From contig DASPKU010000019.1 of NCBI GenBank assembly GCA_035627955.1, positions 62,001-126,000 of the forward strand: DNA of 64,000 nt. The letters are read 5' to 3'. The notes beneath the pieces were generated by a model. That model ran no database searches. It had not been told where the DNA came from and saw only the letters and a list, made by a program, of their open reading frames with translations. Position numbers and translations under genes: made by a program. Within the stretch, counting starts at the first letter, position 1. The number at the start of each line of letters is the position of its first letter. This DNA comes from Phycisphaerales bacterium (GTDB lineage Bacteria; Planctomycetota; Phycisphaerae; Phycisphaerales; UBA1924). This document shows, piece by piece, positions 1 to 64,000 of this stretch.

Positions 1-220
<220 letters not shown>

Positions 221-403
221 TACCAACCAGCCGTCGCGGTCCCCGCGATCGGTCTGGCGTGGCACTGACCTTGCACGCTGCACTTGATTGACGATTGGTT
301 TGATACAAAGTCTCTGCAACATGTTCATCCGTCCGGTTTGCCCCTCGGTCGCTGTACCGCGGGGTCGACTGGACGCGGCGCCGAAAGGCGTCCCGTCCGG
401 TTT

Positions 404-509
404 GTCGGTGAACATGAGCGCTGGGAAACACCTGTTCCCATCCCGAACACAGCAGTTAAGCCAGCGCTGCCGATGATACTGCACTGCGGGAAAGTAGGTC
501 ATCGCCGAC
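404..509 (+). rRNA. rrf: 5S ribosomal RNA
   Basis: The core GGGAAACACCTGTTCCCATC followed by CCGAACACAG is the universal 5S loop A/B/C region, and GAAAGTAGG is the 3' helix IV/V region. The termini GTCGGTG (404) and CGCCGAC (503-509) pair as helix I, which sets both ends and gives about 106 nt. It lies about 180 bp after the 23S 3' end and is followed directly by a terminator. Confidence 0.95.
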
Positions 510-513
510 TTTT

Positions 514-549
514 GGGCTCCTTCGAGGTAAACCTCAAGGAGCCCTTTTT
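514..549 (+). terminator. Rho-independent terminator of the rRNA operon
   Basis: GGGCTCCTT (514-522) pairs with AAGGAGCCC (536-544), with an inner GAGG/CCTC extension around a short loop, followed by five T residues (545-549). It begins 4 nt after the 5S helix I end. This is a classical intrinsic terminator. Confidence 0.93.
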
Positions 550-579
550 CGTTTTTGCACTCTTCGCCCGCGCGCGGCC

Positions 580-1653
580 ATGCAGCCCCACGACCTCACC
601 AAGCTCGACGACCTGCTGCACGACTCGCGCCTCCGCCGGGTCCACTCCCCCCGTCCAGATCAGCTCGAGCTCACGTTCCACGCCCTCCGCGCCGCCGCGG
701 GCGCTGTCATAGAGGCACCGGTGCTGATCCGCTTCGACCAGCTCCGGGCCGTGGGGCTCGGCTACGACACCAACCCAGCAGTCAGGCCATCCCAGCTGCG
801 CCTGGCCACCCGCCCGCGCGCGGAGGACCTCGCCCGCTGGCCCGGCGTTGAGGCCGACTGCTTCGCTACAGGCAACGTGACCACCCACGGCCACAGCCTC
901 ATCGATGACCTCCTGCTCGGCACTCCAGAGGACTTCACCACGGCACCAGTCCGGATCTCCTTCCTCTTCGAGCAGCCCTGGCGGGCCGGCGGCGAACATG
1001 TCGAGGTCGATCTGAACATCGCGGCCGGCGCGATAAGTGCCATCGCCGACGGGGCTGAGCTCCCGGTAGATACTTGGGAGCGCCAGTACGACGAGTGGTG
1101 GCGCCTCTGGTCATCTGAGTGGGAGAAGCCCGAGGGCCCCGACCACCCCGACCTCGCCGCCGCGATCCCCGGCGGCAAGCCCGATGCACGCCCACCCACG
1201 CCGCCTCCGGACCAGCCCGCCTTCGAGGTGAGCGCGGACGAACTCCCCGCGGAACTCGCGGCCCCGCTCCGCGACTGGTACGAGGGCTCAGTCACCCAAG
1301 ACTGGCACCGCGTGGCAGCGTCCTACCTGAACATCTGCATATCGGCCGAGTCCCGTGCCAATGACCTCGAGCAAACTGCGGTCTCGCTCCAGAGCTGGCC
1401 GTTCGCGCGGATGATCGATGACTGGTGGATCGAGGGCAAGGCCGCGTGCGTCGCCGTGCGCGGCATCGAGCACTCGGCGGGTGACGATGGCGGCGAGGCA
1501 CTCGAATCGGTGTGGACCTTCAGCCTGGTGCAGACCCACGGCGCTTGGAAGATCCGCACCCACATGCAGGGCTGGCCCGCCTACCGCTCCGCGAAGCGCA
1601 TCGCATGGTGGAGGAAGCCATGGAAGCGCCGCTGGCCGACGCGGGTGAAGTGA
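580..1653 (+). CDS. Hypothetical protein with NTF2/SnoaL-like C-terminal region
   Basis: 357-residue soluble protein with no signal peptide or membrane segment. Residues 1-165 form a region I do not recognise. A proline-rich linker (about 185-215) leads to a C-terminal stretch (about 228-335) rich in Trp and Asp, with alternating helix and strand character (DWYEGSVTQDWHRVAASYLN ... VWTFSLVQTHGAWKIRTHM) that resembles NTF2/SnoaL-fold proteins. That fold assignment is inference. The ATG is only about 30 bp after the rRNA terminator, so there is little room for a separate promoter and read-through could contribute. Strong GC3 bias supports real coding. Confidence 0.72.
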   Translation: MQPHDLTKLDDLLHDSRLRRVHSPRPDQLELTFHALRAAAGAVIEAPVLIRFDQLRAVGLGYDTNPAVRPSQLRLATRPRAEDLARWPGVEADCFATGNVTTHGHSLIDDLLLGTPEDFTTAPVRISFLFEQPWRAGGEHVEVDLNIAAGAISAIADGAELPVDTWERQYDEWWRLWSSEWEKPEGPDHPDLAAAIPGGKPDARPPTPPPDQPAFEVSADELPAELAAPLRDWYEGSVTQDWHRVAASYLNICISAESRANDLEQTAVSLQSWPFARMIDDWWIEGKAACVAVRGIEHSAGDDGGEALESVWTFSLVQTHGAWKIRTHMQGWPAYRSAKRIAWWRKPWKRRWPTRVK

Positions 1654-1705
1654 TCAAACCCGATGACCCGGTGTGGCGTGTCGAACCGGCGCGGGCGCCC
1701 CGCAG

Positions 1706-1711
1706 TATCAT
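1706..1711 (+). promoter_or_regulatory. Putative -10 box (TATCAT) for a leaderless transcript
   Basis: TATCAT ends 6 nt before the ATG at 1718. No Shine-Dalgarno precedes that ATG, which fits transcription starting at or next to the start codon. It also supports 1718 rather than an earlier in-frame start. Confidence 0.4.
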
Positions 1712-1717
1712 GCCAAT

Positions 1718-2227
1718 ATGAAGCTCGCCGCGGTTGAGGCGGTTGCCCGAGTGCTGAACGAGGCGGGGGTTCCGTTCCTGGTTGTGGGCGGGCTGGCCGT
1801 GATCGCTCACGGATACGTGCGAACCACCCAAGATATCGATCTGGTGATCCGCCTCGAGCCGAGTGCAATTAGGAGGGCTTTCGCGGCGTTGCTGACGATC
1901 GGCTACCGACCCACGGTTCCAGTCACAGGTGAGCAGTTCGCGGATGTTCGCCAACGTGAGGGTTGGGCGCGCGACAAGGGAATGACGGTGCTGAGCTTTT
2001 TCAGCGACCATTTCCGCGGCGTGTTGCTCGACGTGTTCATAACCGAGCCTTTCGACTTCGAGGCGGAGTATGCCGCCGCCAAGGTGGACGAGGTTGCGTC
2101 GGGTGTGCCGGTAAGGGTGGTGCGGCTGACGACGCTCATCAATCTCAAGCGGGCCGCGGGGCGTCCTCAGGATCTGGCCGATATCGCGGAGTTGGAGCAG
2201 ATCGAAAGGGAGCAGCGGGATGGATGA
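1718..2227 (+). CDS. Nucleotidyltransferase-fold protein (AbiEii/MNT-like)
   Basis: 169-residue soluble protein. Near the N-terminus it has GGLAVIAHGYVRTTQDIDLV, the GG...DxD pattern of the minimal/AbiEii-type nucleotidyltransferase fold, which binds a metal-nucleotide in that loop. The family modifies protein or RNA targets or acts as the toxin half of toxin-antitoxin pairs; the substrate here is unknown. The start at 1718 is chosen because MKLAAVEAVARVL begins the conserved fold and a TATCAT box lies 6 nt upstream. The last 8 bases overlap the next small gene in another frame, indicating translational coupling with 2220-2426. Confidence 0.8.
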   Translation: MKLAAVEAVARVLNEAGVPFLVVGGLAVIAHGYVRTTQDIDLVIRLEPSAIRRAFAALLTIGYRPTVPVTGEQFADVRQREGWARDKGMTVLSFFSDHFRGVLLDVFITEPFDFEAEYAAAKVDEVASGVPVRVVRLTTLINLKRAAGRPQDLADIAELEQIEREQRDG

Positions 2228-2426
2228 GGAGGTCGATTGGTCTCTGACCACCTTTGAAGGCGCCCGGCGGGCGCAACGTCGCGAGAGCGCCAAGCTCACG
2301 CTGCGTGAGAAGATCATCGCAGTGGAGGAGATGGTGGAACTCGCCCGCCGGCTCCAGGGTCAACGGACTCATTCGGGACCGTCACCCGAGGTCGCGCCAG
2401 CACCTGAAGGGAAGAAGTCGGAGTAG
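2220..2426 (+). CDS. Small charged protein coupled to the nucleotidyltransferase
   Basis: 68 residues, highly charged and predicted helical in the middle (REKIIAVEEMVELARRLQGQ), with no membrane segment. It overlaps the upstream nucleotidyltransferase gene by 8 bp, so the two are probably co-translated. No family is recognised. Small partners of such nucleotidyltransferases are often antitoxins or substrate adaptors, so a two-gene toxin-antitoxin-like module is possible but unproven. It ends 2 bp before the convergent aminotransferase gene. Confidence 0.6.
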   Translation: MDEEVDWSLTTFEGARRAQRRESAKLTLREKIIAVEEMVELARRLQGQRTHSGPSPEVAPAPEGKKSE

Positions 2427-2428
2427 GG

Positions 2429-3328
2429 TCACAGCCGCGCGCTGTTGGAATTGCTCCACTCGCGACTGATCGCATCCACCAGCACCTTCAGCAGCTTCAC
2501 AGCGACCGGCCCCGCCTTGCCGCCGCACAGCTCGCGCCCGTCGAGGCGGGTGATGCTCGTGATCATCGTGAGTGTGCCGACGGCGATCACCTCGCTCGCC
2601 CGTTGCAGCTCGCCCGTGGTCACCGAGCGGTCGGAAATCGCCAGTTCCTGCCGCGCCGCCTCCTCCAGCAGGATGTCGCGCGTGACGCCGGCGAGGAACG
2701 AGGTGCTGCCCAAGCTGGGCGTCGCGATCTCGGCGGTTCCGTCCGCGCGCGGGAGCACCACCACCACGTTGGCCGAGGTTGTCTCGGCGAGCAGCCCGTC
2801 GCGGACGAGCACGGCGTCATCGTGCCCGCGCTCGTTGGCCTCGATGACATTCAGCACACCGCCCATGAGGGCAATGGACTTGATGTGGCCGCGGAGCCAA
2901 CGGGTGTCCTCGAGTATCACTGCCGACTTGGTCGGCGGCAGGTTCGGCGGCTCGTAGGTCGCGAGCGGAGGAGTGGGGGAGCAGTAGCCGAACACAGTCG
3001 GCCGCATGCTGCCGGGCTTGCGGGCGCGGACCGGGTCGCTCGGCCCCGGCGTGCCGCGCGTCACCTGCCAGTAGATGAAGCAGTCGTCCATCTTGTTCGC
3101 CGCGAGCAGCTGTGCTGTGAGCGGCGCTAAGGCCGCGGCGTCCCAGTCGATCCGTGCCTCGCGCAGCCCCGCCCGCATGCGGGCGATGTGACGGTCCATC
3201 GCGACTACATGCCCGTCGAAGGCGCGGAGCCCCTCGTAGATGCCGTCGCCAAAGACGAAACCGCGGTCGAAGACGGACACCTTGGCTTCGGTGTGGGGCA
3301 GGAGCTGGCCGTCGAGGTGGACGAGCAT
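2429..3328 (-). CDS. Class IV PLP-dependent aminotransferase (D-amino-acid / branched-chain type)
   Basis: 299-residue cytosolic enzyme of fold-type IV aminotransferases, which move amino groups between amino acids and 2-oxo acids through pyridoxal phosphate. The start matches the family (VFDRGFVFGDGIYEGLR at 19-35). The Schiff-base lysine is K150 in RGHIKSIAL. The glutamate contacting the cofactor is in LLAETTSANVV, and the phosphate-binding GTLTMI region is near the end. D-alanine, branched-chain or 4-amino-4-deoxychorismate lyase-like activity cannot be separated by eye; HIKSIALMGGVLN most resembles D-amino-acid aminotransferases. The whole 5' leader is an octanucleotide array (3333-3440) starting 5 bp before the ATG, with no Shine-Dalgarno. 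Confidence 0.85.
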   Translation of the reverse strand: MLVHLDGQLLPHTEAKVSVFDRGFVFGDGIYEGLRAFDGHVVAMDRHIARMRAGLREARIDWDAAALAPLTAQLLAANKMDDCFIYWQVTRGTPGPSDPVRARKPGSMRPTVFGYCSPTPPLATYEPPNLPPTKSAVILEDTRWLRGHIKSIALMGGVLNVIEANERGHDDAVLVRDGLLAETTSANVVVVLPRADGTAEIATPSLGSTSFLAGVTRDILLEEAARQELAISDRSVTTGELQRASEVIAVGTLTMITSITRLDGRELCGGKAGPVAVKLLKVLVDAISREWSNSNSARL

Positions 3329-3332
3329 GGGG

Positions 3333-3440
3333 GAAGTGACGGAGTGACGAAGTGACGAAGTGACGCAGTGACGCAGTGACGAAGTGACGAAGTGACGAAG
3401 TGACGAAGTGACGAAGTGACGAAGTGACGAAGTGACGCAG
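3333..3440. repeat. Octanucleotide tandem array, AGTGACGA family, 13 units
   Basis: GTGAC recurs every 8 bp at 3336, 3344, 3352 and so on to 3432, with unit GTGACGAA and minor changes (GTGACGGA, GTGACGCA). It fills the 5' leader of the aminotransferase gene on the minus strand, ending 5 bp from its ATG. Because 8 is not a multiple of 3, any read-through would repeat every 24 bp. The same family, mixed with AGTGGCGA units, recurs at 59492-59555. Confidence 0.9.
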
Positions 3441-3634
3441 CAGGATGTTCAGTCGCCAGAGTGCTTTGTATCGGCAGGTCGGTGCCCTCCGGCGCACAGT
3501 TCGGCACCGCCCCGCGCCTGCAGCATGTATGAGCGCAGGTTCCGCTCCCGCTTGCACTTGCCGCCTTCATCCCAGCTGGTGGCAAACAGGTCATGAAACC
3601 GTGAGGTACTCTGTTCCAGCGACAGGAGACCTTC

Positions 3635-4384
3635 ATGCCCGCAACGACCGCACCCGCCCAGCCCAAGCCCGGCAACGGTTCCCAGCACACCCCCGTCCGC
3701 CTCTACGACGAGTCCGGCGAGGACCTGCTGCGGTCCGAGCTCTTCCCGGACCGGGTCACCCTGCTGCCGGGCGAGCCAGGCAAGGTCGTGCCGCAGTCCC
3801 GCATCCGCATCCTCTGGGGCCAGGACCTGCTCCGCGACCTCATCGACGGCCGCTACCGCACCGTTGTCTGCGGCGTGAACGACACGGATAACTCCCACGG
3901 CATCATCGCCCAGCTCGTCGAGCTCATGGCGACGAGCCAGTGGTCCAGCAAGGCCGTGACAAGTTACGCCAAGATGTTCCAGGACAGCGTCGGGGTGCAC
4001 GCGGCCACCGACCGCGAGCCCTACGTGCTCAAGTTCGATCTTGACTCCATCCTCATCCTCGCGATCCTGCGGCCCAAGAAGAAGGACCACTTCTCGCTCG
4101 AGGACCTCTCCCGCGGTTTCCGCACCGTGAGCAAGATGATCGGCGACCGGCGCGACCGCTGGCCCGCGGCCGCGGTGAGCTTCCTCAACGCCAAGGCCAA
4201 CCGTCTCTTGGGCCCTGACGGTAGAGAGCCCGCGTTCGAGACCGTGCTCCAGACCATGTTCGACGCTGGCTTCCGCGGCGACGTCTACACCGCCCCCGCC
4301 ATGTGGCGCTTCGGGCATGTGGGCGTCTTCCCCAGCTACCCCTTCCCCGAGAGCCTCGAGCGGATGCGCGGCGGCAGCTCGTAA
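3635..4384 (+). CDS. Conserved hypothetical protein
   Basis: 249-residue soluble protein. ACAGGAGA is a clear ribosome-binding site 7 nt before the ATG. The N-terminus is disordered (PATTAPAQPKPG). The rest is mixed alpha/beta with VTLLPGEPGKVVPQSRIRIL at about 41-60, then VVCGVNDTDNSHGIIAQLVE and a C-terminal PSYPFPESLERM. I recognise no catalytic motif. The composition and absence of signal or membrane segments indicate a cytoplasmic protein. It is convergent with the lipoprotein gene at 4403. Confidence 0.75.
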   Translation: MPATTAPAQPKPGNGSQHTPVRLYDESGEDLLRSELFPDRVTLLPGEPGKVVPQSRIRILWGQDLLRDLIDGRYRTVVCGVNDTDNSHGIIAQLVELMATSQWSSKAVTSYAKMFQDSVGVHAATDREPYVLKFDLDSILILAILRPKKKDHFSLEDLSRGFRTVSKMIGDRRDRWPAAAVSFLNAKANRLLGPDGREPAFETVLQTMFDAGFRGDVYTAPAMWRFGHVGVFPSYPFPESLERMRGGSS

Positions 4385-4402
4385 GCGGGCTCGCGCGGCC
4401 GA

Positions 4403-4924
4403 TCAGCCCTGAATTGCGAACTCATCCTGGAGCACCTGCTCGCCGTCCGCGCCCGGCGTCCGCATGGTTACGCGGATCTTAATGAACTCCTTCTGCGCGG
4501 TGTCGGCGATCCACGTGGGCGCCACCAGCGGCACGCGGTACGTCCGCGTCGCCATGTCGAACCGTTTGGTGTTCGCCTCCGGCAGGTTCATCCCCTCCAC
4601 GTCCCACGCGAGCTCCTGCGTCTCGGTCCCGGGCAGCACGCCGCCGGGCCGGTACAGCTCCACGTGCACGTTTCCCAATCCCTTCACCGAGTCCCCGTAC
4701 CGGTCCAGCAGCTCAAAGTGCAGGATCAGCTGCGCGTTCTCCGGCGCCTCACCCTCGCGCTCCCAGCCCGGGTCGATGTGCGTCAGCGGGTGGATGCGCA
4801 GGGCCGTCGGCGCGAACGGGTACGCCGTGATCACGCCGGCCTCCACGGGCAGGTCAGGCTGCGACCGCTGCCCCATGCAGCCGGTGAGGGACAACAGGAG
4901 CACCGCCCCCATCACGCCCCTCAT
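4403..4924 (-). CDS. Lipoprotein, hypothetical
   Basis: 173-residue predicted lipoprotein. The start at 4924 is chosen because MRGVMGAVLLLSLTGC is a lipoprotein signal with lipobox LTGC; an earlier in-frame ATG would add a non-signal N-terminus. The mature part is beta-rich (LILHFELLDRYGDSVKGLGN, VHVELYRPGG), suggesting a periplasmic or outer-membrane beta-sandwich. No named family is recognised. It is followed on the same strand by two secreted dockerin proteins' region, though it is read from the opposite side of the 3635-4384 gene. Confidence 0.75.
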   Translation of the reverse strand: MRGVMGAVLLLSLTGCMGQRSQPDLPVEAGVITAYPFAPTALRIHPLTHIDPGWEREGEAPENAQLILHFELLDRYGDSVKGLGNVHVELYRPGGVLPGTETQELAWDVEGMNLPEANTKRFDMATRTYRVPLVAPTWIADTAQKEFIKIRVTMRTPGADGEQVLQDEFAIQG

Positions 4925-5007
4925 CACACCGCCAGCCACTCGGCCAAGTTCAGGAACGAGCATGCCGGATCGTAGGGCGTCAACGCGGCACCACCGGCAC
5001 GCGCAGC

Positions 5008-6297
5008 TCAGCACGCATGCCCACCCAGCACCCTGAAGAACGACTCGATGTCCTGGTCTGTGCCCGCGTCGCCATCGCCGTTGAAGTCAGCAGTGGGGAA
5101 GCACGACCCGCAGCAGTTCCCGCCCAGGCACGCGAAGAACACCTCAATGTCCTGGTCCGTGCCGGTGTCCCCGTCGTTGTTGAAGTCGGCGGTGGCGCAC
5201 AGGCGATCCGGCAGTGTCAGAACGAATCCCCGAGCCTGGCCATTGAGAAATCCATTCCCGGCGATGACCCGGCCATTGGCGCTCACGCCCCGGGCTCGTC
5301 GAAGGTCCCAGCCCGTCAGATCGATCCCGATCGCGGGCAGGTACCGGTTGAGGTCAACCGCCCCGAGGTTATCCGTCCAGATCACCGCGGCAGTCACCTG
5401 GTTCTGAACCGGCACCGCCGGGTTGTTCGTATGGCAGCGGCCAACGATGACGCTTCCATCGTCACTGACTCCGAGCGCCAGGCACGCCCTGAGCTCCAGA
5501 TCAGGTCCGGCCGTCACGGGGAGCTCGATCGCTGTCGGCAGCTCCTGACCCAGCCCGCCGAAAGTCCACCGCCACGCCCGCGTCTGCTGCCCCGGGATGC
5601 CACTCCATCCCACCATCGTCAGACCATCCGGGGTCAACGCTTCGCCCGAGCCGCTTTCGGTGAAGTGGTGAGCCACCCCGTCCACCCAGCGCGTGGCTCC
5701 GGCGCTGCTCCTCCCCCCGATCACGCGCCCGTCCTCGCTGACGCACATGGCCCACGCGTTCGCGCCAGGGAGCGTCTGGAACCCGCCCGTCGCCGTCCAG
5801 CGGAAGGCGAAGCTCGGAATGACGAATCCCACCACGGTCGTTCCATCGCGGCTCACGCTCTGCACCCGTGGCTGATCCGACGACCCGATCGACGGGAACT
5901 GGAACCCCGCCGGTGTCCGCAGCGTGAACGCGCCGTCATACCCGAAGCCCGCCGCGACTTGCCCGTTCCCGCTCACAGCATGGAAAGTCGCATGCAGCCG
6001 GTTCGCTGGAAACCCCGCGGGCGTAACCGTGCCACCCTGCACCGTCCACTCGATGGGCTTGGCATTGACTAACAACGTCACCGAGTTCGTGTACCCGCAG
6101 TAGCCCACCACTTTGGACCCGTCCGGGGTGACTGCTTCACCCGACGACTGGAGCAGGTTCGGCAGCGGCAGCAGCGGGATCTCCCTGATCCCGACCTGCC
6201 CCGCGGCCACGCTCACCACGCCAAGGTGCGCGCACGCCAGCGCCGCAGCGGTGATCCGCCCGTTCCTCGCCCCGGTGTTCCTTCTCGCAATCCGCAA
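5008..6297 (-). CDS. Secreted HAF-repeat protein with C-terminal GC-type dockerin
   Basis: About 429 residues. The start is a TTG at 6297, preceded by GGGGA; no in-frame ATG lies between the upstream gene's stop and the signal sequence. A signal-like segment (GRITAAALACAHLGVVSVAAGQ) is followed by HAF/beta-propeller-type repeats such as AVTPDGSKVVGYCGY, AVSGNGQVAAGFGYD, SVSRDGTTVVGFVI and GVSDDGSVIVGRCH, each about 45-50 residues apart. The last 60 residues hold two calcium loops, DFNNDGDTGTDQDIEVFF and DFNGDGDAGTDQDIESFF, separated by a CLGGNCC loop and ending in LGGHAC. The protein is probably exported and surface-attached through this tail. It lies 29 bp downstream of a second dockerin gene on the same strand. 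Confidence 0.82.
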   Translation of the reverse strand: MRIARRNTGARNGRITAAALACAHLGVVSVAAGQVGIREIPLLPLPNLLQSSGEAVTPDGSKVVGYCGYTNSVTLLVNAKPIEWTVQGGTVTPAGFPANRLHATFHAVSGNGQVAAGFGYDGAFTLRTPAGFQFPSIGSSDQPRVQSVSRDGTTVVGFVIPSFAFRWTATGGFQTLPGANAWAMCVSEDGRVIGGRSSAGATRWVDGVAHHFTESGSGEALTPDGLTMVGWSGIPGQQTRAWRWTFGGLGQELPTAIELPVTAGPDLELRACLALGVSDDGSVIVGRCHTNNPAVPVQNQVTAAVIWTDNLGAVDLNRYLPAIGIDLTGWDLRRARGVSANGRVIAGNGFLNGQARGFVLTLPDRLCATADFNNDGDTGTDQDIEVFFACLGGNCCGSCFPTADFNGDGDAGTDQDIESFFRVLGGHAC

Positions 6298-6326
6298 AAT
6301 ATCCCCACATTCCGGGCGTCTGCCCC

Positions 6327-8582
6327 TCAGCACCCACTGCCCCCTAGCACCCGGAAGAACGCCTCGATGTCCTGGTCCGTTCCCGCGTCGCCGTCCGCGT
6401 TGAAGTCCTGCGGCCCGCAGGTCGCGCAGCACGTCCCGCCGATGCACGCGAAGAACGCCTCGATGTCCTGGTCGGTCCCGACGTCTCCGTCGCCGTTGAA
6501 GTCCGCCGTGCACCCCACCAGCACCCGCGCCGGAGCGCTCGTCTCCGCCGCGCAAGCGTTCGACACGCGGCAACGGTACTCGGCCATGTCCCCCGCCTCG
6601 AGCCCGGTGATCACCAGCGTGTCGGTGTGCGCCCCGCTCACGCGCGGACCATCCTCCAGCGGCTCGCCGTTCCGCAGCCACCGGTACGTCAGCACCCCGC
6701 CGCCCTTGGCGATGATGAACAGCTCCGCGGCGTCACCCGCCCGCGCCGTCACATCAACCGGCTGCACGGCCACCGCGGCGGGGCCCGTCGCGAACTTCCA
6801 CGTATCCCGCGTCAGGTACCGTGCGTCAAAGGGCGCCATCCCTCGCCCGCCGTGCATGACCGTGCGCTCGCTCAGGGTGTCGCGCGACGTACCGGCGAGC
6901 GTCCGCCCGAGCGGGCCGCGCTCGTTCAACTCCGCCCAGTTCGTCGCCTGCGAACCAAGGAAGTAGGTGCGGTTGGGGAAGTTACCCCCGCCTGATGGCG
7001 GGTTGAGCCCACCAAACAGCAGCAGGCCGCCCAATCGCCCGTTGTACACCAATGTCGGCGTAGTCCGCGCGGTTGGGATCAGGGTGAACCCACTCCAGGT
7101 GCTGCCCACGAGCCTATAGGTAGGAGAAGAGCCGTTGGAAAACCCCGCACCGATGAGCTGACCACGCACAGGCTCGAACTCAAAGCCGCCGTAACCGGCC
7201 GGGGCCAAGATCCCTGTTCCGACCCACGCGGCCCCATTCCACGCGAGCGTTGAGCCGCCGCTCTGATTGTGGAACAGCAGCTGCGAAGTCGCCGCGTTCC
7301 AGTCCATTGCCCCGTAGGGGCCGATGGCCTGTGCCGCACCGATCGCGTTCCATGTCTCGCCGTCGTACGACCAGGTCCGCGAGTCACCACCGAAGGAGCC
7401 CGCCAGAACCAACCCACCGATCCCCGGGTGGAACTCCATCACGCCGCCCGTGCGTGCCCCGGGCGTGTGCGTCCCGCGCTGCTTCCATGTGTCCCCGCGC
7501 AGCTCCCACACCGCGTCGTCGTAGACCCCCGCCGCGACCTCGCCGCCGGTCACCACGCTCACGCCCCGCACAGGACCGAACGCCACCGCCGGCCCGTCGG
7601 CCCCGATCGGCCCCGGCCGCTCGAGGGGCAAGAACGCGACTTCATCCAGCAGCCATGAGCTCACGCGACGGTTGTCGGGGGAAATCCCGCCCATCACCAG
7701 CAGACGCCCGTCCGGCAGCACCTCAGCGGCCAAGCGGTCCGCACCTGCTGGTGGCGAGGAAACCACCATCCCTGCCGGCAGCCCGGTTACCTGCGTCCAG
7801 CCTGCGTCGCTGAGCTCCCACAGCGTCAGAACCCCGACGGTGCCGAACCCCATGACCCGCCCGCGCGAGGGCACGAAACAAATCTCCCGTGGGTTGTTGA
7901 ACATGGTCGACCCGATCGGGTTGAACGCGGTTCCATCCCATTCCAGCGTGCTGTCGGCGCGTGTGATGATCATCTTCCCGCGGATCGGGTCGTACGCCGC
8001 GTCGAGCGGCGTGCCGGTGGCCGGCGGGGTGGTCGAACTGCTGTGCAGCGACCAGGCCGCGCCGTTCCATCGGTAGATCTGAACCGCGGCCCCGCCCGTG
8101 TCGGGCACGAACAGCACCATCCCCACGCCCGGCATGTACTCCAGCGCCGAGCTCGTGTTCACCGCCGGCGCGGACGCGTGCTGCGTCCACACGCTGCCGT
8201 CCCACTCCCACGTGATCAGCGGGTTGGGCGTCGGTGTGGTCGGCATCGTCCCGCCGACCAGCACCGTCCGCTGGCGCGGCGGGTCGTAGGCCAGCAGCCC
8301 GTTCATCCGCGCGGGCGGCCCATCGAGGGTGCGGAACACCCACCGCGTGCCGTCGTGCTCCCATGTCTCGCTCGAGAACGTGCCCGGCGAGTTGAGCACG
8401 GCCGCGGAGGCCCCGCCGAACAGCACGGTCATGCCGCGCCCGGTATCGAGGCTCATCGCCGGGCTCAAACGCGGCGACGGATCACCGATCGCCGCCCACC
8501 CCGTGCAGTCCTGCGCGACCGCCACGCCCGCGCACGCGAGGACCGCCGCCGCCGCTGCAATAAAACCGTTCCGCACGTGCAT
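6327..8582 (-). CDS. Secreted kelch-like / Ig-like protein with C-terminal GC-type dockerin
   Basis: 751 residues. The start at 8582 follows AGAGGGGAG (ribosome-binding site) and gives a textbook signal peptide (MHVRNGFIAAAAAVLACAGV-AVAQ). Residues about 30-590 carry repeated W-x-WDG/x-LVVFGG motifs (TWEHDGTRWVFRT, VLFGGASAA, TWEWDGSVWTQH), which is kelch-type beta-propeller architecture. An Ig-like domain (about 598-690) contains the YRCRVSNACAAE strand. The tail has DFNGDGDVGTDQDIEAFF ... CIGGTCC ... DFNADGDAGTDQDIEAFF and ends LGGSGC. It probably acts outside the cytoplasm as a binding or adhesion protein. It may be transcribed together with 5008-6297. Confidence 0.85.
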   Translation of the reverse strand: MHVRNGFIAAAAAVLACAGVAVAQDCTGWAAIGDPSPRLSPAMSLDTGRGMTVLFGGASAAVLNSPGTFSSETWEHDGTRWVFRTLDGPPARMNGLLAYDPPRQRTVLVGGTMPTTPTPNPLITWEWDGSVWTQHASAPAVNTSSALEYMPGVGMVLFVPDTGGAAVQIYRWNGAAWSLHSSSTTPPATGTPLDAAYDPIRGKMIITRADSTLEWDGTAFNPIGSTMFNNPREICFVPSRGRVMGFGTVGVLTLWELSDAGWTQVTGLPAGMVVSSPPAGADRLAAEVLPDGRLLVMGGISPDNRRVSSWLLDEVAFLPLERPGPIGADGPAVAFGPVRGVSVVTGGEVAAGVYDDAVWELRGDTWKQRGTHTPGARTGGVMEFHPGIGGLVLAGSFGGDSRTWSYDGETWNAIGAAQAIGPYGAMDWNAATSQLLFHNQSGGSTLAWNGAAWVGTGILAPAGYGGFEFEPVRGQLIGAGFSNGSSPTYRLVGSTWSGFTLIPTARTTPTLVYNGRLGGLLLFGGLNPPSGGGNFPNRTYFLGSQATNWAELNERGPLGRTLAGTSRDTLSERTVMHGGRGMAPFDARYLTRDTWKFATGPAAVAVQPVDVTARAGDAAELFIIAKGGGVLTYRWLRNGEPLEDGPRVSGAHTDTLVITGLEAGDMAEYRCRVSNACAAETSAPARVLVGCTADFNGDGDVGTDQDIEAFFACIGGTCCATCGPQDFNADGDAGTDQDIEAFFRVLGGSGC

Positions 8583-8685
8583 GCTCCCCTCTAGAAAACC
8601 GCAGCATACCGCCCCCTCCCGCGAAGCAATAGACCTTCTGCTGCCTGTCGCAACGACCCGGCCCCGGCACACCCCGCCACGCCCC

Positions 8686-8691
8686 TAAACT
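8686..8691 (+). promoter_or_regulatory. Putative -10 box (TAAACT) for leaderless trpS mRNA
   Basis: TAAACT lies 8 nt before the trpS ATG at 8700. The intervening CCCGCCCA contains no Shine-Dalgarno. The same spacing recurs upstream of many genes in the window. Confidence 0.42.
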
Positions 8692-8699
8692 CCCGCCCA

Positions 8700-9791
8700 A
8701 TGACCCCCACGCGCGCTCCCCAGTCCCAGAACTCCCGCCCCCGCATCCTCACCGGCGACACTCCCACGGGCCGCCTTCACCTGGGCCACTGGGTCGGCTC
8801 CGTCGAGCGGCGCGTCGCCCTCCAGGACTCCTACGACTGCTACTTCCTGCTCGCGAACATGCACGCCTTCACGACCCGCTGGGACAAGCCGCAGGACATC
8901 CGCCAGGACACCATCGAGATCGTCAAGGACTGGCTCGCGGCCGGGATCGACCCGCAGCGCTCCACCATCGTGCTGCAGACCGAGGTCCCCGCCATCGCCG
9001 AGCTCACGTGGTTCTTCGCGATGTTGCTGAAGTTCAACGACGTGATGGGCAACCCCACGCTCAAGCACGAGCTTGAGACCAAGGGCCTGGCCGACTCCTA
9101 CTCCTTCGGCTTCCCGATGTACACCGTGGGGCAGTGCGCCGACATCCTCGCGTTCCGCCCCACGCTGATCCCCGTGGGTGAGGACCAGGAGCCGCACATC
9201 GAGCTGGCACGCAAGGCGGCGCGCAAGTTCAACCAGACCTACTGCAACGTCGGCGACCGCGTGCCCGACGAGGAGCACCACAACGCGGGCGGCGTGTTCC
9301 CGGTGCCGAAGGCCCTCATCGGCCGTATCGGCAGGCTGCCCGGCGTGGGCGACGGCACGCAGAAGATGAGCAAGTCTCTCGGCAACGCCATCTTCCTCAG
9401 CGACTCGCCCAAGGACGTGCAGAAGAAGGTCAACAAGATCACCACCGGCCGGCAGTCACCCACCGAGCCCGGCGACGTCAACAACATCCTCTTCAAGTTC
9501 GTCGACGCGTTCATCACCGACCCTGACCGCGTGGCCGAGCTCAAGCGCCGCTACGCCGCCGGAGACAACCTCGGCGACGGCCACGTGAAGCAGGAACTCG
9601 CCGAGGCGATCAACCGCCTGCTCGAGCCGATGCGCGCCCGGCGCGCGGAGTACGAGAAGCCGGGGGGCGACGAAGCCGTCATCGACATCATCCGCGCGGG
9701 AACCAAGCGAGCCAACGCCGTCGCCGAAGGAACCCTCTACATGGCCAAGCAGGCAATGAAGATTGATTTCGGCAAGCGCACGTTGTCCTGA
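8700..9791 (+). CDS. trpS: Tryptophanyl-tRNA synthetase
   Basis: 363-residue class I aminoacyl-tRNA synthetase that attaches tryptophan to its tRNA. The HIGH-type signature is RLHLGHW (25-31) inside TGDTPTGRLHLGH, and the KMSKS loop is intact at 222-226 (QKMSKSLGNAI). The motif DQEPHIELARKAARKFN is characteristic of TrpRS. Length and domain order match bacterial TrpS. The N-terminal 14 residues are a polar extension, and the ATG sits 8 nt after a TAAACT box without a Shine-Dalgarno. It is convergent with murG, with a short nonamer repeat between them. Confidence 0.96.
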   Translation: MTPTRAPQSQNSRPRILTGDTPTGRLHLGHWVGSVERRVALQDSYDCYFLLANMHAFTTRWDKPQDIRQDTIEIVKDWLAAGIDPQRSTIVLQTEVPAIAELTWFFAMLLKFNDVMGNPTLKHELETKGLADSYSFGFPMYTVGQCADILAFRPTLIPVGEDQEPHIELARKAARKFNQTYCNVGDRVPDEEHHNAGGVFPVPKALIGRIGRLPGVGDGTQKMSKSLGNAIFLSDSPKDVQKKVNKITTGRQSPTEPGDVNNILFKFVDAFITDPDRVAELKRRYAAGDNLGDGHVKQELAEAINRLLEPMRARRAEYEKPGGDEAVIDIIRAGTKRANAVAEGTLYMAKQAMKIDFGKRTLS

Positions 9792-9795
9792 TTGT

Positions 9796-9839
9796 TCCTA
9801 TCCCTCTCATAGGTCCAATGAGTCATATAGGTCCTATGC
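9796..9839. repeat. Short degenerate repeats of CCTATGAGTC / CATAGGTC type
   Basis: The trpS-murG junction consists of interleaved 9-mer-like units (TCCTATCCC, TCATAGGTC, CAATGAGTC, ATATAGGTC, CTATG). The last unit overlaps the murG stop codon (9834-9836). Related AGGACTCAT-type runs occur at 15514-15551, 29656-29690 and 46098-46140. Confidence 0.6.
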
Positions 9840-11045
9840 CTTGGCGAGCAGCATCGCCGCCACCTTCGCCGCACCATCCGCCGCCCCCAGCTTCCTCAAC
9901 CCCGCCTTCAGTTGCGCCCGCTTCCCCCCGTCCCGCAGCAGCTCCATCAGCCTCGCCCCCGCCCCTTCCACGTTCCGCGAGGGCTCAATCAAGTCATCAA
10001 CCACCACCGCCGCGCCCGCCGCCATCAGCGGCTCCGCGTTCTTCTTCTGGTGCTGGTCCTTGTGGTAGGGGTACGGCATGAACAGCGTCGGCACGCCGTT
10101 GGCCCAGGCCTCCGCCACGCTCCCCGCCCCGGCGCGGCTCACCGCCAGGTCGGCCGCGCCCCAGCACACGCCCAGCTCGCGGCTGAACTCGAACACCTTC
10201 GCCGGCACGCCCGAGTCGCGGTAGGCCGACTCGATCGCGGCAGTATCGGCCTTGCCCGTCTGGTGCACCACCTGCCACCGCCCGCGGCTCAGCTCCGCGC
10301 CGTGCGCCTTCACCAGCGCCACCATCATCTGGTTGATCGACGCCGCGCCCTGGCTCGCGCCAGTGACGAACAGCGTCGGCCGGTGCGGGTCGAGGCCCAG
10401 GCGGTGCCGGCAGTCCTCTGGTGCTTCCGGCGCCGTCGCTGCCCGCCGGACGATCGGCGGGATCCGATCCCAACCGCGCGCGATGTCGCCCTCGACTGGC
10501 GCGGTCGTCACGATCTTCGTTGCGTGCTTCGAAATCCACCGGTTCGCCAGCCCCGGCGTCGCGTCAAGGTTCAGCATCAGCACCGGCACCTTCTCTACCC
10601 GCGCGGCCTGCACCACCGGCGCGGCCACAAACCCGCCGCCCGCCACCACCCACACCCGCCCCTCTTCGCTCGCCGCGGCGCGGGCCGCCTCAATCGCCCG
10701 CCGCCCCGCACGCACCGCACCGCCCCAGCTCTTTAGGAACCGCAGCGCGGTGAGCGGGCGCGCCCCGAACGGCTTTGCCGGGATCACCTCAAAGTCGATG
10801 CGTTCATCGGCAGCCCGTTCGTCGCTCAGAATCTGCGTGTCCAGCGGCCGGTCCGAGCACAAGAACCGCACCTTGGCCCACCGGTTGCGCTCCAGCACTT
10901 CCTCGGCAATCGCCAGCGCCGGGAACAGGTGCCCGCCGGTGCCGCCGCCCGCGAACAGGATTGTCGGCGCACTCCGCTGCATGGGGTGCGAAACTCGCGC
11001 AGCAGTGGGGGGCTTGCGTGGGGGAGGAGGAGTGGGGGAGCTCAT
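9834..11045 (-). CDS. murG: UDP-N-acetylglucosamine--N-acetylmuramyl-(pentapeptide) pyrophosphoryl-undecaprenol N-acetylglucosamine transferase
   Basis: 403-residue peripheral membrane GT-B enzyme that adds GlcNAc to lipid I to form lipid II, the last cytoplasmic peptidoglycan step. The G-loop ILFAGGGTGGHLFPALAIAE lies near residue 27, the second glycine-rich loop is in FVTGASQGAASINQMM, and the UDP-GlcNAc-binding region SRAGAGSVAEAWANGVPTLF is near 310-330. The start overlaps the ftsW stop as ATGA (11042-11045), so translation is coupled to ftsW. A proline-rich tail of about 20 residues precedes the fold; an internal Met just before RSAPTILFAGG is an alternative start. With ftsW it shows that the organism makes peptidoglycan. 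Confidence 0.95.
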   Translation of the reverse strand: MSSPTPPPPRKPPTAARVSHPMQRSAPTILFAGGGTGGHLFPALAIAEEVLERNRWAKVRFLCSDRPLDTQILSDERAADERIDFEVIPAKPFGARPLTALRFLKSWGGAVRAGRRAIEAARAAASEEGRVWVVAGGGFVAAPVVQAARVEKVPVLMLNLDATPGLANRWISKHATKIVTTAPVEGDIARGWDRIPPIVRRAATAPEAPEDCRHRLGLDPHRPTLFVTGASQGAASINQMMVALVKAHGAELSRGRWQVVHQTGKADTAAIESAYRDSGVPAKVFEFSRELGVCWGAADLAVSRAGAGSVAEAWANGVPTLFMPYPYHKDQHQKKNAEPLMAAGAAVVVDDLIEPSRNVEGAGARLMELLRDGGKRAQLKAGLRKLGAADGAAKVAAMLLAKA

Positions 11046-12304
11046 GCCGCCGGGACCGCCACCTCGGGCTCGCTGGGCGTCATGCGCGCCACCGGCAGCG
11101 GGGCGGCCTCGATGATCGGCGACTCGGCACTGATCGGCACCTCCTCGAGCCCAGCCTCCACGCCCTCGTGCTGCGTCCGGTCGATCGAGATCACCAGCCC
11201 CAGCGACGCGGCCGTGAGAATCCAGCCCGTGCCGCCGTAGCTCAGCAGCGGCAGCGCGATGCCCTTCGTCGGCGCCATCCCCGTCACCACCATCAGGTTG
11301 ATCACCGCCTGCACGCCCACGGTCGCGATCACGCCCAGCACGACCAGCCGCAGCAGCGGGTTCTGCTCGCGCCGCATGACCATGAACCCTGTCCACACCA
11401 GCGTCGCGAACAGCGCCGTCACCAGCGCCGCCCCCGCGATGCCCAGCTCCTCGCAGATGATCGCGAAGATGAAGTCCGTGTGGTCCTCGGGCAGGTAGTT
11501 GAACTTCTGCAGCCCGTGCCCCAACCCCCGCCCAAAGCCCCCGCCGTTGGCGATCGCCAGCAGCGACTGGATGGTGTGGTACCCGATCCCCTTGGGGTCC
11601 TCGTACGGGTCGATGAACGCGAGTATCCGCTTCACGCGGTAGGGGCTCGTGATGATCGCCCCTGCGATCCCGATCAGCGCCACCGGCACCGCCATCATGA
11701 AGTACCGCAGGCGTGCCCCCGCGGCGAGCAGCATCAGGCACGCCACGACGCCGATCAGCACGCCCGTGCCCAGGTCCTCCAGCACGATGAACCCGGCCAC
11801 CAGCCCCACGCAGAACAGCGCCGGAACCAGCCCGCGCCAGAACTCATGGATGACCCGCACCCGCGACGCGCCGTACAGCGCGATCAGCAGCACCATCGCC
11901 CACTTCGCGACCTCGCTGGGCTGCATCGACAGTGTCTCGGTGATCTGGATCCACCGGTGCGAGCCGTTGATCTTCCGCTCCAGGGCCGGCACGTACGCCA
12001 GGGCACAGAACGCCACCAGTCCTACGCTCGCCGCCAGCACGATCGTGAACGCGCGGGGCGCCCACGCCTCCGCGTACCCGGCCAGCCGCCGCACCGGCAC
12101 GAACGCCGCGAACGCCATCGCGCCCACAGCCAGCGCCATGTACACCGTCGCCCGCGAGAACATGATCGACGACGCCGACGTCGTCACCGCCCCAGCCGCG
12201 GGGTCCCCCATCGCCTCCACGTGCATCGTCGCTGAGTTCACCATCATCACACCGATGGTGAGCAGCCCAATGACCGCCAAGGCAATGACCTGACCAGCGC
12301 GCAT
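11042..12304 (-). CDS. ftsW: SEDS-family peptidoglycan glycosyltransferase FtsW
   Basis: 420-residue polytopic membrane protein (about 10 hydrophobic segments) of the SEDS family, which polymerises lipid II at the division septum with a class B PBP. The family signatures PSEVAKWAMVL and GIALPLLSYGGTGWI are intact, as is the large loop GLGHGLQKFNYLPEDHTDFI. The C-terminal 45 residues are acidic and proline-rich and probably cytoplasmic. FtsW is preferred over RodA because murG follows with an ATGA overlap, as in division/cell-wall clusters, although ftsZ is not visible here. A GTGCCAC hairpin lies about 45 bp upstream. Confidence 0.92.
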   Translation of the reverse strand: MRAGQVIALAVIGLLTIGVMMVNSATMHVEAMGDPAAGAVTTSASSIMFSRATVYMALAVGAMAFAAFVPVRRLAGYAEAWAPRAFTIVLAASVGLVAFCALAYVPALERKINGSHRWIQITETLSMQPSEVAKWAMVLLIALYGASRVRVIHEFWRGLVPALFCVGLVAGFIVLEDLGTGVLIGVVACLMLLAAGARLRYFMMAVPVALIGIAGAIITSPYRVKRILAFIDPYEDPKGIGYHTIQSLLAIANGGGFGRGLGHGLQKFNYLPEDHTDFIFAIICEELGIAGAALVTALFATLVWTGFMVMRREQNPLLRLVVLGVIATVGVQAVINLMVVTGMAPTKGIALPLLSYGGTGWILTAASLGLVISIDRTQHEGVEAGLEEVPISAESPIIEAAPLPVARMTPSEPEVAVPAA

Positions 12305-12348
12305 CGAACGGCCTTTATCGGCCGGTCAGCGCAAAACTGTGCAATCCC

Positions 12349-12378
12349 GTGCCACCCAGATGTCCTCATCTCGGTGGT
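12349..12378. repeat. GTGCCAC hairpin element (copy 1)
   Basis: GTGCCACC begins at 12349. The stem CCACCcAGATG / CATCTCGGTGG has one mismatch and closes a TCCT loop. It lies in the gap upstream of ftsW. It belongs to an interspersed family with at least 14 copies here. Confidence 0.85.
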
Positions 12379-12487
12379 CCTCGCCGGGGGATCGATTGTC
12401 ACAAGAAAACAACGCGGCTCAGGAACCCAAACCCAGGCCCCACCGCCGCGTCGCCCGCCCTCATCCGCTCACTCCGCGTCTGCCTTC

Positions 12488-13171
12488 CTACCGCAGCGCC
12501 ACTGTCCCCGCCACCGCCCGGACACCCTCCGGCAGGAACGCCCCCGTCGTCTCCGTCAGGCACCCGTCATCGGAGCAGTGGCTCGACCCGCTCTGCACCG
12601 CCGCCGCCAGGAACTCCGCCTCGGCCGTGCTCGAGGGCAGCCGGTCCCGTGGACCTTCCATCGCGATCACAAGCACTTCCTGCGGGTTCTCGTGGCACGA
12701 GCTCTCCAGCGCGGCCCGCACCAGCTCGCTGCTGCCGATGCTCGCCAGGTCGCCCTTGAAGTCCGCCCCGTTGATCTGGATGCACGAGCACCGGTCCTCG
12801 GAGTCCTTGAACACGGCGAGCAGCACCGCACCCAAAGGAGACGACCCCTTTGCCGACGCCAGCCGCACCGCCACATCGCGCCCTTCCGAACGAGGCTCAA
12901 CCTTGACGTCGATCGGCACCGCCGCCGGACCGCTGTTGGTCGCCACCGGCCCCGGCACGCCCGAGGGCGCCGGCTTCATCCACGTAATCGCCGCAATGCC
13001 CAGGCACGCCGCGGCCGCGAGCGCCGCCACGCCGCCCAGGGCCTTGCGCACGTGCAGCTTCCGAGCCCCCGCGTCCGCCTGCGCCCACTCAAACCGGAGT
13101 GGCGCAGGCTCTTCCAGCTGCTCGACCTCCTGGGCCATCCGGATCAGTGCATTGAGGTCGCGGTCGTTCAT
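12488..13171 (-). CDS. Single-pass membrane protein, candidate anti-sigma factor
   Basis: 227 residues. A cytoplasmic N-terminal part of about 42 residues (MNDRDLNALIRMAQEVEQLE) precedes one membrane segment (about 44-66, LGGVAALAAAACLGIAAITW). The outside domain contains several cysteines (CSCIQ, SSCHEN, HCSDDGC). The gene lies directly downstream of an ECF sigma factor, in the order and with the topology typical of membrane anti-sigma factors. No ZAS-type zinc motif is visible, so the anti-sigma role comes from context only. Confidence 0.75.
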   Translation of the reverse strand: MNDRDLNALIRMAQEVEQLEEPAPLRFEWAQADAGARKLHVRKALGGVAALAAAACLGIAAITWMKPAPSGVPGPVATNSGPAAVPIDVKVEPRSEGRDVAVRLASAKGSSPLGAVLLAVFKDSEDRCSCIQINGADFKGDLASIGSSELVRAALESSCHENPQEVLVIAMEGPRDRLPSSTAEAEFLAAAVQSGSSHCSDDGCLTETTGAFLPEGVRAVAGTVALR

Positions 13172-13231
13172 CGGGGGCCACCTTCGCGAATCACTCAGCC
13201 CACCCGCCCAGCACCGGGGGCTGCCACGCAG

Positions 13232-13996
13232 TTATTCCCCGCCCGGCAACAACTGACCGGCAGATTCCGCGCGGTGACCCAGCTTTTCCAGGTACCGCCT
13301 GAGCTTGTCGTAAGCCGCTTTTTTACGGGTGTTGGCCGTGCTCGCAGCGACCCCCAGCCGGGCCGCGAGTTCTCGGTCGGTCACGCCGCTGCTGCTGGCC
13401 GTCAGAATCCACCGCTCCTCGTCGTCCAGCCCCGCCGGGTTGTCGCCGTCCTTCAGGCAGTTCCGCACGCACTGGATCAGCTCCGCCAGCTTCGTCTGGG
13501 CCGCCGGGTCTTCCGCGAGCCCGAGCCCCGCCATCCCCGGAGCCGCGGCGTCAAGGTGCGCGTTCGCCCGCCCTGTGCTCCGCATGTGCTGCAGCCACAC
13601 CCGGTACCCCACGGCGTAGATGAATGTCGAAATCGCCGCCCGCTCGGGGTCGTACTTGCCCGCCTGCAGGGCCTGCCACACGGCCACCCACGTCTTCTGG
13701 CAGAAGTCGTCGGCCAGCTCGCTCCGCCGCCCCGTCCGGTCCATGAACAGGCGGAACAGGCCCCCGCTCAGGCGGTGGTGCAGGGCGGCAAAGGCCTCCT
13801 TGTCACCCTTGGCCGCCCGCGCAGTCAACACCTGCAGCGTCTGGTCGCGCTTGGGCGACTCCGCGGGCGCGGCAACTTGGTCGGGTGGGTCGTCCGGCAT
13901 TGGGATGGAGAGGGCACTCATGCCGGCAGGGCTGATCGCAACACGCGTACCGCCCGGGTTGTTCTTGGCCGCAGGCTCCATCGCGCTCGCTCGCAT
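13232..13996 (-). CDS. ECF-type RNA polymerase sigma factor
   Basis: 254 residues. Region 2 is in GDKEAFAALHHRLSGGLFRLFMD ... LADDFCQKTWVAVWQ (about 75-115; the DxxQxxW-like segment contacts the -10 element). Region 4 is in LDDEERWILTASSSGVTDRELAARLG ... VAASTANTRKKAAYDKLRRYL (about 195-240, helix-turn-helix for -35 recognition). The first 50 residues are a proline-rich extension. Several in-frame ATGs exist; the first follows AGAGGGG, and one 15 nt later has better spacing. It is probably co-transcribed with the membrane protein downstream (60-bp gap) and so regulated by it. Regulon unknown. Confidence 0.87.
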   Translation of the reverse strand: MRASAMEPAAKNNPGGTRVAISPAGMSALSIPMPDDPPDQVAAPAESPKRDQTLQVLTARAAKGDKEAFAALHHRLSGGLFRLFMDRTGRRSELADDFCQKTWVAVWQALQAGKYDPERAAISTFIYAVGYRVWLQHMRSTGRANAHLDAAAPGMAGLGLAEDPAAQTKLAELIQCVRNCLKDGDNPAGLDDEERWILTASSSGVTDRELAARLGVAASTANTRKKAAYDKLRRYLEKLGHRAESAGQLLPGGE

Positions 13997-14005
13997 CCCC
14001 TCTGC

Positions 14006-14695
14006 TTACGGCCCGCCGGCGGCCCGCGGCGTGGGTCTTTCACCCCCACCGGACCCGGTCGGCCGCGCCTCCACCCCTGCCAGCAGCCGCTCCGCCTTGT
14101 GAACCTCGCCGGTCACGGCGTCGGTGAACTCCAGCCGCACCAGCACGCCGGGGTTCCCCCCCGCCCGCTCGATCGGGGTCTCCAGCGGCAGCCGGAAGAG
14201 GTAGTAGGTGCCCGTCACGTCCGACCGGTACGCGTTCCGCAACTGCGTCGGGGTGAACTCCCCGCCTGCAATCCGGCGCGGCTCGCCGCCATCCCGCGGC
14301 GTCACGTACGCATCGACCTTCGTCGTCCCCACCGCCTGCGTGAACCGCCCCCGCCCATCCTGCGGCAGGAACGTCACCGTTACCTCGTTCGCCGGCTGCG
14401 ACCGGTCCACCGGCGACAGCCCCGACAGCATCGAGATCTTCACCCCTGTCACCCGCGGCAGCGCATCCGTCACTTCCGCGGCGACGGGGGCCTGGTTGGC
14501 CCGCTGCGCCTCTGCCAGCTTCACCCTCAGCTCCGCGTTCTCACCCTCGAGCGCCTTGAGACGGTCCGCCTGCTCGTGCACCCGCGACCGCAGCCGGTCG
14601 TTCTCCTCGGACATGCTCCGCTCACCTCCGACGCGCACCGTCCCGCACGAGGCGAGCAGCAGGAGGGGGATGGCGGCGAGAGCAGCGCACTTCAT
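14006..14695 (-). CDS. Coiled-coil lipoprotein, hypothetical
   Basis: 229 residues. The start at 14695 is chosen because MKCAALAAIPLLLLASC is a lipoprotein signal with lipobox LASC. A coiled coil follows (SEENDRLRSRVHEQADRLKA ... ELRVKLAEAQRA, about 30-68), then a beta-rich globular domain to the C-terminus that ends in a disordered Gly/Pro tail. It is probably anchored to a membrane and projects into the periplasm. No family is recognised. It lies 10 bp before the ECF sigma gene on the same strand, so the three genes could form one unit. Confidence 0.78.
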   Translation of the reverse strand: MKCAALAAIPLLLLASCGTVRVGGERSMSEENDRLRSRVHEQADRLKALEGENAELRVKLAEAQRANQAPVAAEVTDALPRVTGVKISMLSGLSPVDRSQPANEVTVTFLPQDGRGRFTQAVGTTKVDAYVTPRDGGEPRRIAGGEFTPTQLRNAYRSDVTGTYYLFRLPLETPIERAGGNPGVLVRLEFTDAVTGEVHKAERLLAGVEARPTGSGGGERPTPRAAGGP

Positions 14696-14710
14696 TCGAG
14701 CATCCTGAAA

Positions 14711-14763
14711 GGAGAACGGAGAGCCGGGAACGGTAGGTCCCGTTGCCCGCTCTCCGTTCTCCG
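14711..14763. terminator. Long hairpin between clpP and lipoprotein gene
   Basis: GGAGAACGGAGAG (14711-14723) is the exact inverted complement of CTCTCCGTTCTCC (14751-14763), with further pairing inside (CGGGAACGG against CCGTT...CCCG). It is a 50-nt hairpin just downstream of clpP (stop 14814) and 15 bp upstream of the lipoprotein start on the same strand. There is no T-run, so it may be an mRNA-stabilising or attenuating structure instead of a classical terminator. Confidence 0.6.
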
Positions 14764-14770
14764 CTGTCTG

Positions 14771-14811
14771 ATTCCGGTTTCCGCGTTCCGGTTTCCGGTT
14801 TCCGGTTTCCA
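14771..14811. repeat. Heptanucleotide array TTCCGGT
   Basis: TTCCGGT repeats about five times with one variant unit (TTCCGCG). It ends 3 bp from the clpP stop codon at 14814-14816. The placement against a gene end resembles the octanucleotide arrays elsewhere in the window. Confidence 0.75.
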
Positions 14812-14813
14812 AG

Positions 14814-15440
14814 TTACTCCGCGTCGATGTCCTTGCTCCGCTTGTGCTCGGGCATCCGCTCCAGCACGGCGTCCACGAGCCCGTACTCGAGCATTTCCTT
14901 CTCATCCAGCCACTTGTTGCGGTCGCAGTCCCGCGCGATGCGGTCGAAGGGCTGCCCGGTCGCCTCGGCGTACAGGTTGTACAGCCGCTCGCGGATCCGC
15001 AGCATCTCGCGGGCCTCGATCTCGATGTCGCTGGCCTGGCCTTCCATGACGCCGCCCAGCAGCGGCTGGTGCATCAGGTTGCGGGCGTTGGGCAGCGTGA
15101 ACCGCTTGCCCTTGGTCCCCGCGCACGCCAGCACGCTGCCCATGCTCGCGGCCTGTCCGATGATGTACGTGCAGATGTCGCACTGCACGAACTTCATCGT
15201 GTCCAGCATTCCCAATCCCGCCGACACGCTGCCGCCCGGGCTGTTGATGTACAGGTGAATGTCCTGCTTGGGGTCCTCGTTGGCGAGGAACAGCAGCTGC
15301 GCGACTACGAGATTGGCGATTTCGTCGGTCACCGGCCCGCCCAGGAAGATGATCCGGTCCTTCAACAGGCGGGAGTAGATGTCGTACGCGCGCTCGCCGC
15401 GCTGCGACTTCTCGATCACGATCGGCACCAGGTAGGACAT
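14814..15440 (-). CDS. clpP: ATP-dependent Clp protease proteolytic subunit
   Basis: 208-residue cytosolic serine peptidase that forms the tetradecameric chamber fed by ClpX or ClpA-type unfoldases. The start at 15440 follows AAGGAACC. The triad is visible: S99 in [10 protein letters not shown]124 in ARNLMHQP, and an Asp in RDCDRN (about 171-173). [18 protein letters not shown] is also canonical. It is the second of two adjacent clpP genes. The intergenic gap of 117 bp holds AGGACTCAT-type repeats. No tig or clpX gene is next to it. Confidence 0.95.
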
Positions 15441-15513
15441 CTCAGGTTCCTTCGCGCTCGCGGCGCCGGGGCGCCGCGAGGTAAGACTCGTCTTCGTGAG
15501 GCTCTGAATGGTT

Positions 15514-15551
15514 CGGATAGGACTCATGGGACTCAGAGGACTGATAGGACT
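15514..15551. repeat. Nonamer-type repeat run AGGACTCAT
   Basis: The units AGGACTCAT, GGGACTCAG, AGGACTGAT and AGGACTGGG lie head to tail between the two clpP genes, ending 6 bp from the stop codon of the upstream clpP (15558). Confidence 0.7.
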
Positions 15552-15557
15552 GGGCAA

Positions 15558-16160
15558 CTACCGGGCAAAGATCGCCGGCTTCGCCTCTTTCGGGGGCTCG
15601 GTCAGCACCTCATCCGCCAGCCCGTACTTCACCGCCTCCTCGGCGCTGAAGTACTTGTCACGCTCGCTGTCGCGCTGCACCACCTCCACCGGCTGGCCGG
15701 TGTGCATCGCGATGATCCGCGTCAGCTCCGCCTTGCTCTTGATGATCTGCTCGGCCTGGATCTTGATGTCCTCGGCCTGGCCCGTGATCCCGCCGTAGGG
15801 CTGGTGGATCATCACCTTTGCGTGCGGCAGCAGGTACCGCTTGCCCTTGGCCCCCGCCGTCAGCAGCAGCGCCCCGCCCGAGTACGCCCGGCCCAGGCAG
15901 TACGTGCTCACCGGGCTGGAGAGGAACCGCATGGTGTCGTACAGCGCCAGCGTGTCGTCCACGGCCCCGCCCGGGGAGTTGATGTAGAAGTTGATCTCCT
16001 GCCCGCGCTTCTGGTTCTCCAGGTACAGCATCTGCATCATCACGCGGGCCGCGGAGGCCTGGTTGATCTCCCCGATCAGGAAGACAATCCGGTTCTCCAG
16101 CAGCAGCTCATCGATGGTCATTTCGCGGGTGCGCTGATACGACACGTTCGCGGCGGGCAT
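15558..16160 (-). CDS. Second ClpP-family peptidase subunit
   Basis: 200 residues. AGGAACG precedes the ATG. The ClpP fold is clear (INSPGGAVDDTLALYDTM, AKVMIHQPYGG). The nucleophile is S94, but its surroundings are GRAYSGGA instead of the usual GQAASMGA; H119 is present. The difference suggests a specialised subunit that may form mixed rings with the other ClpP, as in bacteria with two ClpPs. That is inference. It is the first gene of the pair. Confidence 0.9.
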   Translation of the reverse strand: MPAANVSYQRTREMTIDELLLENRIVFLIGEINQASAARVMMQMLYLENQKRGQEINFYINSPGGAVDDTLALYDTMRFLSSPVSTYCLGRAYSGGALLLTAGAKGKRYLLPHAKVMIHQPYGGITGQAEDIKIQAEQIIKSKAELTRIIAMHTGQPVEVVQRDSERDKYFSAEEAVKYGLADEVLTEPPKEAKPAIFAR

Positions 16161-16540
16161 AGGTCGTTCCTGTCGGGCTTGTGGTCAGCCCAGGTGAATC
16201 CAACACGTCTCAAACAGTCTTCCACCACCCCAGCGCCGATGGTAGTCCCACCGCCCGCTCGGTCCGCCTTCATCGGCACTCCCGGGTGGGAGGGTTAAGG
16301 CCGGCGTGAGAGACAGTGCAACTCTCATGCCGCCGTTCACCCGCGTTTCCGACCATGCAGCCCCGCCTCAGCCCGGCGACAACTGCCGAAATGGCACGTG
16401 CTTGCGCCATCCATCACGACATTCGTAAGAAGCCGCGCACCCTCACGACGCGGGGACTGAGGCGTCCTCGCCGAAGTCCCGGGTTGGCGGCGACTCGCGC
16501 CCTCACGGCCGCACGCCCACCGCGCGGTAGCCTCCCCATC
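16161..16540. other. Intergenic region without recognised gene
   Basis: 380 bp between divergent genes (clpP paralogue on minus, zinc-ribbon gene on plus). I see no tRNA, array or strong hairpin. Only the -10-like TAGCCT (16528-16533), 7 nt before the ATG at 16541, stands out. Confidence 0.5.
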
Positions 16541-16939
16541 ATGCCCGGGCGAACCCCGCCAGCCAAGCCGCTCGAATCCTGCCTCCCCGTCATCCTCGCG
16601 GTGATCTTCATCGGGGGCATGTTCATCAGCGTCCTCTATTACGCCGCGATCGAGGGCTTCCTCACCACGTTGTTGCTGGTCGCGGTGCTGATCGTGCTTC
16701 CAGGAGGGGGCGTGCTGCTTTTCGCCTGGCACACCGCCCCCCACCGCGTCGCCCGCCGCCGCCTCGCCAGCGCCGCCTGCCCCGAGTGTGGCTACGACCG
16801 CCACGCCGCCCCCGCGAACGCCCCCTGCCCCGAGTGCGGCACCACCCCCGACCTCTGCCACCACTGCGGCCACTACCGCAAGGACCTCACCCGCGCGGAC
16901 CCCTGCCCCGAATGCGGCCGCGTCCCTCCCCCGCCCTGA
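16541..16939 (+). CDS. Membrane protein with C-terminal multi-CPECG zinc ribbon
   Basis: 132 residues. The start at 16541 gives two membrane segments (about 13-35 and 38-60, VILAVIFIGGMFISVLYYAA and LLLVAVLIVLPGGGVLLFAW). Three zinc-ribbon knuckle pairs follow: CPECGYDRHA ... CPECGTTPDL ... CHHCGHYRKD ... CPECGRV. The CGYDR signature is shared by five more genes in the window. A TAGCCT box 7 nt before the ATG and no Shine-Dalgarno suggest a leaderless mRNA. The function of the family is unknown; the ribbon probably faces the cytoplasm. Confidence 0.75.
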   Translation: MPGRTPPAKPLESCLPVILAVIFIGGMFISVLYYAAIEGFLTTLLLVAVLIVLPGGGVLLFAWHTAPHRVARRRLASAACPECGYDRHAAPANAPCPECGTTPDLCHHCGHYRKDLTRADPCPECGRVPPPP

Positions 16940-16945
16940 ACCTAC

Positions 16946-19483
16946 TCAGCAGGCCCCGCCTCCCAGCACGCGGAAGAAGCTCTCGATGTCCTGGTCCGTC
17001 CCAACGTTCCCATCCCCATTCACATCCGCACTCCCGCACGCCGCGCAGCACGTACCACCCAGGCACGCAAAGAACGCCTCAATGTCCTGATCGGTGCCGG
17101 TGTCGCCGTCGCGGTTGAAGTCGGCGGGTGAGAACACGGTCAGCACAGCAGGTTCGCTGTAGAAGTTACCACAGGGTGTTGTGACTCGAAGACGGATCGA
17201 ACTGCCGCTCACGCTCGTGGGAGGACGCGTGATCGTGAGCGTGTTTGTGTCAGCGCTCTGAACCCAGAAGTGTCCGTTAAGTTCATGAGGTCCATACATC
17301 CACCGGTAGGCGGGGGGCGGGCCGCCCGCCACACTCGCATGTAGCTGCACGGTCTCGCACTGCGTCATCTGCACGTCCTGGGGGTGCTCGACGAACTCCG
17401 GAATGTTCTGAAGCAAACCCTCTGCAAATCGCGGGCTTGCGATCGTGCCGATGCTCTCAAACTCGCCTCCGATGACGATTCGTCCTCCAGGCAGCTCGGC
17501 CACCGCCCAGGCACGCGGCCCTACATCCGCAGTGAGCTGCGGCCAGAAGCTCCGTGCGAACATCGCAAATCGCCGCTCGTTTGCTGCTGCACTCTGATAG
17601 AGAACGAAAAAGTCGCCATCCCTGCGTTTTAGCAGGCTCTGAACTGGATTCCTCGGCGCTCCCGCGACTCCGCCCCACCGTGCGAAAACCGAGTTGGGCG
17701 GGCCGGTCAGCAACGAATGGATACCGAGAGAGAATGTCCATCCATCGGGAGCGGTGTACCAGTTCTCGAAGCCCCCGCCTGCGAAGTAGTACCGTCCCAG
17801 ACTGTCAGCGACTACAGACCGGATCGACGCGAATCCAAACCCCCCATCGACATGCCAGCCTGAGCCGTCCCAGCGCCAGATCGCGTTTGTGCTTGCGACG
17901 ATCGCTCCGTCCTCCCCGATCGACACGGATCGGACCTGCCCCGATGTGATTCCGGAGCCAATCGGAGTCGCAGCCGAGCCATCCCACCATGCGATGCGGT
18001 TCACGGCGCTACCGCCTGCCTCAGTGAAGTCGCCAGCGATCAACAGGCGGCCATCCTCGGCGACGCTCATTGCAAGTACTGGACCGTTGATCCCTTCGCC
18101 GTAGCTCGACCAAGTCGCACCATCCCACCTGGCCAGCCTGTTTACCGCCACACCATTGACACTCGTCATTCCTTGATCGGCAACGATCAGGTCGCCGTTC
18201 TGCAAGACGCACATGGCGTCGGGACGTGTGGTCCCCGTACCGATGACCTCCCATTGCGAGCCCGTGCGACGGTAAATTCCCCCCGACCTACCGAAGGAGG
18301 AGTTCTGCCCAGGGAGCACATACATGCCATAAACGCCCGCGTAGAGCGTGCCGTCGGGAGCGACAGCAAACGCCTGGATGGCGCCGACTGCCGGCTCCTG
18401 CGTGTCGAGCCAGTGTGTCCCGTTCCACGTCGTCAGCGGCGTCTGAATCATGGCTCCCCCGAGCAGCATTCCGCCCGCGGCAGCAATCATCCCGGTGGGC
18501 AACTGCGCCGCGGTAAGCACGCCTTGGCGGACACCATTCGCCATCGGTGACCACGTAACACCATCCCACACGGCGGCGGACCGTGCGGCAACTGCGTCGG
18601 CAGAGGTGAAGTTCCCGAGTGCGCACAATCGCCCATCCTGCAGTTCCAGGAGCGAGTGGACCGCTCCATCACATCCACCTGCCAATCGCTGCCAAGCGGT
18701 CCCGTCCCATCGCGCTACATTGCTCGCCGGCAAGCCGCCTGCTGAATTGAAGAGGCCCCCGACGGCAATGCTGCCGTCGCTCATCGGCCGCACTGCGTAG
18801 ATGTGCGGCGGCCCATCGGCGAGCAGCCCCGGTCCCAATGCTTGCCACGCCACACCGTTCCATCGTGCAACACCTCGCGCAGGCGTGCTGCCGACACCGC
18901 TGAACTCGCCCCCGGCGATCAGCGTCCCGTTGGCAACGGCCGCGAGTGATTCCACCGGAGCGTCGAATCCCTCTCCAAGCGGCTTCCACGTGGTCCCGGT
19001 CCAATGAACCACATGTGCCCGCCCCGACTCTGCCCCGATGTCTCCCGCGGCCACGACGTCTCCGTTCGACAGCACTGTCACCGCCCGCACGCCAGGGAGT
19101 GAGCCCCCCATTGGAGCCCAGACGCCGCCACTGCACGTGCTCACGCTTCCGCCACCTCCAGCGATCAACCGACCATCAGCGTGCACCGCCAATGACCGAA
19201 TTTGGAATGTGACCCCCGCACCAATTGCGTGCCACTGCTCACCATCCCACCGCGCGACGTTGCTCGCCCGCACCGCTCCCGCCCACTGGAAGTTGCCGCC
19301 CACGACGAGTTGCGGCCCGTCCGGCCCGGGCCCGTCGTGATCCCACACCGCCATCGCGTACATCTCTCCGTTCACACCACCGAACGGATTCTCAGTGGAC
19401 CACGCGATGGTGCACTGGCCGCGCGAAACCGTCCCCGCGCACACCACCACAACAACCGCCACGATTAAGTGCAGCAGCCGCAT
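16946..19483 (-). CDS. Large secreted beta-propeller-like protein with Ig-like domain and GC-type dockerin
   Basis: 845 residues. The start at 19483 gives a signal peptide (MRLLHLIVAVVVVVCAGTVS). Residues about 30-700 carry roughly fifteen repeats of the type NVARWDGxxWxxLG / LxVxxDGxLIxGGxF, as in delta-60-repeat or kelch-like propellers. An Ig-like segment (about 705-785; SIRLRVTTPCGNFYS) precedes the tail DFNRDGDTGTDQDIEAFF ... CLGGTCC ... DVNGDGNVGTDQDIESFF, ending LGGGAC. It is exported and probably surface-bound. Codon use varies, with more AT in the middle than in its neighbours. It is convergent with 16541-16939, 6 bp apart. Confidence 0.85.
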   Translation of the reverse strand: MRLLHLIVAVVVVVCAGTVSRGQCTIAWSTENPFGGVNGEMYAMAVWDHDGPGPDGPQLVVGGNFQWAGAVRASNVARWDGEQWHAIGAGVTFQIRSLAVHADGRLIAGGGGSVSTCSGGVWAPMGGSLPGVRAVTVLSNGDVVAAGDIGAESGRAHVVHWTGTTWKPLGEGFDAPVESLAAVANGTLIAGGEFSGVGSTPARGVARWNGVAWQALGPGLLADGPPHIYAVRPMSDGSIAVGGLFNSAGGLPASNVARWDGTAWQRLAGGCDGAVHSLLELQDGRLCALGNFTSADAVAARSAAVWDGVTWSPMANGVRQGVLTAAQLPTGMIAAAGGMLLGGAMIQTPLTTWNGTHWLDTQEPAVGAIQAFAVAPDGTLYAGVYGMYVLPGQNSSFGRSGGIYRRTGSQWEVIGTGTTRPDAMCVLQNGDLIVADQGMTSVNGVAVNRLARWDGATWSSYGEGINGPVLAMSVAEDGRLLIAGDFTEAGGSAVNRIAWWDGSAATPIGSGITSGQVRSVSIGEDGAIVASTNAIWRWDGSGWHVDGGFGFASIRSVVADSLGRYYFAGGGFENWYTAPDGWTFSLGIHSLLTGPPNSVFARWGGVAGAPRNPVQSLLKRRDGDFFVLYQSAAANERRFAMFARSFWPQLTADVGPRAWAVAELPGGRIVIGGEFESIGTIASPRFAEGLLQNIPEFVEHPQDVQMTQCETVQLHASVAGGPPPAYRWMYGPHELNGHFWVQSADTNTLTITRPPTSVSGSSIRLRVTTPCGNFYSEPAVLTVFSPADFNRDGDTGTDQDIEAFFACLGGTCCAACGSADVNGDGNVGTDQDIESFFRVLGGGAC

Positions 19484-19574
19484 CCACCCATCATGACAAC
19501 CCACCCCGCCGATGCAACACAACTTCCGCGGGATGAACGCGGTTCAATGCGCGCGAGTGACCCACCCCTCACCC

Positions 19575-20210
19575 CTACAGGACCTCATACCTCGCCAGAT
19601 GCCGCGCCAGCTGCGCCGCCGTGTCCCCCGTGTGATCGATCTGCTCCGCGTGCCACCCCACCTGGTGCGCGGCCACCACATTGTCAGGCAGGTCATCAAA
19701 GAACAGAATGTCCGTGCCGCTGAACCCCGTCGCCCGCTCGAAGGCGCGGTAGATCTCCAGCGACGGCTTCGCGTGCCCCAGCAGGTGGCTCGCGTGCTTG
19801 TGCTTCAGCAGGCCGGCCGTGGGGAAGTCTGCCATCCGCGCCCAGTGGCACGCGTTGGTGTTGCTCAGCAGCGCCGTCTCCACCCGCGGCAGCGCGACAA
19901 GCTTGCGGATCAACTCCGCGACGCCGGAGTACTCCTCCGTCAGCCACGCATCGTGCACGCGCCGCACTTCCTCCGGCGTGTACAGCCCGCCCGTCGCCTT
20001 CGCCAGCGCGGGATAGAACTCCGCGGCCTCGATCTGCCCCGCCTGAAACCGCTGGTTCAGCGCCCGCCGCTCCATCACCAGCTCGATCGCCTCATGCCCC
20101 GCGCGCACGTCAATCCCCGCGCTCGCGCACGCATCCGCCCAGCACCGATGGTGCTTGAGGATCACCCCACCCCAGTCAAACACAACACAACGCGGCGGTT
20201 TCCAGCTCAC
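19575..20210 (-). CDS. HAD-superfamily hydrolase
   Basis: 211-residue soluble hydrolase. Motif I is VVFDWGGVIL, with the nucleophile D12; the usual second Asp of DxD is replaced by Gly, as in the YihX-like DLGGVL group. Motif II is LLSNTN, motif III is the Lys in GHAKPSLEIY, and motif IV is ILFFDDLPDNV. The cap lies between residues 20 and 100. It probably acts on a small phosphorylated metabolite; the substrate cannot be inferred. GTG is used as start, with a TAGACT box ending 6 nt before it and no Shine-Dalgarno. Confidence 0.85.
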   Translation of the reverse strand: MSWKPPRCVVFDWGGVILKHHRCWADACASAGIDVRAGHEAIELVMERRALNQRFQAGQIEAAEFYPALAKATGGLYTPEEVRRVHDAWLTEEYSGVAELIRKLVALPRVETALLSNTNACHWARMADFPTAGLLKHKHASHLLGHAKPSLEIYRAFERATGFSGTDILFFDDLPDNVVAAHQVGWHAEQIDHTGDTAAQLARHLARYEVL

Positions 20211-20216
20211 GTGGGG

Positions 20217-20222
20217 AGTCTA
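20217..20222 (-). promoter_or_regulatory. Putative -10 box (TAGACT) for leaderless HAD hydrolase mRNA
   Basis: Read on the minus strand, TAGACT is followed by the 6-nt spacer CCCCAC and then the GTG start at 20210. An identical hexamer precedes the genes at 20869 and 57567. Confidence 0.45.
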
Positions 20223-20236
20223 ATCGCACACGGCCC

Positions 20237-20318
20237 AAAAAAGAGCCGATCGCGCGAGCGATCGAACGCTCCTTCTCGCCCTGGTCTCTCGATCGCCTGC
20301 GCGATCGGCTCTTTTCAA
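20237..20318. terminator. Large inverted repeat, probable bidirectional terminator
   Basis: AAAAGAGCCGATCGCGCGAG near 20238 and its inverted complement ending GCGCGATCGGCTCTTTT near 20318 can pair over about 17 bp across the locus. Each arm also contains a smaller self-complementary CGATCGCGCGAGCGATCG-type hairpin. A- and T-runs flank both sides. It sits between two minus-strand genes. Confidence 0.65.
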
Positions 20319-20320
20319 AA

Positions 20321-20355
20321 ACAAAGCGACCCCTCCGCAGGGGTCGCTCGAAACG
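20321..20355 (-). terminator. Rho-independent terminator downstream of the 20392-20712 gene
   Basis: On the minus strand, GCGACCCCTGCGGAGGGGTCGC forms a perfect stem around a short loop and is followed by TTTGTTTTTG. Together with the GTGCCAC hairpin (20361-20387) and the inverted repeat at 20237-20318, three structures lie in a row in 150 bp. Confidence 0.8.
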
Positions 20356-20360
20356 TTACT

Positions 20361-20387
20361 GTGCCACGATCACGCTTCGTGATCGTG
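20361..20387. repeat. GTGCCAC hairpin element (stem variant CACGATCACG)
   Basis: GTGC is followed by the perfect stem CACGATCACG / CGTGATCGTG around a CTT loop. It ends 4 bp from the stop codon of the small basic protein gene (20392). An identical copy is at 23408-23434. Confidence 0.9.
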
Positions 20388-20391
20388 TTCT

Positions 20392-20712
20392 TTACCCGGC
20401 CTTGATCGTCACGAACGGCGAAACCCGCTCGATGCTCGCCGCCAGGTCGTGGCTGTACGGCATCGTCCAGCTCTCGCCCTTGGACACGTGCACGACCTTG
20501 GCCGACTTCTCGCGGCTGTACCAGTCGCGGTTGCCGCGGTTGTACACGATCATGCGCTGGCGACGCATCCGCTGCGCCCGCCGCAGGGCCCGCTTGGACT
20601 CGGGATCGAGCCGCATCAGGCGGGCGATGGTGTCCGCCTGGTCATCGGTCTTCGGGGCCTTGCTGATGGTGCACACCAGGTTCTGGCCCGGCTTGAACTT
20701 CGACACGTCCAT
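20392..20712 (-). CDS. Small basic conserved hypothetical protein
   Basis: 106 residues, strongly basic in the middle (RALRRAQRMRRQRMIVYNRG), with no signal or membrane segment. The start at 20712 is set by GGAGG 7 nt upstream; the longer in-frame reading adds a region without coding character. It opens with MDVSKFKPGQNLVCTISKAP, a pattern I associate with planctomycete hypotheticals. RNA or ribosome binding is plausible from composition only. A strong intrinsic terminator follows, so it is probably a monocistronic, well-expressed gene. Confidence 0.8.
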   Translation of the reverse strand: MDVSKFKPGQNLVCTISKAPKTDDQADTIARLMRLDPESKRALRRAQRMRRQRMIVYNRGNRDWYSREKSAKVVHVSKGESWTMPYSHDLAASIERVSPFVTIKAG

Positions 20713-20854
20713 ACCAACCTCCAAACGGCCGGCTCTCCCGGCAGGGCGGGAAGTGTAGGCGGTAGCCCCGCCAGTTCCACACATCAGCCCCCATCACGCC
20801 CCGATTCGGCCCCCAAACCCGGCCACGCACCCCCCTTCCAAGCCCGCATCCACC

Positions 20855-20860
20855 TAGACT
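20855..20860 (+). promoter_or_regulatory. Putative -10 box (TAGACT) for leaderless MEMO-family gene
   Basis: TAGACT is followed by an 8-nt C-rich spacer and the ATG at 20869. There is no purine-rich Shine-Dalgarno. Confidence 0.45.
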
Positions 20861-20868
20861 CCCCCCCA

Positions 20869-22230
20869 ATGACCACTTCCGACGCCGCCCAGCCCAAGTT
20901 CGACCCCAATGCCCACCACATGGAGCATCCCCGCCTCCGCCCCGTCCGGGGGTTCAGGGCCCAGGCCGGCGAGCAGGAAGCCCTCGGCCTCGCGGACGCC
21001 CGTCAGGTCTCTGACCGGGTGGTTTTCACCGCGCCCGCCGCCCAGCTCATCCTGCCGCTGATGGACGGCAAGAAGTCCATCAACGAGATCGTTGCCCAGG
21101 TCGGCCGCGGCCTTACCCGCCCCGACGTCGAGGGCCTCGTCGCCCAGCTCGACCACGCCGGCCTGCTCTTCGGCCCCACCTTTGACGCGATGCTCCAGAA
21201 GATGCGCAAGGAATTCGACAGCGCAACCGCCCTGCCCCCCGGCACCACGGCCGCGCTCGCCGACGCCCTCGTCGAGGCCGACTTCCAGCAGCGCGGGCAG
21301 ACCGCCACCGACGAGGACAAGTCCGCCAACGCCGCGGCCAAGCTCCGCGAGGCCATGGACGCCTGGATCGCCGCGGCCCTCAAGGACGTGCCCAACCCCA
21401 GCCTCGACACCCTCCCCGCCGGCATCGTCGCGCCGCACATCGATTACCCCCGCGGTTGGCTGAACTACGCCAGCGTCTGGGGCCGCCTCCGCGTCGCCGA
21501 CCGCCCCGACCGCGTGATCATCCTCGGCACCAACCACTTCGGTGAGGGCACCGGCGTGACCGGTTGCGACAAGGGCTATGAGTCGCCCCTGGGCGTGTGC
21601 CCTGTGGATACGCAGCTCCTCGACACGCTTAAGAAGCACTTGGGCGCCGACAACGCGACCAAGCTCCTGGCCAACCGCTACGACCACGAGCGCGAGCACT
21701 CCATCGAGCTGCAGATCCCGTGGATCCAGCACTGCCTGGGCGCGGGCGACGACGGCAGCTTCTGCAAGGTCTTCGGCGTGCTCATCCACGACCCCACGGT
21801 GAAGGACGGCGAGAGCTACGACGGCAACGGCCTCGCCCTCGAGCCGTTCATCAAGGCCATGAAGGCAACCATCGCCGAGCTGCCCGGGCGCACGCTCATC
21901 GTGTCATCCGCCGACCTCTCGCACGTGGGCCCCGCCTTCGGCGACCAGCAGACCCTCGCCGGGGACGACCAGCAGGCCAACGACGCCCGCAATCGCGTCT
22001 TCGCCCACGACCGCGACATGATCCAGCTGATCATGGAGCGCAAGCCCGACGAGCTCGTCGCCGCGATGAGCTGGCAGCAGAATCCGACGCGCTGGTGCTC
22101 GATCGGCAACCTCGTGGCGGCGCTCAAGATCGTCGAGCCCACCAGCGTGGACCTCTACAACTTCGCCGCCAGCATGGACGAGCAGGGCACGACCCTGGTC
22201 AGCAACGTGGGCATGGCGCTGAACAAGTGA
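20869..22230 (+). CDS. MEMO1/AmmeMemoRadiSam-B family protein with N-terminal PqqD-like domain
   Basis: 453 residues. The C-terminal two thirds (about 185-453) match the MEMO family, related to class III extradiol dioxygenases: GIVAPHIDYPRG, ILGTNHFGEG, HEREHSIELQIPW and VSSADLSHVGP supply the conserved histidines and aspartates. The N-terminal region (about 20-100: RPVRGFRAQAGEQEALGLAD ... INEIVAQVGRGLTRPDVEGL) resembles a PqqD/winged-helix domain that binds peptides in RiPP pathways. The MEMO family is usually found with a radical SAM and an AMMECR1 protein, neither of which is here. The enzymatic role is unknown. It overlaps the next small membrane gene by one base (TGATG). Confidence 0.86.
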   Translation: MTTSDAAQPKFDPNAHHMEHPRLRPVRGFRAQAGEQEALGLADARQVSDRVVFTAPAAQLILPLMDGKKSINEIVAQVGRGLTRPDVEGLVAQLDHAGLLFGPTFDAMLQKMRKEFDSATALPPGTTAALADALVEADFQQRGQTATDEDKSANAAAKLREAMDAWIAAALKDVPNPSLDTLPAGIVAPHIDYPRGWLNYASVWGRLRVADRPDRVIILGTNHFGEGTGVTGCDKGYESPLGVCPVDTQLLDTLKKHLGADNATKLLANRYDHEREHSIELQIPWIQHCLGAGDDGSFCKVFGVLIHDPTVKDGESYDGNGLALEPFIKAMKATIAELPGRTLIVSSADLSHVGPAFGDQQTLAGDDQQANDARNRVFAHDRDMIQLIMERKPDELVAAMSWQQNPTRWCSIGNLVAALKIVEPTSVDLYNFAASMDEQGTTLVSNVGMALNK

Positions 22231-22589
22231 TGACGGTCCTCGCGGTCGCGCCACTGCAGATCGGCGCGTACGTGCTGGCCGCCATCCTCGTCCCCTTCGG
22301 CATCTTCATGCTCTGGGGCGGGCGCGACTTCACGCCGCCGCCGCTGGATGACGAGCTCCACCCGCCGCCACCGCCGCGCACGCGCCTGCACGCCTTCCGC
22401 GCCACGCTGACGCGCGCCACCCGCACCGCCTTCGGCCTCTGCTCCCTCATCACCGCCTGGCACGCCATCGCCTGGACCCACCCCAAGGTCCACCTGCTCC
22501 ACGTCCCCCTCGACCGCTGGTGGGTCCTCGCCTTGGGCGTATTGATCGCCGTGTGGTCCAGCCTCGCCATGGACCGCCACTTCAAGTAG
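22230..22589 (+). CDS. Small membrane protein coupled to the MEMO-family gene
   Basis: 119 residues with about three membrane segments (8-30 GAYVLAAILVPFGIFMLWGG, a central segment around 70-85, and 95-115 WVLALGVLIAVWSSLAMD), separated by a proline-rich loop (PPPLDDELHPPPPPR). The ATG overlaps the upstream stop (TGATG), so translation is coupled. No family is recognised. It could anchor or partner the MEMO protein at the membrane. Confidence 0.7.
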   Translation: MTVLAVAPLQIGAYVLAAILVPFGIFMLWGGRDFTPPPLDDELHPPPPPRTRLHAFRATLTRATRTAFGLCSLITAWHAIAWTHPKVHLLHVPLDRWWVLALGVLIAVWSSLAMDRHFK

Positions 22590-22631
22590 CGGTGGGGGAG
22601 CATTAGGGGACCGTGCCGTGATCGTCCGGAC

Positions 22632-22661
22632 GTGCCACCGAGATGTCTTCATCTCGGTGCT
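22632..22661. repeat. GTGCCAC hairpin element (stem variant CACCGAGATG)
   Basis: GTGC, then CACCGAGATG, loop TCTT, then CATCTCGGTG, a perfect 10-bp stem. It ends 5 bp from the plsY stop codon (22667). Confidence 0.9.
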
Positions 22662-22666
22662 CTTCG

Positions 22667-23407
22667 CTATCCCTTCATCGGAGGCTGCGAACCCGGCACC
22701 ACGCCCTTCTTCTCCCCCACCCGCGGCTCCGTCCCCGCCCGTAGCCGCTTGATGTTCGCCCGGTGCGTCCAAACCACCAGGCCCGCCAGAAGCACGGCCA
22801 CCGCCATGTACGGCCACCCATCCTCGAACCGCACCACCCGCCCCTGCTCGCGCGGCATGTCGTTGAACAGCGGCCCATCCATGAGCAGCCAATCAACCAC
22901 CACAATCACCGGCAACGCCAACCCCGCCAGGATCGACGACACGCTGATCGTCCGCCACACCGCCAGTGCCAGCAGCCACACGATGAACGCTCCCGCGCCC
23001 GCAATGGTGAAGTGCGGGAACACCCCCATCATCGCCCCCAGCGCCGTCGCCACGCCCTTCCCGCCCTTGAACTTCAGCCACGGCGAAAAAACGTGCCCCA
23101 GCACCGCCGCCACCATCACCGCCAGCCACACCAGCGCCACCCGCTGATCCGCCCACTCTCGAGCCCCGCCCCCGATCGCCCCCAGCACGATTCCCGCCCC
23201 CAGCGTCGGCGCGAAGCCCTTGAGAAAGTCCAGCGCAAAGCACAGGAAGAAGAACTTCCGCCCCAGCACCCGCCCCACGTTCGTCGCCCCAATGTTCCCC
23301 GACCCGTGCTGCCGGATGTCGATGCCCTTGGCGCGCCCGATGAACAGCCCGAAGGGGATCGAGCCTGCGAAGAACGCACCCAGAATTAGCAGCACTTCAC
23401 GCATCAT
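22667..23407 (-). CDS. plsY: Acyl-phosphate:glycerol-3-phosphate acyltransferase
   Basis: 246-residue inner-membrane enzyme that transfers an acyl group from acyl phosphate to glycerol-3-phosphate, the first step of phospholipid synthesis. Family motifs are intact: GSIPFGLFIGR (near 15), RQHGSGNIGATNVGRVLGRK (about 32-51) and KFKGGKGVATALG (about 112-124). Five or more hydrophobic segments are seen. It is somewhat longer than usual because of a loop near 180-200 (FNDMPREQGRVVRFEDGW) and a charged C-terminal tail. It is the last gene of the minus-strand envelope cluster. GTGCCAC hairpins flank both ends. Confidence 0.94.
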   Translation of the reverse strand: MMREVLLILGAFFAGSIPFGLFIGRAKGIDIRQHGSGNIGATNVGRVLGRKFFFLCFALDFLKGFAPTLGAGIVLGAIGGGAREWADQRVALVWLAVMVAAVLGHVFSPWLKFKGGKGVATALGAMMGVFPHFTIAGAGAFIVWLLALAVWRTISVSSILAGLALPVIVVVDWLLMDGPLFNDMPREQGRVVRFEDGWPYMAVAVLLAGLVVWTHRANIKRLRAGTEPRVGEKKGVVPGSQPPMKG

Positions 23408-23434
23408 GTGCCACGATCACGCTTCGTGATCGTG
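23408..23434. repeat. GTGCCAC hairpin element (stem variant CACGATCACG)
   Basis: Same sequence as the copy at 20361-20387: GTGC followed by CACGATCACG / CGTGATCGTG around CTT. It abuts the plsY start codon (23407). Confidence 0.9.
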
Positions 23435-23450
23435 TCCTTGTTCCACCGCG

Positions 23451-23477
23451 CACGATCATGAAGACATGATCGTGGCA
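23451..23477. repeat. GTGCCAC hairpin element, inverted (stem variant CACGATCATG)
   Basis: The stem CACGATCATG / CATGATCGTG closes an AAGA loop, followed by GCAC. This is the family read on the other strand, with TCTT as loop. It touches the tmk stop codon (23478-23480). It pairs head-on with the copy at 23408. Confidence 0.9.
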
Positions 23478-24152
23478 CTACAACCGCTCCGGCAACTTCC
23501 GCACCAGCTCTGCCCACACCTCATCCGGCCCTTTGCTCGCATCGATCACCAGGTGCCGCCCCGGCTCCTGGCGCGCCAGCTCCAGGTACCCCTGCCGCAC
23601 CTTGCGGTGGAACTCGCTGCCGCGTGCCTCGATCCGGTCGGGGCCCTTGTTCTCGCGGTCGTTCGCCGTCGCCCCCAGCAGCGGGTTGATCCGGCGCGCC
23701 GCCGTGACCTCATCCACGTCGAAGATGATGACGACGTCCGGCACGGTCCCCTGGAGCGCGATGTCCGCCGCGGCCGCGATCTCCTTGACCGGCACGCCCC
23801 CCGCGTAGCCCTGGTACGCGAACGTCGACGACACGAACCTGTCCGCGATCACGAGCTCCCCGCGCCGGAGCGCCGGCCGGATCCGCTGTTCGACGAGCTG
23901 GCTGCGGCTGGCCATGTACAGCAGCATCTCGCACCGCAGCGTCATGTCCGCATGGGCGTGATCAAGCAGGATCTCGCGCACCCGCTCGCCGATGGCGGTC
24001 CCGCCCGGCTCGCGCACCTCGCAGCACGTGACGTCCGCGTCCTTGCACGCCCCCAGCAGCCGCCGGTACTGCGTGCTCTTCCCCGACCCGTCCGGCCCTT
24101 CAAAGGCCAGGAACTTCCCCCGCAATCGGCTGATCCAAGGCAGCGACGTCAT
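23478..24152 (-). CDS. tmk: Thymidylate kinase
   Basis: 224-residue cytosolic enzyme phosphorylating dTMP to dTDP. The P-loop is FEGPDGSGKST (18-28), the dTMP-binding region is REPGGTAIGERVREILL, DRF occurs in VIADRFVSSTFAYQG, and the LID-like stretch is in NDRENKGPDRIEARG. The length is normal. The ATG lies 8 nt after a TACACT box with no Shine-Dalgarno, so it may have its own leaderless mRNA despite lying in the envelope cluster. Confidence 0.95.
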   Translation of the reverse strand: MTSLPWISRLRGKFLAFEGPDGSGKSTQYRRLLGACKDADVTCCEVREPGGTAIGERVREILLDHAHADMTLRCEMLLYMASRSQLVEQRIRPALRRGELVIADRFVSSTFAYQGYAGGVPVKEIAAAADIALQGTVPDVVIIFDVDEVTAARRINPLLGATANDRENKGPDRIEARGSEFHRKVRQGYLELARQEPGRHLVIDASKGPDEVWAELVRKLPERL

Positions 24153-24160
24153 TCAACCCC

Positions 24161-24166
24161 AGTGTA
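24161..24166 (-). promoter_or_regulatory. Putative -10 box (TACACT) for tmk
   Basis: On the minus strand, TACACT is followed by GGGGTTGA and the tmk ATG (24152). Confidence 0.42.
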
Positions 24167-24254
24167 CCCGCAAGCCCCCTCACACCCCCAAACCCACAAC
24201 TTTCCACCACCCCGTCATCCCTGCTCTCCCCTTCCCCCTTTCCCCACCCTCGCC

Positions 24255-24297
24255 TTTCTCTGTGCCCCTCTGTGCACCCTCTGTGTCTCTGTGGTGA
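24255..24297. repeat. CTCTGTG octamer-like array
   Basis: TCTCTGTG, CCCCTCTGTG, CACCCTCTGTG and TCTCTGTGGTGAA follow each other between the lptG-like stop (24311) and tmk. The array ends about 14 bp from the stop codon. A related run is at 54467-54500. Confidence 0.7.
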
Positions 24298-24310
24298 ACT
24301 GCCTTCTGCC

Positions 24311-25459
24311 TTACGTCCGGATGCTCGACACCGCCGCCACCGCCAGCGGTATCAGCACCATCACCGGGATAAACACCGACAGCTGCGGCGGCAGCCCCGG
24401 GATGGCCGCGCTGGTCCCCACCATCGTCGCCACGAACCCCACCAGCGTCACCGGCGCCGACATCAGCGTCTGCACCAGCACGTTCCCCGGCTCACGCCGG
24501 ATGTAGAACGGCAGGCACACCAGCAGCAGCAGCACCGTGCTCGCGTACTGCGCTACCCGCCCCCAGCGCACCCGCTCATACCGCTCGATCCGCTGCGCCG
24601 GCGGCTTGGGCTGGCCCTTGTAGTTCTCAATCAGCAGCGACAGGTCCCGCGTCGACAGGTTGTTGGCATACCCCTCGAACCGCCGCAGTTTGAGGGCCGT
24701 GGGGTCCAGGTCCGTTTCCAGGCTCGCCACCGGCACGATCTCCCGCCGCGGCCTCACCGCTTGGGACTGCTGCCCCTGGCGCGACTCCACCTCCCCGCCC
24801 TGAAGCACCCACTTCCCGCCATCCCACACCGCCCGCTCCGCGGTGATCCGCCGCGTCATCAGCCCCTGGCCATCCCGCTCCCACACCCACAAACCCTCGA
24901 TATCCCCCGTGTCCAGCACCACGTTCCGCGCATAGAACAGCCGCCCCTGCGCATCGCTCGTCAGCGGCTGCGGCGTCGTCCCCAGTGTTCGCGATCCCGC
25001 ATCGCCCTTGTCCCGCGTCAGCAGCGGCGCCAGCCTGGGAATCACGAACTCCCGGTTCACCGCGCTCAGCACCACCAGCCCCAGCGCCGCCAGCACGATC
25101 GGGCGCGCCACACGGTGCAAACTCAGCCCGCCCGCCAGAATCGCCACGAACTCCCGGTGCCGGTTCAGCTGCGCGCACGTGAACCCCATCGCCCCGATCA
25201 GGATCACCCCGAGCAGCGCGTTGTACAGCAGAAACAGTCGCGGCCACCACAGGTCAAACACCAGGTACAGCGCCGTCGCAAAGTTCGCCACCGCCGACGG
25301 CTTGCTCCCGGCGGCGGCGTGGTACCGGTCCGCCACCTTCACGTACTCGTCGAAGTTCAGCGAGAAGTCGATCCCGATGATCACCGCGAACAGCACCGCG
25401 AACAACACCAGGATGTTGAGCAGGTACTGCCGCACGATGTACCGGTCCAGCAACGACAT
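24311..25459 (-). CDS. LptG/LptF-family permease
   Basis: 382-residue membrane protein of the YjgP/YjgQ (LptF/LptG) family, the transmembrane part of the ABC machine that extracts lipopolysaccharide from the inner membrane. Three N-terminal hydrophobic segments (SLLDRYIVRQYLLNILVLFA start; near 60-80; near 95-120), a central periplasmic beta-domain (about 140-290) and three C-terminal segments match the fold. It abuts the PAP2 gene (no gap). The partner lptF-like gene is four kilobases upstream in the same cluster. LptG is the more likely identity from order, but F and G cannot be told apart firmly. Confidence 0.85.
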   Translation of the reverse strand: MSLLDRYIVRQYLLNILVLFAVLFAVIIGIDFSLNFDEYVKVADRYHAAAGSKPSAVANFATALYLVFDLWWPRLFLLYNALLGVILIGAMGFTCAQLNRHREFVAILAGGLSLHRVARPIVLAALGLVVLSAVNREFVIPRLAPLLTRDKGDAGSRTLGTTPQPLTSDAQGRLFYARNVVLDTGDIEGLWVWERDGQGLMTRRITAERAVWDGGKWVLQGGEVESRQGQQSQAVRPRREIVPVASLETDLDPTALKLRRFEGYANNLSTRDLSLLIENYKGQPKPPAQRIERYERVRWGRVAQYASTVLLLLVCLPFYIRREPGNVLVQTLMSAPVTLVGFVATMVGTSAAIPGLPPQLSVFIPVMVLIPLAVAAVSSIRT

Positions 25460-26113
25460 TCAGCCCGCCCTTCGCCCATCCACCGCCAGCAGCCCCCGCA
25501 CCACACCATAGCTCAGCACCCCCGCCACATAGACGTCGCTCAGAAAGTGCGCCCCGCTGATCAGCCGCGTCACGCAGCAGCCCACCGCCAGCGCCACCGC
25601 CACCGCCCCCACCCGCGGCCACAGCGCCGCCACCATCATCGCCCCCCCGAACGCCACCCCTGCGTGCGAGCTCGCCAGCCCCAGCCCCCGCACCAGCTCG
25701 CCCCCCGGCACCTCGTCCATCACCCAGCGGAACACATACTCGCCGTTGGTGCCCGGCCGGAACCGCTGCACCACGCCCTTCAAGACCTCCGCCGCCGCGC
25801 CGCCCAGCGCCGCCGCCAGGAACACCATCGACGCCCGCCGCAGCTTCCCCTCCGCCCACCACATGAACACCGCCGCGATGAACCACGCCGGCAGGTACCC
25901 CACCTGCCGGAACAGCTGGTACCAGTCCTTCCGCTCCACGCTCTCGAACGTTGCGCGGTCGAGCGTGAACCGCTCCCACACCCAGCGGTCAATCAGCGTC
26001 ACCAGCAGCAGCCCGACCACCAGCGCGAGCGCCACCACCAGCCCGCGCACGCGTCGCGCCCGCCGCTCGTGTGGTGCGAGCAACGCCGCGGGCACGCTGT
26101 GTGGAACGCTCAC
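25460..26113 (-). CDS. PAP2-superfamily phosphatase, membrane-bound
   Basis: 217 residues. The tripartite PAP2 signature is present: KGVVQRFRP (KxxxxxxRP), SSHAG in place of PSGH, and TRLISGAHFLSDV in place of SRxxxxxHxxxD. About five membrane segments place the active site outside the cytoplasmic leaflet. Likely substrates are lipid phosphates such as lipid A 1-phosphate, undecaprenyl pyrophosphate or phosphatidate. The location between a GT39-like transferase and an lptG-like gene favours lipid A or envelope lipid. GTG start overlaps the upstream stop (GTGA, 26110-26113). Confidence 0.88.
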   Translation of the reverse strand: MSVPHSVPAALLAPHERRARRVRGLVVALALVVGLLLVTLIDRWVWERFTLDRATFESVERKDWYQLFRQVGYLPAWFIAAVFMWWAEGKLRRASMVFLAAALGGAAAEVLKGVVQRFRPGTNGEYVFRWVMDEVPGGELVRGLGLASSHAGVAFGGAMMVAALWPRVGAVAVALAVGCCVTRLISGAHFLSDVYVAGVLSYGVVRGLLAVDGRRAG

Positions 26114-27888
26114 TTCCCACCGCCCTTCGGCAGCATCTCATCGAGCGTTGGCGGCGCCCCCTCGGTCCGCAGGCCGCCCTTCGGGAACCCCTTGAATCCG
26201 TACCCCTTGAACGCGGGCCGGTCGCGCTTGCCATCGGCCCGCAGCTTGCCGATCTCCACCACCCGCTCGAACAGCGGCGCCCAGTCCTGGAACCGCGCCC
26301 CGTTCATCACCGCCGGCCGCCCGATCAGCGACGGGTACTCCGCGCTCGCCTCCACGCCCACCGTCCCGCGCTTGCGCAGGTCCGTATCAGGCCAGAAGTC
26401 GTACGGCGACACCCGCCCGTTCAGGAGCAGGCTCGAGCAGCAGAACACTGTCGGCCGCCCCGGCATGTAGAACGCAAACTGCGACGCCCGCCCGTAGTGC
26501 AGCGCGATGACAAAGGGCTCTCGGCCCGTCTCTGCCCGCAGCTCCTCAGCCAGCTCCTGCGCGTGCGACGCCATCACGTCCGCCCCCATGACCCGCCAGA
26601 CCGGCACGTACTTCCCTACCACCGGCACCTTCGCCAGCCAGTCGATCCGCAGCATCCCCAGCCCCGTCGCCAGCCCGAGGACCAGCGTCGCCCCCCACGC
26701 CAGCCGCGTCCACCTCGCCGCACTTCCAGCCAAACCATCGCGCAGGCGCACGACCTGCATCGCCGCGACCGGCACCAGCGTGACAAACGCGGCCATCGCC
26801 CAGTTCCCCTGCGGGTTCGTCACCAGACTCACCAGCAGGTACAGCACGAACATCGGCTCGCTCAGCGACAGGCAGTACCGCACCGCCGCCCACCGCGCCG
26901 GCTCCTCGCGCCGCGCCCGGCGCGTGTACAACCGCTGCAGCAACGCCAGCAGCAGCATCGGCCCGCCCAGCGCCAGCTGCGACCCCACGTAGTTCAGCGT
27001 CCACTGCGGCTTGTACGTCCACCCCTGCCCCCCGCCCTGCCGCACATACTGATCCCCGCCGGGCAGCCCCAGGTGCCCCATCAGGTGCCGCACCGTCGGC
27101 CACCCCTGCTCATGATTCCACACCACGATCGGGCTCACGATCACCGCGAACACCGCGAGCGCCAGCAGCCAGTAGAGGAGTGGAGGAGTGGAGGAGTAGA
27201 GGAGCGGCGAACCGTCATCCATGCTCCTCCACTCCTCTTCTCCTCTACTCCTGTTCTTCCCCCTACGCCCCAACCACCATGCCAACGCCAGCCCCGGCAC
27301 CACCATCAGCATCGTGTACTTGTACAGCACACCAACGCCAATCACCGCCCCCAGCCCCACCAGCGCCCACCCCGACCCCCGCAGCACGCGCCACCCCGCC
27401 CACGCCGCCACCGCCCAGCACGCCGCGTACGGCCCATCAATCGTGGTGATCAGCCCGAGCGACTGGAACACCGGCATCACGAAGAACACCGCGGCCGCGT
27501 ACCACGCCACGCGCCGGTCCCGCGTCAGATCAAACGCCAGCCCCGCCACCGCCCACGCCGCGACCCCCGACGCCACGGCCGCGATCGCCCGCACCGCGAA
27601 CTCGTTCTCCCCCAAGAGCCGCACAAACCCCGCGATCGTCCACGCGATCCCCGGCCCCTTGGTGTAGTACGACAGCGACAGGTGCCGCGACCACTCCCAG
27701 TAGTTCGTCTCGTCCTCGATCAGCGTGTACGGGCACAACCACGCCAGGTACGCCAGCCGCGCAAGCGTGATGCCCACGATCAGCAGCAGTGTTCCTTTTG
27801 AAGAAGTGGCAAAGTGGCAAAGTGGCGAAGTGGCAAAGTGAGAGGACGCTGCCTCCGGTCGCACTTTGCCACTTTGCCACTCTGCCAC
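26110..27888 (-). CDS. GT39/GT83-like integral-membrane glycosyltransferase with in-frame repeat
   Basis: Up to 592 residues with 10 or more membrane segments. The first periplasmic loop has the EDETNYWEWSRHLSLSYYTK motif (acidic catalytic pair) typical of PMT_2/ArnT-like transferases, which move a sugar from a polyprenyl-phosphate carrier to lipid A or protein. The start is uncertain: the longest reading begins at a GTG in an octamer array (27888) and reads the array as peptide; a GTG at 27777 (VGITLARLAYLAWL) is an alternative. Residues about 215-238 (GEEEWRSMDDGSPLLYSSTP) are encoded by a palindromic octamer array (27171-27252) sitting in a loop between membrane segments. It overlaps the PAP2 gene downstream. 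Confidence 0.85.
   Translation of the reverse strand: MAEWQSGKVRPEAASSHFATSPLCHFATSSKGTLLLIVGITLARLAYLAWLCPYTLIEDETNYWEWSRHLSLSYYTKGPGIAWTIAGFVRLLGENEFAVRAIAAVASGVAAWAVAGLAFDLTRDRRVAWYAAAVFFVMPVFQSLGLITTIDGPYAACWAVAAWAGWRVLRGSGWALVGLGAVIGVGVLYKYTMLMVVPGLALAWWLGRRGKNRSRGEEEWRSMDDGSPLLYSSTPPLLYWLLALAVFAVIVSPIVVWNHEQGWPTVRHLMGHLGLPGGDQYVRQGGGQGWTYKPQWTLNYVGSQLALGGPMLLLALLQRLYTRRARREEPARWAAVRYCLSLSEPMFVLYLLVSLVTNPQGNWAMAAFVTLVPVAAMQVVRLRDGLAGSAARWTRLAWGATLVLGLATGLGMLRIDWLAKVPVVGKYVPVWRVMGADVMASHAQELAEELRAETGREPFVIALHYGRASQFAFYMPGRPTVFCCSSLLLNGRVSPYDFWPDTDLRKRGTVGVEASAEYPSLIGRPAVMNGARFQDWAPLFERVVEIGKLRADGKRDRPAFKGYGFKGFPKGGLRTEGAPPTLDEMLPKGGGK
27171..27252. repeat. Palindromic GGAGGAGT octamer array inside the glycosyltransferase gene
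   Basis: The left arm (27171-27206) is AGTAGAGGAGTGGAGGAGTG and on; the right arm (27223-27252) is the inverted complement (CTCCTCCACTCCTCTTCTCC). The two arms can form a long imperfect hairpin. The array is in frame, without stops, in 26110-27888. Confidence 0.88.
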
Positions 27889-27899
27889 TTTGCCACTCT
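27804..27899. repeat. Palindromic AGTGGCAA octamer array
   Basis: Left arm 27804-27840: four to five AGTGGCAA/AGTGGCGA units. Right arm 27861-27898: the inverted complement (CACTTTGCC units). The arms pair over about 37 bp around a 20-nt loop. The array ends 3 bp from the stop codon of the lptF-like gene (27902) and covers the 5' end of the glycosyltransferase gene. Confidence 0.9.
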
Positions 27900-27901
27900 C
27901 C

Positions 27902-29587
27902 TCAGTGCCGCGCCAGCTTCCAGTACACCACCATCGTGTACAGCCCCAGCGCCGCCACCCCCGCCCACATCAGCGCCAGCCCGCCCGCCCCCACCTGCTT
28001 GGTCAGCTGCTGCCCGCCGCTGATGGTCACCATCGTCACCAGCGCCGGCGCGAACGTGAACAGGTACACGGTCAGCGGCAGCTTGCGGCTCAGCAGCAGC
28101 GCCGTGATCGCCCCCGTCAGCACCATCACTGCGCACGACGCCGCCATCGCCATCCGCTCGTTCTGCTTCCCCAGGATCACCCGGTCCAGCTGCACCAGCC
28201 CATCGCGCAGCGCCTGCGGCGCCTCGTCCAGCCGATCCCCCGCCTTCACCCACGCGTCCGCCCGCTCCAGCAGCGCCGCCGGCGGCAGCTTCCGCAGCTC
28301 CTCCGCCGGGTCCGGCGACGGCGACAAGCCCTCCAGCGAGAACCCGCTCCGCTCCGTCGCCGCCGTCGAGTCACCCGCGGCCGCGGAATCCCGCACCCGC
28401 GCCCGCTCTAAGGTCAACTTGAACGATGCCGCCGCACCGCGCTGCTCGCGCTTCAGCGTCCCCGACTCCGCCGTAATTGTCTGCGTCGACCGCCCCGTCG
28501 TCGTCGTGCGCAGCCGCAGCACCTCGACGCCCCCCGCCAGCGTCCACTCGCCGTTGGCGAACGCCAGCCGCCCCACCCGCAGCGACACCGGCTGGTTGCT
28601 CCCATCCGCAAACTGGATCGCCTCGCCCCGCGTGCTCGCCTCCTGGATCCGCGCGAGCGTCTGCCGCTGCGCCAGCGCTGTCACCAGCTTCTGCCGCTGC
28701 GCATCCACCCAGTTCAGCCGGTACGGGTTGTCCACCAGCCGCCGCAGCTCCCCCCACGACATGAACGCCACCTTCTCCGTGAACGTGTTGGGGATCGTCC
28801 ACGTCAGCGGCACCTCCTGCACCTGCACCAGCCCCACGCCCTCCACGTACCCCGACGCGTCCTCGAACTCCATCACCACCCGCGACACGCCCTCGCTCGA
28901 CTCCCCCGCCCCCTCCGCCAACGGGATCAGCCACAGGTTCGCGTGCGCACACGACAGCTCCCGGCGCGGCCTGCCCTCCTTGTCCAGCTCCACGAACGCG
29001 AAGTTCGCGAACCGGATCTGGTCCGTAGCGCCCCCCGTGGGCTGCTCGATCGCCAGCGCTCGGTCCGCGTAGATCATCACCTTGCCTTCGCCGCTCCCCC
29101 CCCCGACGCCCCCCATCCCCCCGCGGAACTCCACGGCCTCTCCCCGCGTGGTCCCCTGCAGCATCTTCCGCGCCACGTCCACCGTCACCATCTTCTGCAT
29201 TGTCCGCAGGAACACCGGTATCACCTGCTCGTTGAGCAGCATCAGCCCGCCCGTCAGCACCAGCGCCAGCGCGAGCGCCGGCCCCAGCAGCGCCCGGTGG
29301 CTGATCCCACCCGCGTGCGCCGCCACCGCCTCGTTGTCGCTCGCGATCCGGTGGTACACCAGCGTGCTCGCGAAACCGCCCGCGAACGGCAGGGCGTACG
29401 CCAGCATCGGCACCATCGCAATCAGCACGAACTTGGGCAGGTCCCCCGCCGACAGCACGCCGTCCGACAGCGGCTTGATCGCCGCCCCCAGCGCAATCAC
29501 CAGCACCAGCACCGTCGCCGTGAGCGCAACCAGCTTCAGCAGGTCCAGGAACGTGCTGCGGAACAGAGTGAATGAAGGTCGCGCCAC
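27902..29587 (-). CDS. LptF-family permease (long variant)
   Basis: 561 residues. The N-terminal segments (FLDLLKLVALTATVLVLVIA; FVLIAMVPMLAYALPFAGGF; ALLGPALALALVLTGGLMLL) and C-terminal segments (MAASCAVMVLTGAITALLLS; LTVYLFTFAPALVTMVTISG) match the LptF/LptG fold. The periplasmic region (about 130-470) is much longer than in typical LptF proteins (about 360 residues in total) and partly repetitive and charged. It would pair with the 24311-25459 protein to carry LPS-type lipid. GTG start with a TACGAT box 9 nt upstream. First gene of the envelope cluster. Confidence 0.8.
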   Translation of the reverse strand: MARPSFTLFRSTFLDLLKLVALTATVLVLVIALGAAIKPLSDGVLSAGDLPKFVLIAMVPMLAYALPFAGGFASTLVYHRIASDNEAVAAHAGGISHRALLGPALALALVLTGGLMLLNEQVIPVFLRTMQKMVTVDVARKMLQGTTRGEAVEFRGGMGGVGGGSGEGKVMIYADRALAIEQPTGGATDQIRFANFAFVELDKEGRPRRELSCAHANLWLIPLAEGAGESSEGVSRVVMEFEDASGYVEGVGLVQVQEVPLTWTIPNTFTEKVAFMSWGELRRLVDNPYRLNWVDAQRQKLVTALAQRQTLARIQEASTRGEAIQFADGSNQPVSLRVGRLAFANGEWTLAGGVEVLRLRTTTTGRSTQTITAESGTLKREQRGAAASFKLTLERARVRDSAAAGDSTAATERSGFSLEGLSPSPDPAEELRKLPPAALLERADAWVKAGDRLDEAPQALRDGLVQLDRVILGKQNERMAMAASCAVMVLTGAITALLLSRKLPLTVYLFTFAPALVTMVTISGGQQLTKQVGAGGLALMWAGVAALGLYTMVVYWKLARH

Positions 29588-29609
29588 AGGGCCCGCATCG
29601 TAGCGACCC

Positions 29610-29638
29610 GTGCCACCGAGATGTCCTCACCTCGGTGG
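29610..29638. repeat. GTGCCAC hairpin element (stem variant CCACCGAG)
   Basis: GTG, CCACCGAGATG, loop TCCT, CACCTCGGTGG; the inner stem has one mismatch. It lies between the divergent lptF-like and HAF-repeat genes, 22 bp from the lptF-like start. A CCTATGAGTC-type run follows at 29656-29690. Confidence 0.85.
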
Positions 29639-29765
29639 TAGTGCCGCGGTCACCACTCCTGTTAGTTCCACGACTCCTATGAGTCCTTTGCCCCGCCCCG
29701 GCAATCACCATTGCATCCCCCACACCAACCACTACCCTGAGATTGATTCCCCGGGGGACCTCACC

Positions 29766-30929
29766 ATGCCCGCGCGCCCAGCACTCCTCGCCGCCGTGCT
29801 CCTCACCGCCCCTGTCCACGCGCAGTGGACCGCCGAGATCCTCGGCCCCGCCGACGGTTCAAGAAGCATTGCCAACGGCGTGCACGCGAATCAGCAGGCC
29901 GGCAGCCTCGAGAGCCCGGCCAACGCACCACGCCGCGCCGTGCTCTGGTCCGGCGACCCAGGCTTCATGATCGACCTGCACCCCGCGGGCAGCACCACCT
30001 CCGAGGCCTTCGCCGCTCATGCCGGCCAGCAGGGCGGCTCGGCCGACGGCCGCGCCTGTTACTGGACCGGTTCCGCCGCATCCTTCACACTGCTTTCGAA
30101 CGATTCCTCGGACGTGTGGGCGGTCTTCAATGGACAGCAGGGCGGCGACCGCGTGGTCGGCGGCAGCGTGCGCGCGAGCCTATGGAGCGGCACCCCCGAG
30201 TCTTGGATCGACCTCAGCCTCCCCGGCTTCGGCGCTTCCGCCGTGTTCGGCATGAGCCAGGGCCAGCAGGTCGGCCTGTACCTCCTCAACGCCCACTGGA
30301 ACTTCCGCGCCTGCATGTGGAGCGGCTCCGGCGCCTCCTTCGTCGACCTCCACCCCTCCGGCTTCTCGTCCTCCACCGCCTATGGCTGCGGCGACGGCCA
30401 GCAGGTCGGTACCGCTGACTCGCGCGCCGCGCTGTGGACCGGATCCGCCGCTTCCTTCACCGACCTGACGCCCCCGGGGGTGGGGCTCATCGGTGCCGCC
30501 CTCGCCGTCTGCGGCGGCATCCAGGTCGGCAGCATCGCTCCTTCGCCCGCGTCGTATCCCCGCGCCGCCCTCTGGCGCGGCAGTGCCGCAACCTTCGAAG
30601 ACCTCTCCACCGCCCTGCCACCAACCGCTATCTCATCCCACGCCACCGGCGTCTGGACCGACGGCCAATCCATCCTGGTCTCCGGCCAGATGCGGATTGG
30701 CGACGAGCACTTCGCCGTCCTCTGGCGCCAGGCCCGCTGCGGCACGTCGGACTTCAACAACGACGGCGACATCGGCACCGACCAGGACATCGAGGCCTTC
30801 TTCGCCTGCCTCGGCGGCCACTGCTGCCCCACCTGCTACCCCGGCGCCGACTTCAACGCCGACGGGGACACCGGCACCGACGCCGACATCGAGAGCTTCT
30901 TCCGCGCCCTCGGTGGCCAGCCCTGCTGA
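29766..30929 (+). CDS. Secreted repeat protein with C-terminal GC-type dockerin
   Basis: 387 residues. The start at 29766 follows GGGGGACC and gives a signal peptide (MPARPALLAAVLLTAPVHAQ). About seven repeats of roughly 45 residues read A(V/A)LWSGxxxSxxDLxPxG ... GxxGGQQVG, an HAF-like propeller pattern. The tail has DFNNDGDIGTDQDIEAFF ... CLGGHCC ... DFNADGDTGTDADIESFF, ending LGGQPC. It is exported and probably surface-attached. Convergent with the PNPOx-like gene 11 bp away. Confidence 0.84.
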   Translation: MPARPALLAAVLLTAPVHAQWTAEILGPADGSRSIANGVHANQQAGSLESPANAPRRAVLWSGDPGFMIDLHPAGSTTSEAFAAHAGQQGGSADGRACYWTGSAASFTLLSNDSSDVWAVFNGQQGGDRVVGGSVRASLWSGTPESWIDLSLPGFGASAVFGMSQGQQVGLYLLNAHWNFRACMWSGSGASFVDLHPSGFSSSTAYGCGDGQQVGTADSRAALWTGSAASFTDLTPPGVGLIGAALAVCGGIQVGSIAPSPASYPRAALWRGSAATFEDLSTALPPTAISSHATGVWTDGQSILVSGQMRIGDEHFAVLWRQARCGTSDFNNDGDIGTDQDIEAFFACLGGHCCPTCYPGADFNADGDTGTDADIESFFRALGGQPC

Positions 30930-30940
30930 TCCCGCAATCC

Positions 30941-31477
30941 CTACCCAATCTTCATCCGCGCATGGTCCACCCCGCTCACCGGCAGGTTGATCCGCGTGTT
31001 CGTCGCCACCGCCTTCAGCAGCTTGAGCATGTAGCTCGTGTTGCTCGGCCCCTCCCAGTACTCCGCCTCCTCCACCTCCACGCGGATCAGCGTCAGGTTG
31101 GGGTCATCGGGGCCCCCCGGGTACCAGCCCTTGGCGTGAATGTTCCACAACTCCTTCGCCTTCTCCGGGTTCTGCTCCGCCGTCGCCCGCCCCATCACCG
31201 ACACGAACACGTTCTTCCCCGCGTCCGCGTACGTCACCAGCACCTGCTGATTGGCCGCGAGCTCGCGCAGCTTCGGGGTGCCCGTGGGCGTCATGAACCA
31301 CAGCACTCCGTCGAAGTCCTCGGGCTTGACGTTGTGCGTGTACATCGGGCGCGCATGCGGCGCCGAGCCCCCGACGCTGCCAGGAGCGAACGTCGTGAAC
31401 ATCGCCACCCGCACCTCCCGGATCAGCTCCGCCAGCCTCTGGGCATCCGACTTCGCCGCGTCGTTCTGTGTGACCAT
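30941..31477 (-). CDS. Pyridoxamine 5'-phosphate oxidase-like flavin-binding protein (general stress type)
   Basis: 178 residues. The split-barrel FMN-binding fold is suggested by VRVAMFTTFAPGS ... HARPMYTHNVKPEDFDGVLWFMT ... QVLVTYADAGKNVFVSVMGRATAEQNPEKAKELWN. The sequence matches the general stress protein 26 type rather than true PdxH. The start at 31477 places the conserved LAELIREVRVAMFTT near residue 15; a longer in-frame extension has no coding look. It probably binds a flavin cofactor in the cytoplasm; the reaction is unknown. Confidence 0.85.
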   Translation of the reverse strand: MVTQNDAAKSDAQRLAELIREVRVAMFTTFAPGSVGGSAPHARPMYTHNVKPEDFDGVLWFMTPTGTPKLRELAANQQVLVTYADAGKNVFVSVMGRATAEQNPEKAKELWNIHAKGWYPGGPDDPNLTLIRVEVEEAEYWEGPSNTSYMLKLLKAVATNTRINLPVSGVDHARMKIG

Positions 31478-31710
31478 GCAGGGAGTGAAGAGGGGCCGGG
31501 TGAGCCGAACCCCCGCGGCGGGATGAACGGCCTGATAGCCGGAGCGAATTCTGCGTCCGGCAACGAAACAAGCTGCATCGCACCGTCCGCACTTGGTTAC
31601 CGCATAAGAAGTTGCGTACGTTCCGCCAAAACCGCGCCTCGGTGCGCGTTTTTCATGCACCCCGCGCCCTCTCCAGCCGGTATAACGAGCCGTCCAAGAG
31701 GAGAGAGAAC

Positions 31711-32568
31711 ATGAACTTTCGGCTGACGGCGGGATCGTGCGCGCTCGTTGCGGGCGTGCTGGCCAACATCGCGGGCGCTGCCACTACCATGCGGCTCCAG
31801 GTCGCAGAGGCGGGCTCCGAGCTCTGGAGCAGCTCGATCAACGCCAAGCCCGGCGACGCCGTTGATATCCGCGTCACGGTGAGCTTCACGGGCGGCCCGG
31901 TGACGCCCATCGGCCTCTCCTCGACGATCTTCCAGCCCACCGTCAGCAACTGGCAGATTGGTGGCGACGCCCTAGCGCCAATGGTCGCCTCCGGCAGCAA
32001 CACCACCACCCCCTCCGGCGCCGTTTCGGACTCACCGGGCCAGTACGGGCGTGTGTCGCCCTTCGCGGGCGTGGTGATCGCGACTTCCGCGCGCCTCTTC
32101 GGCCATGTTCACGCCGCGAGCGCGACCACCGGCGGCGTCAGCTTCCTCCGCATCGCCCAGCGTCAGGTCACCAGCTGGTTCGGCGGGCCAGGGAACACCA
32201 GCGGCGGCAGCGGCATCAATATCAAGCAGTGGAACATCAACAGCCCGGCCCGCACGCTCCCCAACCCGCAGCCCGCGTTCCTGACGCAGCTCACCGACAT
32301 CGTGATCCTCAAGTTCAAGATCGTGCTCTCGACCGATCCCTCCACTCGCACGCTCACTGTCGATGCGCCGCTCGCGGGCTTCGTTCGTGTGGCCGATGTC
32401 AATAACTGGCCCGGTCACCCGTACATCGGCTGGTACACCGGACCGAACGGCGACACCCCGCACATCGCCGACCTACCCACCATCGAGCAGGGCTTTATCA
32501 ACATCCCCGCGCCCGGCGCGGCCGCGCTGTGCCTGGCAGGGCTGCTGGCCATTCGCCGACGCCGCTGA
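31711..32568 (+). CDS. Secreted protein with PEP-CTERM-like sorting tail
   Basis: 285 residues. AAGAGGAGAGA precedes the ATG at 31711. A signal peptide (MNFRLTAGSCALVAGVLANI-AGA) opens the protein. The C-terminal 21 residues (PAPGAAALCLAGLLAIRRRR) have the PEP-CTERM-type layout: Pro-rich motif, hydrophobic segment, Arg cluster. The middle is beta-rich with many Ser, Thr, Gly and Asn. It would be exported and processed by an exosortase, not seen here. No enzymatic motif. Confidence 0.82.
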   Translation: MNFRLTAGSCALVAGVLANIAGAATTMRLQVAEAGSELWSSSINAKPGDAVDIRVTVSFTGGPVTPIGLSSTIFQPTVSNWQIGGDALAPMVASGSNTTTPSGAVSDSPGQYGRVSPFAGVVIATSARLFGHVHAASATTGGVSFLRIAQRQVTSWFGGPGNTSGGSGINIKQWNINSPARTLPNPQPAFLTQLTDIVILKFKIVLSTDPSTRTLTVDAPLAGFVRVADVNNWPGHPYIGWYTGPNGDTPHIADLPTIEQGFINIPAPGAAALCLAGLLAIRRRR

Positions 32569-32679
32569 GCCGCGCGCCCGTCGCACGATCCTGGACGAGA
32601 CTCCGGGCCGGCGTTTTCCATCCGCGCCCCCGCGTCCTCCGCGAGAGCATGCCTCCCCGCGCATGCACGCGCGGCCCGC

Positions 32680-33756
32680 TCAGGCCGCGCTGCGCTCCTT
32701 CGCCTCCATCCGCGCCTGGTCGGGGACCCGCACGTTCTTCGCCAGCCCCACGTAGGACATCAGCTTGATAAGGATGTAGCTGGAGTCGAACTGGTACCAC
32801 TTGAGGCCGTGCCGCGCCGACGTCGGAAAGGCGTGGTGGTTGTTGTGCCACCCTTCGCCCATGGCGAGAATGCCCATGATCGCGTTGTTGCGCGAGTGGT
32901 CGTGGCTGTTAAACGGGCGCGAGCCCCACAGGTGGCACACCGAGTTGATCGACCACGTTACGTGGTGCACCATCAGCAGCCGTACCAGCCCGCCCCACAG
33001 GAAGCCCTGGATCGCCCCCACCCACGTCCCCACCCACAGCCAGCCCGCCACCGCGGGCAGCACCGCCGACAGCAGGATCCACACCCAGAAGGTGTTGCTC
33101 ACAAACCGCGTCACCGGGTCGGCGACGAGGTCCTTCGCGTACCGCTCTTCGAGGTCCTTGGGCAGGGCGTTGAAGAACCACCCCATGTGCGCATGGAAGA
33201 ACCCCTTGAGCACCGACCCCAGGCCCGCATGGTGGCTCTCTTCGTGCGGGTCGCCGCCGCTGGGCTTGTGCCGGTGGTGGTGGTGGTGCCCCTTGAACGC
33301 GTGCGGCGAGTGCGGATCGCCCTCGTGATCGCTGAACTGGTGGTGCCGCCGGTGCATCGCCACCCAGCGGATGACCGGCCCCTCGGCGGCCATGCTCCCC
33401 AGCACACCCAGCACGAACCGCGTCACCGGCCCGCAGTCAAAGCTCTTGTGCGTGAAGTACCGGTGGTAGCCCACCGTCACCCCGAACGCCGTCAGCACGT
33501 ACCCGATTACCATGATGGCGAACGCGTGCCACGTGATCCCCGTCCCCCACAGATAGATGATCGCCCACACGAGCCCCACCGGCGGCAGCGTCACCGCCGC
33601 CAGCGTCCCGATTCGCTCGGCCATCGGGGGGCGCTCGATTTCCAGATTGGACGTGTCGTTCTTCAACTCGGACGGGACGGTGGACTGGCGGGCAACGCGG
33701 GCGGGGACTTCTTGGGGCACTGCAGGACTCCTGACCGGACCGGGGGAACAACCCAT
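32680..33756 (-). CDS. Membrane fatty-acid (acyl-CoA, delta-9 type) desaturase
   Basis: 358 residues. The three histidine boxes of the di-iron desaturases are intact: HRYFTH (near 98-103), HRRHH (near 135) and HNNHH (near 305). Four or more membrane segments surround them. It inserts a cis double bond into acyl chains, adjusting membrane fluidity. An unusual His/Gly-rich loop (GHHHHHRHKPSGGDPHEESH) follows box 2. The start is uncertain: ATG at 33756 has no Shine-Dalgarno, and an internal Met (MAERIGT) just before the first membrane segment is an alternative. Confidence 0.9.
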   Translation of the reverse strand: MGCSPGPVRSPAVPQEVPARVARQSTVPSELKNDTSNLEIERPPMAERIGTLAAVTLPPVGLVWAIIYLWGTGITWHAFAIMVIGYVLTAFGVTVGYHRYFTHKSFDCGPVTRFVLGVLGSMAAEGPVIRWVAMHRRHHQFSDHEGDPHSPHAFKGHHHHHRHKPSGGDPHEESHHAGLGSVLKGFFHAHMGWFFNALPKDLEERYAKDLVADPVTRFVSNTFWVWILLSAVLPAVAGWLWVGTWVGAIQGFLWGGLVRLLMVHHVTWSINSVCHLWGSRPFNSHDHSRNNAIMGILAMGEGWHNNHHAFPTSARHGLKWYQFDSSYILIKLMSYVGLAKNVRVPDQARMEAKERSAA

Positions 33757-33874
33757 GTCGTACGCCGCTCATCGGCCCCACGGCCGGCTGCCGGCGTTAA
33801 TCGGCCAGAATAAACGCTTGGCCCTCACTCCGCATGAGTGCCATCCCCCAAACCCGGGTGGTCGGCCCGTGTTC

Positions 33875-35548
33875 CTACTTCCCCACCGCCTCGATGTCCC
33901 GCCGCAGCGAGCAGGTATCCAGACACCGCATCAGTTCCGTGGGCGACGGGTGCGCGCCCACACGGCAGATCCCCGCCCGCTCCTGCTCATTGCTCAGCGG
34001 CCCGTCCGCCATCAGGATCACCGGCCGGTTCCCCCGCCGATTGGACTCCTCGGTCGAGATCGCCTCCACCACCCACAATGTCGAGGCCGTGCGCAGTTCG
34101 CCCGTGTTCACGGTAAACCCCGCCGCCCGGAGTACCGAGTGCACCATCGCCGACGGCGCGCCCTCCGTCAGCCGGATGTCCGCCGTGAGCGGGCGTGCCG
34201 CCTTGGGCGTCTCTTCCTTCGCCAGCGGCAGCCACAGCCGCACCGTGGTGCCCTTGCCCACCTCGCTCAGCACCTCGGTTTTCCCGCCCGCGTCGTTCAC
34301 GATGCGGTGCACGAGCGTCAGCCCCAGCCCCGTCCCCGACTGGTGCCCCCGCACCCGAGTGGTGAAGTAAGGGTCCATGCAGTGGGCCAGCACCTCGGGC
34401 TTCATGCCCGGCCCGTTGTCGGTCACCTCGAACCACACGCCCCCCGAGCCGTTCCCCGGGTACGCGTGCAGCGTGATCTTGGCGCCGTCCTTGGCGAACT
34501 GCCCGGACGCGCCGAACGCGTCGATCGCGTTCTTGACGAGGTTGACCGCCGCCTGCGTGAGCGCCCCCGGACCCAGCGCGACCTTGGGCAGGCCCGGCTC
34601 GATCTTGAGCTCCAGTTCCACCGACCGCCCCGCGAGGTTGTTGAGCAGCCCGCGGGCATCCTCGGCCCACGCGCCCAGCTCCGCCGCGTCGCCCTTGCGG
34701 TCGCCGGCGTCGCCGCGACCGAACAGCCGCAGCCCGCGCACGAGGGAGGCGAAGTAGTCCGCGCACCGCGCCAGCACGGCGCAGTTGTCGTCCACCACGC
34801 TGTCGCCCGCGTGCGTCGCCCGCAGGATGTCGATGCTCGCCCGCATCGGCAGCAGCAGGTTGCCGATGTCATGGCCTAATCCCGCGGCCATCGTGCCCAG
34901 GGCCGCCAGGCGCTCGCTGCGGCGGAGGGCCTCGTTGCTCCGCTCCAGCTCCAGCCGCGCCTCCGCCACCGCCAGCGTCATGGCCTCGGCGTGGCGGGCC
35001 AGCTTCTCCTGGGCCTCGATCCGCTCGCTGATGTCGCGGGCGATCTTGGACGCCCCGATCACCCTGCCGCTGCCGTCGCGGATGGGCGACACCGTCAGAG
35101 ACAGGGGCACCAGCCGCCCGTCCTTGCGCCGTCGCCAGGTCTCGAAGTGGTCGACCCGTATCCCGGCCCGCACCTGCGAGAGGATCAGGTCCTCCTCTGA
35201 CTGGCGGTCGGCGGGGATGATGGTGCGGATGGAGCGGCCGACCATCTCCGCTGCGGTGTAGCCCAGGATCCGCTGCGCGGCCGAGTTCCAGGAGGTCACG
35301 ATGCCGTTGAGGTCCTTGCCGACGATCGCGTCGTCAGATGACTCCACAATGGCCGCGAGCAGACGCACCATGTCGTCGGGGCTGCGGCTGGCGTCGTGAG
35401 AGAAGATCATGAACAGCTCGGCATCGGGTAAGCGGGAAGGTACCCGTCCCTCAGTTAAGCTTTCATGAGAGTCCACTAAAGACCTGCCGCTTTCCAAACG
35501 TCCGGGTTGCAACGCGGTCGGAACCACAGCAGGGGCATCAGGCGGCAT
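33875..35548 (-). CDS. PAS-domain sensor histidine kinase
   Basis: 557-residue soluble kinase with no membrane segment. A PAS/PAC module (about 60-180: IVESSDDAIVGKDLNGIVTS ... ISERIEAQEK) is followed by a coiled-coil helix, a phosphoacceptor H226 in AAGLGHDIGN, and a HATPase domain (N-box NLVKNAIDAFG, G1 VTDNGPGMKP, G2 GTGLGLTLVHRIV). A C-terminal extension (about 445-557) may be a degenerate receiver-like part. No response regulator gene is adjacent. The GTG/ATG choice: ATG 35548 follows GGAG; an inner Met at 35410 is possible. Confidence 0.9.
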   Translation of the reverse strand: MPPDAPAVVPTALQPGRLESGRSLVDSHESLTEGRVPSRLPDAELFMIFSHDASRSPDDMVRLLAAIVESSDDAIVGKDLNGIVTSWNSAAQRILGYTAAEMVGRSIRTIIPADRQSEEDLILSQVRAGIRVDHFETWRRRKDGRLVPLSLTVSPIRDGSGRVIGASKIARDISERIEAQEKLARHAEAMTLAVAEARLELERSNEALRRSERLAALGTMAAGLGHDIGNLLLPMRASIDILRATHAGDSVVDDNCAVLARCADYFASLVRGLRLFGRGDAGDRKGDAAELGAWAEDARGLLNNLAGRSVELELKIEPGLPKVALGPGALTQAAVNLVKNAIDAFGASGQFAKDGAKITLHAYPGNGSGGVWFEVTDNGPGMKPEVLAHCMDPYFTTRVRGHQSGTGLGLTLVHRIVNDAGGKTEVLSEVGKGTTVRLWLPLAKEETPKAARPLTADIRLTEGAPSAMVHSVLRAAGFTVNTGELRTASTLWVVEAISTEESNRRGNRPVILMADGPLSNEQERAGICRVGAHPSPTELMRCLDTCSLRRDIEAVGK

Positions 35549-35606
35549 AGGGCTCCATCTGAACGGCGCGCCGTAAGCACCGCCTGCCGCTCACATCAAC
35601 AACCTC

Positions 35607-36350
35607 TCACCCCTTCACGCTCAGTTCCATCCCGTCGAAGGCCAGGATGGCGTCGATGCCGCGCTCCAGGCCTAATCGCCGCACCGCCTCCTCCGCCTCG
35701 CCCTCGCTCGAGGTCGTCACCTCGGTGCCGCAGTGCGTGAACACCGCGCGGTCCACCCCCTCGGCCCGGCACCAGCCGATCTGCGTCTTCACCGTCGCGT
35801 GCCCCACCAGGGCCTCGCCGGCCTTGCGCACGAAGGACTGCGTGAGCGTGGCCGCGTCGCCGACGTAGACGTCGATGCGGCGCATGGCTGCGGTGCGGTC
35901 CTTGATCGCGACGACGTCGGGCGCGTACAGCACGCTGGCGTCCCCCTCGCTCACGCGGTAGCACACCGCCGGGCACCGCACCGAGTGCTCGACGGGGAAG
36001 GCCTCGAACTCCACCCCCGAGATCACCATCTTCTCCCGCGGCGTGATCACGTGCCGGTCCTTGATGGGGTAGTCGCGGAGCAGGTCCCACGTCTCGTTGG
36101 TGGCCCACACCGGGCAGGGGGCGCCGTTTTTGAGGCCGAACGCGTGGTCCGGGTGCGCGTGCGTCAGCACGATGGCGGAGGGCTTCAGGTCAAACACGAT
36201 CTCCAGCCAGTCCAGCCCGCAGTCGATCATCACGCCCTTGGTCATGCGGACGCGCCCCGTGCCCGCCGCGACCAGCACCGAGCTGTGCCGCCCGTGCCGG
36301 CGCGAGCGCGCTTCGATCTCGCCCCGGGTGCCCAGGAACGTGAACTTCAT
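35607..36350 (-). CDS. Metallo-beta-lactamase-fold hydrolase
   Basis: 247 residues. The THAHPDHAFGL motif (near 63-73) carries the metal-binding histidines and aspartate; a second set is in VEHSVRCPAV, YAPDVVAI and FTHCGTEV. The opening MKFTFLGTRGEIEARSRRH resembles RNase Z/PhnP-like members. It probably cleaves a phosphodiester or ester in the cytoplasm. The substrate is unknown. It lies between the sensor kinase and a repeat-filled gap. Confidence 0.87.
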   Translation of the reverse strand: MKFTFLGTRGEIEARSRRHGRHSSVLVAAGTGRVRMTKGVMIDCGLDWLEIVFDLKPSAIVLTHAHPDHAFGLKNGAPCPVWATNETWDLLRDYPIKDRHVITPREKMVISGVEFEAFPVEHSVRCPAVCYRVSEGDASVLYAPDVVAIKDRTAAMRRIDVYVGDAATLTQSFVRKAGEALVGHATVKTQIGWCRAEGVDRAVFTHCGTEVTTSSEGEAEEAVRRLGLERGIDAILAFDGMELSVKG

Positions 36351-36471
36351 GCTGCTAGTCCATACGCGGCCGGTGTGTGGGCGGGGTGAGCGGGTGGGTG
36401 AGAAAGTAGAAAGCAGGGAGTAAAAGGCGGGTCTCTCGCGGAGGACGCGGGGGGCGCGGAGGGAGGCACTT

Positions 36472-36523
36472 CGGATGTGGGATGTCGGATGTCGGATGTC
36501 GGATGTGGGATGTGGGATGTGGG
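36472..36523. repeat. GGATGTSG octanucleotide array
   Basis: About six head-to-tail units alternating GGATGTCG and GGATGTGG. The same family is at 47253-47293, 48280-48311 and 48728-48757. Confidence 0.88.
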
Positions 36524-36605
36524 GGGGGGAAGAAAGCTCAAGGCAGCCCCTCCCCTCTCCCTCCGCGTCCCCGCGTCTCCGCGAGAAATCATCTTCTTCA
36601 GAACA

Positions 36606-36758
36606 GGAAAAGGTCCCGGCGTCACGACACCGGGGCCGGCGTTCCTTTGTTGCCTTCCTGCTTCCACTCCGCGCCCCCGCGCCCTCCGCGAGAGACCTGC
36701 CTTCCGTTCCAACGAGAAAGGCCCCGGCGTCACCACGACACCGGGGCCTCCTTTCTTC
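36606..36758 (-). terminator. Two similar tandem terminators downstream of the fibronectin-like gene
   Basis: On the minus strand, CCCCGGTGTC / GACGCCGGGG stems close short loops and end in CCTTTCT (36717-36758) and CCTTTTCC (36606-36652). The two are about 75% alike and each is followed by CCTCCGCG repeats, so the block appears duplicated. Both lie after the stop of 36803-37480. Confidence 0.72.
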
Positions 36759-36802
36759 TTGTCTGGCTCAGCGCCTCCGCGCCTCCGCGAGAGATCGTCT
36801 TC

Positions 36803-37480
36803 TCACGCCGCCAGGCTCTCGCTCCCGGTGATGGTGAGGCCCCCGCCGGGCAGGCGGCCGAAGTTCACGGTGAGGATCGCGCTCACCGGGCTGCTGAGGC
36901 CGGCGCGCTGGCCCTGCACCGTGTACTGCACGCTGTCGGGGCCCGCGAAGAGGGTGGTGTCGGTGAAGCTCTTGGTCCCGGTCACGCCCAGGAAGGCGAA
37001 CTCGGTCTCGCCGGGGAGCCTGCGGCGCACGATGTACGACGTGCCGCTGGAGCCCGCGGGGTTGCTGGCCTTCCACTTCAGCGTGAGCTCGCCGCTGGTG
37101 GGGTTGATGCTGATGGCAAGGTCCGAGGGCTGCGCGGGGGCCGGCACGGGCGCGGGCGGGCCGGGCGGGGTCAGGTCCGCGAGCTGCCAGACGACGGACG
37201 GCTTCTCCGCGGCCTCCGCGAAGAGGCGGATCTTGGTGACGGTCGTCGCTGTCGAGGACTTGAGCGCGGACACCAGGTCGTTGGCGTACGCGGTCGCGGC
37301 CTTGGCGGCGTTGCGGGCCTGCTCGGCCGCGAGCACCGCCGCCACCGCCTCGTCCACCTGCTCCTTATAAGCGAGGGCGGAAGGGCCGGTGAGGCCAACG
37401 CCCACAGCGTTGGTGACCCACTGAGGGGCGTGCGACTGGCAGAAGGCGAGGAACAAGGCACGAGGGGTCTGAGGGATCAT
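36803..37480 (-). CDS. Fibronectin type III-like protein, paralogue 1
   Basis: 225 residues, no signal peptide. AAAGGACGG precedes the ATG at 37480. The N-terminal half (1-95) is helical and Ala-rich (VDEAVAAVLAAEQARNAAKA), a probable helical bundle. A proline-rich hinge (TPPGPPAPVPAPAQP) leads to one FN3-like beta-sandwich (about 118-205: LTLKWKASNPAGSSGTSYIV, RRRLPGETEFAFLGVTGTKS). The end GGGLTITGSESLAA matches the paralogue at 54512-55207. A 21-bp tandem array lies about 200 bp upstream at both loci. Function unknown. Confidence 0.82.
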   Translation of the reverse strand: MIPQTPRALFLAFCQSHAPQWVTNAVGVGLTGPSALAYKEQVDEAVAAVLAAEQARNAAKAATAYANDLVSALKSSTATTVTKIRLFAEAAEKPSVVWQLADLTPPGPPAPVPAPAQPSDLAISINPTSGELTLKWKASNPAGSSGTSYIVRRRLPGETEFAFLGVTGTKSFTDTTLFAGPDSVQYTVQGQRAGLSSPVSAILTVNFGRLPGGGLTITGSESLAA

Positions 37481-37685
37481 CGGGCACCGTCCTTTCGTGT
37501 TTCTTGGACGGGGCCGGGCAACGCTGCCCTGCACCATCCGACGGTGCTGAGGGATCGGGATATTCCTTGAGCAACTTTGGTGCAGCGCGCGCGGATTTTG
37601 AGGCCCTGAGCCGTAAGTTCCTGCCCCGGCACGGCTTGTTCAATGCCGGGAGCGCTCGCCCGCGGCCACCGAAGACCCCGCGCGG
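37481..37685. promoter_or_regulatory. Leader region between FN3-like gene and its 21-bp array
   Basis: About 205 bp upstream of 36803-37480. Apart from the ribosome-binding site I see no hairpin or box that I can defend. It presumably contains the promoter. Confidence 0.35.
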
Positions 37686-37826
37686 GCCATGATTCACCCT
37701 CAATAAGCCATGATTCGCCCTGCCCGGGCCATGATTCACTCTGAATGAGCCATGATTCGCGCTGCTCGGGCCATGATTCACTCTCAATAAGCCATGATCC
37801 GCCCCGCTCGGGCCATGGTTCACTCA
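37686..37826. repeat. 21-bp tandem array (6.7 units, alternating two unit types)
   Basis: Units start at 37686, 37707, 37728, 37749, 37770, 37791 and 37812, exactly 21 bp apart. All begin GCCATGATTC (one GCCATGGTTC). The remaining 11 bp alternate between ACYCTCAATAA-like and GCCCTGCCCGG-like ends, giving a 42-bp higher-order period. 21 bp equals two helical turns, so a bound protein would see every unit on the same DNA face. Confidence 0.93.
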
Positions 37827-37853
37827 CGACACCGCTGAGCCACAAAGGCGCGG

Positions 37854-37859
37854 TACGCT
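37854..37859 (+). promoter_or_regulatory. GGTACGCT -10-like box upstream of the truncated paralogue
   Basis: TACGCT in the context CGCGGTACGCT, 6 nt before the GTG at 37866. Near-identical boxes (CGCGGTAGGCT, GTGGTAGGCT) precede the genes at 46186, 58368 and 38673. Confidence 0.4.
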
Positions 37860-37865
37860 GAAGGC

Positions 37866-37988
37866 GTGCGGCGGCCCGCCTCGACATCTTCGTCACCATC
37901 GGTGAAGCAATGGACGCTCAAGGTCGCCCTGTGCCTTCTCGCGGGCGCACTCTCCTCCCTCTTCGCATGTGTCCATGAGGTGTCAAAT
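37866..37988 (+). pseudogene. Remnant of a CGYDR-family membrane protein gene (N-terminal fragment)
   Basis: From the GTG at 37866 the translation SSPSVKQWTLKVALCLLAGA continues as a signal/membrane anchor that matches the N-termini of the intact paralogues at 38673 (VKRWFLEVVSCLLAGALITC) and 58368 (PRRWTLKLTLALLAGAVVTW). After about 40 residues the similarity stops and the secreted protein at 37969 begins in another frame. I read this as a gene broken by deletion or recombination, with its promoter kept. Confidence 0.55.
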
Positions 37989-38625
37989 GGCGTGCTTACG
38001 ACTGCTGGTTGTCGTCTTTGTCTGCCTCGCAACGGTTGCCGTTCTGGCGGGGACTGCCACTCCTACGGCGGAACCCTCGACATCGCTCGTCTGGACCATT
38101 GAGAGCATCAGCCCGGACATTAGTCTGGCGACAACGCCTGTCGGCGACTGGGACCGGGTGGCGCTCAATCCGAAGGAGCGTCAGGCACTCGAGGGCGTCG
38201 AAGGCATCAACTTCGTCGCGAAACGCTGCATCGTTCGCTTCACCCTCAGCAACCCGACGAACCGGTCGTACCTCGTTTCCCACGAGGACATCCACCTCGC
38301 CCTGTGCAGGCCGACCCTGACCGATGGCGATGGTCGGAAGTGGGTGCTCAAGCTCAACGTCCGCGGCCATGCCGATGGTGATGTGCACGGATTCCCCTCA
38401 ATTGCAGGCCAGACGCGCGCAGGGCGTCTGCTCATGATGGCCGACCTCGTGCGATCGGAGCCGCCGGACGGAGAGGTGGCGCCGCCTTACCCCAAGACGC
38501 TCCGCTACGACGTGAACACGAAGGTGAGCGGACGCGAGGTCGTAGGGAAGAAGCTGAAGATCGCGCAGCCGGTCCCAATAAAGGGGACAGGTACATGCAG
38601 CGTCGACCTTAGCCGTGCCGACTAG
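37969..38625 (+). CDS. Secreted hypothetical protein
   Basis: 218 residues. A signal peptide (MACLRLLVVVFVCLATVAVL-AGTA) follows two N-terminal Met residues, either of which could start translation. The mature part is beta-rich (CIVRFTLSNPTNRSYLVSHE, KWVLKLNVRGHADGDVHGFP) and has no recognised motif. It starts inside the truncated paralogue, so its expression may use that gene's promoter. Base use is less GC-biased than in housekeeping neighbours. Confidence 0.68.
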   Translation: MSMRCQMACLRLLVVVFVCLATVAVLAGTATPTAEPSTSLVWTIESISPDISLATTPVGDWDRVALNPKERQALEGVEGINFVAKRCIVRFTLSNPTNRSYLVSHEDIHLALCRPTLTDGDGRKWVLKLNVRGHADGDVHGFPSIAGQTRAGRLLMMADLVRSEPPDGEVAPPYPKTLRYDVNTKVSGREVVGKKLKIAQPVPIKGTGTCSVDLSRAD

Positions 38626-38660
38626 ATGCCGCAGCCGGCGGGCCGCCGCCGTCCACGTGG

Positions 38661-38666
38661 TAGGCT
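38661..38666 (+). promoter_or_regulatory. GGTAGGCT -10-like box that decides the start of 38673
   Basis: TAGGCT is directly followed by ATGAGC and then GTG at 38673. The 6-nt spacing seen at the paralogues (37866, 58368) selects the GTG at 38673 over the ATG at 38667, which would touch the box. Confidence 0.42.
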
Positions 38667-38672
38667 ATGAGC

Positions 38673-39227
38673 GTGAAACGACAGGCCTCGACTCACACTT
38701 CCTTTCCGGTGAAGCGATGGTTTCTTGAGGTCGTCTCGTGTCTGCTCGCGGGCGCGCTGATCACGTGCTCAGTTGCCTTCGGCGGCGCGCTTTGGGGGCC
38801 GCCCCCGGTCCTGATTCGGGACGGCGCATCAGTGAGCTTGATGCACACGAAGTCGCCTGCGGGATCTCCCGGCGATTACACCTACCAGTGGGGCTGGCCG
38901 ATGCGGTCCTTCGCCAAAGCAGGGGTCAACAGCACTCTTCAGTTCCTCAGGACCGCGCGGGAGGGATCGCCGCGGCGCGAGTGGTATTGGCGCCTGCGCC
39001 CCGCTTCGAGCTTTGACGGCAATCTTCCGCGGTCCATCATTCCCGTGGGCTTCACTCTCAACACCCTCCTCGCGGCGGGCGTCTTGATGGGGGTGGTTGA
39101 GACCATCGCGTGGGCGCGGCGGCGGGGGGGGCGGCGCCGGGGGCGGTGCCCGGCGTGCGGCTACGACCGGCGCGGGCTCGCGGGGGGTGACGCGGCGGCG
39201 TGCCCGGAGTGCGGGGCGGGGGTTTAG
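38673..39227 (+). CDS. CGYDR zinc-ribbon membrane protein, paralogue
   Basis: 184 residues. One N-terminal membrane anchor (about 17-40), an extracytoplasmic domain (about 41-125), a second membrane segment (IIPVGFTLNTLLAAGVLMGV, about 128-150), an Arg-rich linker (RRRGGRRRGR) and a C-terminal zinc ribbon CPACGYDRRGLAGGDAAACP-ECG. It is a paralogue of 58368-58982, which shares LPLGFTLNTLLAA and the ribbon. The ribbon would lie in the cytoplasm. Function unknown; such proteins are multiplied in planctomycetes. Confidence 0.75.
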   Translation: MKRQASTHTSFPVKRWFLEVVSCLLAGALITCSVAFGGALWGPPPVLIRDGASVSLMHTKSPAGSPGDYTYQWGWPMRSFAKAGVNSTLQFLRTAREGSPRREWYWRLRPASSFDGNLPRSIIPVGFTLNTLLAAGVLMGVVETIAWARRRGGRRRGRCPACGYDRRGLAGGDAAACPECGAGV

Positions 39228-39244
39228 AAGGAGCGGGAGGCAAA

Positions 39245-39330
39245 GACGATTTGGGAGGCTTCGCCCGGGTGTCGGGTGGAAGCTCTCCGTTCACCGGGTG
39301 GTGCTTGCCCGACACCAGCAGGCCGGCCGT
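39245..39330 (+). repeat. Structured interspersed repeat, copy A
   Basis: Outer arm TTTGGGAGGCTTCGCCCGGG, then GTGTCGGG, a variable centre of about 30 bp, then CCCGACACCAG. GGTGTCGGG and CCCGACACC pair as a hairpin. Copy B is at 56578-56655 (same strand) and copy C at 58265-58336 (opposite strand). All three lie next to CGYDR-type genes. Confidence 0.8.
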
Positions 39331-39340
39331 TGATCCGGTT

Positions 39341-39367
39341 GTGCCACGACCGTGCTTCGATGGTCGT
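39341..39367. repeat. GTGCCAC hairpin element (stem variant ACGACC)
   Basis: GTGCC then ACGACC, a GTGCTTCGAT loop, GGTCGT. A short-stem member of the GTGCCAC family, immediately after structured repeat copy A. Confidence 0.65.
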
Positions 39368-39613
39368 TTCTTCCGCAGACGGCTGCGGCTTACTGCCTCG
39401 CTTGCGTCGGGGCGGGTCGGGCAGGGCGGCGAGCCCTGCCACAAGCGACTCCAAAAGCGCTGTACGCTGCGTTGATGCAGAGGCCGCGTAGTCGCGCGCT
39501 CTGTGATACCCTTCGTCAGTGCGTCCGGGCGGAAGGACCAGCCCTCGGTGGCGGGTCGTGCCACCTGCCCCGCTCCTGCGGGCGCCGATCCAAACACAAG
39601 GAAGATCGGGGCC

Positions 39614-40051
39614 ATGCCCGACAAACGCAGGATCGAAATGAGTCCAGCCTGGGCCCTCACCATCCTCACGGCTGGTGGTGTTATTGGCGCAGCTGCAAGC
39701 TGGCAGGTGGCGAATCGGACGCCGCTTCAGCATCACACGGATGCGCCGACATCAAAGGAAGTCATCGACCGATTCCTGTCCGAGGGAGTGCCCCAAGTCT
39801 TCCGCCCGCTGAGCAGCCCCCGCCACCGCGGGCATCAGACCACTTACAAGGCCACACATTCCGCGGGCGCCGGGGGCGTTGATCACCAGACGGCGGTGTA
39901 CGTCGATGGGAGCAGATGCATGATCGCCTACTTGGCGGGTGACACCGTGCACAGCGTGCTTCTCATCGGGAGGACGCCAGGTCAGGCGGAGTGGTTGACG
40001 TTTGACGATGCCGTGTTCCAGCAGCACTTGCGTGCGTCTGGTGCTCGGTAA
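39614..40051 (+). CDS. Small membrane-anchored hypothetical protein
   Basis: 145 residues. AAGGAAG 8-14 nt before the ATG sets the start. A single N-terminal membrane segment (WALTILTAGGVIGAAASWQV, about 12-31) is followed by a soluble alpha/beta domain (SKEVIDRFLSEGVPQVF ... AYLAGDTVHSVLLIGRTP). No known family is recognised. It lies in the accessory stretch with the zinc-ribbon paralogues. Confidence 0.68.
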   Translation: MPDKRRIEMSPAWALTILTAGGVIGAAASWQVANRTPLQHHTDAPTSKEVIDRFLSEGVPQVFRPLSSPRHRGHQTTYKATHSAGAGGVDHQTAVYVDGSRCMIAYLAGDTVHSVLLIGRTPGQAEWLTFDDAVFQQHLRASGAR

Positions 40052-40231
40052 CCCTCGCTGATGTCGAGCCAATCCGGGACTTCGCCCAGAGCGGCTCAGT
40101 CCCGGCGTCGGTCGGCGGGGGGCGCAACACCCCCTCCCCCAAGCGCTTCCGCCCGCCCTCTTCCCGGGCTAACCCGCGCTCCCTGCACCCCGCCCTACGC
40201 TTGCGCCCCCTTTTTTCCGGAGACCAGAGGA

Positions 40232-41920
40232 ATGCCCGCCGCGACTGCGCCGTCTGACGTTGCCAGCCTTGTGAACAGCGACACCCACACGCACCTGCCC
40301 GCGAACTCCAACCAGGCGCTGGGGATTGCCCAGTACGCCATCGACTTCATGTGGAGCGAGGAGGAGGGCAAGCGCGGGGAGCCGTCCAGGGCGGTGCTGG
40401 ACAAGACAAGCGACTTCTATACCGACGCGTGCCTGTGCGGGGTGTCGGCGATTGCGCTGGGGACCAACGCGCCGCTGATCCTGCGGGAGGAGGCGCTGCG
40501 GTACGAGGTGCCCAGCAAGGGCGTGGCGCGGGGGGCCGCGTGGGCGGAGGACACGGTGCGGGCGGGGGTGCCGGTGTTCGGGAGCAACGTGGACGTGGCC
40601 GTGGAGAAGGCGATCGTGGCCAACTGTGCCGCGGTGCGGGAGTGGGACAGCAACGGGACCAACTTCGGGTTCAACCCGCTGCTGGGGCACACGGCGGGGG
40701 AGTTCGGGCACAACGACTTCTACGCGGTGCCGGTAGCGGCGGCGCAGCTGCGGGGGATGGACGGGGAGTTCGCCCTGCGGGGGATGGTGCTGCTGGATGA
40801 GATCCGCGGGCGGCTGGCGGAGGTGTTCAGCCTCAAGAGCTACAAGGTGGACCACGTGGTGCACGGGGCGATCGCCAGCGCGGCGACCTTCGGGGCGATG
40901 ATGGGGGCGACGGGGGCGCAGATCGAGAGCGCGATCGGGATGGTGGTGGCGCACTACATCCCCTTCCGGGCGATCCGCGCGGGCAAGCAGCTGAGCGACA
41001 GCAAGGGGGCGTCGGCGGCGATCTCGACCGAGGCGGCGGTGCTGAGCGTGAAGCGGGCGATGGCGGGGTTTTTGGGGCCGCGGGATATTTTCCGGAACCC
41101 CGAGGCAATCTTCCGGATCTTCGAGGGGCCGGGGCAGATGTTCCAGAAGGTCGGCGCGACCGACGCTAATACAGAGAAGGCGGACGCGTCGCCGTTCGAT
41201 CTGGTGCTGGGGCGCAAGGGCGACGACTTCGCGGTGATGGGCATGCACTTCAAGCTGGGGCTGTACGAGCACCAGTCGGCGGGTGCGCTGCAGGGGCTGT
41301 GCGACCTGATTACCGCGAACCCGCACCTGCTGGAGGACCAGAGCGGGGATGCGATCAGCAAGATGGTGGTGGTGGCGTACGAGCCGGCGTTCGGGATCAT
41401 CGGCGACCCGGCCAAGCGCGACCCCAAGACGCGGCAGAGCGCGGACCACTCGATGCTGTACCTGGTGTGCACGATGCTGCGGAAGGCGCTGGAGCTGAGG
41501 GCCGCGGGGCACAAGGGGCCGTACCAGTTCAAGGAGCTGATGCTGCTGCCGCACGACTTTGACGCGCATGCGCTGCACCACCCCGTGACGCGGGCGCTGA
41601 TGGCGAAGATGACCTTCGAGCACGGCGGGGCGGAGTACGACGCCAAGTACCCTGACGGGATCCCGACGTCGATCGTGATCACCGACGACCAGGGGCAGAG
41701 CTTTGACTCGGGCCTGGTGATGTACCCGACCGGGCATGCGCGGAACACGACGGCGGACCTCAAGGGGCTGCTGGCCCACAAGTGGGAGCAGCTGGGCAAG
41801 CTCGCCGCCAACAAGCCGAAGCCGATGATCGCGCAGCTGTCCAACATCGGGGAGAAGTCGGCGAAGGAACTGGCGAAGATGTACGACTTCAAGATCGCGG
41901 ATCGTGGGCGGTTTGAGTGA
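40232..41920 (+). CDS. MmgE/PrpD family protein (2-methylcitrate dehydratase-like)
   Basis: 562 residues. The start at 40232 follows GGAGACCAGAGGA. The MmgE/PrpD fold is indicated by the early catalytic region (FGFNPLLGHTAGEFGHNDFY), HGAIASAATFGAMMGATGAQ, FRAIRAGKQLSDSKGASAAI and the later KLGLYEHQSAGALQGLCDLI. Members dehydrate or isomerise methylcitrate, cis-aconitate or related acids. It is longer than the usual 450-500 residues. No prpB or prpC is nearby, so the exact substrate is open. Codon bias is extreme (G/C ends), suggesting strong expression. Confidence 0.85.
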   Translation: MPAATAPSDVASLVNSDTHTHLPANSNQALGIAQYAIDFMWSEEEGKRGEPSRAVLDKTSDFYTDACLCGVSAIALGTNAPLILREEALRYEVPSKGVARGAAWAEDTVRAGVPVFGSNVDVAVEKAIVANCAAVREWDSNGTNFGFNPLLGHTAGEFGHNDFYAVPVAAAQLRGMDGEFALRGMVLLDEIRGRLAEVFSLKSYKVDHVVHGAIASAATFGAMMGATGAQIESAIGMVVAHYIPFRAIRAGKQLSDSKGASAAISTEAAVLSVKRAMAGFLGPRDIFRNPEAIFRIFEGPGQMFQKVGATDANTEKADASPFDLVLGRKGDDFAVMGMHFKLGLYEHQSAGALQGLCDLITANPHLLEDQSGDAISKMVVVAYEPAFGIIGDPAKRDPKTRQSADHSMLYLVCTMLRKALELRAAGHKGPYQFKELMLLPHDFDAHALHHPVTRALMAKMTFEHGGAEYDAKYPDGIPTSIVITDDQGQSFDSGLVMYPTGHARNTTADLKGLLAHKWEQLGKLAANKPKPMIAQLSNIGEKSAKELAKMYDFKIADRGRFE

Positions 41921-41972
41921 TTCGCTGACGGGATGACGAGAACGGAGCGCAGGCTCCGGGCGGCTGGTAGCG

Positions 41973-42323
41973 ATGCCCGACGCAAAAGGCAGAGTGTGGT
42001 GCTCGCGGTGCAAGCGGCACGTTGGCGTCTTTGACGACACGGAGCACGAACGCTTCCGGGCGCTCTATGTAGAAGGCGTTCAGGCGGTAAAGGCATTCCG
42101 AGAACGGACCGGAGCGCCACTGTCGGAGGTTTCATTCAAGACGCTGTTCGCGCCGATGTACCGGGCGTACGCGGAGTTTGGCGGCGATTCCGAGGTGATC
42201 GCCGAGGAGGTCCTGAAGCATCAGCGTGGCAGGTTCGGCCCACCCTGCGCGACGTGCGGTCTGGAGCTGCAGTCATCCCGGGCGAACTGGTGCATCGGGT
42301 GCGGCGCGAGGAGGAAGCGGTGA
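41973..42323 (+). CDS. Hypothetical protein with two putative zinc knuckles
   Basis: 116 residues. CSRCKRH near the N-terminus and CATCGLELQSSRANWCIGCG near the C-terminus could each bind zinc, flanking a helical middle (FRALYVEGVQAVKAFRERTG). No family is recognised. The stop overlaps the start of the DUF3052 gene (TGATG), so the two are translationally coupled and may work together. Confidence 0.68.
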   Translation: MPDAKGRVWCSRCKRHVGVFDDTEHERFRALYVEGVQAVKAFRERTGAPLSEVSFKTLFAPMYRAYAEFGGDSEVIAEEVLKHQRGRFGPPCATCGLELQSSRANWCIGCGARRKR

Positions 42324-42754
42324 TGGCTGGCTACTCGGGAACACCGCTGGCGCAGAAGCTCGGGATCAAGGCCGGGGCGCGGGTGTTGCTGATGAGCGCG
42401 CCCTCCGAGTTCGAAGCGACCTTGGGCAAACTGCCGGAGGGCGCGGTGATTACGTTGCGTGCGGGGAAGGCGCCGGCGCAGGTCATCGTTCTGTTCTGCA
42501 AGGACCTCAAGACGCTGGAAGCGAAGTTCGATGGCGCCCGTGCGGCGCTGGATGAGTCCGGCGGGCTGTGGGTCGCGTGGCCGAAGAAGGCGAGCGGCGT
42601 CAGGACGGACCTGACGGAGGACATCATCCGCGACCTTGCGCTGGCGGCGGGGCTGGTGGACAACAAGGTGTGCGCGATCGACGAGACGTGGTCGGGGCTG
42701 CGGGTGGTGGTGCGGGTGAAGGATCGGACGGGCGGAAAAAAAGCACCGAGATGA
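42323..42754 (+). CDS. DUF3052-family protein whose stop codon lies in a GTGCCAC hairpin
   Basis: 143 residues. The opening MAGYSGTPLAQKLGIKAGAR is characteristic of DUF3052. The domain continues to VWVAWPKKASGVRTDLTEDI ... LVDNKVCAIDETWSGLRVVV. The function is unknown, cytoplasmic. The last codons (KKAPR) and the TGA stop (42752-42754) are part of the hairpin element at 42743-42771, so the element set the C-terminus. Confidence 0.84.
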   Translation: MAGYSGTPLAQKLGIKAGARVLLMSAPSEFEATLGKLPEGAVITLRAGKAPAQVIVLFCKDLKTLEAKFDGARAALDESGGLWVAWPKKASGVRTDLTEDIIRDLALAAGLVDNKVCAIDETWSGLRVVVRVKDRTGGKKAPR

Positions 42755-42771
42755 AGACATCTCGGTGGCAC
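42743..42771. repeat. GTGCCAC hairpin element, inverted (stem variant CACCGAGATG)
   Basis: CACCGAGATG, AAGA loop, CATCTCGGTG, GCAC. The perfect 10-bp stem contains the TGA stop of the DUF3052 gene. Confidence 0.9.
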
Positions 42772-42811
42772 GGTTCAACCTCGGGCGTGTGGCGCGGGTA
42801 AGGTTGGCCGC

Positions 42812-44716
42812 ATGCACAACCTGCCCCTCCTGACAACGATTGCCGCGGCATTCGCGGCCGCGTGGGTGCTCGGCATCATCACGCAGAAGCTGCGGCTGAG
42901 CCCGATCGTTGGCTACCTGCTCGCGGGCGTTGTGATTGGTCCTTACACGCCGGGGTATGTGGGCGATGTGGACCTGGCGACGCAGCTGGCGGAGGTCGGC
43001 GTCATCCTGCTGATGTTCGGCGTGGGGCTGCACTTTCACCTGAAGGACCTGCTGGCGGTGAAGGGGATCGCGGTGCCGGGGGCGGTGGTGCAGAGCCTGG
43101 GGGCGACGGCCGCGGCGGTGGTGATGTTCTACTTCCTGGACCTGCCCTTCCGGACGGGGCTGGTGATCGGGATGGCGATGTCGGTGGCGAGCACGGTGGT
43201 GCTGCTGCGGGTGCTGATGGACAAGCACATGCTGAGCAGCGCGCCGGGGCACGCGGCGGTGGGGTGGCTGATCGTGGAGGACATCTTCACGGTGCTGGCG
43301 CTGGTGATGGTGCCGATGATCGCGGCGATCGGCGGGGGCGTGGAGCTGCCGCAGGCGGCGCAGAGCGCGGCGCCGGTGGTACCGGAACTGCCGGTGGGCG
43401 CGACGGCGCTGGAGCAGGCGCGGCATGCGTACGAGGTGGCGAAGGCGGCCCTGCACTCCCTGGAAGCGGAGGCGAGCGCGACGCACAGCAGCGGCGCGGC
43501 GGGCTGGAAGGGAATGGCGTGGGCGCTGGGGAAGCTGGTCGCGCTGGTCGCGATCGTGCTGCTGGCGGGGTCGAAGGTGGTGCCGTGGATGCTGATCCGC
43601 GTGGCCAAGCTGCGGTCACGGGAGCTGTTCACGCTGACGGTGCTGGTGCTGAGCGTGGCGATCGCGGTGGCGAGCGCGGTGTTCTTCGGTGTGTCGGTGG
43701 CGCTGGGGGCGTTCTTGGCGGGGATGGTGGTGGCGCAGTCGCCGGTCAGCCATCAGGCTGCGGCGGACGCGCTGCCGATGCGGGACGCGTTCAGCGTGCT
43801 GTTCTTCGTCGCGGTGGGGATGCTGTTTGACCCGATGTTCCTGGTGGAGCGGCCGGGGATGATCGCGGCGGGGCTGGGCATCGTGATGATCGTCAAGCCG
43901 CTAACGGCGCTCATGATCGTGGCGGTGCTGGGGTACCCGGTGCGGACGGGGCTGGTCGTGGCGCTGGCGCTGGCGCAGATCGGCGAGTTCAGCTTCATCC
44001 TGTCGCAGGCGGCGCGGGAGAACGGGCTGATCCTGCCGGAGCACCACAGCCTGCTGGTGGCGTGCGCGATTATTTCGATCACGCTGAACCCGCTGATCTT
44101 CGGGCGGCTGGAGGTGGTGGAAGGGTGGCTGAAGCGGCGGCCGCGGCTGTGGAGGCTGCTCAATGCGCGGGCGCAGAGGCGGATCGACGCGGTGAACATC
44201 GGGTCGGCGGAGCAGAAGGCAAAGCGGGAGGCGGAGGAGAACCCCAAGCCGCTGGCGGTGATCGTGGGGTACGGGCCGGTGGGGCGGCTGGTGGACGCGG
44301 TCCTGCGCGACAGCGGGATGGACACGTGCATCATCGACATGAACATGGACACGGTGCAGCAGTTGCACCGGCAGGGGCGGATGGCGATCTACGGCGACGC
44401 GGGCCTGCGTGACGTGCTGGTGCAGGCGGGGGTGGACCGGGCGGTGCACCTGGTGGTGACGCTGCCGCACAGCGATGAGCGGGTGGCCATCGTGATGACG
44501 GCCAAGGACATCAACCCGAAGCTGGAGGTGACGGTGCGGGCGCGGTACCTGCGGGAGAAGGAGGACCTCAAGCACGCGGGGGCGAGCAAGGCGGTGTTCG
44601 AGGAGGGCGAGGCGGGGCTGGCGCTCGCCGAGCACGTGATGATGCGGCGGGGGATTGACGAGCCGACGCGAGAGAAGCTGATGGGGGCGGTGCGGAAGCT
44701 GTGGGGGATGGCGTAG
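42812..44716 (+). CDS. Kef/YbaL-type cation:proton antiporter (CPA2) with TrkA-N domain
   Basis: 634 residues. Twelve or so membrane segments (residues about 1-445) contain the CPA2 motifs SPIVGYLLAGVVIGPYTPGY, MFGVGLHFHLKDL and ALAQIGEFSFILSQ. The C-terminal cytosolic RCK/TrkA-N domain has the Rossmann start VIVGYGPVGRLVDAVLRDSG and binds NAD(H) or nucleotides for gating. The layout matches YbaL/KefB-type K+/H+ antiporters. A charged, Ala-rich insert (about 195-235) lies between segments. No KefF/G-type partner is seen. TAAGGT lies 7 nt before the ATG. Confidence 0.92.
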   Translation: MHNLPLLTTIAAAFAAAWVLGIITQKLRLSPIVGYLLAGVVIGPYTPGYVGDVDLATQLAEVGVILLMFGVGLHFHLKDLLAVKGIAVPGAVVQSLGATAAAVVMFYFLDLPFRTGLVIGMAMSVASTVVLLRVLMDKHMLSSAPGHAAVGWLIVEDIFTVLALVMVPMIAAIGGGVELPQAAQSAAPVVPELPVGATALEQARHAYEVAKAALHSLEAEASATHSSGAAGWKGMAWALGKLVALVAIVLLAGSKVVPWMLIRVAKLRSRELFTLTVLVLSVAIAVASAVFFGVSVALGAFLAGMVVAQSPVSHQAAADALPMRDAFSVLFFVAVGMLFDPMFLVERPGMIAAGLGIVMIVKPLTALMIVAVLGYPVRTGLVVALALAQIGEFSFILSQAARENGLILPEHHSLLVACAIISITLNPLIFGRLEVVEGWLKRRPRLWRLLNARAQRRIDAVNIGSAEQKAKREAEENPKPLAVIVGYGPVGRLVDAVLRDSGMDTCIIDMNMDTVQQLHRQGRMAIYGDAGLRDVLVQAGVDRAVHLVVTLPHSDERVAIVMTAKDINPKLEVTVRARYLREKEDLKHAGASKAVFEEGEAGLALAEHVMMRRGIDEPTREKLMGAVRKLWGMA

Positions 44717-44731
44717 GCGGTGCGCTCGGGA

Positions 44732-44761
44732 CCACCGAGATGAAGACATCTCGGTGGCACG
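44732..44761. repeat. GTGCCAC hairpin element, inverted (stem variant CCACCGAGATG)
   Basis: CCACCGAGATG, AAGA loop, CATCTCGGTGG, CAC. A perfect 11-bp stem lying between two convergent genes, touching the stop codon of the thioredoxin-like gene (44762). Confidence 0.92.
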
Positions 44762-46030
44762 TCACTTGCCCTTCGTGAGGGCTTGCTCAACCTTGGCGCG
44801 GAGCTCGGGGATCTTGGGGTGTGAGGACTTGGTGGCGGCGGTGTCGAGGAGGGTGAGGTGCTCTTCGCGGGGGTGGTTGGCCTTGAGCGCTTCCTCGACG
44901 AGCGCGACACGGCTGGTGGCGTCGTCGAGTGTGAGGATGAGGTGGGTGGCGACCTCGTTGGCCTGCTTCTCGCGTCCGCTGATGAGCAGCCCGGCGTAGA
45001 TGCCCGAGACGTTGGTGCGGACGGCGCTCCTGAGGGCTTCGCGCACGGCCCTCTGCTGCCGCTCGTCGCCGGGGAGCCTGGTGTCGAGGCTGGTCATGGT
45101 TTCGCGGACGTCGTCCATTGGGCGGGCGGAGATGCGGCCGACATCGACCCAGCGGGCATGGGTTTTGAGAGCTTCTTTGATGTAGGCGCTGTTGCGGCGG
45201 AGGTCGTTGGTGGCCGCGGGATCATCCTTGACGCGGTCGTACCAGGCGATGGTGCGGTCCTCGTCGTTGAGAATGGTGTTGAGGCGGATCCAGTCGGTGA
45301 GGGTGTCCTTGGTGGCGCTCTGGTCCTTGAGCCTGGCCTCGGCGGCGTCGCGGAGCTTCGTGAACACCTCCTTCGCGGGCGGGTGCTCGAAGGCGAGGAC
45401 GTGCATCTCACTGACCATGAAGGAGAGGCGGACGCCGGCCATGGAGCGCTTGTGCTGGAGCATGTTGTCCCAGAGCCAGGCGTACTCCGCGGCCGCGAGG
45501 TCGGGGTCGGACTCGGAGAGCTTGCGGGCGAGGTCCAGGCGCTCGTCAATGTCGACCTTGCCGTTCTTGCCGACGCGGGTGCCGGCCTTTTCACGAAGGC
45601 GCTTGAGCTCCTGCTCGCGCTCGGCGGCCTTGGTCTTGCCCTGCTTGACGTCCTCGAGCCAGGCGATGAGCTCGGCGGCGGACTTGTAGCCGGTGTCGCG
45701 GTCGATCTCCTTGCCGTCCTTGAGGATGATGGTGGTGGGCAGGAGCTCGATGGCGAACTGCTGGGCGAGCTCGGGCTGCTTGTCGGTGTCGAACTGGAAG
45801 GCGATCGCGTTGGCCGCGAACCACTCGACGACCTTGGGATCGACCCAGGTGGTCTTGTCCATCTTCTTGCAGGGCGGGCACCAGTCGGCCATGGAGTCGA
45901 CGACGAGGAGCCTCTTCTCGTCGATGGACTGCTGCTTGGCCTGGTCGTAAGTCTTGGCAGTGAAGATCGGAGGTGAGGCGAGGGAGAGGGCGGCCGGGAG
46001 GATGAGGGCGGCGAGGGTGGGGAGGAGCAT
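44762..46030 (-). CDS. Secreted thioredoxin-domain protein
   Basis: 422 residues. AGGAACGAG precedes the ATG. A signal peptide (MLLPTLAALILPAALSLASP) is followed by a thioredoxin fold with active site WCPPC (C51, C54) in VVDSMADWCPPCKKMDKTTW and the cis-Pro loop ELLPTTII. Residues about 130-422 are helical and charged, possibly TPR-like. It probably acts in periplasmic disulfide reduction or cytochrome maturation. Partner genes are not visible. Confidence 0.87.
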   Translation of the reverse strand: MLLPTLAALILPAALSLASPPIFTAKTYDQAKQQSIDEKRLLVVDSMADWCPPCKKMDKTTWVDPKVVEWFAANAIAFQFDTDKQPELAQQFAIELLPTTIILKDGKEIDRDTGYKSAAELIAWLEDVKQGKTKAAEREQELKRLREKAGTRVGKNGKVDIDERLDLARKLSESDPDLAAAEYAWLWDNMLQHKRSMAGVRLSFMVSEMHVLAFEHPPAKEVFTKLRDAAEARLKDQSATKDTLTDWIRLNTILNDEDRTIAWYDRVKDDPAATNDLRRNSAYIKEALKTHARWVDVGRISARPMDDVRETMTSLDTRLPGDERQQRAVREALRSAVRTNVSGIYAGLLISGREKQANEVATHLILTLDDATSRVALVEEALKANHPREEHLTLLDTAATKSSHPKIPELRAKVEQALTKGK

Positions 46031-46063
46031 GGCTCGTTCCTGGGACTAGCAGGGATGGAATAC

Positions 46064-46140
46064 CAAACACGGAGGCACGGAGGGGATGCTGATCAAAGGT
46101 CAGTATGACAGATAGGAGTCATAAGGGGGATAGGAAGTCA
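46064..46140. repeat. ACACGGAGG and AGGAGTCAT-type short repeats
   Basis: ACACGGAGGCACGGAGGGG (46066-46085) is followed by a run of CAGTATGACAGATAGGAGTC-like units (46100-46140). They fill the gap between the divergent thioredoxin and DinB genes. A second ACACGGA run lies at 46733-46768, after the DinB gene. Confidence 0.6.
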
Positions 46141-46173
46141 GAGGAGATGCAAGTGATCGGAGGGGGTGCGCGG

Positions 46174-46179
46174 TAGGCT
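46174..46179 (+). promoter_or_regulatory. GGTAGGCT -10-like box for DinB-family gene
   Basis: TAGGCT in the context CGCGGTAGGCT, followed by GGTGGG and ATG at 46186. The spacer has a purine run but ends directly at the ATG, too close for a Shine-Dalgarno. Confidence 0.38.
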
Positions 46180-46185
46180 GGTGGG

Positions 46186-46725
46186 ATGGATGCGAATGCG
46201 ATCGTGCGGCGTTTGGAGGCGTTTCCGCGGGGGTTGTGCGCGGTGGTGCGGGGCCTGACGGTGGAGGAGGCGCGGTGGAAGCCGGAGGGTGGGCAGTGGT
46301 CGGTGCTGGAGATTGTGTGCCACCTGGGGGATGAGGAGGTGCGGGACTTCCGGGCGCGGCTGTTCAGCACGCTGCGTGATCCCGCGGCGGCGTGGGAGCG
46401 GAATGACCCGGAGGCGTGGGCGCGGGAGGGGAAGTACAACGAGCGGGACCTGGAGACGGAGCTGGCGCGGTTTGAGCGGGAGCGGGCGGAGTCGGTGCGG
46501 CAGCTGCGCGAGTTGGGAGAGCAGTTCGGGGGCTTGTCACGCGTGGACTGGTCACGGGCGTACCAGCATCCGAAGGTGGGGCCGGTGCCGGCGGGGGATC
46601 TGTTCGCGTCGTGGGTGGGGCATGATGCGCTGCACCTTCGGCAGATCGCGAAGCGGATGTGGGAGCTGGCGGGGCGAGATGGATCGTCGTGGAAGATGGA
46701 GTATGCGGGGGAGTGGAAGGCGTGA
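46186..46725 (+). CDS. DinB-family protein
   Basis: 179 residues of the DinB/DUF664 four-helix bundle. The metal-binding histidines are in VCHLGDEEV (near 46) and HDALHLRQI (near 147-154); the WKPEGGQWSVLEIVCHL segment is typical. The family includes thiol-dependent transferases using bacillithiol or similar cofactors, cytoplasmic. The substrate is unknown. Short ACACGGA and GGCATC repeats follow (46733-46822). Confidence 0.85.
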   Translation: MDANAIVRRLEAFPRGLCAVVRGLTVEEARWKPEGGQWSVLEIVCHLGDEEVRDFRARLFSTLRDPAAAWERNDPEAWAREGKYNERDLETELARFERERAESVRQLRELGEQFGGLSRVDWSRAYQHPKVGPVPAGDLFASWVGHDALHLRQIAKRMWELAGRDGSSWKMEYAGEWKA

Positions 46726-46732
46726 AGACGGG

Positions 46733-46822
46733 TACCAAACACGGACACACGGAGAGCACGGAGGGGGGAATGGGGCGGGTGGAAGAGAGGCATCAAGGCA
46801 TGTGGCATCCAGGCATCAAGTA
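46733..46822. repeat. ACACGGAG and GGCATCMAGGCAT short repeats
   Basis: ACACGGACACACGGAGAGCA then CGGAGGGG (46739-46766), followed by AGGCATCAAGGCATGTGGCA and TCCAGGCATCAAG (46788-46820). They lie between the DinB gene and the CPTC zinc-ribbon gene, ending about 20 bp before its start. Confidence 0.6.
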
Positions 46823-46838
46823 GGCGAGGAGAGGTGAG

Positions 46839-47273
46839 ATGTTTGGTGCGCGTGTGAAGGTGGTGTGGGAGTGCCCGACGTGCCGGTATGGGCTGGAGGG
46901 GCTAGTGGAGGAGGACCGCGCGCGGTGCCCGGAGTGCGGCGTGGTGTGGACGAAGCGGCAGCTGGCGGAGGTGCAGGGGTTTTTTACGTGGCCGGACTGG
47001 CGGTGGGCGTGGGCGGCGGGGCTGACGCCGGTGGTGATGGTGGCGGGGATGGCCGCGGGATGGCGGATGACGGGGCTGGCTGGCGGGCTGGTGTGGGCGT
47101 GGGTGTGCGTGTGGGTGATGATGGCGCAGATGATGAGGCCGCGGCTGGGAGATATGGCGAGTGTGTTCGGTGCGATGACGGCGGTGCCGGTCGCGGGGGT
47201 GTGGGGCGGGGTCTGGTGGTCGGTGAGCGGGTTGGTGTGGGTGGTGTTGAGGGGGATGTCAGGGGATGTCTGA
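46839..47273 (+). CDS. Zinc-ribbon membrane protein
   Basis: 144 residues. GAGGAGAGGTGAG precedes the ATG. An N-terminal zinc ribbon (CPTCRYGLEGLVEEDRARCP-ECG) is followed by three or four membrane segments (LTPVVMVAGMAAGWRMTGLA; LVWAWVCVWVMMAQMM; VFGAMTAVPVAGVWGGVWW). It is the same ribbon type as the CGYDR group but at the N-terminus. The stop codon lies in a GGATGTC-type array (47253-47293). Confidence 0.72.
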   Translation: MFGARVKVVWECPTCRYGLEGLVEEDRARCPECGVVWTKRQLAEVQGFFTWPDWRWAWAAGLTPVVMVAGMAAGWRMTGLAGGLVWAWVCVWVMMAQMMRPRLGDMASVFGAMTAVPVAGVWGGVWWSVSGLVWVVLRGMSGDV

Positions 47274-47293
47274 TGTGCGATGTCGGATGTCGA
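47253..47293. repeat. GGATGTC octamer array overlapping a stop codon
   Basis: GGGATGTC, AGGGGATGTC, TGATGTGC, GATGTCGG, ATGTCG. The TGA at 47271-47273 that ends 46839-47273 is inside the array. Confidence 0.75.
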
Positions 47294-47318
47294 ACGTCCG
47301 GGCTTTCGCGCGCAGAAA

Positions 47319-47347
47319 CACCGAGATGAGGACATCTCGGTAGCACG
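47319..47347. repeat. GTGCCAC hairpin element, inverted (stem variant CACCGAGATG)
   Basis: ACACCGAGATG, AGGA loop, CATCTCGGT, AGCAC. It ends 3 bp from the nadE stop codon (47351). Confidence 0.85.
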
Positions 47348-47350
47348 TGT

Positions 47351-49186
47351 TCAGGTCCAGCGCTGCGCGATGGGAAAGCGGCGGCCGGGGCCGAAGGCGA
47401 CGGTGGTGACCTTGAGGCCGATGGCGGCCTGCTTGCGCTTGTACTCGGCCAGCGCGATGAGGCGGAGGACGCGGCGGACGGTGGGTTCGTCGTAGCCGGT
47501 TTCCTTGATGATGGTGTCGGCGGACTGGTGGCGTTCGACGTGGCGCTCGATGATGGCGTCGAGGATGTCGTAGGGGGGGAGCGAGTCCTGGTCGGTCTGG
47601 TTGGGGCGGAGTTCGGCGCTGGGGACCTTGGTGATGGTGCGCTCGGGGATGGGGGGTTCTTGGAATCCACACTTGAGGTGGTTGGCGTTGATCCAGCGGG
47701 AGAGGCGGTAGACGAGCTGCTTGGTGACGTCGGAGAGGACGGCGAGGCCGCCGTTCATGTCGCCGTAGAGAGTGCAATAGCCCACGGCGAGCTCGGACTT
47801 GTTGCCGGTGGTGAGGACGATGGCGCCGGTGCGATTGCTCAGAGCCATCAGGAGGGTGCCGCGGAGGCGGGACTGGAGGTTCTCTTCGGCGATGTCGGGG
47901 AGTTTCTCGCCCAGCGCGGGCTGGTGGAGAGATTGGAAGGTGGGGTTGAGGGTGCGCTCGAAGGTGGTGAAGGGGTCCTCGATGGGGACGACAGGGCAGG
48001 GGATGCTCAGGCGGCTGGCGAGGTCGAGGGCGTCTTCGACGGAGTGCGTGCTGGAGTAGTGGCTGGGCATGGCGACGCCGAGGACGTTGGGCGCGCCGAG
48101 CGCGGCGACGGCGAGTGCGGCGGTGAGGGCGGAGTCGATGCCGCCGGAGAGGCCCAGGAGTGCGCGGGTGAAGCCGGTTTTGCGGAGGTAGTCCTTGATG
48201 CCGGTGGTGAGGGCGAGGAAGAGGAGCGATTCGGTAGAGGAGTGGAGGAGTGGAGGAGTGGAGGAGTGGGGAGAAATATCGGATGTGGGATGTCGGATGT
48301 GGGATGTGGGGGCGGTCGCGGTACCGCGGGTTGAAGGTGATTGCGACTCGCGCGAACTCACCCCAACCCCTCCTGGGAGGGCGTTCAGGTCGATGACGAG
48401 CATGTCGCCTTGGAAGAGGTTGCCGGCGGCGATGAGGTCGCCGGTGGGGGCGTAGAGGAGGGTGTGGCCGTCGAAGAGGAGGTCGTCGTTGCCTCCGAGC
48501 TGGTTGACGCTGGCGACGTAGACGCGGTGCTTCGTGGCGTGGTGCTGGAGGATGGCGCGGTGGCGGTCACCCTTGCCGAGGACGAAGGGGCTGGCGCTAG
48601 GAGAGATGATGAGGTTGGCGCCGAGCTTGACGAGTTCGTCGACGGGGTCGGGGGTGTTGGTGTAGCGGGAGGAGAAGCCGGCGTCCTCGCCCTTCCAGAG
48701 GTCTTCGCAGATGGTGAGGCCGGCGCGGAATGTCGGATGTCGGATGTCGGATGTCGAAAGGTCGATGACAACCGCGCGGTTGCCGGGCTCGAAGTAGCGG
48801 TCCTCGTCGAAGACGTCGTAGGTGGGGAGGAGGCGCTTGTCGTAGTAGTCGAGGAGGGTGTTATTGCGGTAGGCGAGGAGGGCGTTGGCGGTGGGGGCGC
48901 GGCGGGGTTGGTTGGGGGTGGCGTCGAGTGGGAGGGGGAGGCCGAAGATGGCGGTGATGTTGTGGGTGTGGTGCTCGCCGATGTGTTTGGCGGCCGCGGC
49001 ACAGGCGGGGACGAAGCCTTCCATGAGGAGGAGGTCGCGGGGGGGGTAGCCGCAGAGGGCGAGCTCGGGGAAGACGACGACGTCGGCGCCGGCGTCCCGG
49101 GCCCTGTTGATGCCGGTGATGATGAGGGCGGTGTTGCCCTTGAGGTCGCCGATGGTGGGGTTGATCGGGGCGAAGGCCAGACGCAT
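47351..49186 (-). CDS. nadE: Glutamine-dependent NAD+ synthetase with in-frame repeat insertions
   Basis: 611 residues. The nitrilase-type glutaminase domain (1-275) shows the Glu/Lys/Cys triad in FPELALCGYPPRDLL, YYDKRLLPTYDVFDEDRYFE and GLTICEDLW. The synthetase domain (about 315-611) has the ATP-pyrophosphatase loop LLGLSGGIDSAL and TTGNKSELAVGYCTLYGDMN. It converts deamido-NAD+ to NAD+ in the cytoplasm. Two loops are repeat-encoded: STSDIRHPTF just before the Cys strand (48728-48757), and the linker between domains (TSHIRHPTSDISPHSSTPPL and on, 48232-48312). TACCAT lies 7 nt before the ATG with no Shine-Dalgarno. Confidence 0.93.
   Translation of the reverse strand: MRLAFAPINPTIGDLKGNTALIITGINRARDAGADVVVFPELALCGYPPRDLLLMEGFVPACAAAAKHIGEHHTHNITAIFGLPLPLDATPNQPRRAPTANALLAYRNNTLLDYYDKRLLPTYDVFDEDRYFEPGNRAVVIDLSTSDIRHPTFRAGLTICEDLWKGEDAGFSSRYTNTPDPVDELVKLGANLIISPSASPFVLGKGDRHRAILQHHATKHRVYVASVNQLGGNDDLLFDGHTLLYAPTGDLIAAGNLFQGDMLVIDLNALPGGVGVSSRESQSPSTRGTATAPTSHIRHPTSDISPHSSTPPLLHSSTESLLFLALTTGIKDYLRKTGFTRALLGLSGGIDSALTAALAVAALGAPNVLGVAMPSHYSSTHSVEDALDLASRLSIPCPVVPIEDPFTTFERTLNPTFQSLHQPALGEKLPDIAEENLQSRLRGTLLMALSNRTGAIVLTTGNKSELAVGYCTLYGDMNGGLAVLSDVTKQLVYRLSRWINANHLKCGFQEPPIPERTITKVPSAELRPNQTDQDSLPPYDILDAIIERHVERHQSADTIIKETGYDEPTVRRVLRLIALAEYKRKQAAIGLKVTTVAFGPGRRFPIAQRWT
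48232..48312. repeat. Two octamer arrays (GGAGGAGT and GGATGTSG) inside nadE
   Basis: 48232-48272 has about five GGAGGAGT units and 48280-48311 about four GGATGTSG units, side by side and in frame, encoding most of the linker between the glutaminase and synthetase domains. Confidence 0.9.
48728..48757. repeat. GGATGTCG array inside the nadE glutaminase domain
   Basis: AATGTCGGATGTCGGATGTC and on: about 3.5 units, in frame, encoding STSDIRHPTF in a surface loop before the catalytic-Cys strand. Confidence 0.88.
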
Positions 49187-49193
49187 GTGGGGG

Positions 49194-49199
49194 ATGGTA
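49194..49199 (-). promoter_or_regulatory. Putative -10 box (TACCAT) for leaderless nadE mRNA
   Basis: On the minus strand, TACCAT is followed by the 7-nt CCCCCAC and the nadE ATG. Confidence 0.4.
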
Positions 49200-49213
49200 G
49201 ATGGAGGGGGCGG

Positions 49214-49255
49214 GGGAGTAGAGGAGAAGAGGAGTGGAGGAGTAGAGGAGTGGGG
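49214..49255. repeat. GGAGGAGT-type array between nadE and ggt
   Basis: GGAGTAGAGGAGAAGAGGAG followed by TGGAGGAGTAGAGGAGTG. It fills most of the 81-bp gap between divergent nadE and ggt and abuts the TAGGAT box of ggt (49256-49261). Confidence 0.85.
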
Positions 49256-49261
49256 TAGGAT
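49256..49261 (+). promoter_or_regulatory. Putative -10 box (TAGGAT) for ggt
   Basis: TAGGAT is followed by GGGGGA and the ATG at 49268. The G-rich spacer touches the start codon, so it is a poor Shine-Dalgarno. The region upstream, where a -35 would be, is all octamer array. Confidence 0.38.
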
Positions 49262-49267
49262 GGGGGA

Positions 49268-51031
49268 ATGACGCGGTTGCGATTACTGGGAGTGGTTGCG
49301 GGACTGGTGCTGGGCGCGGGGGCGGTGGCGCAGGAAGCTGTTGTGCAGGAGGCGGCAGGGATGCAGGTGTTTGCCAAGGCGGCGGTGGCGGCGGATCACA
49401 GGCTGGCGTCGGCGGCAGGGGTGGAGGTCCTGAGGGCGGGCGGGAACGCGGTGGACGCGGCGGTGGCGACGAGCTTCGCGCTGTCGGTGGTGCGGCCGTA
49501 TTCGTGCGGGATCGGCGGGGGCGGGTTCATGGTGATCCGGCTGAAGGAGCACCCGCGGTATCCGGAGGGCGTGACAACCGCGCTGAACTATCGGGAGTGG
49601 GGGATCGGAAAGGCGCGGCCGGACTACTTCGAGAACGAGCCGGACCCCGACGCCGCGACGCACGGGGGCAAGGCGGTGTGCGTGCCGGGGCATGTGGCGG
49701 GGCTGCTGGTGGCGCTCGAGAAGTACGGGACGATGACGCGCGAGCAGGTGCTGGCGCCGGCGATCCGTCTGGCGGAGCAGGGGTACGCGGCGGATGCGCA
49801 CTACGTGCTCAGCTCGCGCGAGGTGATCGAGTGGATCGAGAAGGACGCGTCGCGGGCGCCGCGGTTTGAGTTCCTGTGGGATCGGCTGCTGTACAAGGGG
49901 AAGGTGAAGGAGGGGGACAAAGTTGATCTGCGGGAGCAGGCGCGGGTGCTGCGGTTGATCGCGGAGAAGGGGAGCGCGGGGTTTTATGAGGGGGATGTGG
50001 CGCGGGCGATCGTGGACGCGGTGCGGCGGGACGGCGGGGAGATGACGCTGGAGGACCTGGCGGGGTACCGCGTAGAGGAGCTCAAGCCGCTGGTGACGGC
50101 GTTCCGCGGGAACACGGTGCTGAGCATGCCGCCGCCGAGCAGCGGGGGGATCGTGCTGGCGCAGGTGCTGGGGATGCTGGAGGTGCGCGGCCGGGATCTC
50201 GAGCGGATCGTGAAGGAGAGCGGGTGGGGGAGTGCGGAGTACGTGCACCTGGTGGCGGAGGCGGGGAAGCACGCGTTCGCGGACCGGGCGCGGTGGATGG
50301 GGGACCCGAACTTCGTGAAGGTGCCGGTGAAGGCGCTCCTGAGCGAGGAGTACGTGCGCGGGCGGGCGCGGGCGATGGACTTGACGCACGTGCTGCCGAT
50401 CGAGGCGTACGGGTCGGCGTCGCCGCTGCCCGATGACGGCGGGACCAGCCACCTGTGCGTGGTCGATGAGATGGGCAACGCGGTGGCGTGCACGGAGACG
50501 ATCAACCTGGTGTTCGGGTCGCTGGTCGCAGTGCCGGAGTACGGGTTCATTCTCAATGATGAGATGGACGACTTCCTGGCGCGGAAGGGCAAAGCGAACG
50601 CGTTCGGGCTCGACCATGCGGACCTGAACCGGCCGGAGGCGAAGAAGCGGCCGCTGTCGAGCATGACGCCGACGATCGTGCTGAAGAACGGGGAGGACGG
50701 GAAACCAGGCGATCCCGTGCTGCTGGCGGGGGCGAGCGGGGGCCCAAGGATCATCAGCGGGACGATCGAGGCGTCGCTGAACGTGCTGGTGTTCGATATG
50801 CCGGCGCTGGAGGCGGTGAGCAGGGCGCGTTTCCACCACCAGTGGCACCCGGATGTGCTGGAGCTGGAGGGGGAGATCGCTGGTGGGGCGCTGGAGGAGG
50901 CGCTCAAGAAGCTGGGGCACACGACGAAGCGGCGGGACCGGATCGCGGCCGTGCAGATCATCCGGAGGGTGAAGGATGGGTGGCAGCCGGCGAGTGATCC
51001 GCGGAAGGGCGGGGTGCCGGCGGGTTACTAG
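49268..51031 (+). CDS. ggt: Gamma-glutamyltransferase / glutathione hydrolase
   Basis: 587 residues. A signal peptide (MTRLRLLGVVAGLVLGAGAV-AQ) exports it to the periplasm. The Ntn-hydrolase nucleophile is T393 in DDGGTSHLCVVDEMGNAV, where the precursor self-cleaves into two chains. Substrate-binding motifs SCGIGGGGFMVIRL, NYREWGIGKA, VPGHVAGLLVALEKYGTM, PPPSSGGIVL and RPLSSMTPTIVL are intact. It cleaves gamma-glutamyl peptides such as glutathione. It is convergent with the aminopropyltransferase-like gene. Confidence 0.94.
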   Translation: MTRLRLLGVVAGLVLGAGAVAQEAVVQEAAGMQVFAKAAVAADHRLASAAGVEVLRAGGNAVDAAVATSFALSVVRPYSCGIGGGGFMVIRLKEHPRYPEGVTTALNYREWGIGKARPDYFENEPDPDAATHGGKAVCVPGHVAGLLVALEKYGTMTREQVLAPAIRLAEQGYAADAHYVLSSREVIEWIEKDASRAPRFEFLWDRLLYKGKVKEGDKVDLREQARVLRLIAEKGSAGFYEGDVARAIVDAVRRDGGEMTLEDLAGYRVEELKPLVTAFRGNTVLSMPPPSSGGIVLAQVLGMLEVRGRDLERIVKESGWGSAEYVHLVAEAGKHAFADRARWMGDPNFVKVPVKALLSEEYVRGRARAMDLTHVLPIEAYGSASPLPDDGGTSHLCVVDEMGNAVACTETINLVFGSLVAVPEYGFILNDEMDDFLARKGKANAFGLDHADLNRPEAKKRPLSSMTPTIVLKNGEDGKPGDPVLLAGASGGPRIISGTIEASLNVLVFDMPALEAVSRARFHHQWHPDVLELEGEIAGGALEEALKKLGHTTKRRDRIAAVQIIRRVKDGWQPASDPRKGGVPAGY

Positions 51032-51040
51032 TTCACGTGA

Positions 51041-53266
51041 CTACCAGTTGATGGCTTTGAGCAGGTTGGTGTAGTCGTCGGTCCAGACGGGGTCGCCCGC
51101 GGCGGGCGTGAGCCTGGTCCAGCGCGGGTCGAGGGTGAGGGGGAGGAGGTCGCCCTGGCTGCGGGCGACGGCGACCCACTCGGAGGCAAACTTCTCGCCC
51201 TTGGTCTCGAGGTCGTTGCGGAGGTAGGCGACGGCGTCGGCGTTGTGGGCGAGCGCGGCGACGATGGGGGCGAGGCGGAAGGTGCGGCTGGAGACGTGGA
51301 ACATGACGACGCCGCGGGGGGAGAGGTTGCGGAGGTAGATGTCGAGGGCCTCGGCGGTCATGAGGTGGACGGGGATGGCGTCGCTGCTGAAGGCGTCGAG
51401 GATGATGAGGTCGGCGAGCTCTGTGAGCGCGGCGACGCCGAGGCGGCCGTCGCCGACCCATGTGGTGACCTGGGCGCCGCGTTCGCGGGCGTCGGAGAGG
51501 TAGGTGAACCACGTGGGGTTGGAGGCGATCTCGACGACGCCGGGGTCGATCTCGATGAAGTGCACGCTGGTGGTGGTGTCGGCGTAGGCGGCGATGGTGC
51601 CGGCGCCCAGGCCGACGCCGACGATGCGGTGGAGGCGGCCGTCGTCGCGGAGCATGGCGATCACATTGCCGAGCGGGCCGTCGGGGTGGTAGTAGGTGGT
51701 GGGGGTGCGGGAGAGCTCGTCGGTGGCGGGGTCGGAGGGGACGCGGCGGACCTGCTGGCCGTGGTTGGTGGTGCCGTGGCAGAGGGTGCGGTGCTTGCCG
51801 TCGGCCCACTCGATGACGGTGGTGACGCCGAAGAAGGAGCGGTGGCGGAGGATGGCGCCGGCGGTGGTGCCGGTGAACGGCGCGAGCAGCAGCAGGAAGA
51901 GGGCGGTCAGGCCGAAGCGGAGGGTGCCGCCGTTGACGAGGGTGAGGAGGCAAAGGCCGGCGGGGATGGCGGCGGTGAAGAGGGCCTTGATCGCCTTGGA
52001 ATCGATGGACGAGGCGGAGACGATGCGCTGGATGATGAGGGTGGCGGCAAGGATGAGGGACGCGGCGAGGAGGTCGCGGGGGAAGGAAGACCCTCGCTTG
52101 CGCGTCGGGCTCGTTTGGTGGGCGAAGTTCGTTGGGCGGGCCAGGCAGACCAGCCCCAGCATGAGCGGGTACTCGACGATGGCGTTGAAGATGAGCGGGG
52201 CGAGGAGGGCGTTGAAGACGCCGCCGAGCGCGCCGCCCAGGGCGATGGTGAGGTAGAAGGTGGTGAGGTGCTGGGCCGGCGGCCGGGACTCGGCGAGGGC
52301 GCGGTGGCACATGGTGGCCGCGATGAAGAAGGTGATGAGGTGGACGGGGGCCTGCAGGAGCTCGCCCTGCACGTGGCTGAGCAGGAGCGTGAGGACGATG
52401 GCGGCAGGAAGCACCAGCACGTTGCCCCAGAAGCGGGCGGGGAAGTTGACGGAGCGGGCGAAGGCGAGGGTGTAGCTGAGCAGGTACAGGGTCAGCGGCA
52501 GCACCCACAGCAGCGGCACCGCGGCGATGTCGGTGGTGATGTGCTGGGTCACGCCCATCATGAGGCTGGAGGGGATGAGGGCGTAGAGGAGCCAGCGGAG
52601 GCGCTGAGACGGTGAGACGGTGAGTGGGTGAGACGGTGAGGGCAGTGGCAGTGGAGGAGTGGAGGAGTGGAGGAGTGGAGGAGCTGCGCTGCGGCGGGTG
52701 ATGAAGGTGGTTGTCGCTGTCAGGGCGGCGAACACGGCGAACGCGCCGGTCCAGGCCCAGGACTGCTGCGTGCGGGTGAGGCTGGGCTCCACCAGCAGCG
52801 GGTAGGCGAGCAGGCCCGCGGCGCTGCCGGCGTTGCTGGCGGCGTACAGGAAGTAGGGGTCTTGGGCCCGCTCGTGCCGCGTGCGCGAGAACCACGCCTG
52901 CAGCAGCGTGCCGGTGGCGGCGATGGCGAAGAACGCGGGGCCGAAGGTGAGCGCGAGCTGCCCGAGCAGCCACAGGGCGGGGGTGTCTGTCGAGGGCTCG
53001 GCGCTGGTGGCGCGGATGGGCAGGGAGATGGCCGCCGCGGCGATGACGGCGAGGTGCACCCACTGCTGCGCGGCCATCGGCAGGCGTGCGAGGCGGTGGG
53101 CGTAGAGGTACCCCAGCAGCAGCACGCCCTGGAAGAACATGAGGCAGGTGTTCCACACCGCGGGCGAGCCGCCCAGCAGCGGCAGGTACAGCTTGCCCGC
53201 GAGGGGCTCGAGGAGGAAGAGGAGGGCCGCGCCGAGGAAGATGGTGGCGGTGAGGAGGGGGAGCAC
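51041..53266 (-). CDS. Membrane-fused aminopropyltransferase (spermidine-synthase-like) protein with in-frame repeats
   Basis: 741 residues. The first 440 or so residues form about ten membrane segments, starting LLTATIFLGAALLFLLEPLA. The C-terminal Rossmann domain (about 490-720) has IVGVGLGAGTIAAYA, VHFIEIDPGVVEIA, VGDGRLGV and ADLIILDAFSSDAIPVHL, as in spermidine-synthase-like methyltransferase-fold proteins. The canonical catalytic Asp/Glu set is not clearly retained, so the reaction is uncertain. Residues near 192-222 (APPLLHSSTPPLPLPSPSHP and on) come from octamer arrays, and HQTSPTRKRGSSF near 385 from another planctomycete repeat. Start GTG with TATCCT 6 nt upstream. Confidence 0.85.
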   Translation of the reverse strand: MLPLLTATIFLGAALLFLLEPLAGKLYLPLLGGSPAVWNTCLMFFQGVLLLGYLYAHRLARLPMAAQQWVHLAVIAAAAISLPIRATSAEPSTDTPALWLLGQLALTFGPAFFAIAATGTLLQAWFSRTRHERAQDPYFLYAASNAGSAAGLLAYPLLVEPSLTRTQQSWAWTGAFAVFAALTATTTFITRRSAAPPLLHSSTPPLPLPSPSHPLTVSPSQRLRWLLYALIPSSLMMGVTQHITTDIAAVPLLWVLPLTLYLLSYTLAFARSVNFPARFWGNVLVLPAAIVLTLLLSHVQGELLQAPVHLITFFIAATMCHRALAESRPPAQHLTTFYLTIALGGALGGVFNALLAPLIFNAIVEYPLMLGLVCLARPTNFAHQTSPTRKRGSSFPRDLLAASLILAATLIIQRIVSASSIDSKAIKALFTAAIPAGLCLLTLVNGGTLRFGLTALFLLLLAPFTGTTAGAILRHRSFFGVTTVIEWADGKHRTLCHGTTNHGQQVRRVPSDPATDELSRTPTTYYHPDGPLGNVIAMLRDDGRLHRIVGVGLGAGTIAAYADTTTSVHFIEIDPGVVEIASNPTWFTYLSDARERGAQVTTWVGDGRLGVAALTELADLIILDAFSSDAIPVHLMTAEALDIYLRNLSPRGVVMFHVSSRTFRLAPIVAALAHNADAVAYLRNDLETKGEKFASEWVAVARSQGDLLPLTLDPRWTRLTPAAGDPVWTDDYTNLLKAINW
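52089..52113. repeat. Repeat encoding TSPTRKRG inside the aminopropyltransferase-like gene
   Basis: CCCTCGCTTGCGCGTCGGGC on the plus strand, read in frame on the minus strand as SPTRKRG. I recall this peptide from many unrelated planctomycete proteins, which suggests a mobile or hot-spot sequence. Confidence 0.6.
52602..52684. repeat. GGTGAGAC and GGAGGAGT octamer arrays inside the aminopropyltransferase-like gene
   Basis: 52602-52640: GAGACGGTGAGACGGTGAGT and two more GGTGAGAC-like units. 52650-52684: about four GGAGGAGT units. They are in frame and encode a Pro/Ser-rich loop between membrane segments 5 and 6. Confidence 0.88.
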
Positions 53267-53272
53267 GGGGGG

Positions 53273-53278
53273 AGGATA
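53273..53278 (-). promoter_or_regulatory. Putative -10 box (TATCCT) for the aminopropyltransferase-like gene
   Basis: On the minus strand, TATCCT is followed by CCCCCC and the GTG at 53266. Directly upstream lies a GGAGGAGT array, so the promoter is next to the repeat. Confidence 0.4.
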
Positions 53279-53283
53279 CTGGG

Positions 53284-53350
53284 GGGAGTGGGGGAGTGGG
53301 GGAGCGGAGGAGTGGAGGAGTGGAGGAGTGGAGGAGTGGAGGAGTGGGGG
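53284..53350. repeat. GGAGGAGT octanucleotide array, about 8 units
   Basis: GGAGTGGGGGAGTGGGGGAG, then five perfect GGAGGAGT units. It lies between the stop codon of 53359-53598 (8 bp away) and the start of the next gene on the same strand. Confidence 0.92.
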
Positions 53351-53358
53351 GCCCCGGG

Positions 53359-53598
53359 CTACCGGCTGGTCGCTCCTCCACGTGCGGCGACCGAGATGGT
53401 GACGTGCGCGATGATGAATGCGAGAGCGCCCAGCCCATACCAGAGCGCGCGGCGATCAATCGGAACCTGAGTGTCCGGCGCGTTGTGCGGATGGCCTCTG
53501 CCGGACCAGTGGATGATCAGCAGGATCATGAGCACCGCGCCGGCCAGTGTGAGCCACGTCGCGCAGGTGAGATGCCGTGCTCTGACGGACGCAGGCAT
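53359..53598 (-). CDS. Small two-pass membrane protein
   Basis: 79 residues. Two membrane segments (CATWLTLAGAVLMILLIIHW, about 12-31; ALWYGLGALAFIIAHVTISV, about 51-70). The start at 53598 is the first ATG; a TTG further up is less likely. No family is recognised. It may be co-transcribed with the membrane-fused aminopropyltransferase-like gene downstream. Confidence 0.62.
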   Translation of the reverse strand: MPASVRARHLTCATWLTLAGAVLMILLIIHWSGRGHPHNAPDTQVPIDRRALWYGLGALAFIIAHVTISVAARGGATSR

Positions 53599-53658
53599 CG
53601 AGGGAAGCGTACCGGCCAGAGGGTCTGGGGTTGCAGCGGCAGGCGGGTGGCACAACGA

Positions 53659-53692
53659 AAAGGGCCCGGCGCGCTCCCGCGCGTGGCCCGAT
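53659..53692 (-). terminator. Hairpin terminator downstream of the SUFU-family gene
   Basis: On the minus strand, CGGGCCACGCGCGGGAGCGC then GCCGGGCCC forms a long GC stem, followed by TTTT. It lies about 75 bp after the SUFU-family stop (53766), beyond a CCTCCGCGAGAGA repeat (53714-53743). Confidence 0.7.
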
Positions 53693-53765
53693 GCTCACTC
53701 ATTGATCCTGTCTTTCTCCGCGCCTCGCGCCTCCGCGAGAGACTTGGAGTGGGAAGGTGAGGAGG

Positions 53766-54362
53766 CTAGTCGCAGCTCGGGCGCGAAAGGTCGGTCAGGT
53801 CAACCGGGGTGGTCCTCAGCACCGCATCGAACTTGGCCATGCCATGATCCCGCACCAGCGCAATCTCCGCATCGGTGATGGGAAGCACGCGGCAGAGCGT
53901 GATCGGGCAGCCCTCATCGGGAGTGACAACCAGCGGGTTCGTGGATCCCACATCGTTTACCAGGCACATCAGGGCCGTGCACTGTGAGCCCTCGGCGAGC
54001 GGCCCGCGGGGGCCGATGATCTGCCCGTGGGAGTGACCGAGGCCGCGCCGGATCGTTTCGAGTCCCAGATCCTGAAGGATGGCGGGGATCGCCATCAGCG
54101 ACTCGGGCCTCACGCGGATGAAGAGTTCCTCCCGCTGGACACAATCGCACGAGGACCTGCACAGTTCGACGCGCGAGAGTCCGAGCGTGGCGAAGGTCCG
54201 CTCCCCGCTGGGGTGTGCAAACTCCACGACCTGGAAGGGCATCGCTCGGCCTTCGGGGTCGCGGGACCACCCGTGCAGGATCCGCCCGAAGACATTCTCC
54301 AGCATGTCAGGCAGGGTGCTCAAGGAGCCTCCGTCTGAAGGGCGGTTGGCCGGTTGCGGCAC
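53766..54362 (-). CDS. Suppressor-of-fused (SUFU)-domain protein
   Basis: 198 residues, soluble. TFATLGLSRVELC ... EELFIRVRPESLMAIPAILQ ... CTALMCLVND ... ITLCRVLPITDAEIALVRDH follows the bacterial SUFU-domain pattern, with the closing ITDAE...VRDHG helix. Bacterial members are often immunity or regulatory proteins near toxins; none is identified here. The GTG at 54362 follows AAAGGGGCGAC, and a TAGGCT box lies about 20 nt further up; an ATG at 54305 is the alternative. Confidence 0.75.
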   Translation of the reverse strand: MPQPANRPSDGGSLSTLPDMLENVFGRILHGWSRDPEGRAMPFQVVEFAHPSGERTFATLGLSRVELCRSSCDCVQREELFIRVRPESLMAIPAILQDLGLETIRRGLGHSHGQIIGPRGPLAEGSQCTALMCLVNDVGSTNPLVVTPDEGCPITLCRVLPITDAEIALVRDHGMAKFDAVLRTTPVDLTDLSRPSCD

Positions 54363-54422
54363 CCGTCGCCCCTTTCGTCGCGCAGCCTAATGCAAAGGAA
54401 CGAAGTCCGCGTCGAGTCCAAA

Positions 54423-54456
54423 GGAAAAGCGGGCTGGACCTCATGATCCAGCCCGC
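54423..54456 (-). terminator. Rho-independent terminator after FN3-like paralogue 2
   Basis: On the minus strand, AGCGGGCTGGA / TCCAGCCCGCT pairs perfectly over 11 bp around an 8-nt loop and is followed by TTTTCCTTT. A CTCTGTG repeat run (54467-54500) lies between it and the stop codon at 54512. Confidence 0.88.
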
Positions 54457-54466
54457 TCCTGATGGC

Positions 54467-54500
54467 TTCCTCTGTGCGCTCTGTGTGCTCTGTGGTGAAA
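54467..54500. repeat. CTCTGTG octamer-like array
   Basis: CTTCCTCTGTGCGCTCTGTG then TGCTCTGTGGTGAAA. It is the same family as 24255-24297, and ends 12 bp from the FN3-like gene's stop. Confidence 0.7.
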
Positions 54501-54511
54501 GGCCTCCGCCT

Positions 54512-55207
54512 TTACGCCGCGAGCTTGCCGGACGTCGTCACGCTGCTGATGGCGAAGCCGCCGCCGGTCACGCCGAACTTGACCAGGAACACCTCGGTGG
54601 GCCCGCGCTGGGTGGAGCGCACGCCGGTGATCTGGTAGTACACCGAGCCCGAGCCCGCGGGCAGGGTGTCGTCGGTGAACTTGCGCGTGCCGCTGACGCC
54701 GAGGTACTCGAAGGGGCCCGCGTCGCTGCCGATGCTGCGCTTGACCTCGTACACCACGCCGCCCACGTTGCCGGGGTTGACGCACTTCCACGCCAGCTCC
54801 AGGCTGCCGGTCTTGCCCAGCGTGACGCGCAGGTCCGCGGGCAACCCGGGGGGCGGGGTCGGCTTGGGCGATTGCGGGGCGGGGACGTCCGCGGTTGTAT
54901 AGATCGCGGTGGGGTTGCTGGAGTTGCTGGCGAAGGCGTCGATGGTCCGCATGCAGTCGCCCACGATGGTGCGGGCGCTCGTGAGCTCGGCGTCGAGCTC
55001 GGCCACCGCGTTGCGGAACGCCTGCTCGGCCGCCTCGCGGGCCTCGAACTTCGCCAGCAGGCTGGCGGACGCGGCATCGACGGCCGTGCCCTGCGAGGTC
55101 GTCAGGCCCAGGACGCTGGCCTGGGTCTTCCACTTCGGCCCGCGCGGCTTGAGCCAGTTCACGAAGTCGACGGTCTTGCGGGGAACGCGGTGTGTGTTGT
55201 TGCTCAT
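54512..55207 (-). CDS. Fibronectin type III-like protein, paralogue 2
   Basis: 231 residues. AAAGGAA precedes the ATG at 55207. It has the same layout as 36803-37480: helical Ala/Glu-rich N-terminal half (SLLAKFEAREAAEQAFRNAV), proline-rich hinge (APQSPKPTPPPGLP), one FN3-like domain (LELAWKCVNPGNVGGVVYEV ... YLGVSGTRKFTDDTLPAGSG) and the ending GGGFAISSVTTSGKLAA. No signal peptide is seen. As at the first locus, a 21-bp tandem array lies upstream. Function unknown. Confidence 0.82.
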   Translation of the reverse strand: MSNNTHRVPRKTVDFVNWLKPRGPKWKTQASVLGLTTSQGTAVDAASASLLAKFEAREAAEQAFRNAVAELDAELTSARTIVGDCMRTIDAFASNSSNPTAIYTTADVPAPQSPKPTPPPGLPADLRVTLGKTGSLELAWKCVNPGNVGGVVYEVKRSIGSDAGPFEYLGVSGTRKFTDDTLPAGSGSVYYQITGVRSTQRGPTEVFLVKFGVTGGGFAISSVTTSGKLAA

Positions 55208-55506
55208 ATCTGGGTTCCTTTGAACAAGCCTTCCGATCACGCCCGCGCCCCCTCTTACTAAAAAAACGGCCCGTGATTGGGCCGCCGTTGGCATGGACGG
55301 GAGCGACGTTGCTCCACCCTTGTTTTCGTCAAGGCCGGCACACCCCTTGAGCCCCGCGCGCACGGAAAGTTGGGCATGCCCCGCAGATTCTGTTCTGGGA
55401 CCTTGGCGCCGGCGCGACGCCGCCACGCCCGAGAAAACCGGCGTCTGCTGCGCTCCAACGCGGCCGCGTCGCCTCAATCCCCTCGAACGGTGGCCGCCGT
55501 CAACAC
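55208..55506. promoter_or_regulatory. Leader region between FN3-like paralogue 2 and its 21-bp array
   Basis: About 300 bp. A reading frame continues upstream from the gene through the array without a stop, but the ribosome-binding site is at 55207 and the upstream part lacks conserved protein features. I see no hairpin that I can defend. Confidence 0.35.
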
Positions 55507-55674
55507 CACGGCGCGGTTTGAGTGTGGCACGGCGCGGATTGAGTGCGGCCCGGCGCGGGCTGTCGAGGCCCCGGCGAGGTCTGTTGATGGCACGGCGCGG
55601 TTTGTCGAGGCCCCGAGGCGAGTTGCTGATGGCACGGCGCCGGCTGAGCATGGCCCGCCGCGGGCGGGGCCTCG
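55507..55674. repeat. 21-bp tandem array (8 units)
   Basis: Units start at 55507, 55528, 55549, 55570, 55591, 55612, 55633 and 55654, exactly 21 bp apart. The unit core is CACGGCGCGG or CCCGGCGCGG, followed by TTTGAGTGTGG-like or TTGTCGAGGC-like ends. Its sequence differs from the array at 37686 but the period, phase and position relative to the FN3-like gene are the same. Confidence 0.92.
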
Positions 55675-55761
55675 ACAGAACGCGCGGCGCCTGACCTCCG
55701 CGCGTCGAACCATCACCTCTCGCAGAGCCCACCTGCCGCCATGCACCACCGGCGTAAACTT

Positions 55762-55791
55762 TTGAACGCTACCCCCGCGATCATGTACGAT
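55762..55791 (+). promoter_or_regulatory. Sigma-70-like promoter of the lipoprotein gene at 55798
   Basis: TTGAAC (55762-55767), an 18-nt spacer, then TACGAT (55786-55791). The predicted start point coincides with the ATG at 55798, 6 nt later. This is the clearest -35/-10 pair among the leaderless candidates. Confidence 0.55.
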
Positions 55792-55797
55792 CGGGTG

Positions 55798-56505
55798 ATG
55801 AAGCAGAATCTACGATTCCTTCGCGTGTTGCTGGCGGTTTCTGCCTCGGCGCTCGCGGTGGGCTGTAAGGATCGTGGGACCACAGCCGCGACGGCGCCGG
55901 CCGCGTCGGCACCGCCGGGCGCGGGCGCTGCCACGAAGACCGATTACGAGTTCCTGGTCGATGGACGCCCGCGCAACCCCGTGGAATGGGCCCGGACGCC
56001 CGCAGCGGCGGCGCCCGGCGGTGGGGCGTTGCTTGCGAAGCTGAAGGTCGGTGAGTTCCGCGATCTGGTCGCGAAGAACGACGCGGTGGCACTGCGCAAC
56101 CACCTCGTCGGCGAGACCGAGGCGCTCAAGGCGCTCAGCGGCGCCAAGCTTGACGGCATCAGCTGGGACAAGGGCGCGCTGGTGCTGCCCGCGGGCGAGC
56201 GGCTCGCTGCCGAGGACCTGGCGGCGTACTTCGCGGCCATTGAGAAGTGGGCACGCGCGGGTCAGTGGACCAACACCGAGTACGTCCCCATCGCGCAGGG
56301 CATGCTGAGCCTGGGTTATCAGGTGTACGAGTCGGACACCTCACAGGACACGCGCGCGGCTCGGGTATCGGTGTGGGAGGCCGCGTGGGGCGCCGCGTTC
56401 CGTTTCTACGAGCGGCAGATGCTCAGTGAACGCAACGACAAGGGTCGCGAAAGCTGGAAGGTCCGGCGCGAGGAGCTCAAGGATGCGGCTGCGGCGATGA
56501 AGTGA
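55798..56505 (+). CDS. Lipoprotein, hypothetical
   Basis: 235 residues. A lipoprotein signal (MKQNLRFLRVLLAVSASALA-VGC) with lipobox AVGC sets the start at 55798, in agreement with the promoter 6 nt upstream. A disordered Ala/Thr/Pro spacer (about 25-45) leads to a helical soluble domain (LLAKLKVGEFRDLVAKNDAV; YQVYESDTSQDTRAARVSVW; WGAAFRFYERQML). No family is recognised. Confidence 0.75.
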   Translation: MKQNLRFLRVLLAVSASALAVGCKDRGTTAATAPAASAPPGAGAATKTDYEFLVDGRPRNPVEWARTPAAAAPGGGALLAKLKVGEFRDLVAKNDAVALRNHLVGETEALKALSGAKLDGISWDKGALVLPAGERLAAEDLAAYFAAIEKWARAGQWTNTEYVPIAQGMLSLGYQVYESDTSQDTRAARVSVWEAAWGAAFRFYERQMLSERNDKGRESWKVRREELKDAAAAMK

Positions 56506-56577
56506 AGGAACGGGTGCCGGGTGCAACTGACGGGGGCTTCGCAGCCTGTGCCGCGGTGGGTGCGGTGGAAGGCAAAG

Positions 56578-56655
56578 GCTATTTGGGACGCTGCGCGAAG
56601 GTGTCGGGGGATAGTTCTCCGATTGCCGGGGGACGCTTGCCCGACACCAGTGGGG
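56578..56655 (+). repeat. Structured interspersed repeat, copy B
   Basis: GCTATTTGGGACGCTGCGCG-AAG, GTGTCGGGGG, variable centre, TTGCCCGACACCAG. The arms match copy A at 39245-39330, while the centre differs at many positions. Confidence 0.8.
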
Positions 56656-56741
56656 TGGCCGTGGACCGTTCTTGCGTGACCGGCCTTTCGCGCGGTGCCG
56701 TGGTTCTTGAGCGGCGGAGCGCAGGTGGCATCAACTTCGCC

Positions 56742-56777
56742 GTGCCACCACCTTTCTGCTCTGAGAAAGGTGGTGGT
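56742..56777. repeat. GTGCCAC hairpin element (stem variant CCACCACCTTTCT)
   Basis: GTG, then CCACCACCTTTCT, loop GCTCTG, AGAAAGGTGGTGG: a perfect 13-bp stem. Confidence 0.88.
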
Positions 56778-56822
56778 TGTGCGCGGTGCGGACCTGCGAC
56801 GCCGGTTACACCCACGCCGAAC

Positions 56823-56853
56823 CATCACCTTCGCAGAGCCGAAGGTGATGGCA
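56823..56853. repeat. GTGCCAC hairpin element, inverted (stem variant CATCACCTTCG)
   Basis: CATCACCTTCG, loop CAGAGC, CGAAGGTGATG, GCAC: a perfect 11-bp stem. An identical hairpin lies at 58030-58061. Confidence 0.9.
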
Positions 56854-56962
56854 CGTTCAGGAGAGTGGAGCCACCAGCCGTCGTGCTCAGCCCGCGGCGT
56901 ATCGGTAGTCTTTGGCGCGGCCACTCGATGGATCCCGGAGGCCCGCCAACCGGAACCTACCA

Positions 56963-57493
56963 ATGAAGCGGCGAGCAGCGCCCTCGACAGCAGCTACCGT
57001 GATCTTCTTCCTGGTCGTCATCGGCGTCGGGGCCTTCTTCGGCTCTGAGATGGACCTGTGGCGGAACCTGCAGCGCTGCCGGACGACGTACTCGACCACC
57101 ACCGGCCTCCTGACTGAGGTCGGGGCCGTGTACGAGTACCGCAGCAGCTCCGGGCGCGGCGGCCGCGTGAACACCCGCGCCTTCATGGTCCCGGCCCGAT
57201 ATACGTTCTTTGTCAACGGACAGACCTTCCATGGCGAGCGTGTCGGTCTCCTGGGTGACCACCGATTCCCACTTGCGGCCGACGCGGAGATCATCCGCAC
57301 CGCCTTCGCGCAGCGCCGCCCGATGACCATCCGCTACAACGCGGCGGACCCCACGGACAACTACCTCATCGACCCCGTCATGGATGAACGTGCGCGCGTG
57401 AGGGGTGTGTGGATCACAGCAGGCGTCATCGGGCTGATGTTCGGCCTGAGCATCGTGATGATCGGCGTGAAGGTGCTGCGGCGGCCTTCGTGA
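56963..57493 (+). CDS. DUF3592-like membrane protein
   Basis: 176 residues. Two membrane segments (ATVIFFLVVIGVGAFFG, about 11-28; GVWITAGVIGLMFGLSIVMI, about 148-167) enclose an extracytoplasmic beta-domain (PARYTFFVNGQTFHGERVGL ... MTIRYNAADPTDNYLIDPVM), as in DUF3592 proteins. The start at 56963 is chosen because the first membrane segment then begins near residue 10. Function unknown. Confidence 0.76.
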   Translation: MKRRAAPSTAATVIFFLVVIGVGAFFGSEMDLWRNLQRCRTTYSTTTGLLTEVGAVYEYRSSSGRGGRVNTRAFMVPARYTFFVNGQTFHGERVGLLGDHRFPLAADAEIIRTAFAQRRPMTIRYNAADPTDNYLIDPVMDERARVRGVWITAGVIGLMFGLSIVMIGVKVLRRPS

Positions 57494-57554
57494 TTGCCCG
57501 TCCGGTGCGGTAGCGAATCGATTGCGCCATACGTCCCTCGATGCTCCCCGCCGT

Positions 57555-57560
57555 TAGACT
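57555..57560 (+). promoter_or_regulatory. Putative -10 box (TAGACT) for leaderless mRNA
   Basis: TAGACT, the 6-nt spacer GCGGAG, then ATG at 57567. The same hexamer and a similar distance are found at 20217-20222 (minus) and 20855. Confidence 0.45.
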
Positions 57561-57566
57561 GCGGAG

Positions 57567-58055
57567 ATGCTTGGGCAGCGCTCAATAAGGCGGGGGAGCA
57601 AGTGGGTCTGCACGTTTGTGGCCGCGGCTTGCCTGGCGGGGTTCGCGGTGAGCTTGTTGTATTGGGTGGCTTGGCGAGACTCGTCGTACCGGGTCGCGGT
57701 TTGGATCGAGGGTGGCTTTGTCGGCGGCAAGTGGGGGAGTGCCCCCCGCACCCCGCCGCCGGTGGCAGCGGGCTTCGAGTTTGCGGAACTCCCGGCGGCC
57801 ATGCGCGGCGTCGGCCTCTGGCCGCGTGTCATGCACAATCCCAACAGCGACTCGCTGGAGGTCCCCCTCTGGATGCCCTTCCTTGTGACCGCCGGCCCCG
57901 CCGCGTGGCTGTGGCGGAAGGACCGCAGACTGGCCAAGCTGGCCCGAGTGGGCAAGTGCACGGGCTGCGGTTACGACCGAGCAGGCGTGGGCGCCCGCGC
58001 CAAGTGCCCGGAGTGCGGCCTGGCCGAAACATCACCTTCGCAGAGCCGAAGGTGA
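57567..58055 (+). CDS. CGYDR zinc-ribbon membrane protein ending in a hairpin element
   Basis: 162 residues. One N-terminal membrane segment (VCTFVAAACLAGFAVSLLYW, about 14-33), an extracytoplasmic domain, a second segment (VPLWMPFLVTAGPAAWLW, about 95-113), then a basic linker and the zinc ribbon CTGCGYDRAGVGARAKCPEC-G. The last residues (ETSPSQSRR) and the TGA stop (58053-58055) are encoded by the hairpin element at 58030-58061. The element therefore formed the C-terminus. Confidence 0.76.
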   Translation: MLGQRSIRRGSKWVCTFVAAACLAGFAVSLLYWVAWRDSSYRVAVWIEGGFVGGKWGSAPRTPPPVAAGFEFAELPAAMRGVGLWPRVMHNPNSDSLEVPLWMPFLVTAGPAAWLWRKDRRLAKLARVGKCTGCGYDRAGVGARAKCPECGLAETSPSQSRR

Positions 58056-58061
58056 TGGCAC
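58030..58061. repeat. GTGCCAC hairpin element, inverted (stem variant CATCACCTTCG)
   Basis: ATCACCTTCG, loop CAGAGC, CGAAGGTGAT, GGCAC. It matches 56823-56853 and contains the stop codon of 57567-58055. Confidence 0.9.
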
Positions 58062-58096
58062 GTTCCGGAGGGTGGTGCCACCAGCCGTCCATCGCG

Positions 58097-58159
58097 CGAG
58101 CCCCGGGAGGGGCGGCAGTCCCTTGAGCGAACGAAGAGTGCCGCCCCATCCGGGGCTCG
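58097..58159. repeat. Long two-part hairpin
   Basis: CGAGCCCCGG (58097-58106) pairs with CCGGGGCTCG (58150-58159); then GGGGCGGCA (58109-58117) pairs with TGCCGCCCC (58139-58147), leaving a GA/AT internal loop and a 21-nt apical loop. A shorter CCCGGGG/CCCCGGG hairpin follows at 58197-58216. There is no reading frame of interest. Confidence 0.82.
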
Positions 58160-58264
58160 AAGCCAAAGAGAAGAAAACAGGTGCGCGGCCCGATCACCCG
58201 GGGCTCGCGCCCCGGGCTACCGGCTGCCCGCACCTCCGGTGCTCGGGAAAGGAGTCGTTCGGCC

Positions 58265-58336
58265 TTACTGGTGTCGGTCGAGTTGTGCCAGGGCGCGAGT
58301 TGTGTCCTACCGACACCTGGGCGGAGCCTCCCAAAG
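58265..58336 (-). repeat. Structured interspersed repeat, copy C
   Basis: On the minus strand: TTTGGGAGGCTCCGCCCAGG, TGTCGG, a variable centre, CCGACACCAGTAAGGCC. The arms match copies A and B; the centre is unrelated to both. Confidence 0.78.
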
Positions 58337-58355
58337 AAAAACTACGACGGCGCGG

Positions 58356-58361
58356 TAGGCT
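58356..58361 (+). promoter_or_regulatory. GGTAGGCT -10-like box that decides the start of 58368
   Basis: TAGGCT in CGCGGTAGGCT, followed by GTGGGC and GTG at 58368. With the 6-nt spacing seen elsewhere, the second GTG (58368) is favoured over the first (58362). Confidence 0.42.
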
Positions 58362-58367
58362 GTGGGC

Positions 58368-58982
58368 GTGCCCGTGACCCGGCCCCGCAACTCTTCACGC
58401 CCCCGCCGCTGGACCCTCAAGCTCACCCTCGCCCTGCTTGCGGGCGCGGTGGTCACGTGGGCGGTGGCGTGCGGGTGTGCGCTGTGGGGGAGAGCCGCCG
58501 GAGGGAATGGGACGGCCAACATACCGCCTCTGCCTGAGGTTGCTCCCCTCGGATGGGCACCTGAGGTCCACATCGTGTTCAAAGCGGCGGGCTTGACCGA
58601 GCGGGTGTGGTCCGCGGATGTGATGAAAGATCGCAGCGGGCGTTTGGCGTGGGAATGCACGTACGGCTGGCCGTGCCGATCGATGAAGTACTCGATGTTC
58701 GACCCAGGCGTTGCCGCCGGTAAAGCCGTGACCACCGCGTTGGAGGTTCCAAACTGGCTGCGAGTTTCCGGCGCTCGGTCGAATCTTCCGGTGTCGCTGC
58801 TCCCCCTTGGCTTCACCCTCAACACCCTGCTCGCGGCCGCGGTCATCCTGACGCTCACCGAGGGCGCGGGGGCGTGGCGGCGGCGGGCGCGGCGGCGGAA
58901 GGGCAGGTGCCCGGGGTGCGGCTACGACCGCGCGGGGGTGGCGGGTGACGCGGCGTGCCCGGAGTGCGGGAGGGGCGCGTGA
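58368..58982 (+). CDS. CGYDR zinc-ribbon membrane protein, paralogue
   Basis: 204 residues. Arg-rich N-terminus, one membrane anchor (LTLALLAGAVVTWAVACGCA, about 16-36), an extracytoplasmic domain (about 40-145), a second segment (LLPLGFTLNTLLAAAVILTL, about 148-167), the linker RRRARRRKGR and the ribbon CPGCGYDRAGVAGDAACPEC-G. It is a paralogue of 38673-39227. It overlaps the next gene as GTGA (58979-58982), so a second ribbon protein is co-translated. Confidence 0.77.
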   Translation: MPVTRPRNSSRPRRWTLKLTLALLAGAVVTWAVACGCALWGRAAGGNGTANIPPLPEVAPLGWAPEVHIVFKAAGLTERVWSADVMKDRSGRLAWECTYGWPCRSMKYSMFDPGVAAGKAVTTALEVPNWLRVSGARSNLPVSLLPLGFTLNTLLAAAVILTLTEGAGAWRRRARRRKGRCPGCGYDRAGVAGDAACPECGRGA

Positions 58983-59347
58983 GCATTCTGCGGAAGCTGT
59001 TCGCCTGGTGCTCGCTCGCGTTGTTGCTCGGGGCGCTGTGGTTCGGCATCCGCCACTACAGCGGTTCGTGGCTCCTTCCCTGGCTGATTCCTGGTGCGAT
59101 GCTCGCCTTCCTGCTGATGGCGCTCGTTCTGAGCTCGATGAACGACCAATCCAAGGGCATCGCCGCCGCCCGCCTCGCACAGGTGCGGAAGGCGGAGGGC
59201 CGCTGTCCGTCGTGCGGATATGACCGGCGCGGCCTCTCGCCATCGGTGGCGTGCCCAGAGTGCGGCCGCGCTCCACCCGCCCCGCTGGGGCGGGCATCGC
59301 CGGGGGCCGGCGATCCGGGGGTGTCGAGGACGCCACGCCCCGGCTGA
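58979..59347 (+). CDS. CGYDR zinc-ribbon membrane protein, short type
   Basis: 122 residues. Two membrane segments at the start (LFAWCSLALLLGALWFGIRH; WLIPGAMLAFLLMALVLSSM), then a charged linker and the ribbon CPSCGYDRRGLSPSVACPEC-G at about 79-98, then a disordered Gly/Pro/Arg tail. GTG start overlaps the stop of 58368-58982 (GTGA). Confidence 0.73.
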   Translation: MSILRKLFAWCSLALLLGALWFGIRHYSGSWLLPWLIPGAMLAFLLMALVLSSMNDQSKGIAAARLAQVRKAEGRCPSCGYDRRGLSPSVACPECGRAPPAPLGRASPGAGDPGVSRTPRPG

Positions 59348-59417
59348 GGCCGTGCGCCGCATCCGCGGCGAGAGAGGCGCGGGGCCACACGACGCATAGC
59401 GACGAAGACGTCGCCAT

Positions 59418-59479
59418 GGCACGCGAAGACATGCTCACGCACGCGAAGACATGCTCACGCAGGGCCGTGAGCATGCCAC
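59418..59479. repeat. GTGCCAC-type hairpin with duplicated arm
   Basis: CATGCTCACG / CGTGAGCATG pairs around CAGGGC, followed by CCAC (59450-59479). The segment CGCGAAGACATGCTCACGCA occurs twice in a row just before it, and TGGCAC precedes both, so one arm seems duplicated. Confidence 0.7.
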
Positions 59480-59491
59480 CCGGCGCACTGC

Positions 59492-59555
59492 GTCACTCCG
59501 TCACTTTGCCACTTCGCCACTTCGCCACTTCGCCACTTCGCCACTTTGCCACTGG
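59492..59555. repeat. Octanucleotide array mixing GTCACTCC and GCCACTTC units
   Basis: Eight 8-bp units: two GTCACT-type then six GCCACT-type. On the minus strand these read AGTGACGG and AGTGGCGA, so this array joins the families seen at 3333 and 27804. It ends 2 bp from the stop codon at 59558. Confidence 0.92.
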
Positions 59556-59557
59556 CC

Positions 59558-59800
59558 TTAGGCGCCGCCCTGGTAGAGCTTCTTGGGCGGGGGCTCGGGG
59601 GGCGGGGGGGGTTGGGCGGGGCCGCCGGTTTTGGTGGGGGCGGCGGGGTCGGTGCCGCTGGCGGTGGGGGCGGGGGGCGGGGGTGTGGGCTTGGGGTCGG
59701 GCTTGGGCCAGAAGACATAGACGCAGGCGGCGAGGAGGACCGCGATCAGGATGATCTGGCCCTTCTTCTCCTTGAGCGTCTCCGCGGTGATTTTTTCCAT
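59558..59800 (-). CDS. Small single-pass membrane protein with proline-rich tail
   Basis: 80 residues. A charged start (MEKITAETLKEKKG), one membrane segment (QIILIAVLLAACVYVFW, about 15-31) and a long Pro-rich tail (PKPDPKPTPPPPAPTASGTD and on) ending KKLYQGGA. It follows the ABC permease gene by 56 bp on the same strand and is probably co-transcribed. Tails of this sort span the periplasm in TonB-like proteins, but no TonB domain is present. Confidence 0.68.
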   Translation of the reverse strand: MEKITAETLKEKKGQIILIAVLLAACVYVFWPKPDPKPTPPPPAPTASGTDPAAPTKTGGPAQPPPPPEPPPKKLYQGGA

Positions 59801-59856
59801 GCTCGTCTCCGTTCTTGCTGAGTGGGGGCGCGGCGGGGGTGCTGTTGAATCCACCC

Positions 59857-61209
59857 TTAGCCCACGTCGCGCCGCTGGAACAGGATAACACCCAGCGAGA
59901 GGAACGCGCCGATCTGGAAGATCGCGTAGAGGCTGACGTAGACCAGGTAGTCGCCCGGGATGAGGCGGTTCTGGGTCACGGCGTCGAGCAGCCAGAAGAG
60001 CTGCATGTTGGGGATGGCGGCCCAGGCGACCAGGGCGGGTTTGTTGATGCTGGTGGGGGTGTTGAAGACGTAGTCGCCGTAGATGGGGGGGCGGCTGAGG
60101 AGGATGGGCTTGTCGCCGGTGGTGCGGACCTTGATGGTCTGGCGGTCGGACTCCATGACCACGATGCTCTGGGGGGCCTCGGGGCCCATGACGTCGTTGG
60201 CCTCGCGGAGGTCGCCGTCGAAGGGCTGCATCTCCTTGTTCACCATGGGGAAGCCGCTGGGGCTGGGGCTGTAGTAGAAGATCTCGTTGACCCGCGGCGG
60301 CTCGTTCATGGGCTGCTGCAGGGTGATGGTGGCGATCTGCCCGGGCTCGTTGAAGACCTTGGACTCGTCGGCGGGCTGCACGCGGGCAACGACGCCCAGG
60401 GGCTTGTTGGTGAAGACGTGGCGGCCGATGAGGTGGTTGGACATCAGCGCCATCAGGAAGACGCCGCAGCAGACCACGATGGTCATGACCTGCCCCAGGC
60501 GCGTGGACGCGGCCACGGCAACCGATGAGAGGACGAGGATGGCCAGACCCAGGGCGATGGAGGCCATCACGATCTGGGCGTTGAGGTCCTTGGTGATGGG
60601 CTGGAGGTGCCACTCCTTGTTGAAGAGCAGCACGAGGACGTAGCCCACGCTGACGAAGGGGATGAGCAGCGACATGGTCGTCTGCGCGAAGTTCCAGCCG
60701 TAGAAGAAGTTGCACCAGGCCCCCAGGCCCGCGGCGAGGCAGACGGCGCCGAAGCCAAAGAGCATGACGGGGGCGTCGAGGTCGTCGGCGGTGGTGCTCA
60801 TGACGCCGTGGCGGACGGCGAGCATGAGGAAGATGAGCATGACGAGGATGGACCCGGCAAGGGCGGCGGCGACGCCCAGGTACTTGCCGATGACCAGGGT
60901 GTGGCGGGAGACGGGCTTGCTGACGACGGTGAGGACGGTCTTGTTCTCGATCTCGCGGGACATGACCGCGGTGGCGATGAACCCGGCGAGGATGGTGCCG
61001 ATGACGAAGATGGTGCCCATCCCCACGTCGAGGAGGAGCTTGTTGTCGCCGGTGAGGCCGGCGGAGTCGGTGTCGCTCATGGAGAAGCCGGTGTTCCAGG
61101 TGTTGAAGACCTGGAAGAGGCCCGACAGCAGCACCAGGAGCAGCAGGACGGGTTGCCGGACGCTCTCGACAAAGGCGTTGCGGGCGATTGTCAGGGATTG
61201 GAGGAGCAT
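59857..61209 (-). CDS. ABC-2-type transporter permease
   Basis: 450 residues. The start at 61209 gives MLLQSLTIARNAFVESVRQP, typical of NosY/ABC-2-type permeases. About seven membrane segments include GTIFVIGTILAGFIATAVMS, TLVIGKYLGVAAALAGSILV and SLYAIFQIGAFLSLGVILFQ. A large periplasmic domain (about 240-400) interrupts them. The ENKTVLTVVSKPVSRHTLVI loop is characteristic of the family. The ATPase partner is not in the window. Confidence 0.87.
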   Translation of the reverse strand: MLLQSLTIARNAFVESVRQPVLLLLVLLSGLFQVFNTWNTGFSMSDTDSAGLTGDNKLLLDVGMGTIFVIGTILAGFIATAVMSREIENKTVLTVVSKPVSRHTLVIGKYLGVAAALAGSILVMLIFLMLAVRHGVMSTTADDLDAPVMLFGFGAVCLAAGLGAWCNFFYGWNFAQTTMSLLIPFVSVGYVLVLLFNKEWHLQPITKDLNAQIVMASIALGLAILVLSSVAVAASTRLGQVMTIVVCCGVFLMALMSNHLIGRHVFTNKPLGVVARVQPADESKVFNEPGQIATITLQQPMNEPPRVNEIFYYSPSPSGFPMVNKEMQPFDGDLREANDVMGPEAPQSIVVMESDRQTIKVRTTGDKPILLSRPPIYGDYVFNTPTSINKPALVAWAAIPNMQLFWLLDAVTQNRLIPGDYLVYVSLYAIFQIGAFLSLGVILFQRRDVG

Positions 61210-61728
61210 GCGGTGGGTGTGGGGGGTGGGGCCCGCGTCGGGGGGGCTAAAGGGTGAGACCCCGCGGGAGGGGATCGGGTGATCGGGAAGAGAACGCCCG
61301 CGGCGGCAACGAACTACGGAGGTCCGCGAACACGGGTTCGGGCTGATCGTACAAGCAAACCGGGACCGGGGCCGAGATGGTACCGGTCTCCCCTGAGTGC
61401 GTGTGCGGATGCGTGTGTCTGTAGAAGGTGGCAGGGACGAGAGGACAGGAAGAGGCGTGCAGGAGGCTGTTCGGTATCGGGGTAAGTGCCCTGCTGGAAA
61501 GAACGGCGTCGGCTTGCCACAATACGCCCCCCTGTTCGGACCTGACCTTGAGGTCGGAGCCCAACGAGGGGGGAGCAGGACGCTGAGAAGGGAAGGAGTC
61601 CCGCAGCGACCCCGGCCGTTCTGGTCGGGGGGTAGACGAACCCGGGGACCGGGACGGAACGGAAAGGCCTGACGCGGCGCTGAGGGGGATGCCTCCTTCA
61701 CCGCCGCCGAGATGTAAGAGAAGGGTGC
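61210..61728. promoter_or_regulatory. Divergent intergenic region
   Basis: 519 bp between the divergent ABC permease and hflK-like genes. There is no gene that I can defend. Small hairpins such as CGGACCTGACCTTGAGGTCG (near 61538) and CCCCGG...CCGGGG-type pairings (61610-61650) are present. AGAGAAGGG before the ATG at 61729 is the ribosome-binding site. Its length and GC-rich structure leave room for an unrecognised leader RNA. Confidence 0.4.
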
Positions 61729-63816
61729 ATGAGAGCCGACTACCTGACGTACCGGCGGGCAACGAGCGAGAGCGTGCGCGGGCTGCTGCTGCAGGCGGTG
61801 CTCGCGATCGGGGTGCTGATCTACGCGATCGTGGGAAGCGACGATGCGGCGATGAGTGCCGCGGCGTTCATCGGCATCGGCGTGCTGGGGTGGCTGACGC
61901 TGGCGGTGGTCTATGACCAGCACCGGCGCGAGCGGATCGAGGCGATCGAGAACGAGGCGCTGGCCACGGCCCCCACGGCGGGGACGAGCGTTTTCGAGAA
62001 GCAGGACGAGTTCCTCCCCGCGGCGCGCCGGCTGGCGGGGCTGTACAAGTTCTTTGTCCCGATCATGAGCATCGTCATCGGGTCCCTGCTCGTGGGGATC
62101 GGGTTGTGGCGGTTCATGGTCAATAAGGATGGGCTTGGGGAGCTTGGCACCGCGGCGGTGGGGCGCGCAGGCTGGGGCCTGGGCGTGGGCGGCCTGGCGG
62201 CGGTGATTGGGTTCACGTTCGCGCGGTACACGGCAGGGCTGGCGAAGATGCCGGCCTTCAGCAACCTGCGGGCGGGGTCCTCGTTCGCAGTGGGCGCGGC
62301 GCTGCTGGGCCTGACGCTGGCCATCGGCAAGTTCGTGCACATGCTCGGGCCCGACGTGGTGGTGAAGTACCTGCGGGTGGTGTTCCCCGCGTTCATGGTG
62401 GTGATCGGCGTTGAGGTGTTCGTGAACTTCGTGCTGGGGGTGTACCGCCCGCGACGCGCGGGGGAGACGCCGCGGCCGGCGTTTGATTCGCGGCTGCTGA
62501 GCTTCGTGGCGGCGCCGGACAAGATCGCGCAGTCGATCAACGAGGCGATCAACTACCAGCTGGGCTTTGACGTCACGGGCGGGTGGTTCTACAAGCTGCT
62601 GAGCAAGTGGGCGCTGCCGCTGCTGGTGTTCGGGCTGCTGATCGTGTGGGGGCTGACGAGCGTGGTGATCGTGAAGCCGCACCAGCGGGCGATGGTCCTG
62701 CGGTTCGGCAAGCCGGTCTCGACGCAGGATCTGGGGCCCGGGGCGCACTTCAAGATGCCCTGGCCGATCGATTCGGTCTACGTGCCCGAGTACTACTCGA
62801 AGGACGAGAAGGGGCGGTCGAAGGTCACGGACCGCACGGCGACGGGCATCCGCGTGCTGGACCTGGGCACGAGCCCGCCGGCGATCAACGACGCGATCCT
62901 GTGGACCAACGACCACGCGGGCGACGAGGTGTACCAGTTCGTGCGGGCGAGCGCGTACGACCAGGGCGGCGCCCAGCAGGAGCTGGCGGACCTTGCGATC
63001 GTGTCGGTCGAGATCCCGATGCACTACACCGTGAGCGACGTGCGGCTGTTTGACGAGCTGGCGCCGCCCGACAAGCGGGACGACGTGCTGAAGGCGGTGG
63101 CGCGCCGGGAGCTGACGTACTACTTCCAGCGGGTGCTGCTGGACGAGGTGCTGGGTGGGAAGCGCGAGCAGATGTCGCGGGACCTCAAGAAGCGGATCCA
63201 GCAGGCGTACGACAACCTGAACCCGGACCCGGCGACGGGGAAGGCGCGGGGCGCGGGCGTGCAGATCGTGTTCCTGGGGATCGCGGGGGTGCACCCGCCC
63301 AAGGAAGTGGCCGCGGCGTTCGAGGGTCCGGTGATGGCGGACCAGCGGGCGGAAGCGAATATCGAGGATGCGCGGGCGTACGCGATCATGAAGCTGGCGG
63401 ACATCGTGGGGAACGTGACGCTGGCGCGGAGCATCATCGCGGAGATCGACGCCTTCGAGCGGATGAACCAGGCGAAGGCGGACCCCAAGGCGCTGGAGGA
63501 GCAGGAGCTCAAGGTGCAGGGTCTGATCGAGAGCGCGGGCGGTGGCGCGGCGATCGCGCTGGCCCAGGCCCGGGCCGACCGCTGGCAGGCGCACATGGGG
63601 ATGAAGGGGCGGGCGGCGCGTCACCAGGGGCAGGTGGCCCTGTACACGGCGGCGCCCGCGTACTACAAGGCGTCGCGGTACTTTGATTCGCTGAAGGTCG
63701 CGATGGCGAACGCGCGGGTGTACATCACCAGCGAGGAGATCCGCGACCTGCGGACGGACATCGACCTCAAGGACAAGACGGTGGGCGTGGACGTGTTCTC
63801 CGAGAAGGAGGATTGA
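61729..63816 (+). CDS. HflK-like SPFH/band-7 membrane protein with large multi-pass N-terminal extension
   Basis: 695 residues. The SPFH/band-7 domain begins near residue 310 after a membrane segment (LPLLVFGLLIVWGLTSVVIV) with KPHQRAMVLRFGKPVSTQDL-GPG and runs to about residue 610, as in HflK, which with HflC binds and restrains the FtsH protease. The first 270 residues add about six more membrane segments, a domain ordinary HflK lacks. A Gln/Ala-rich coiled coil follows the band-7 domain. A likely hflC start lies 113 bp downstream, supporting an HflK role. Confidence 0.82.
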   Translation: MRADYLTYRRATSESVRGLLLQAVLAIGVLIYAIVGSDDAAMSAAAFIGIGVLGWLTLAVVYDQHRRERIEAIENEALATAPTAGTSVFEKQDEFLPAARRLAGLYKFFVPIMSIVIGSLLVGIGLWRFMVNKDGLGELGTAAVGRAGWGLGVGGLAAVIGFTFARYTAGLAKMPAFSNLRAGSSFAVGAALLGLTLAIGKFVHMLGPDVVVKYLRVVFPAFMVVIGVEVFVNFVLGVYRPRRAGETPRPAFDSRLLSFVAAPDKIAQSINEAINYQLGFDVTGGWFYKLLSKWALPLLVFGLLIVWGLTSVVIVKPHQRAMVLRFGKPVSTQDLGPGAHFKMPWPIDSVYVPEYYSKDEKGRSKVTDRTATGIRVLDLGTSPPAINDAILWTNDHAGDEVYQFVRASAYDQGGAQQELADLAIVSVEIPMHYTVSDVRLFDELAPPDKRDDVLKAVARRELTYYFQRVLLDEVLGGKREQMSRDLKKRIQQAYDNLNPDPATGKARGAGVQIVFLGIAGVHPPKEVAAAFEGPVMADQRAEANIEDARAYAIMKLADIVGNVTLARSIIAEIDAFERMNQAKADPKALEEQELKVQGLIESAGGGAAIALAQARADRWQAHMGMKGRAARHQGQVALYTAAPAYYKASRYFDSLKVAMANARVYITSEEIRDLRTDIDLKDKTVGVDVFSEKED

Positions 63817-63879
63817 CGTCCCCCGCGCCCAAGTTGAGCAAGAGCATCGAGAGAGTCGGATTGAGACAGGACCGGATTT

Positions 63880-63909
63880 GACACAAGGGCCGCCAGAAGG
63901 GGCGGCCTT
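63880..63909 (+). terminator. Hairpin between hflK-like and hflC-like genes
   Basis: GGCCGCC, loop AGAAGG, GGCGGCC, then TTTCC. It resembles an intrinsic terminator with a weak T-run and may attenuate transcription into the next gene. Confidence 0.6.
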
Positions 63910-63928
63910 TCCAGCCAGGAGCCTCCAC

Positions 63929-64000
63929 GTGCGTCGAGCGCTGACCTACTTCCTGACCGCGGTATTCATCGTCGCCCTGCTCGCGTTCACCATCACGTAC
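63929..64000 (+). CDS. Start of an HflC-like gene (truncated by window end)
   Basis: GTG at 63929, after CCAGGAGCC, reads RRALTYFLTAVFIVALLAFT for 24 codons up to the window edge. It is an N-terminal membrane anchor of the kind found at the start of HflC. The identity follows from the position after an hflK-like gene; no band-7 sequence is visible yet. Confidence 0.55.
   Translation, partial: MRRALTYFLTAVFIVALLAFTITY

Follow-up and report, generated by a model that had tools for sequence, protein, structure and literature searches.

The repeats that encode part of the linker in the glutamine-dependent NAD+ synthase NadE appear to exemplify a dispersal of small repeats that reaches beyond this gene and adds extra loops that proteins tolerate. 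We analysed a 64-kb stretch of DNA (hereafter the window) together with other parts of its genome (4.26 Mb in 23 contigs, 95.67% complete and 1.6% contaminated). We hold with good confidence that the two nadE linker arrays are copies of lineage-specific small non-autonomous repeats which are tolerated as near-neutral peptides. Our understanding of this process draws on the nadE gene itself, on the population of similar arrays in the genome, on the reading frames that these arrays occupy and on the genomes of relatives.

The nadE gene (47351..49186, minus strand) encodes a protein of 611 residues with CN_hydrolase and NAD_synthase domains (Pfam). With both domains present and an NF010588 equivalog score of 615.2 bits against a cut-off of 479 (NCBIfam), the protein is a PRK13981-type NAD+ synthase; its top Foldseek matches are 5kha, 4f4h and 3n05, and the closest nadE records come mostly from Phycisphaerales or other planctomycete metagenome genomes. 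Two arrays lie 7 bp apart in the linker, both with their unit on the plus strand, antisense to nadE: an octamer array of GAGGAGTG (48237-48273; 4.8 units, 96% match) and a heptamer array of GGATGTS (GGATGTG/GGATGTC; 48281-48310; 4.3 units). In frame, they translate as residues 305-317 (SPHSSTPPLLHSS) and 293-302 (PTSHIRHPTS), respectively. The earlier note had described two adjoining octamer families encoding most of the linker. The arrays are real, neighbouring and in frame, but the second unit is a heptamer, and 'most' was too strong: with the linker taken as residues 268-318 (of the flanking Pfam domains, one ends at 267 and the other starts at 325), the arrays account for 23 of its approximately 51 residues. 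That note had also overlooked one array inside nadE and another just outside it. The former, a heptamer array of GGATGTC (48730..48756, minus strand; 3.9 units), lies in the glutaminase domain as residues 144-153 (STSDIRHPTF) and stops seven residues short of Cys160, an invariant column of the orthologue alignment. We take Cys160 to be the catalytic nucleophile of this domain, presumably equivalent to Cys176 of the tuberculosis enzyme, which is named in PDB titles. The latter, an octamer array of GGAGTAGA (49215..49251, plus strand), is located between the divergent nadE and gamma-glutamyltranspeptidase genes. The linker arrays form no stable fold (z -2.3 for the antisense strand and 0.36 for the mRNA strand), and, as judged from the assembly alone, no sign of misassembly was found at the nadE arrays. 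A BoxC-like third repeat type in the linker was considered and rejected. The stretch AGGAGGGGTTGGGGTGAG (48357..48374, minus strand) bears a partial likeness, by eye, to the BoxC/intrastrand triplex motif as given in PMC4666352, although this pattern was composed after the sequence had been viewed and its chance figure is thus no independent test; the likeness recurs nowhere else in 291 loci, and GGGTTGGGGTGAG is present in six of the 291, every one nadE itself.

The length of the linker varies among orthologues, as the earlier note had supposed: the block spans 43-82 residues across 45 orthologue rows, of which four or more pairs match exactly in the displayed blocks and one (L074) is without the first block. 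The window protein has 81 residues here, and four of the 45 rows have at least 76. The turn before the glutaminase cysteine spans 27-39 residues, with 34 in the window protein. The longest turn, 39 residues, belongs to a relative (L062, nadE of G053) that also bears a linker repeat. None of the 45 rows contains PTSHIRHPTS, SPHSSTPPLLHSS or STSDIRHPTF, so the observation that would have spoken against insertion, a linker peptide shared by orthologues, was not made. An AlphaFold2 model built from 36 sequences (mean pLDDT 85.6) predicts a disordered linker, with pLDDT below 50 at residues 274-308 and also at 121-128, and places residues 144-153 between two predicted strands. Compared with 4f4h and 5kha, the linker sits between two aligned pieces and the turn is gapped; compared with the Streptomyces enzyme 3n05, there is a gap at the turn, but the linker aligns almost gap-free and is about equally long. 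Since four rows reach 76 residues and the 3n05 linker is as long, a long linker is not unusual in itself; what is unusual is its repeat sequence. The proposal that insertion took place where length can vary thus finds support in the linker, while the further array lies near the presumed catalytic cysteine, in a turn that is also length-variable.

Arrays of this kind are numerous in the window. When periods 4-12 were considered, 14 exact tandem runs reached 14 or more matched bases, and every one of them has a period of 7 or 8, compared with no period-7/8 run in 30 third-order Markov replicas. In the genome, GGATGTS repeated three times gives 30 overlapping matches at 14 places (reversed control 0/0), AAGTGGC gives 23 at 13 places (0/0) and GGAGTGGA gives 21 at 10 places (0/1). 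We further sampled 40 stretches (788 kb) from nine of the 23 contigs, which were chosen by coordinate before their sequence was seen; all nine contigs had earlier array matches, and some stretch ends were set to avoid known arrays. Array counts were made at several cut-offs. The strict set comprises 49 elements in 852 kb, 11 in the window and 38 in the other stretches, which makes the window about 3.6 times denser. Apart from nadE, the window contains two in-frame cases on the minus strand: inverted octamer arrays forming a hairpin (27171..27257, z -9.2) in a PMT_2-family gene (26113-27969), and adjoining octamer arrays of TGAGACGG and AGTGGAGG (52605..52683) in frame 51044-53455. This frame has no Pfam match and a weak likeness to a fused MFS/spermidine synthase, scoring 36.8 bits in NCBIfam where the cut-off is 40; an octamer array of GGAGTGGA (53285..53347; 7.9 units), itself not scored as coding, lies in its upstream part. 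Near the start of the PMT_2-family frame lies an inverted octamer hairpin of AAGTGGCA (27804..27897; -70.4 kcal/mol, z -11.6), which was not scored as coding-flanked. Neither the heptamer array of GGATGTS (36471..36523; 7.3 units) nor the octamer array of CACTTCGC (59486..59553; 8.5 units) is coding-flanked on both sides, and the octamer array of GAAGTGAC (3333..3437; 13.1 units) has stops on one strand and is in frame in no gene. The window also holds a perfect 20-bp repeat, GCACGCGAAGACATGCTCAC (59419-59461; 2.2 copies), 24 bp before the CACTTCGC array, and tandem repeats of period 21/42 at 37675-37825 and 55507-55646 that are unrelated to the 7-8-mers.

The units fall into two classes with distinct cores. 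An SGGA core (CGGA/GGGA) is found in 25 of 31 heptamer arrays, compared with 15% of random 7-mers and two of 34 octamer arrays, and an AGTG core in 24 of the 34 octamer arrays, compared with 4% of random units and two of the 31 heptamer arrays; the two arms of one hairpin were counted separately in this tally. Most arrays (51/65) consist of 3.8-5.2 units, a preference aided by the score threshold, which discards short imperfect arrays. As all 31 heptamer arrays are free of stops on both strands against 80% of random units, and 25 of the 34 octamer arrays against 75%, only the heptamers stand out in this respect. Arrays occur singly, next to one another, or as an inverted pair of arms enclosing a variable loop. 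The last arrangement was examined in 15 delimited AAGTGGC elements, in which 12 of the 15 left arms and 12 of the 15 right arms are 36-37 nt long, equal to four and a half units; in four elements one arm differs in length, and one element was mis-split by the script. Excluding the latter, the loops are 16-45 nt and share no common sequence by eye. The inverted pairs span 90-125 nt. Their total length is divisible by three in four of the six elements inside genes and in two of the nine others, two within-gene hairpins being 98 and 104 nt as delimited and so not multiples of three. Ten inverted pairs from three families, chosen for being inverted, have folding energies of -55.6 to -72.8 kcal/mol, with z from -5.8 to -11.6. 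The possibility that the arms are recent inverted copies of each other found no support: AAGTGGC arms are slightly less alike within an element (33.5/37) than between elements (34.0/37), and 98.7% of permutations reach the observed sum. The AAGTGGCA hairpins (L175, L179, L181, L194, L197, L199, L203, L205 and L206, and window 27804-27897) look as if they avoid perfect palindromes. Side-by-side arrays as in nadE were also found elsewhere. Of ten distinct exact GGAG arrays in the loci analysed, two (nadE and L002, C4:4221-4292) are followed within 80 bp by a GGATGT array of like orientation, and none of the ten is preceded by a GGATGT array or paired with one pointing the other way; a looser octamer-then-heptamer pair, ordered as in nadE, lies at 12330-12400 of L256. 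The pair could travel together, or one member could land beside the other, and the numbers are small.

Selection on the reading frame is visible genome-wide. Of the 49 strict elements, 33 were not scored as flanked by coding sequence on either side together, 14 keep the frame of a single gene (ten in the stretches and four in the window, two of which are those of nadE) and two carry the label SHIFT, both of which straddle gene boundaries by eye. No frame-breaking copy in the middle of a gene was seen among these elements. If insert lengths were random modulo 3, the chance of 14 out of 14 in frame would be (1/3)^14, or (1/3)^10 for the stretches alone. Coding was called with a codon-usage score, for which long frames from the window and from the first 20 stretches served as the training set, and with no gene finder; we infer translation of the inserts from frame and codon signal. 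A wider element list adds five SHIFT/STOP labels: four belong to repeat families and are gene ends or starts by eye, L205 being the least clear, and the fifth (L008 1025-1063) is an uninspected period-14 tract. Apparent low-complexity or non-family tracts that scored as coding, such as window 25790, L033 162-199 and L050 223, were not counted. The suggestion in the earlier note that purifying selection acts on position is therefore supported in that the frame is kept in all 14 within-gene elements, but the arrays are not specific to NadE.

The carrier genes, identified with Pfam and NCBIfam, encode many conserved proteins. MutS has two inserts, one of them six residues before GPNMAGKST, which we take to be the ATPase motif. 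Valine-tRNA ligase (ValRS) carries two hairpins in frame and the error-prone DNA polymerase DnaE2 two inserts; the insert in fumarase (FumC) is confined to an N-terminal leader. The further carriers are a menaquinone-type UbiD-family decarboxylase, a PcrA/UvrD helicase, DusB, MurD, PurL, methylmalonate-semialdehyde dehydrogenase, a histidine kinase and a DUF5682 protein. The assignments of ValS, PcrA, FumC, DnaE2, DusB and PurL are below the NCBIfam cut-offs, partly because the loci cut the genes, as L181 and L199 do. The in-frame count includes a 400-residue frame with several heptamer and octamer peptides and no NCBIfam match (L256:11916-13115, G000:C19). A second in-frame array, CAGCGATA, was noted in the PurL gene (L252:6670-6700). 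Compared with solved structures (PDB), the inserts of MutS and ValRS coincide with alignment gaps or separate two aligned pieces. ValRS was matched in all 40 relatives searched. By our own count of the rows listed, the aligned pieces end at 195-201 and resume at 225-233 in at least 29 of the 40 at the first insert, and break from about 325-337 to 352-367 in at least 12 at the second; the remaining rows run through as one piece, with their gaps not displayed. Judging from these alignments, most relatives have a ValRS without at least the first insert.

The exact patterns are rare in related genomes: the heptamer pattern was found in three of 60 and AAGTGGC in one, and GGAGTGGA in none of the 60, one of which has five matches to the reversed control. 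Nevertheless, other nadE linkers contain arrays of their own. The linker of L089 has octamers of CACAGAGA and CACCGTCT, and CACCGTCT recurs at five other places in that genome (reversed control, three matches). That of L062 has TCTGGGG units with an inverted partner; this pattern has 13 matches in its genome, one of them in nadE, against six for the reversed control, which is a weaker case of recurrence than that of CACCGTCT, and it has no match in the genomes of L064 or of the window. The L064 linker has CCCGAAA heptamers. The nadE linker has thus been struck by different 7-8-mer families in at least three lineages besides the window genome.

We favour the interpretation that these are non-autonomous repeats, copied via single-stranded hairpin intermediates and filtered by selection. 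Copies would land at many sites, selection would purge those that break genes, and survivors in flexible linkers and turns would persist as translated near-neutral peptides; the NadE insert is probably without function. Because a unit of 7 or 8 is coprime to 3, each array passes through all three reading frames when translated, so that only stop-free units would persist on the sense strand. Several observations count against this interpretation: the nadE arrays form no mRNA hairpin, the 3n05 linker is equally long, the exact patterns are rare in relatives, several carriers score below the NCBIfam cut-offs and two within-gene AAGTGGC hairpins have lengths that are not multiples of three. Mobility is deduced from dispersal alone. 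As for the route, we offer a weakly held guess: either Y1 (HUH) transposition, or single-stranded hairpins copied by folding back at the replication fork. Nine Y1_Tnp matches were found in the genome, and none of the named repeat families occurs within the eight Y1 loci examined (26 kb), so that no clear tie of a RAYT kind between repeats and Y1 genes emerged at these loci. A GGATTGG heptamer array (L220 766-802, TRF) does lie some 700 bp away from a weak Y1 match, which is unremarkable since one element per approximately 21 kb predicts about one in 26 kb. Writing by a telomerase- or retron-like reverse transcriptase was rejected, as the genome has no RVT_1 match; the same search was positive in three of 14 control genomes. 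Carriage by viruses or plasmids was likewise tried and rejected: the check for virus carriage gave two and nine stretches in viral contigs, and one 40-nt query found no plasmid match, possibly masked by the low-complexity filter. A bolder proposal, which we regard as doubtful, is that one mechanism writes arrays of near-fixed length (about 30-37 nt, unit 7 or 8), often as inverted pairs, that the two classes evolve in a quasi-species-like manner around a fixed core, and that arrays of stop-free units coprime to 3 serve as a universal device for inserting peptides in frame, through which essential enzymes repeatedly gain longer linkers and turns.

One rival to dispersal is a purely local origin, in which replication slippage expanded every array on the spot, starting from a chance 7-8-mer, without movement between loci. 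PMC6749651 suggests such an origin for short-unit satellites in some species, but here the same units occur at 10-14 separate places, share cores and often form inverted arms of similar length; owing to this dispersal and these shared features, local slippage alone is unlikely. An assembly or binning artefact could be feared in a genome of this completeness, contamination and contig number, as repeats can be misassembled. Most arrays, however, are only 30-40 bp long with unique flanks and genes in frame on both sides, and independent genomes behave in the same way, which makes an artefact hardly credible.

In another rival explanation, the nadE inserts are functional, for instance by tuning the coupling between the enzyme halves or by regulating expression through DNA structure. 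That they lie where the two domains meet and next to the presumed catalytic cysteine fits this idea, and the heptamer G-tracts recall the quadruplex-forming GGGNATC repeats described in PMC4692102. Yet similar arrays are present in many unrelated proteins, the peptide is absent from all 45 orthologue rows, the linker is predicted to be disordered and the mRNA strand is unstructured; we consider a function quite improbable. Alternatively, the inserts may be removed at some point after transcription, or the ribosome may skip them; PMC6649704 cites such behaviour for mitochondrial palindromes of Magnusiomyces. The ValRS, UbiD and histidine kinase frames contain hairpins of -63 to -72 kcal/mol that would suit such a process, which we nonetheless judge very unlikely: all 14 within-gene elements are in frame and stop-free, which would be unneeded if they were bypassed, and the nadE arrays are no hairpins.

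Among known systems, the best reading by analogy is that these repeats would be STRR-like in unit and Rickettsia-palindromic-element-like in behaviour. In PMC2229807, Rickettsia palindromic elements (RPEs) are small repeats found in 19 reading frames, and an insert-bearing gmk product is active. As with RPEs so described, the repeats here are small, often palindromic, intergenic as well as in frame in conserved protein genes, and tolerated. RPEs measure 105-146 bp with a stable stem-loop; the AAGTGGC pairs span 90-125 nt with strong folds, whereas the nadE arrays are unfolded. Furthermore, comparing by description, the hairpin arms here are tandem 7-/8-mer arrays, other arrays commonly stand alone or next to one another, and one planctomycete-like genome harbours many unit families. 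The dispersed heptamer arrays resemble, again by description, cyanobacterial STRRs, for which PMC2670836 reports a region able to form a hairpin; the title of a cited reference places an STRR inside an RNase P RNA gene. GGGNATC arrays are likewise dispersed heptamer arrays of about four units; PMC4692102 gives a four-unit preference and avoidance of coding regions, and this unit is absent from the 31 heptamer arrays found here. Short hairpin repeats in a genome with Y1_Tnp matches are reminiscent of REP/RAYT systems, from which the eight Y1 loci examined differ in lacking any named family. MITE-like inverted arms are present, but no target-site duplication of 2-8 bp was found in 12 AAGTGGC elements as delimited. 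The coding palindromes of nematomorph mitochondria are also long inverted repeats within translated genes; according to PMC6649704, both of their arms encode conserved positions and are mostly perfect, whereas here they are extra sequence with imperfect arms. PMC6749651 lists Rhodopirellula baltica among satellite-bearing prokaryotes, and a 2025 survey (PMC12699852) finds bacterial genomes on average not enriched in short tandem repeats. In titles and abstract openings of the open-access literature, we found no description of in-frame 7-8-mer arrays in Planctomycetes.

These findings would mean that conserved enzymes gain peptides from small repeats in bacteria other than Rickettsia as well, the same nadE linker being struck independently in different lineages. 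They also offer natural insertion-tolerance maps of conserved proteins such as NadE, MutS, ValRS, PurL and MurD. In addition, they allow a test of the reasons for which arrays of heptamers and octamers in bacteria favour about four units. The published quadruplex explanation requires four G-tracts and does not readily account for octamers such as AAGTGGCA. On array length, one locus (L026:1479-1601) has a heptamer run of about 12 units opposite an inverted arm of four units, possibly an expansion.
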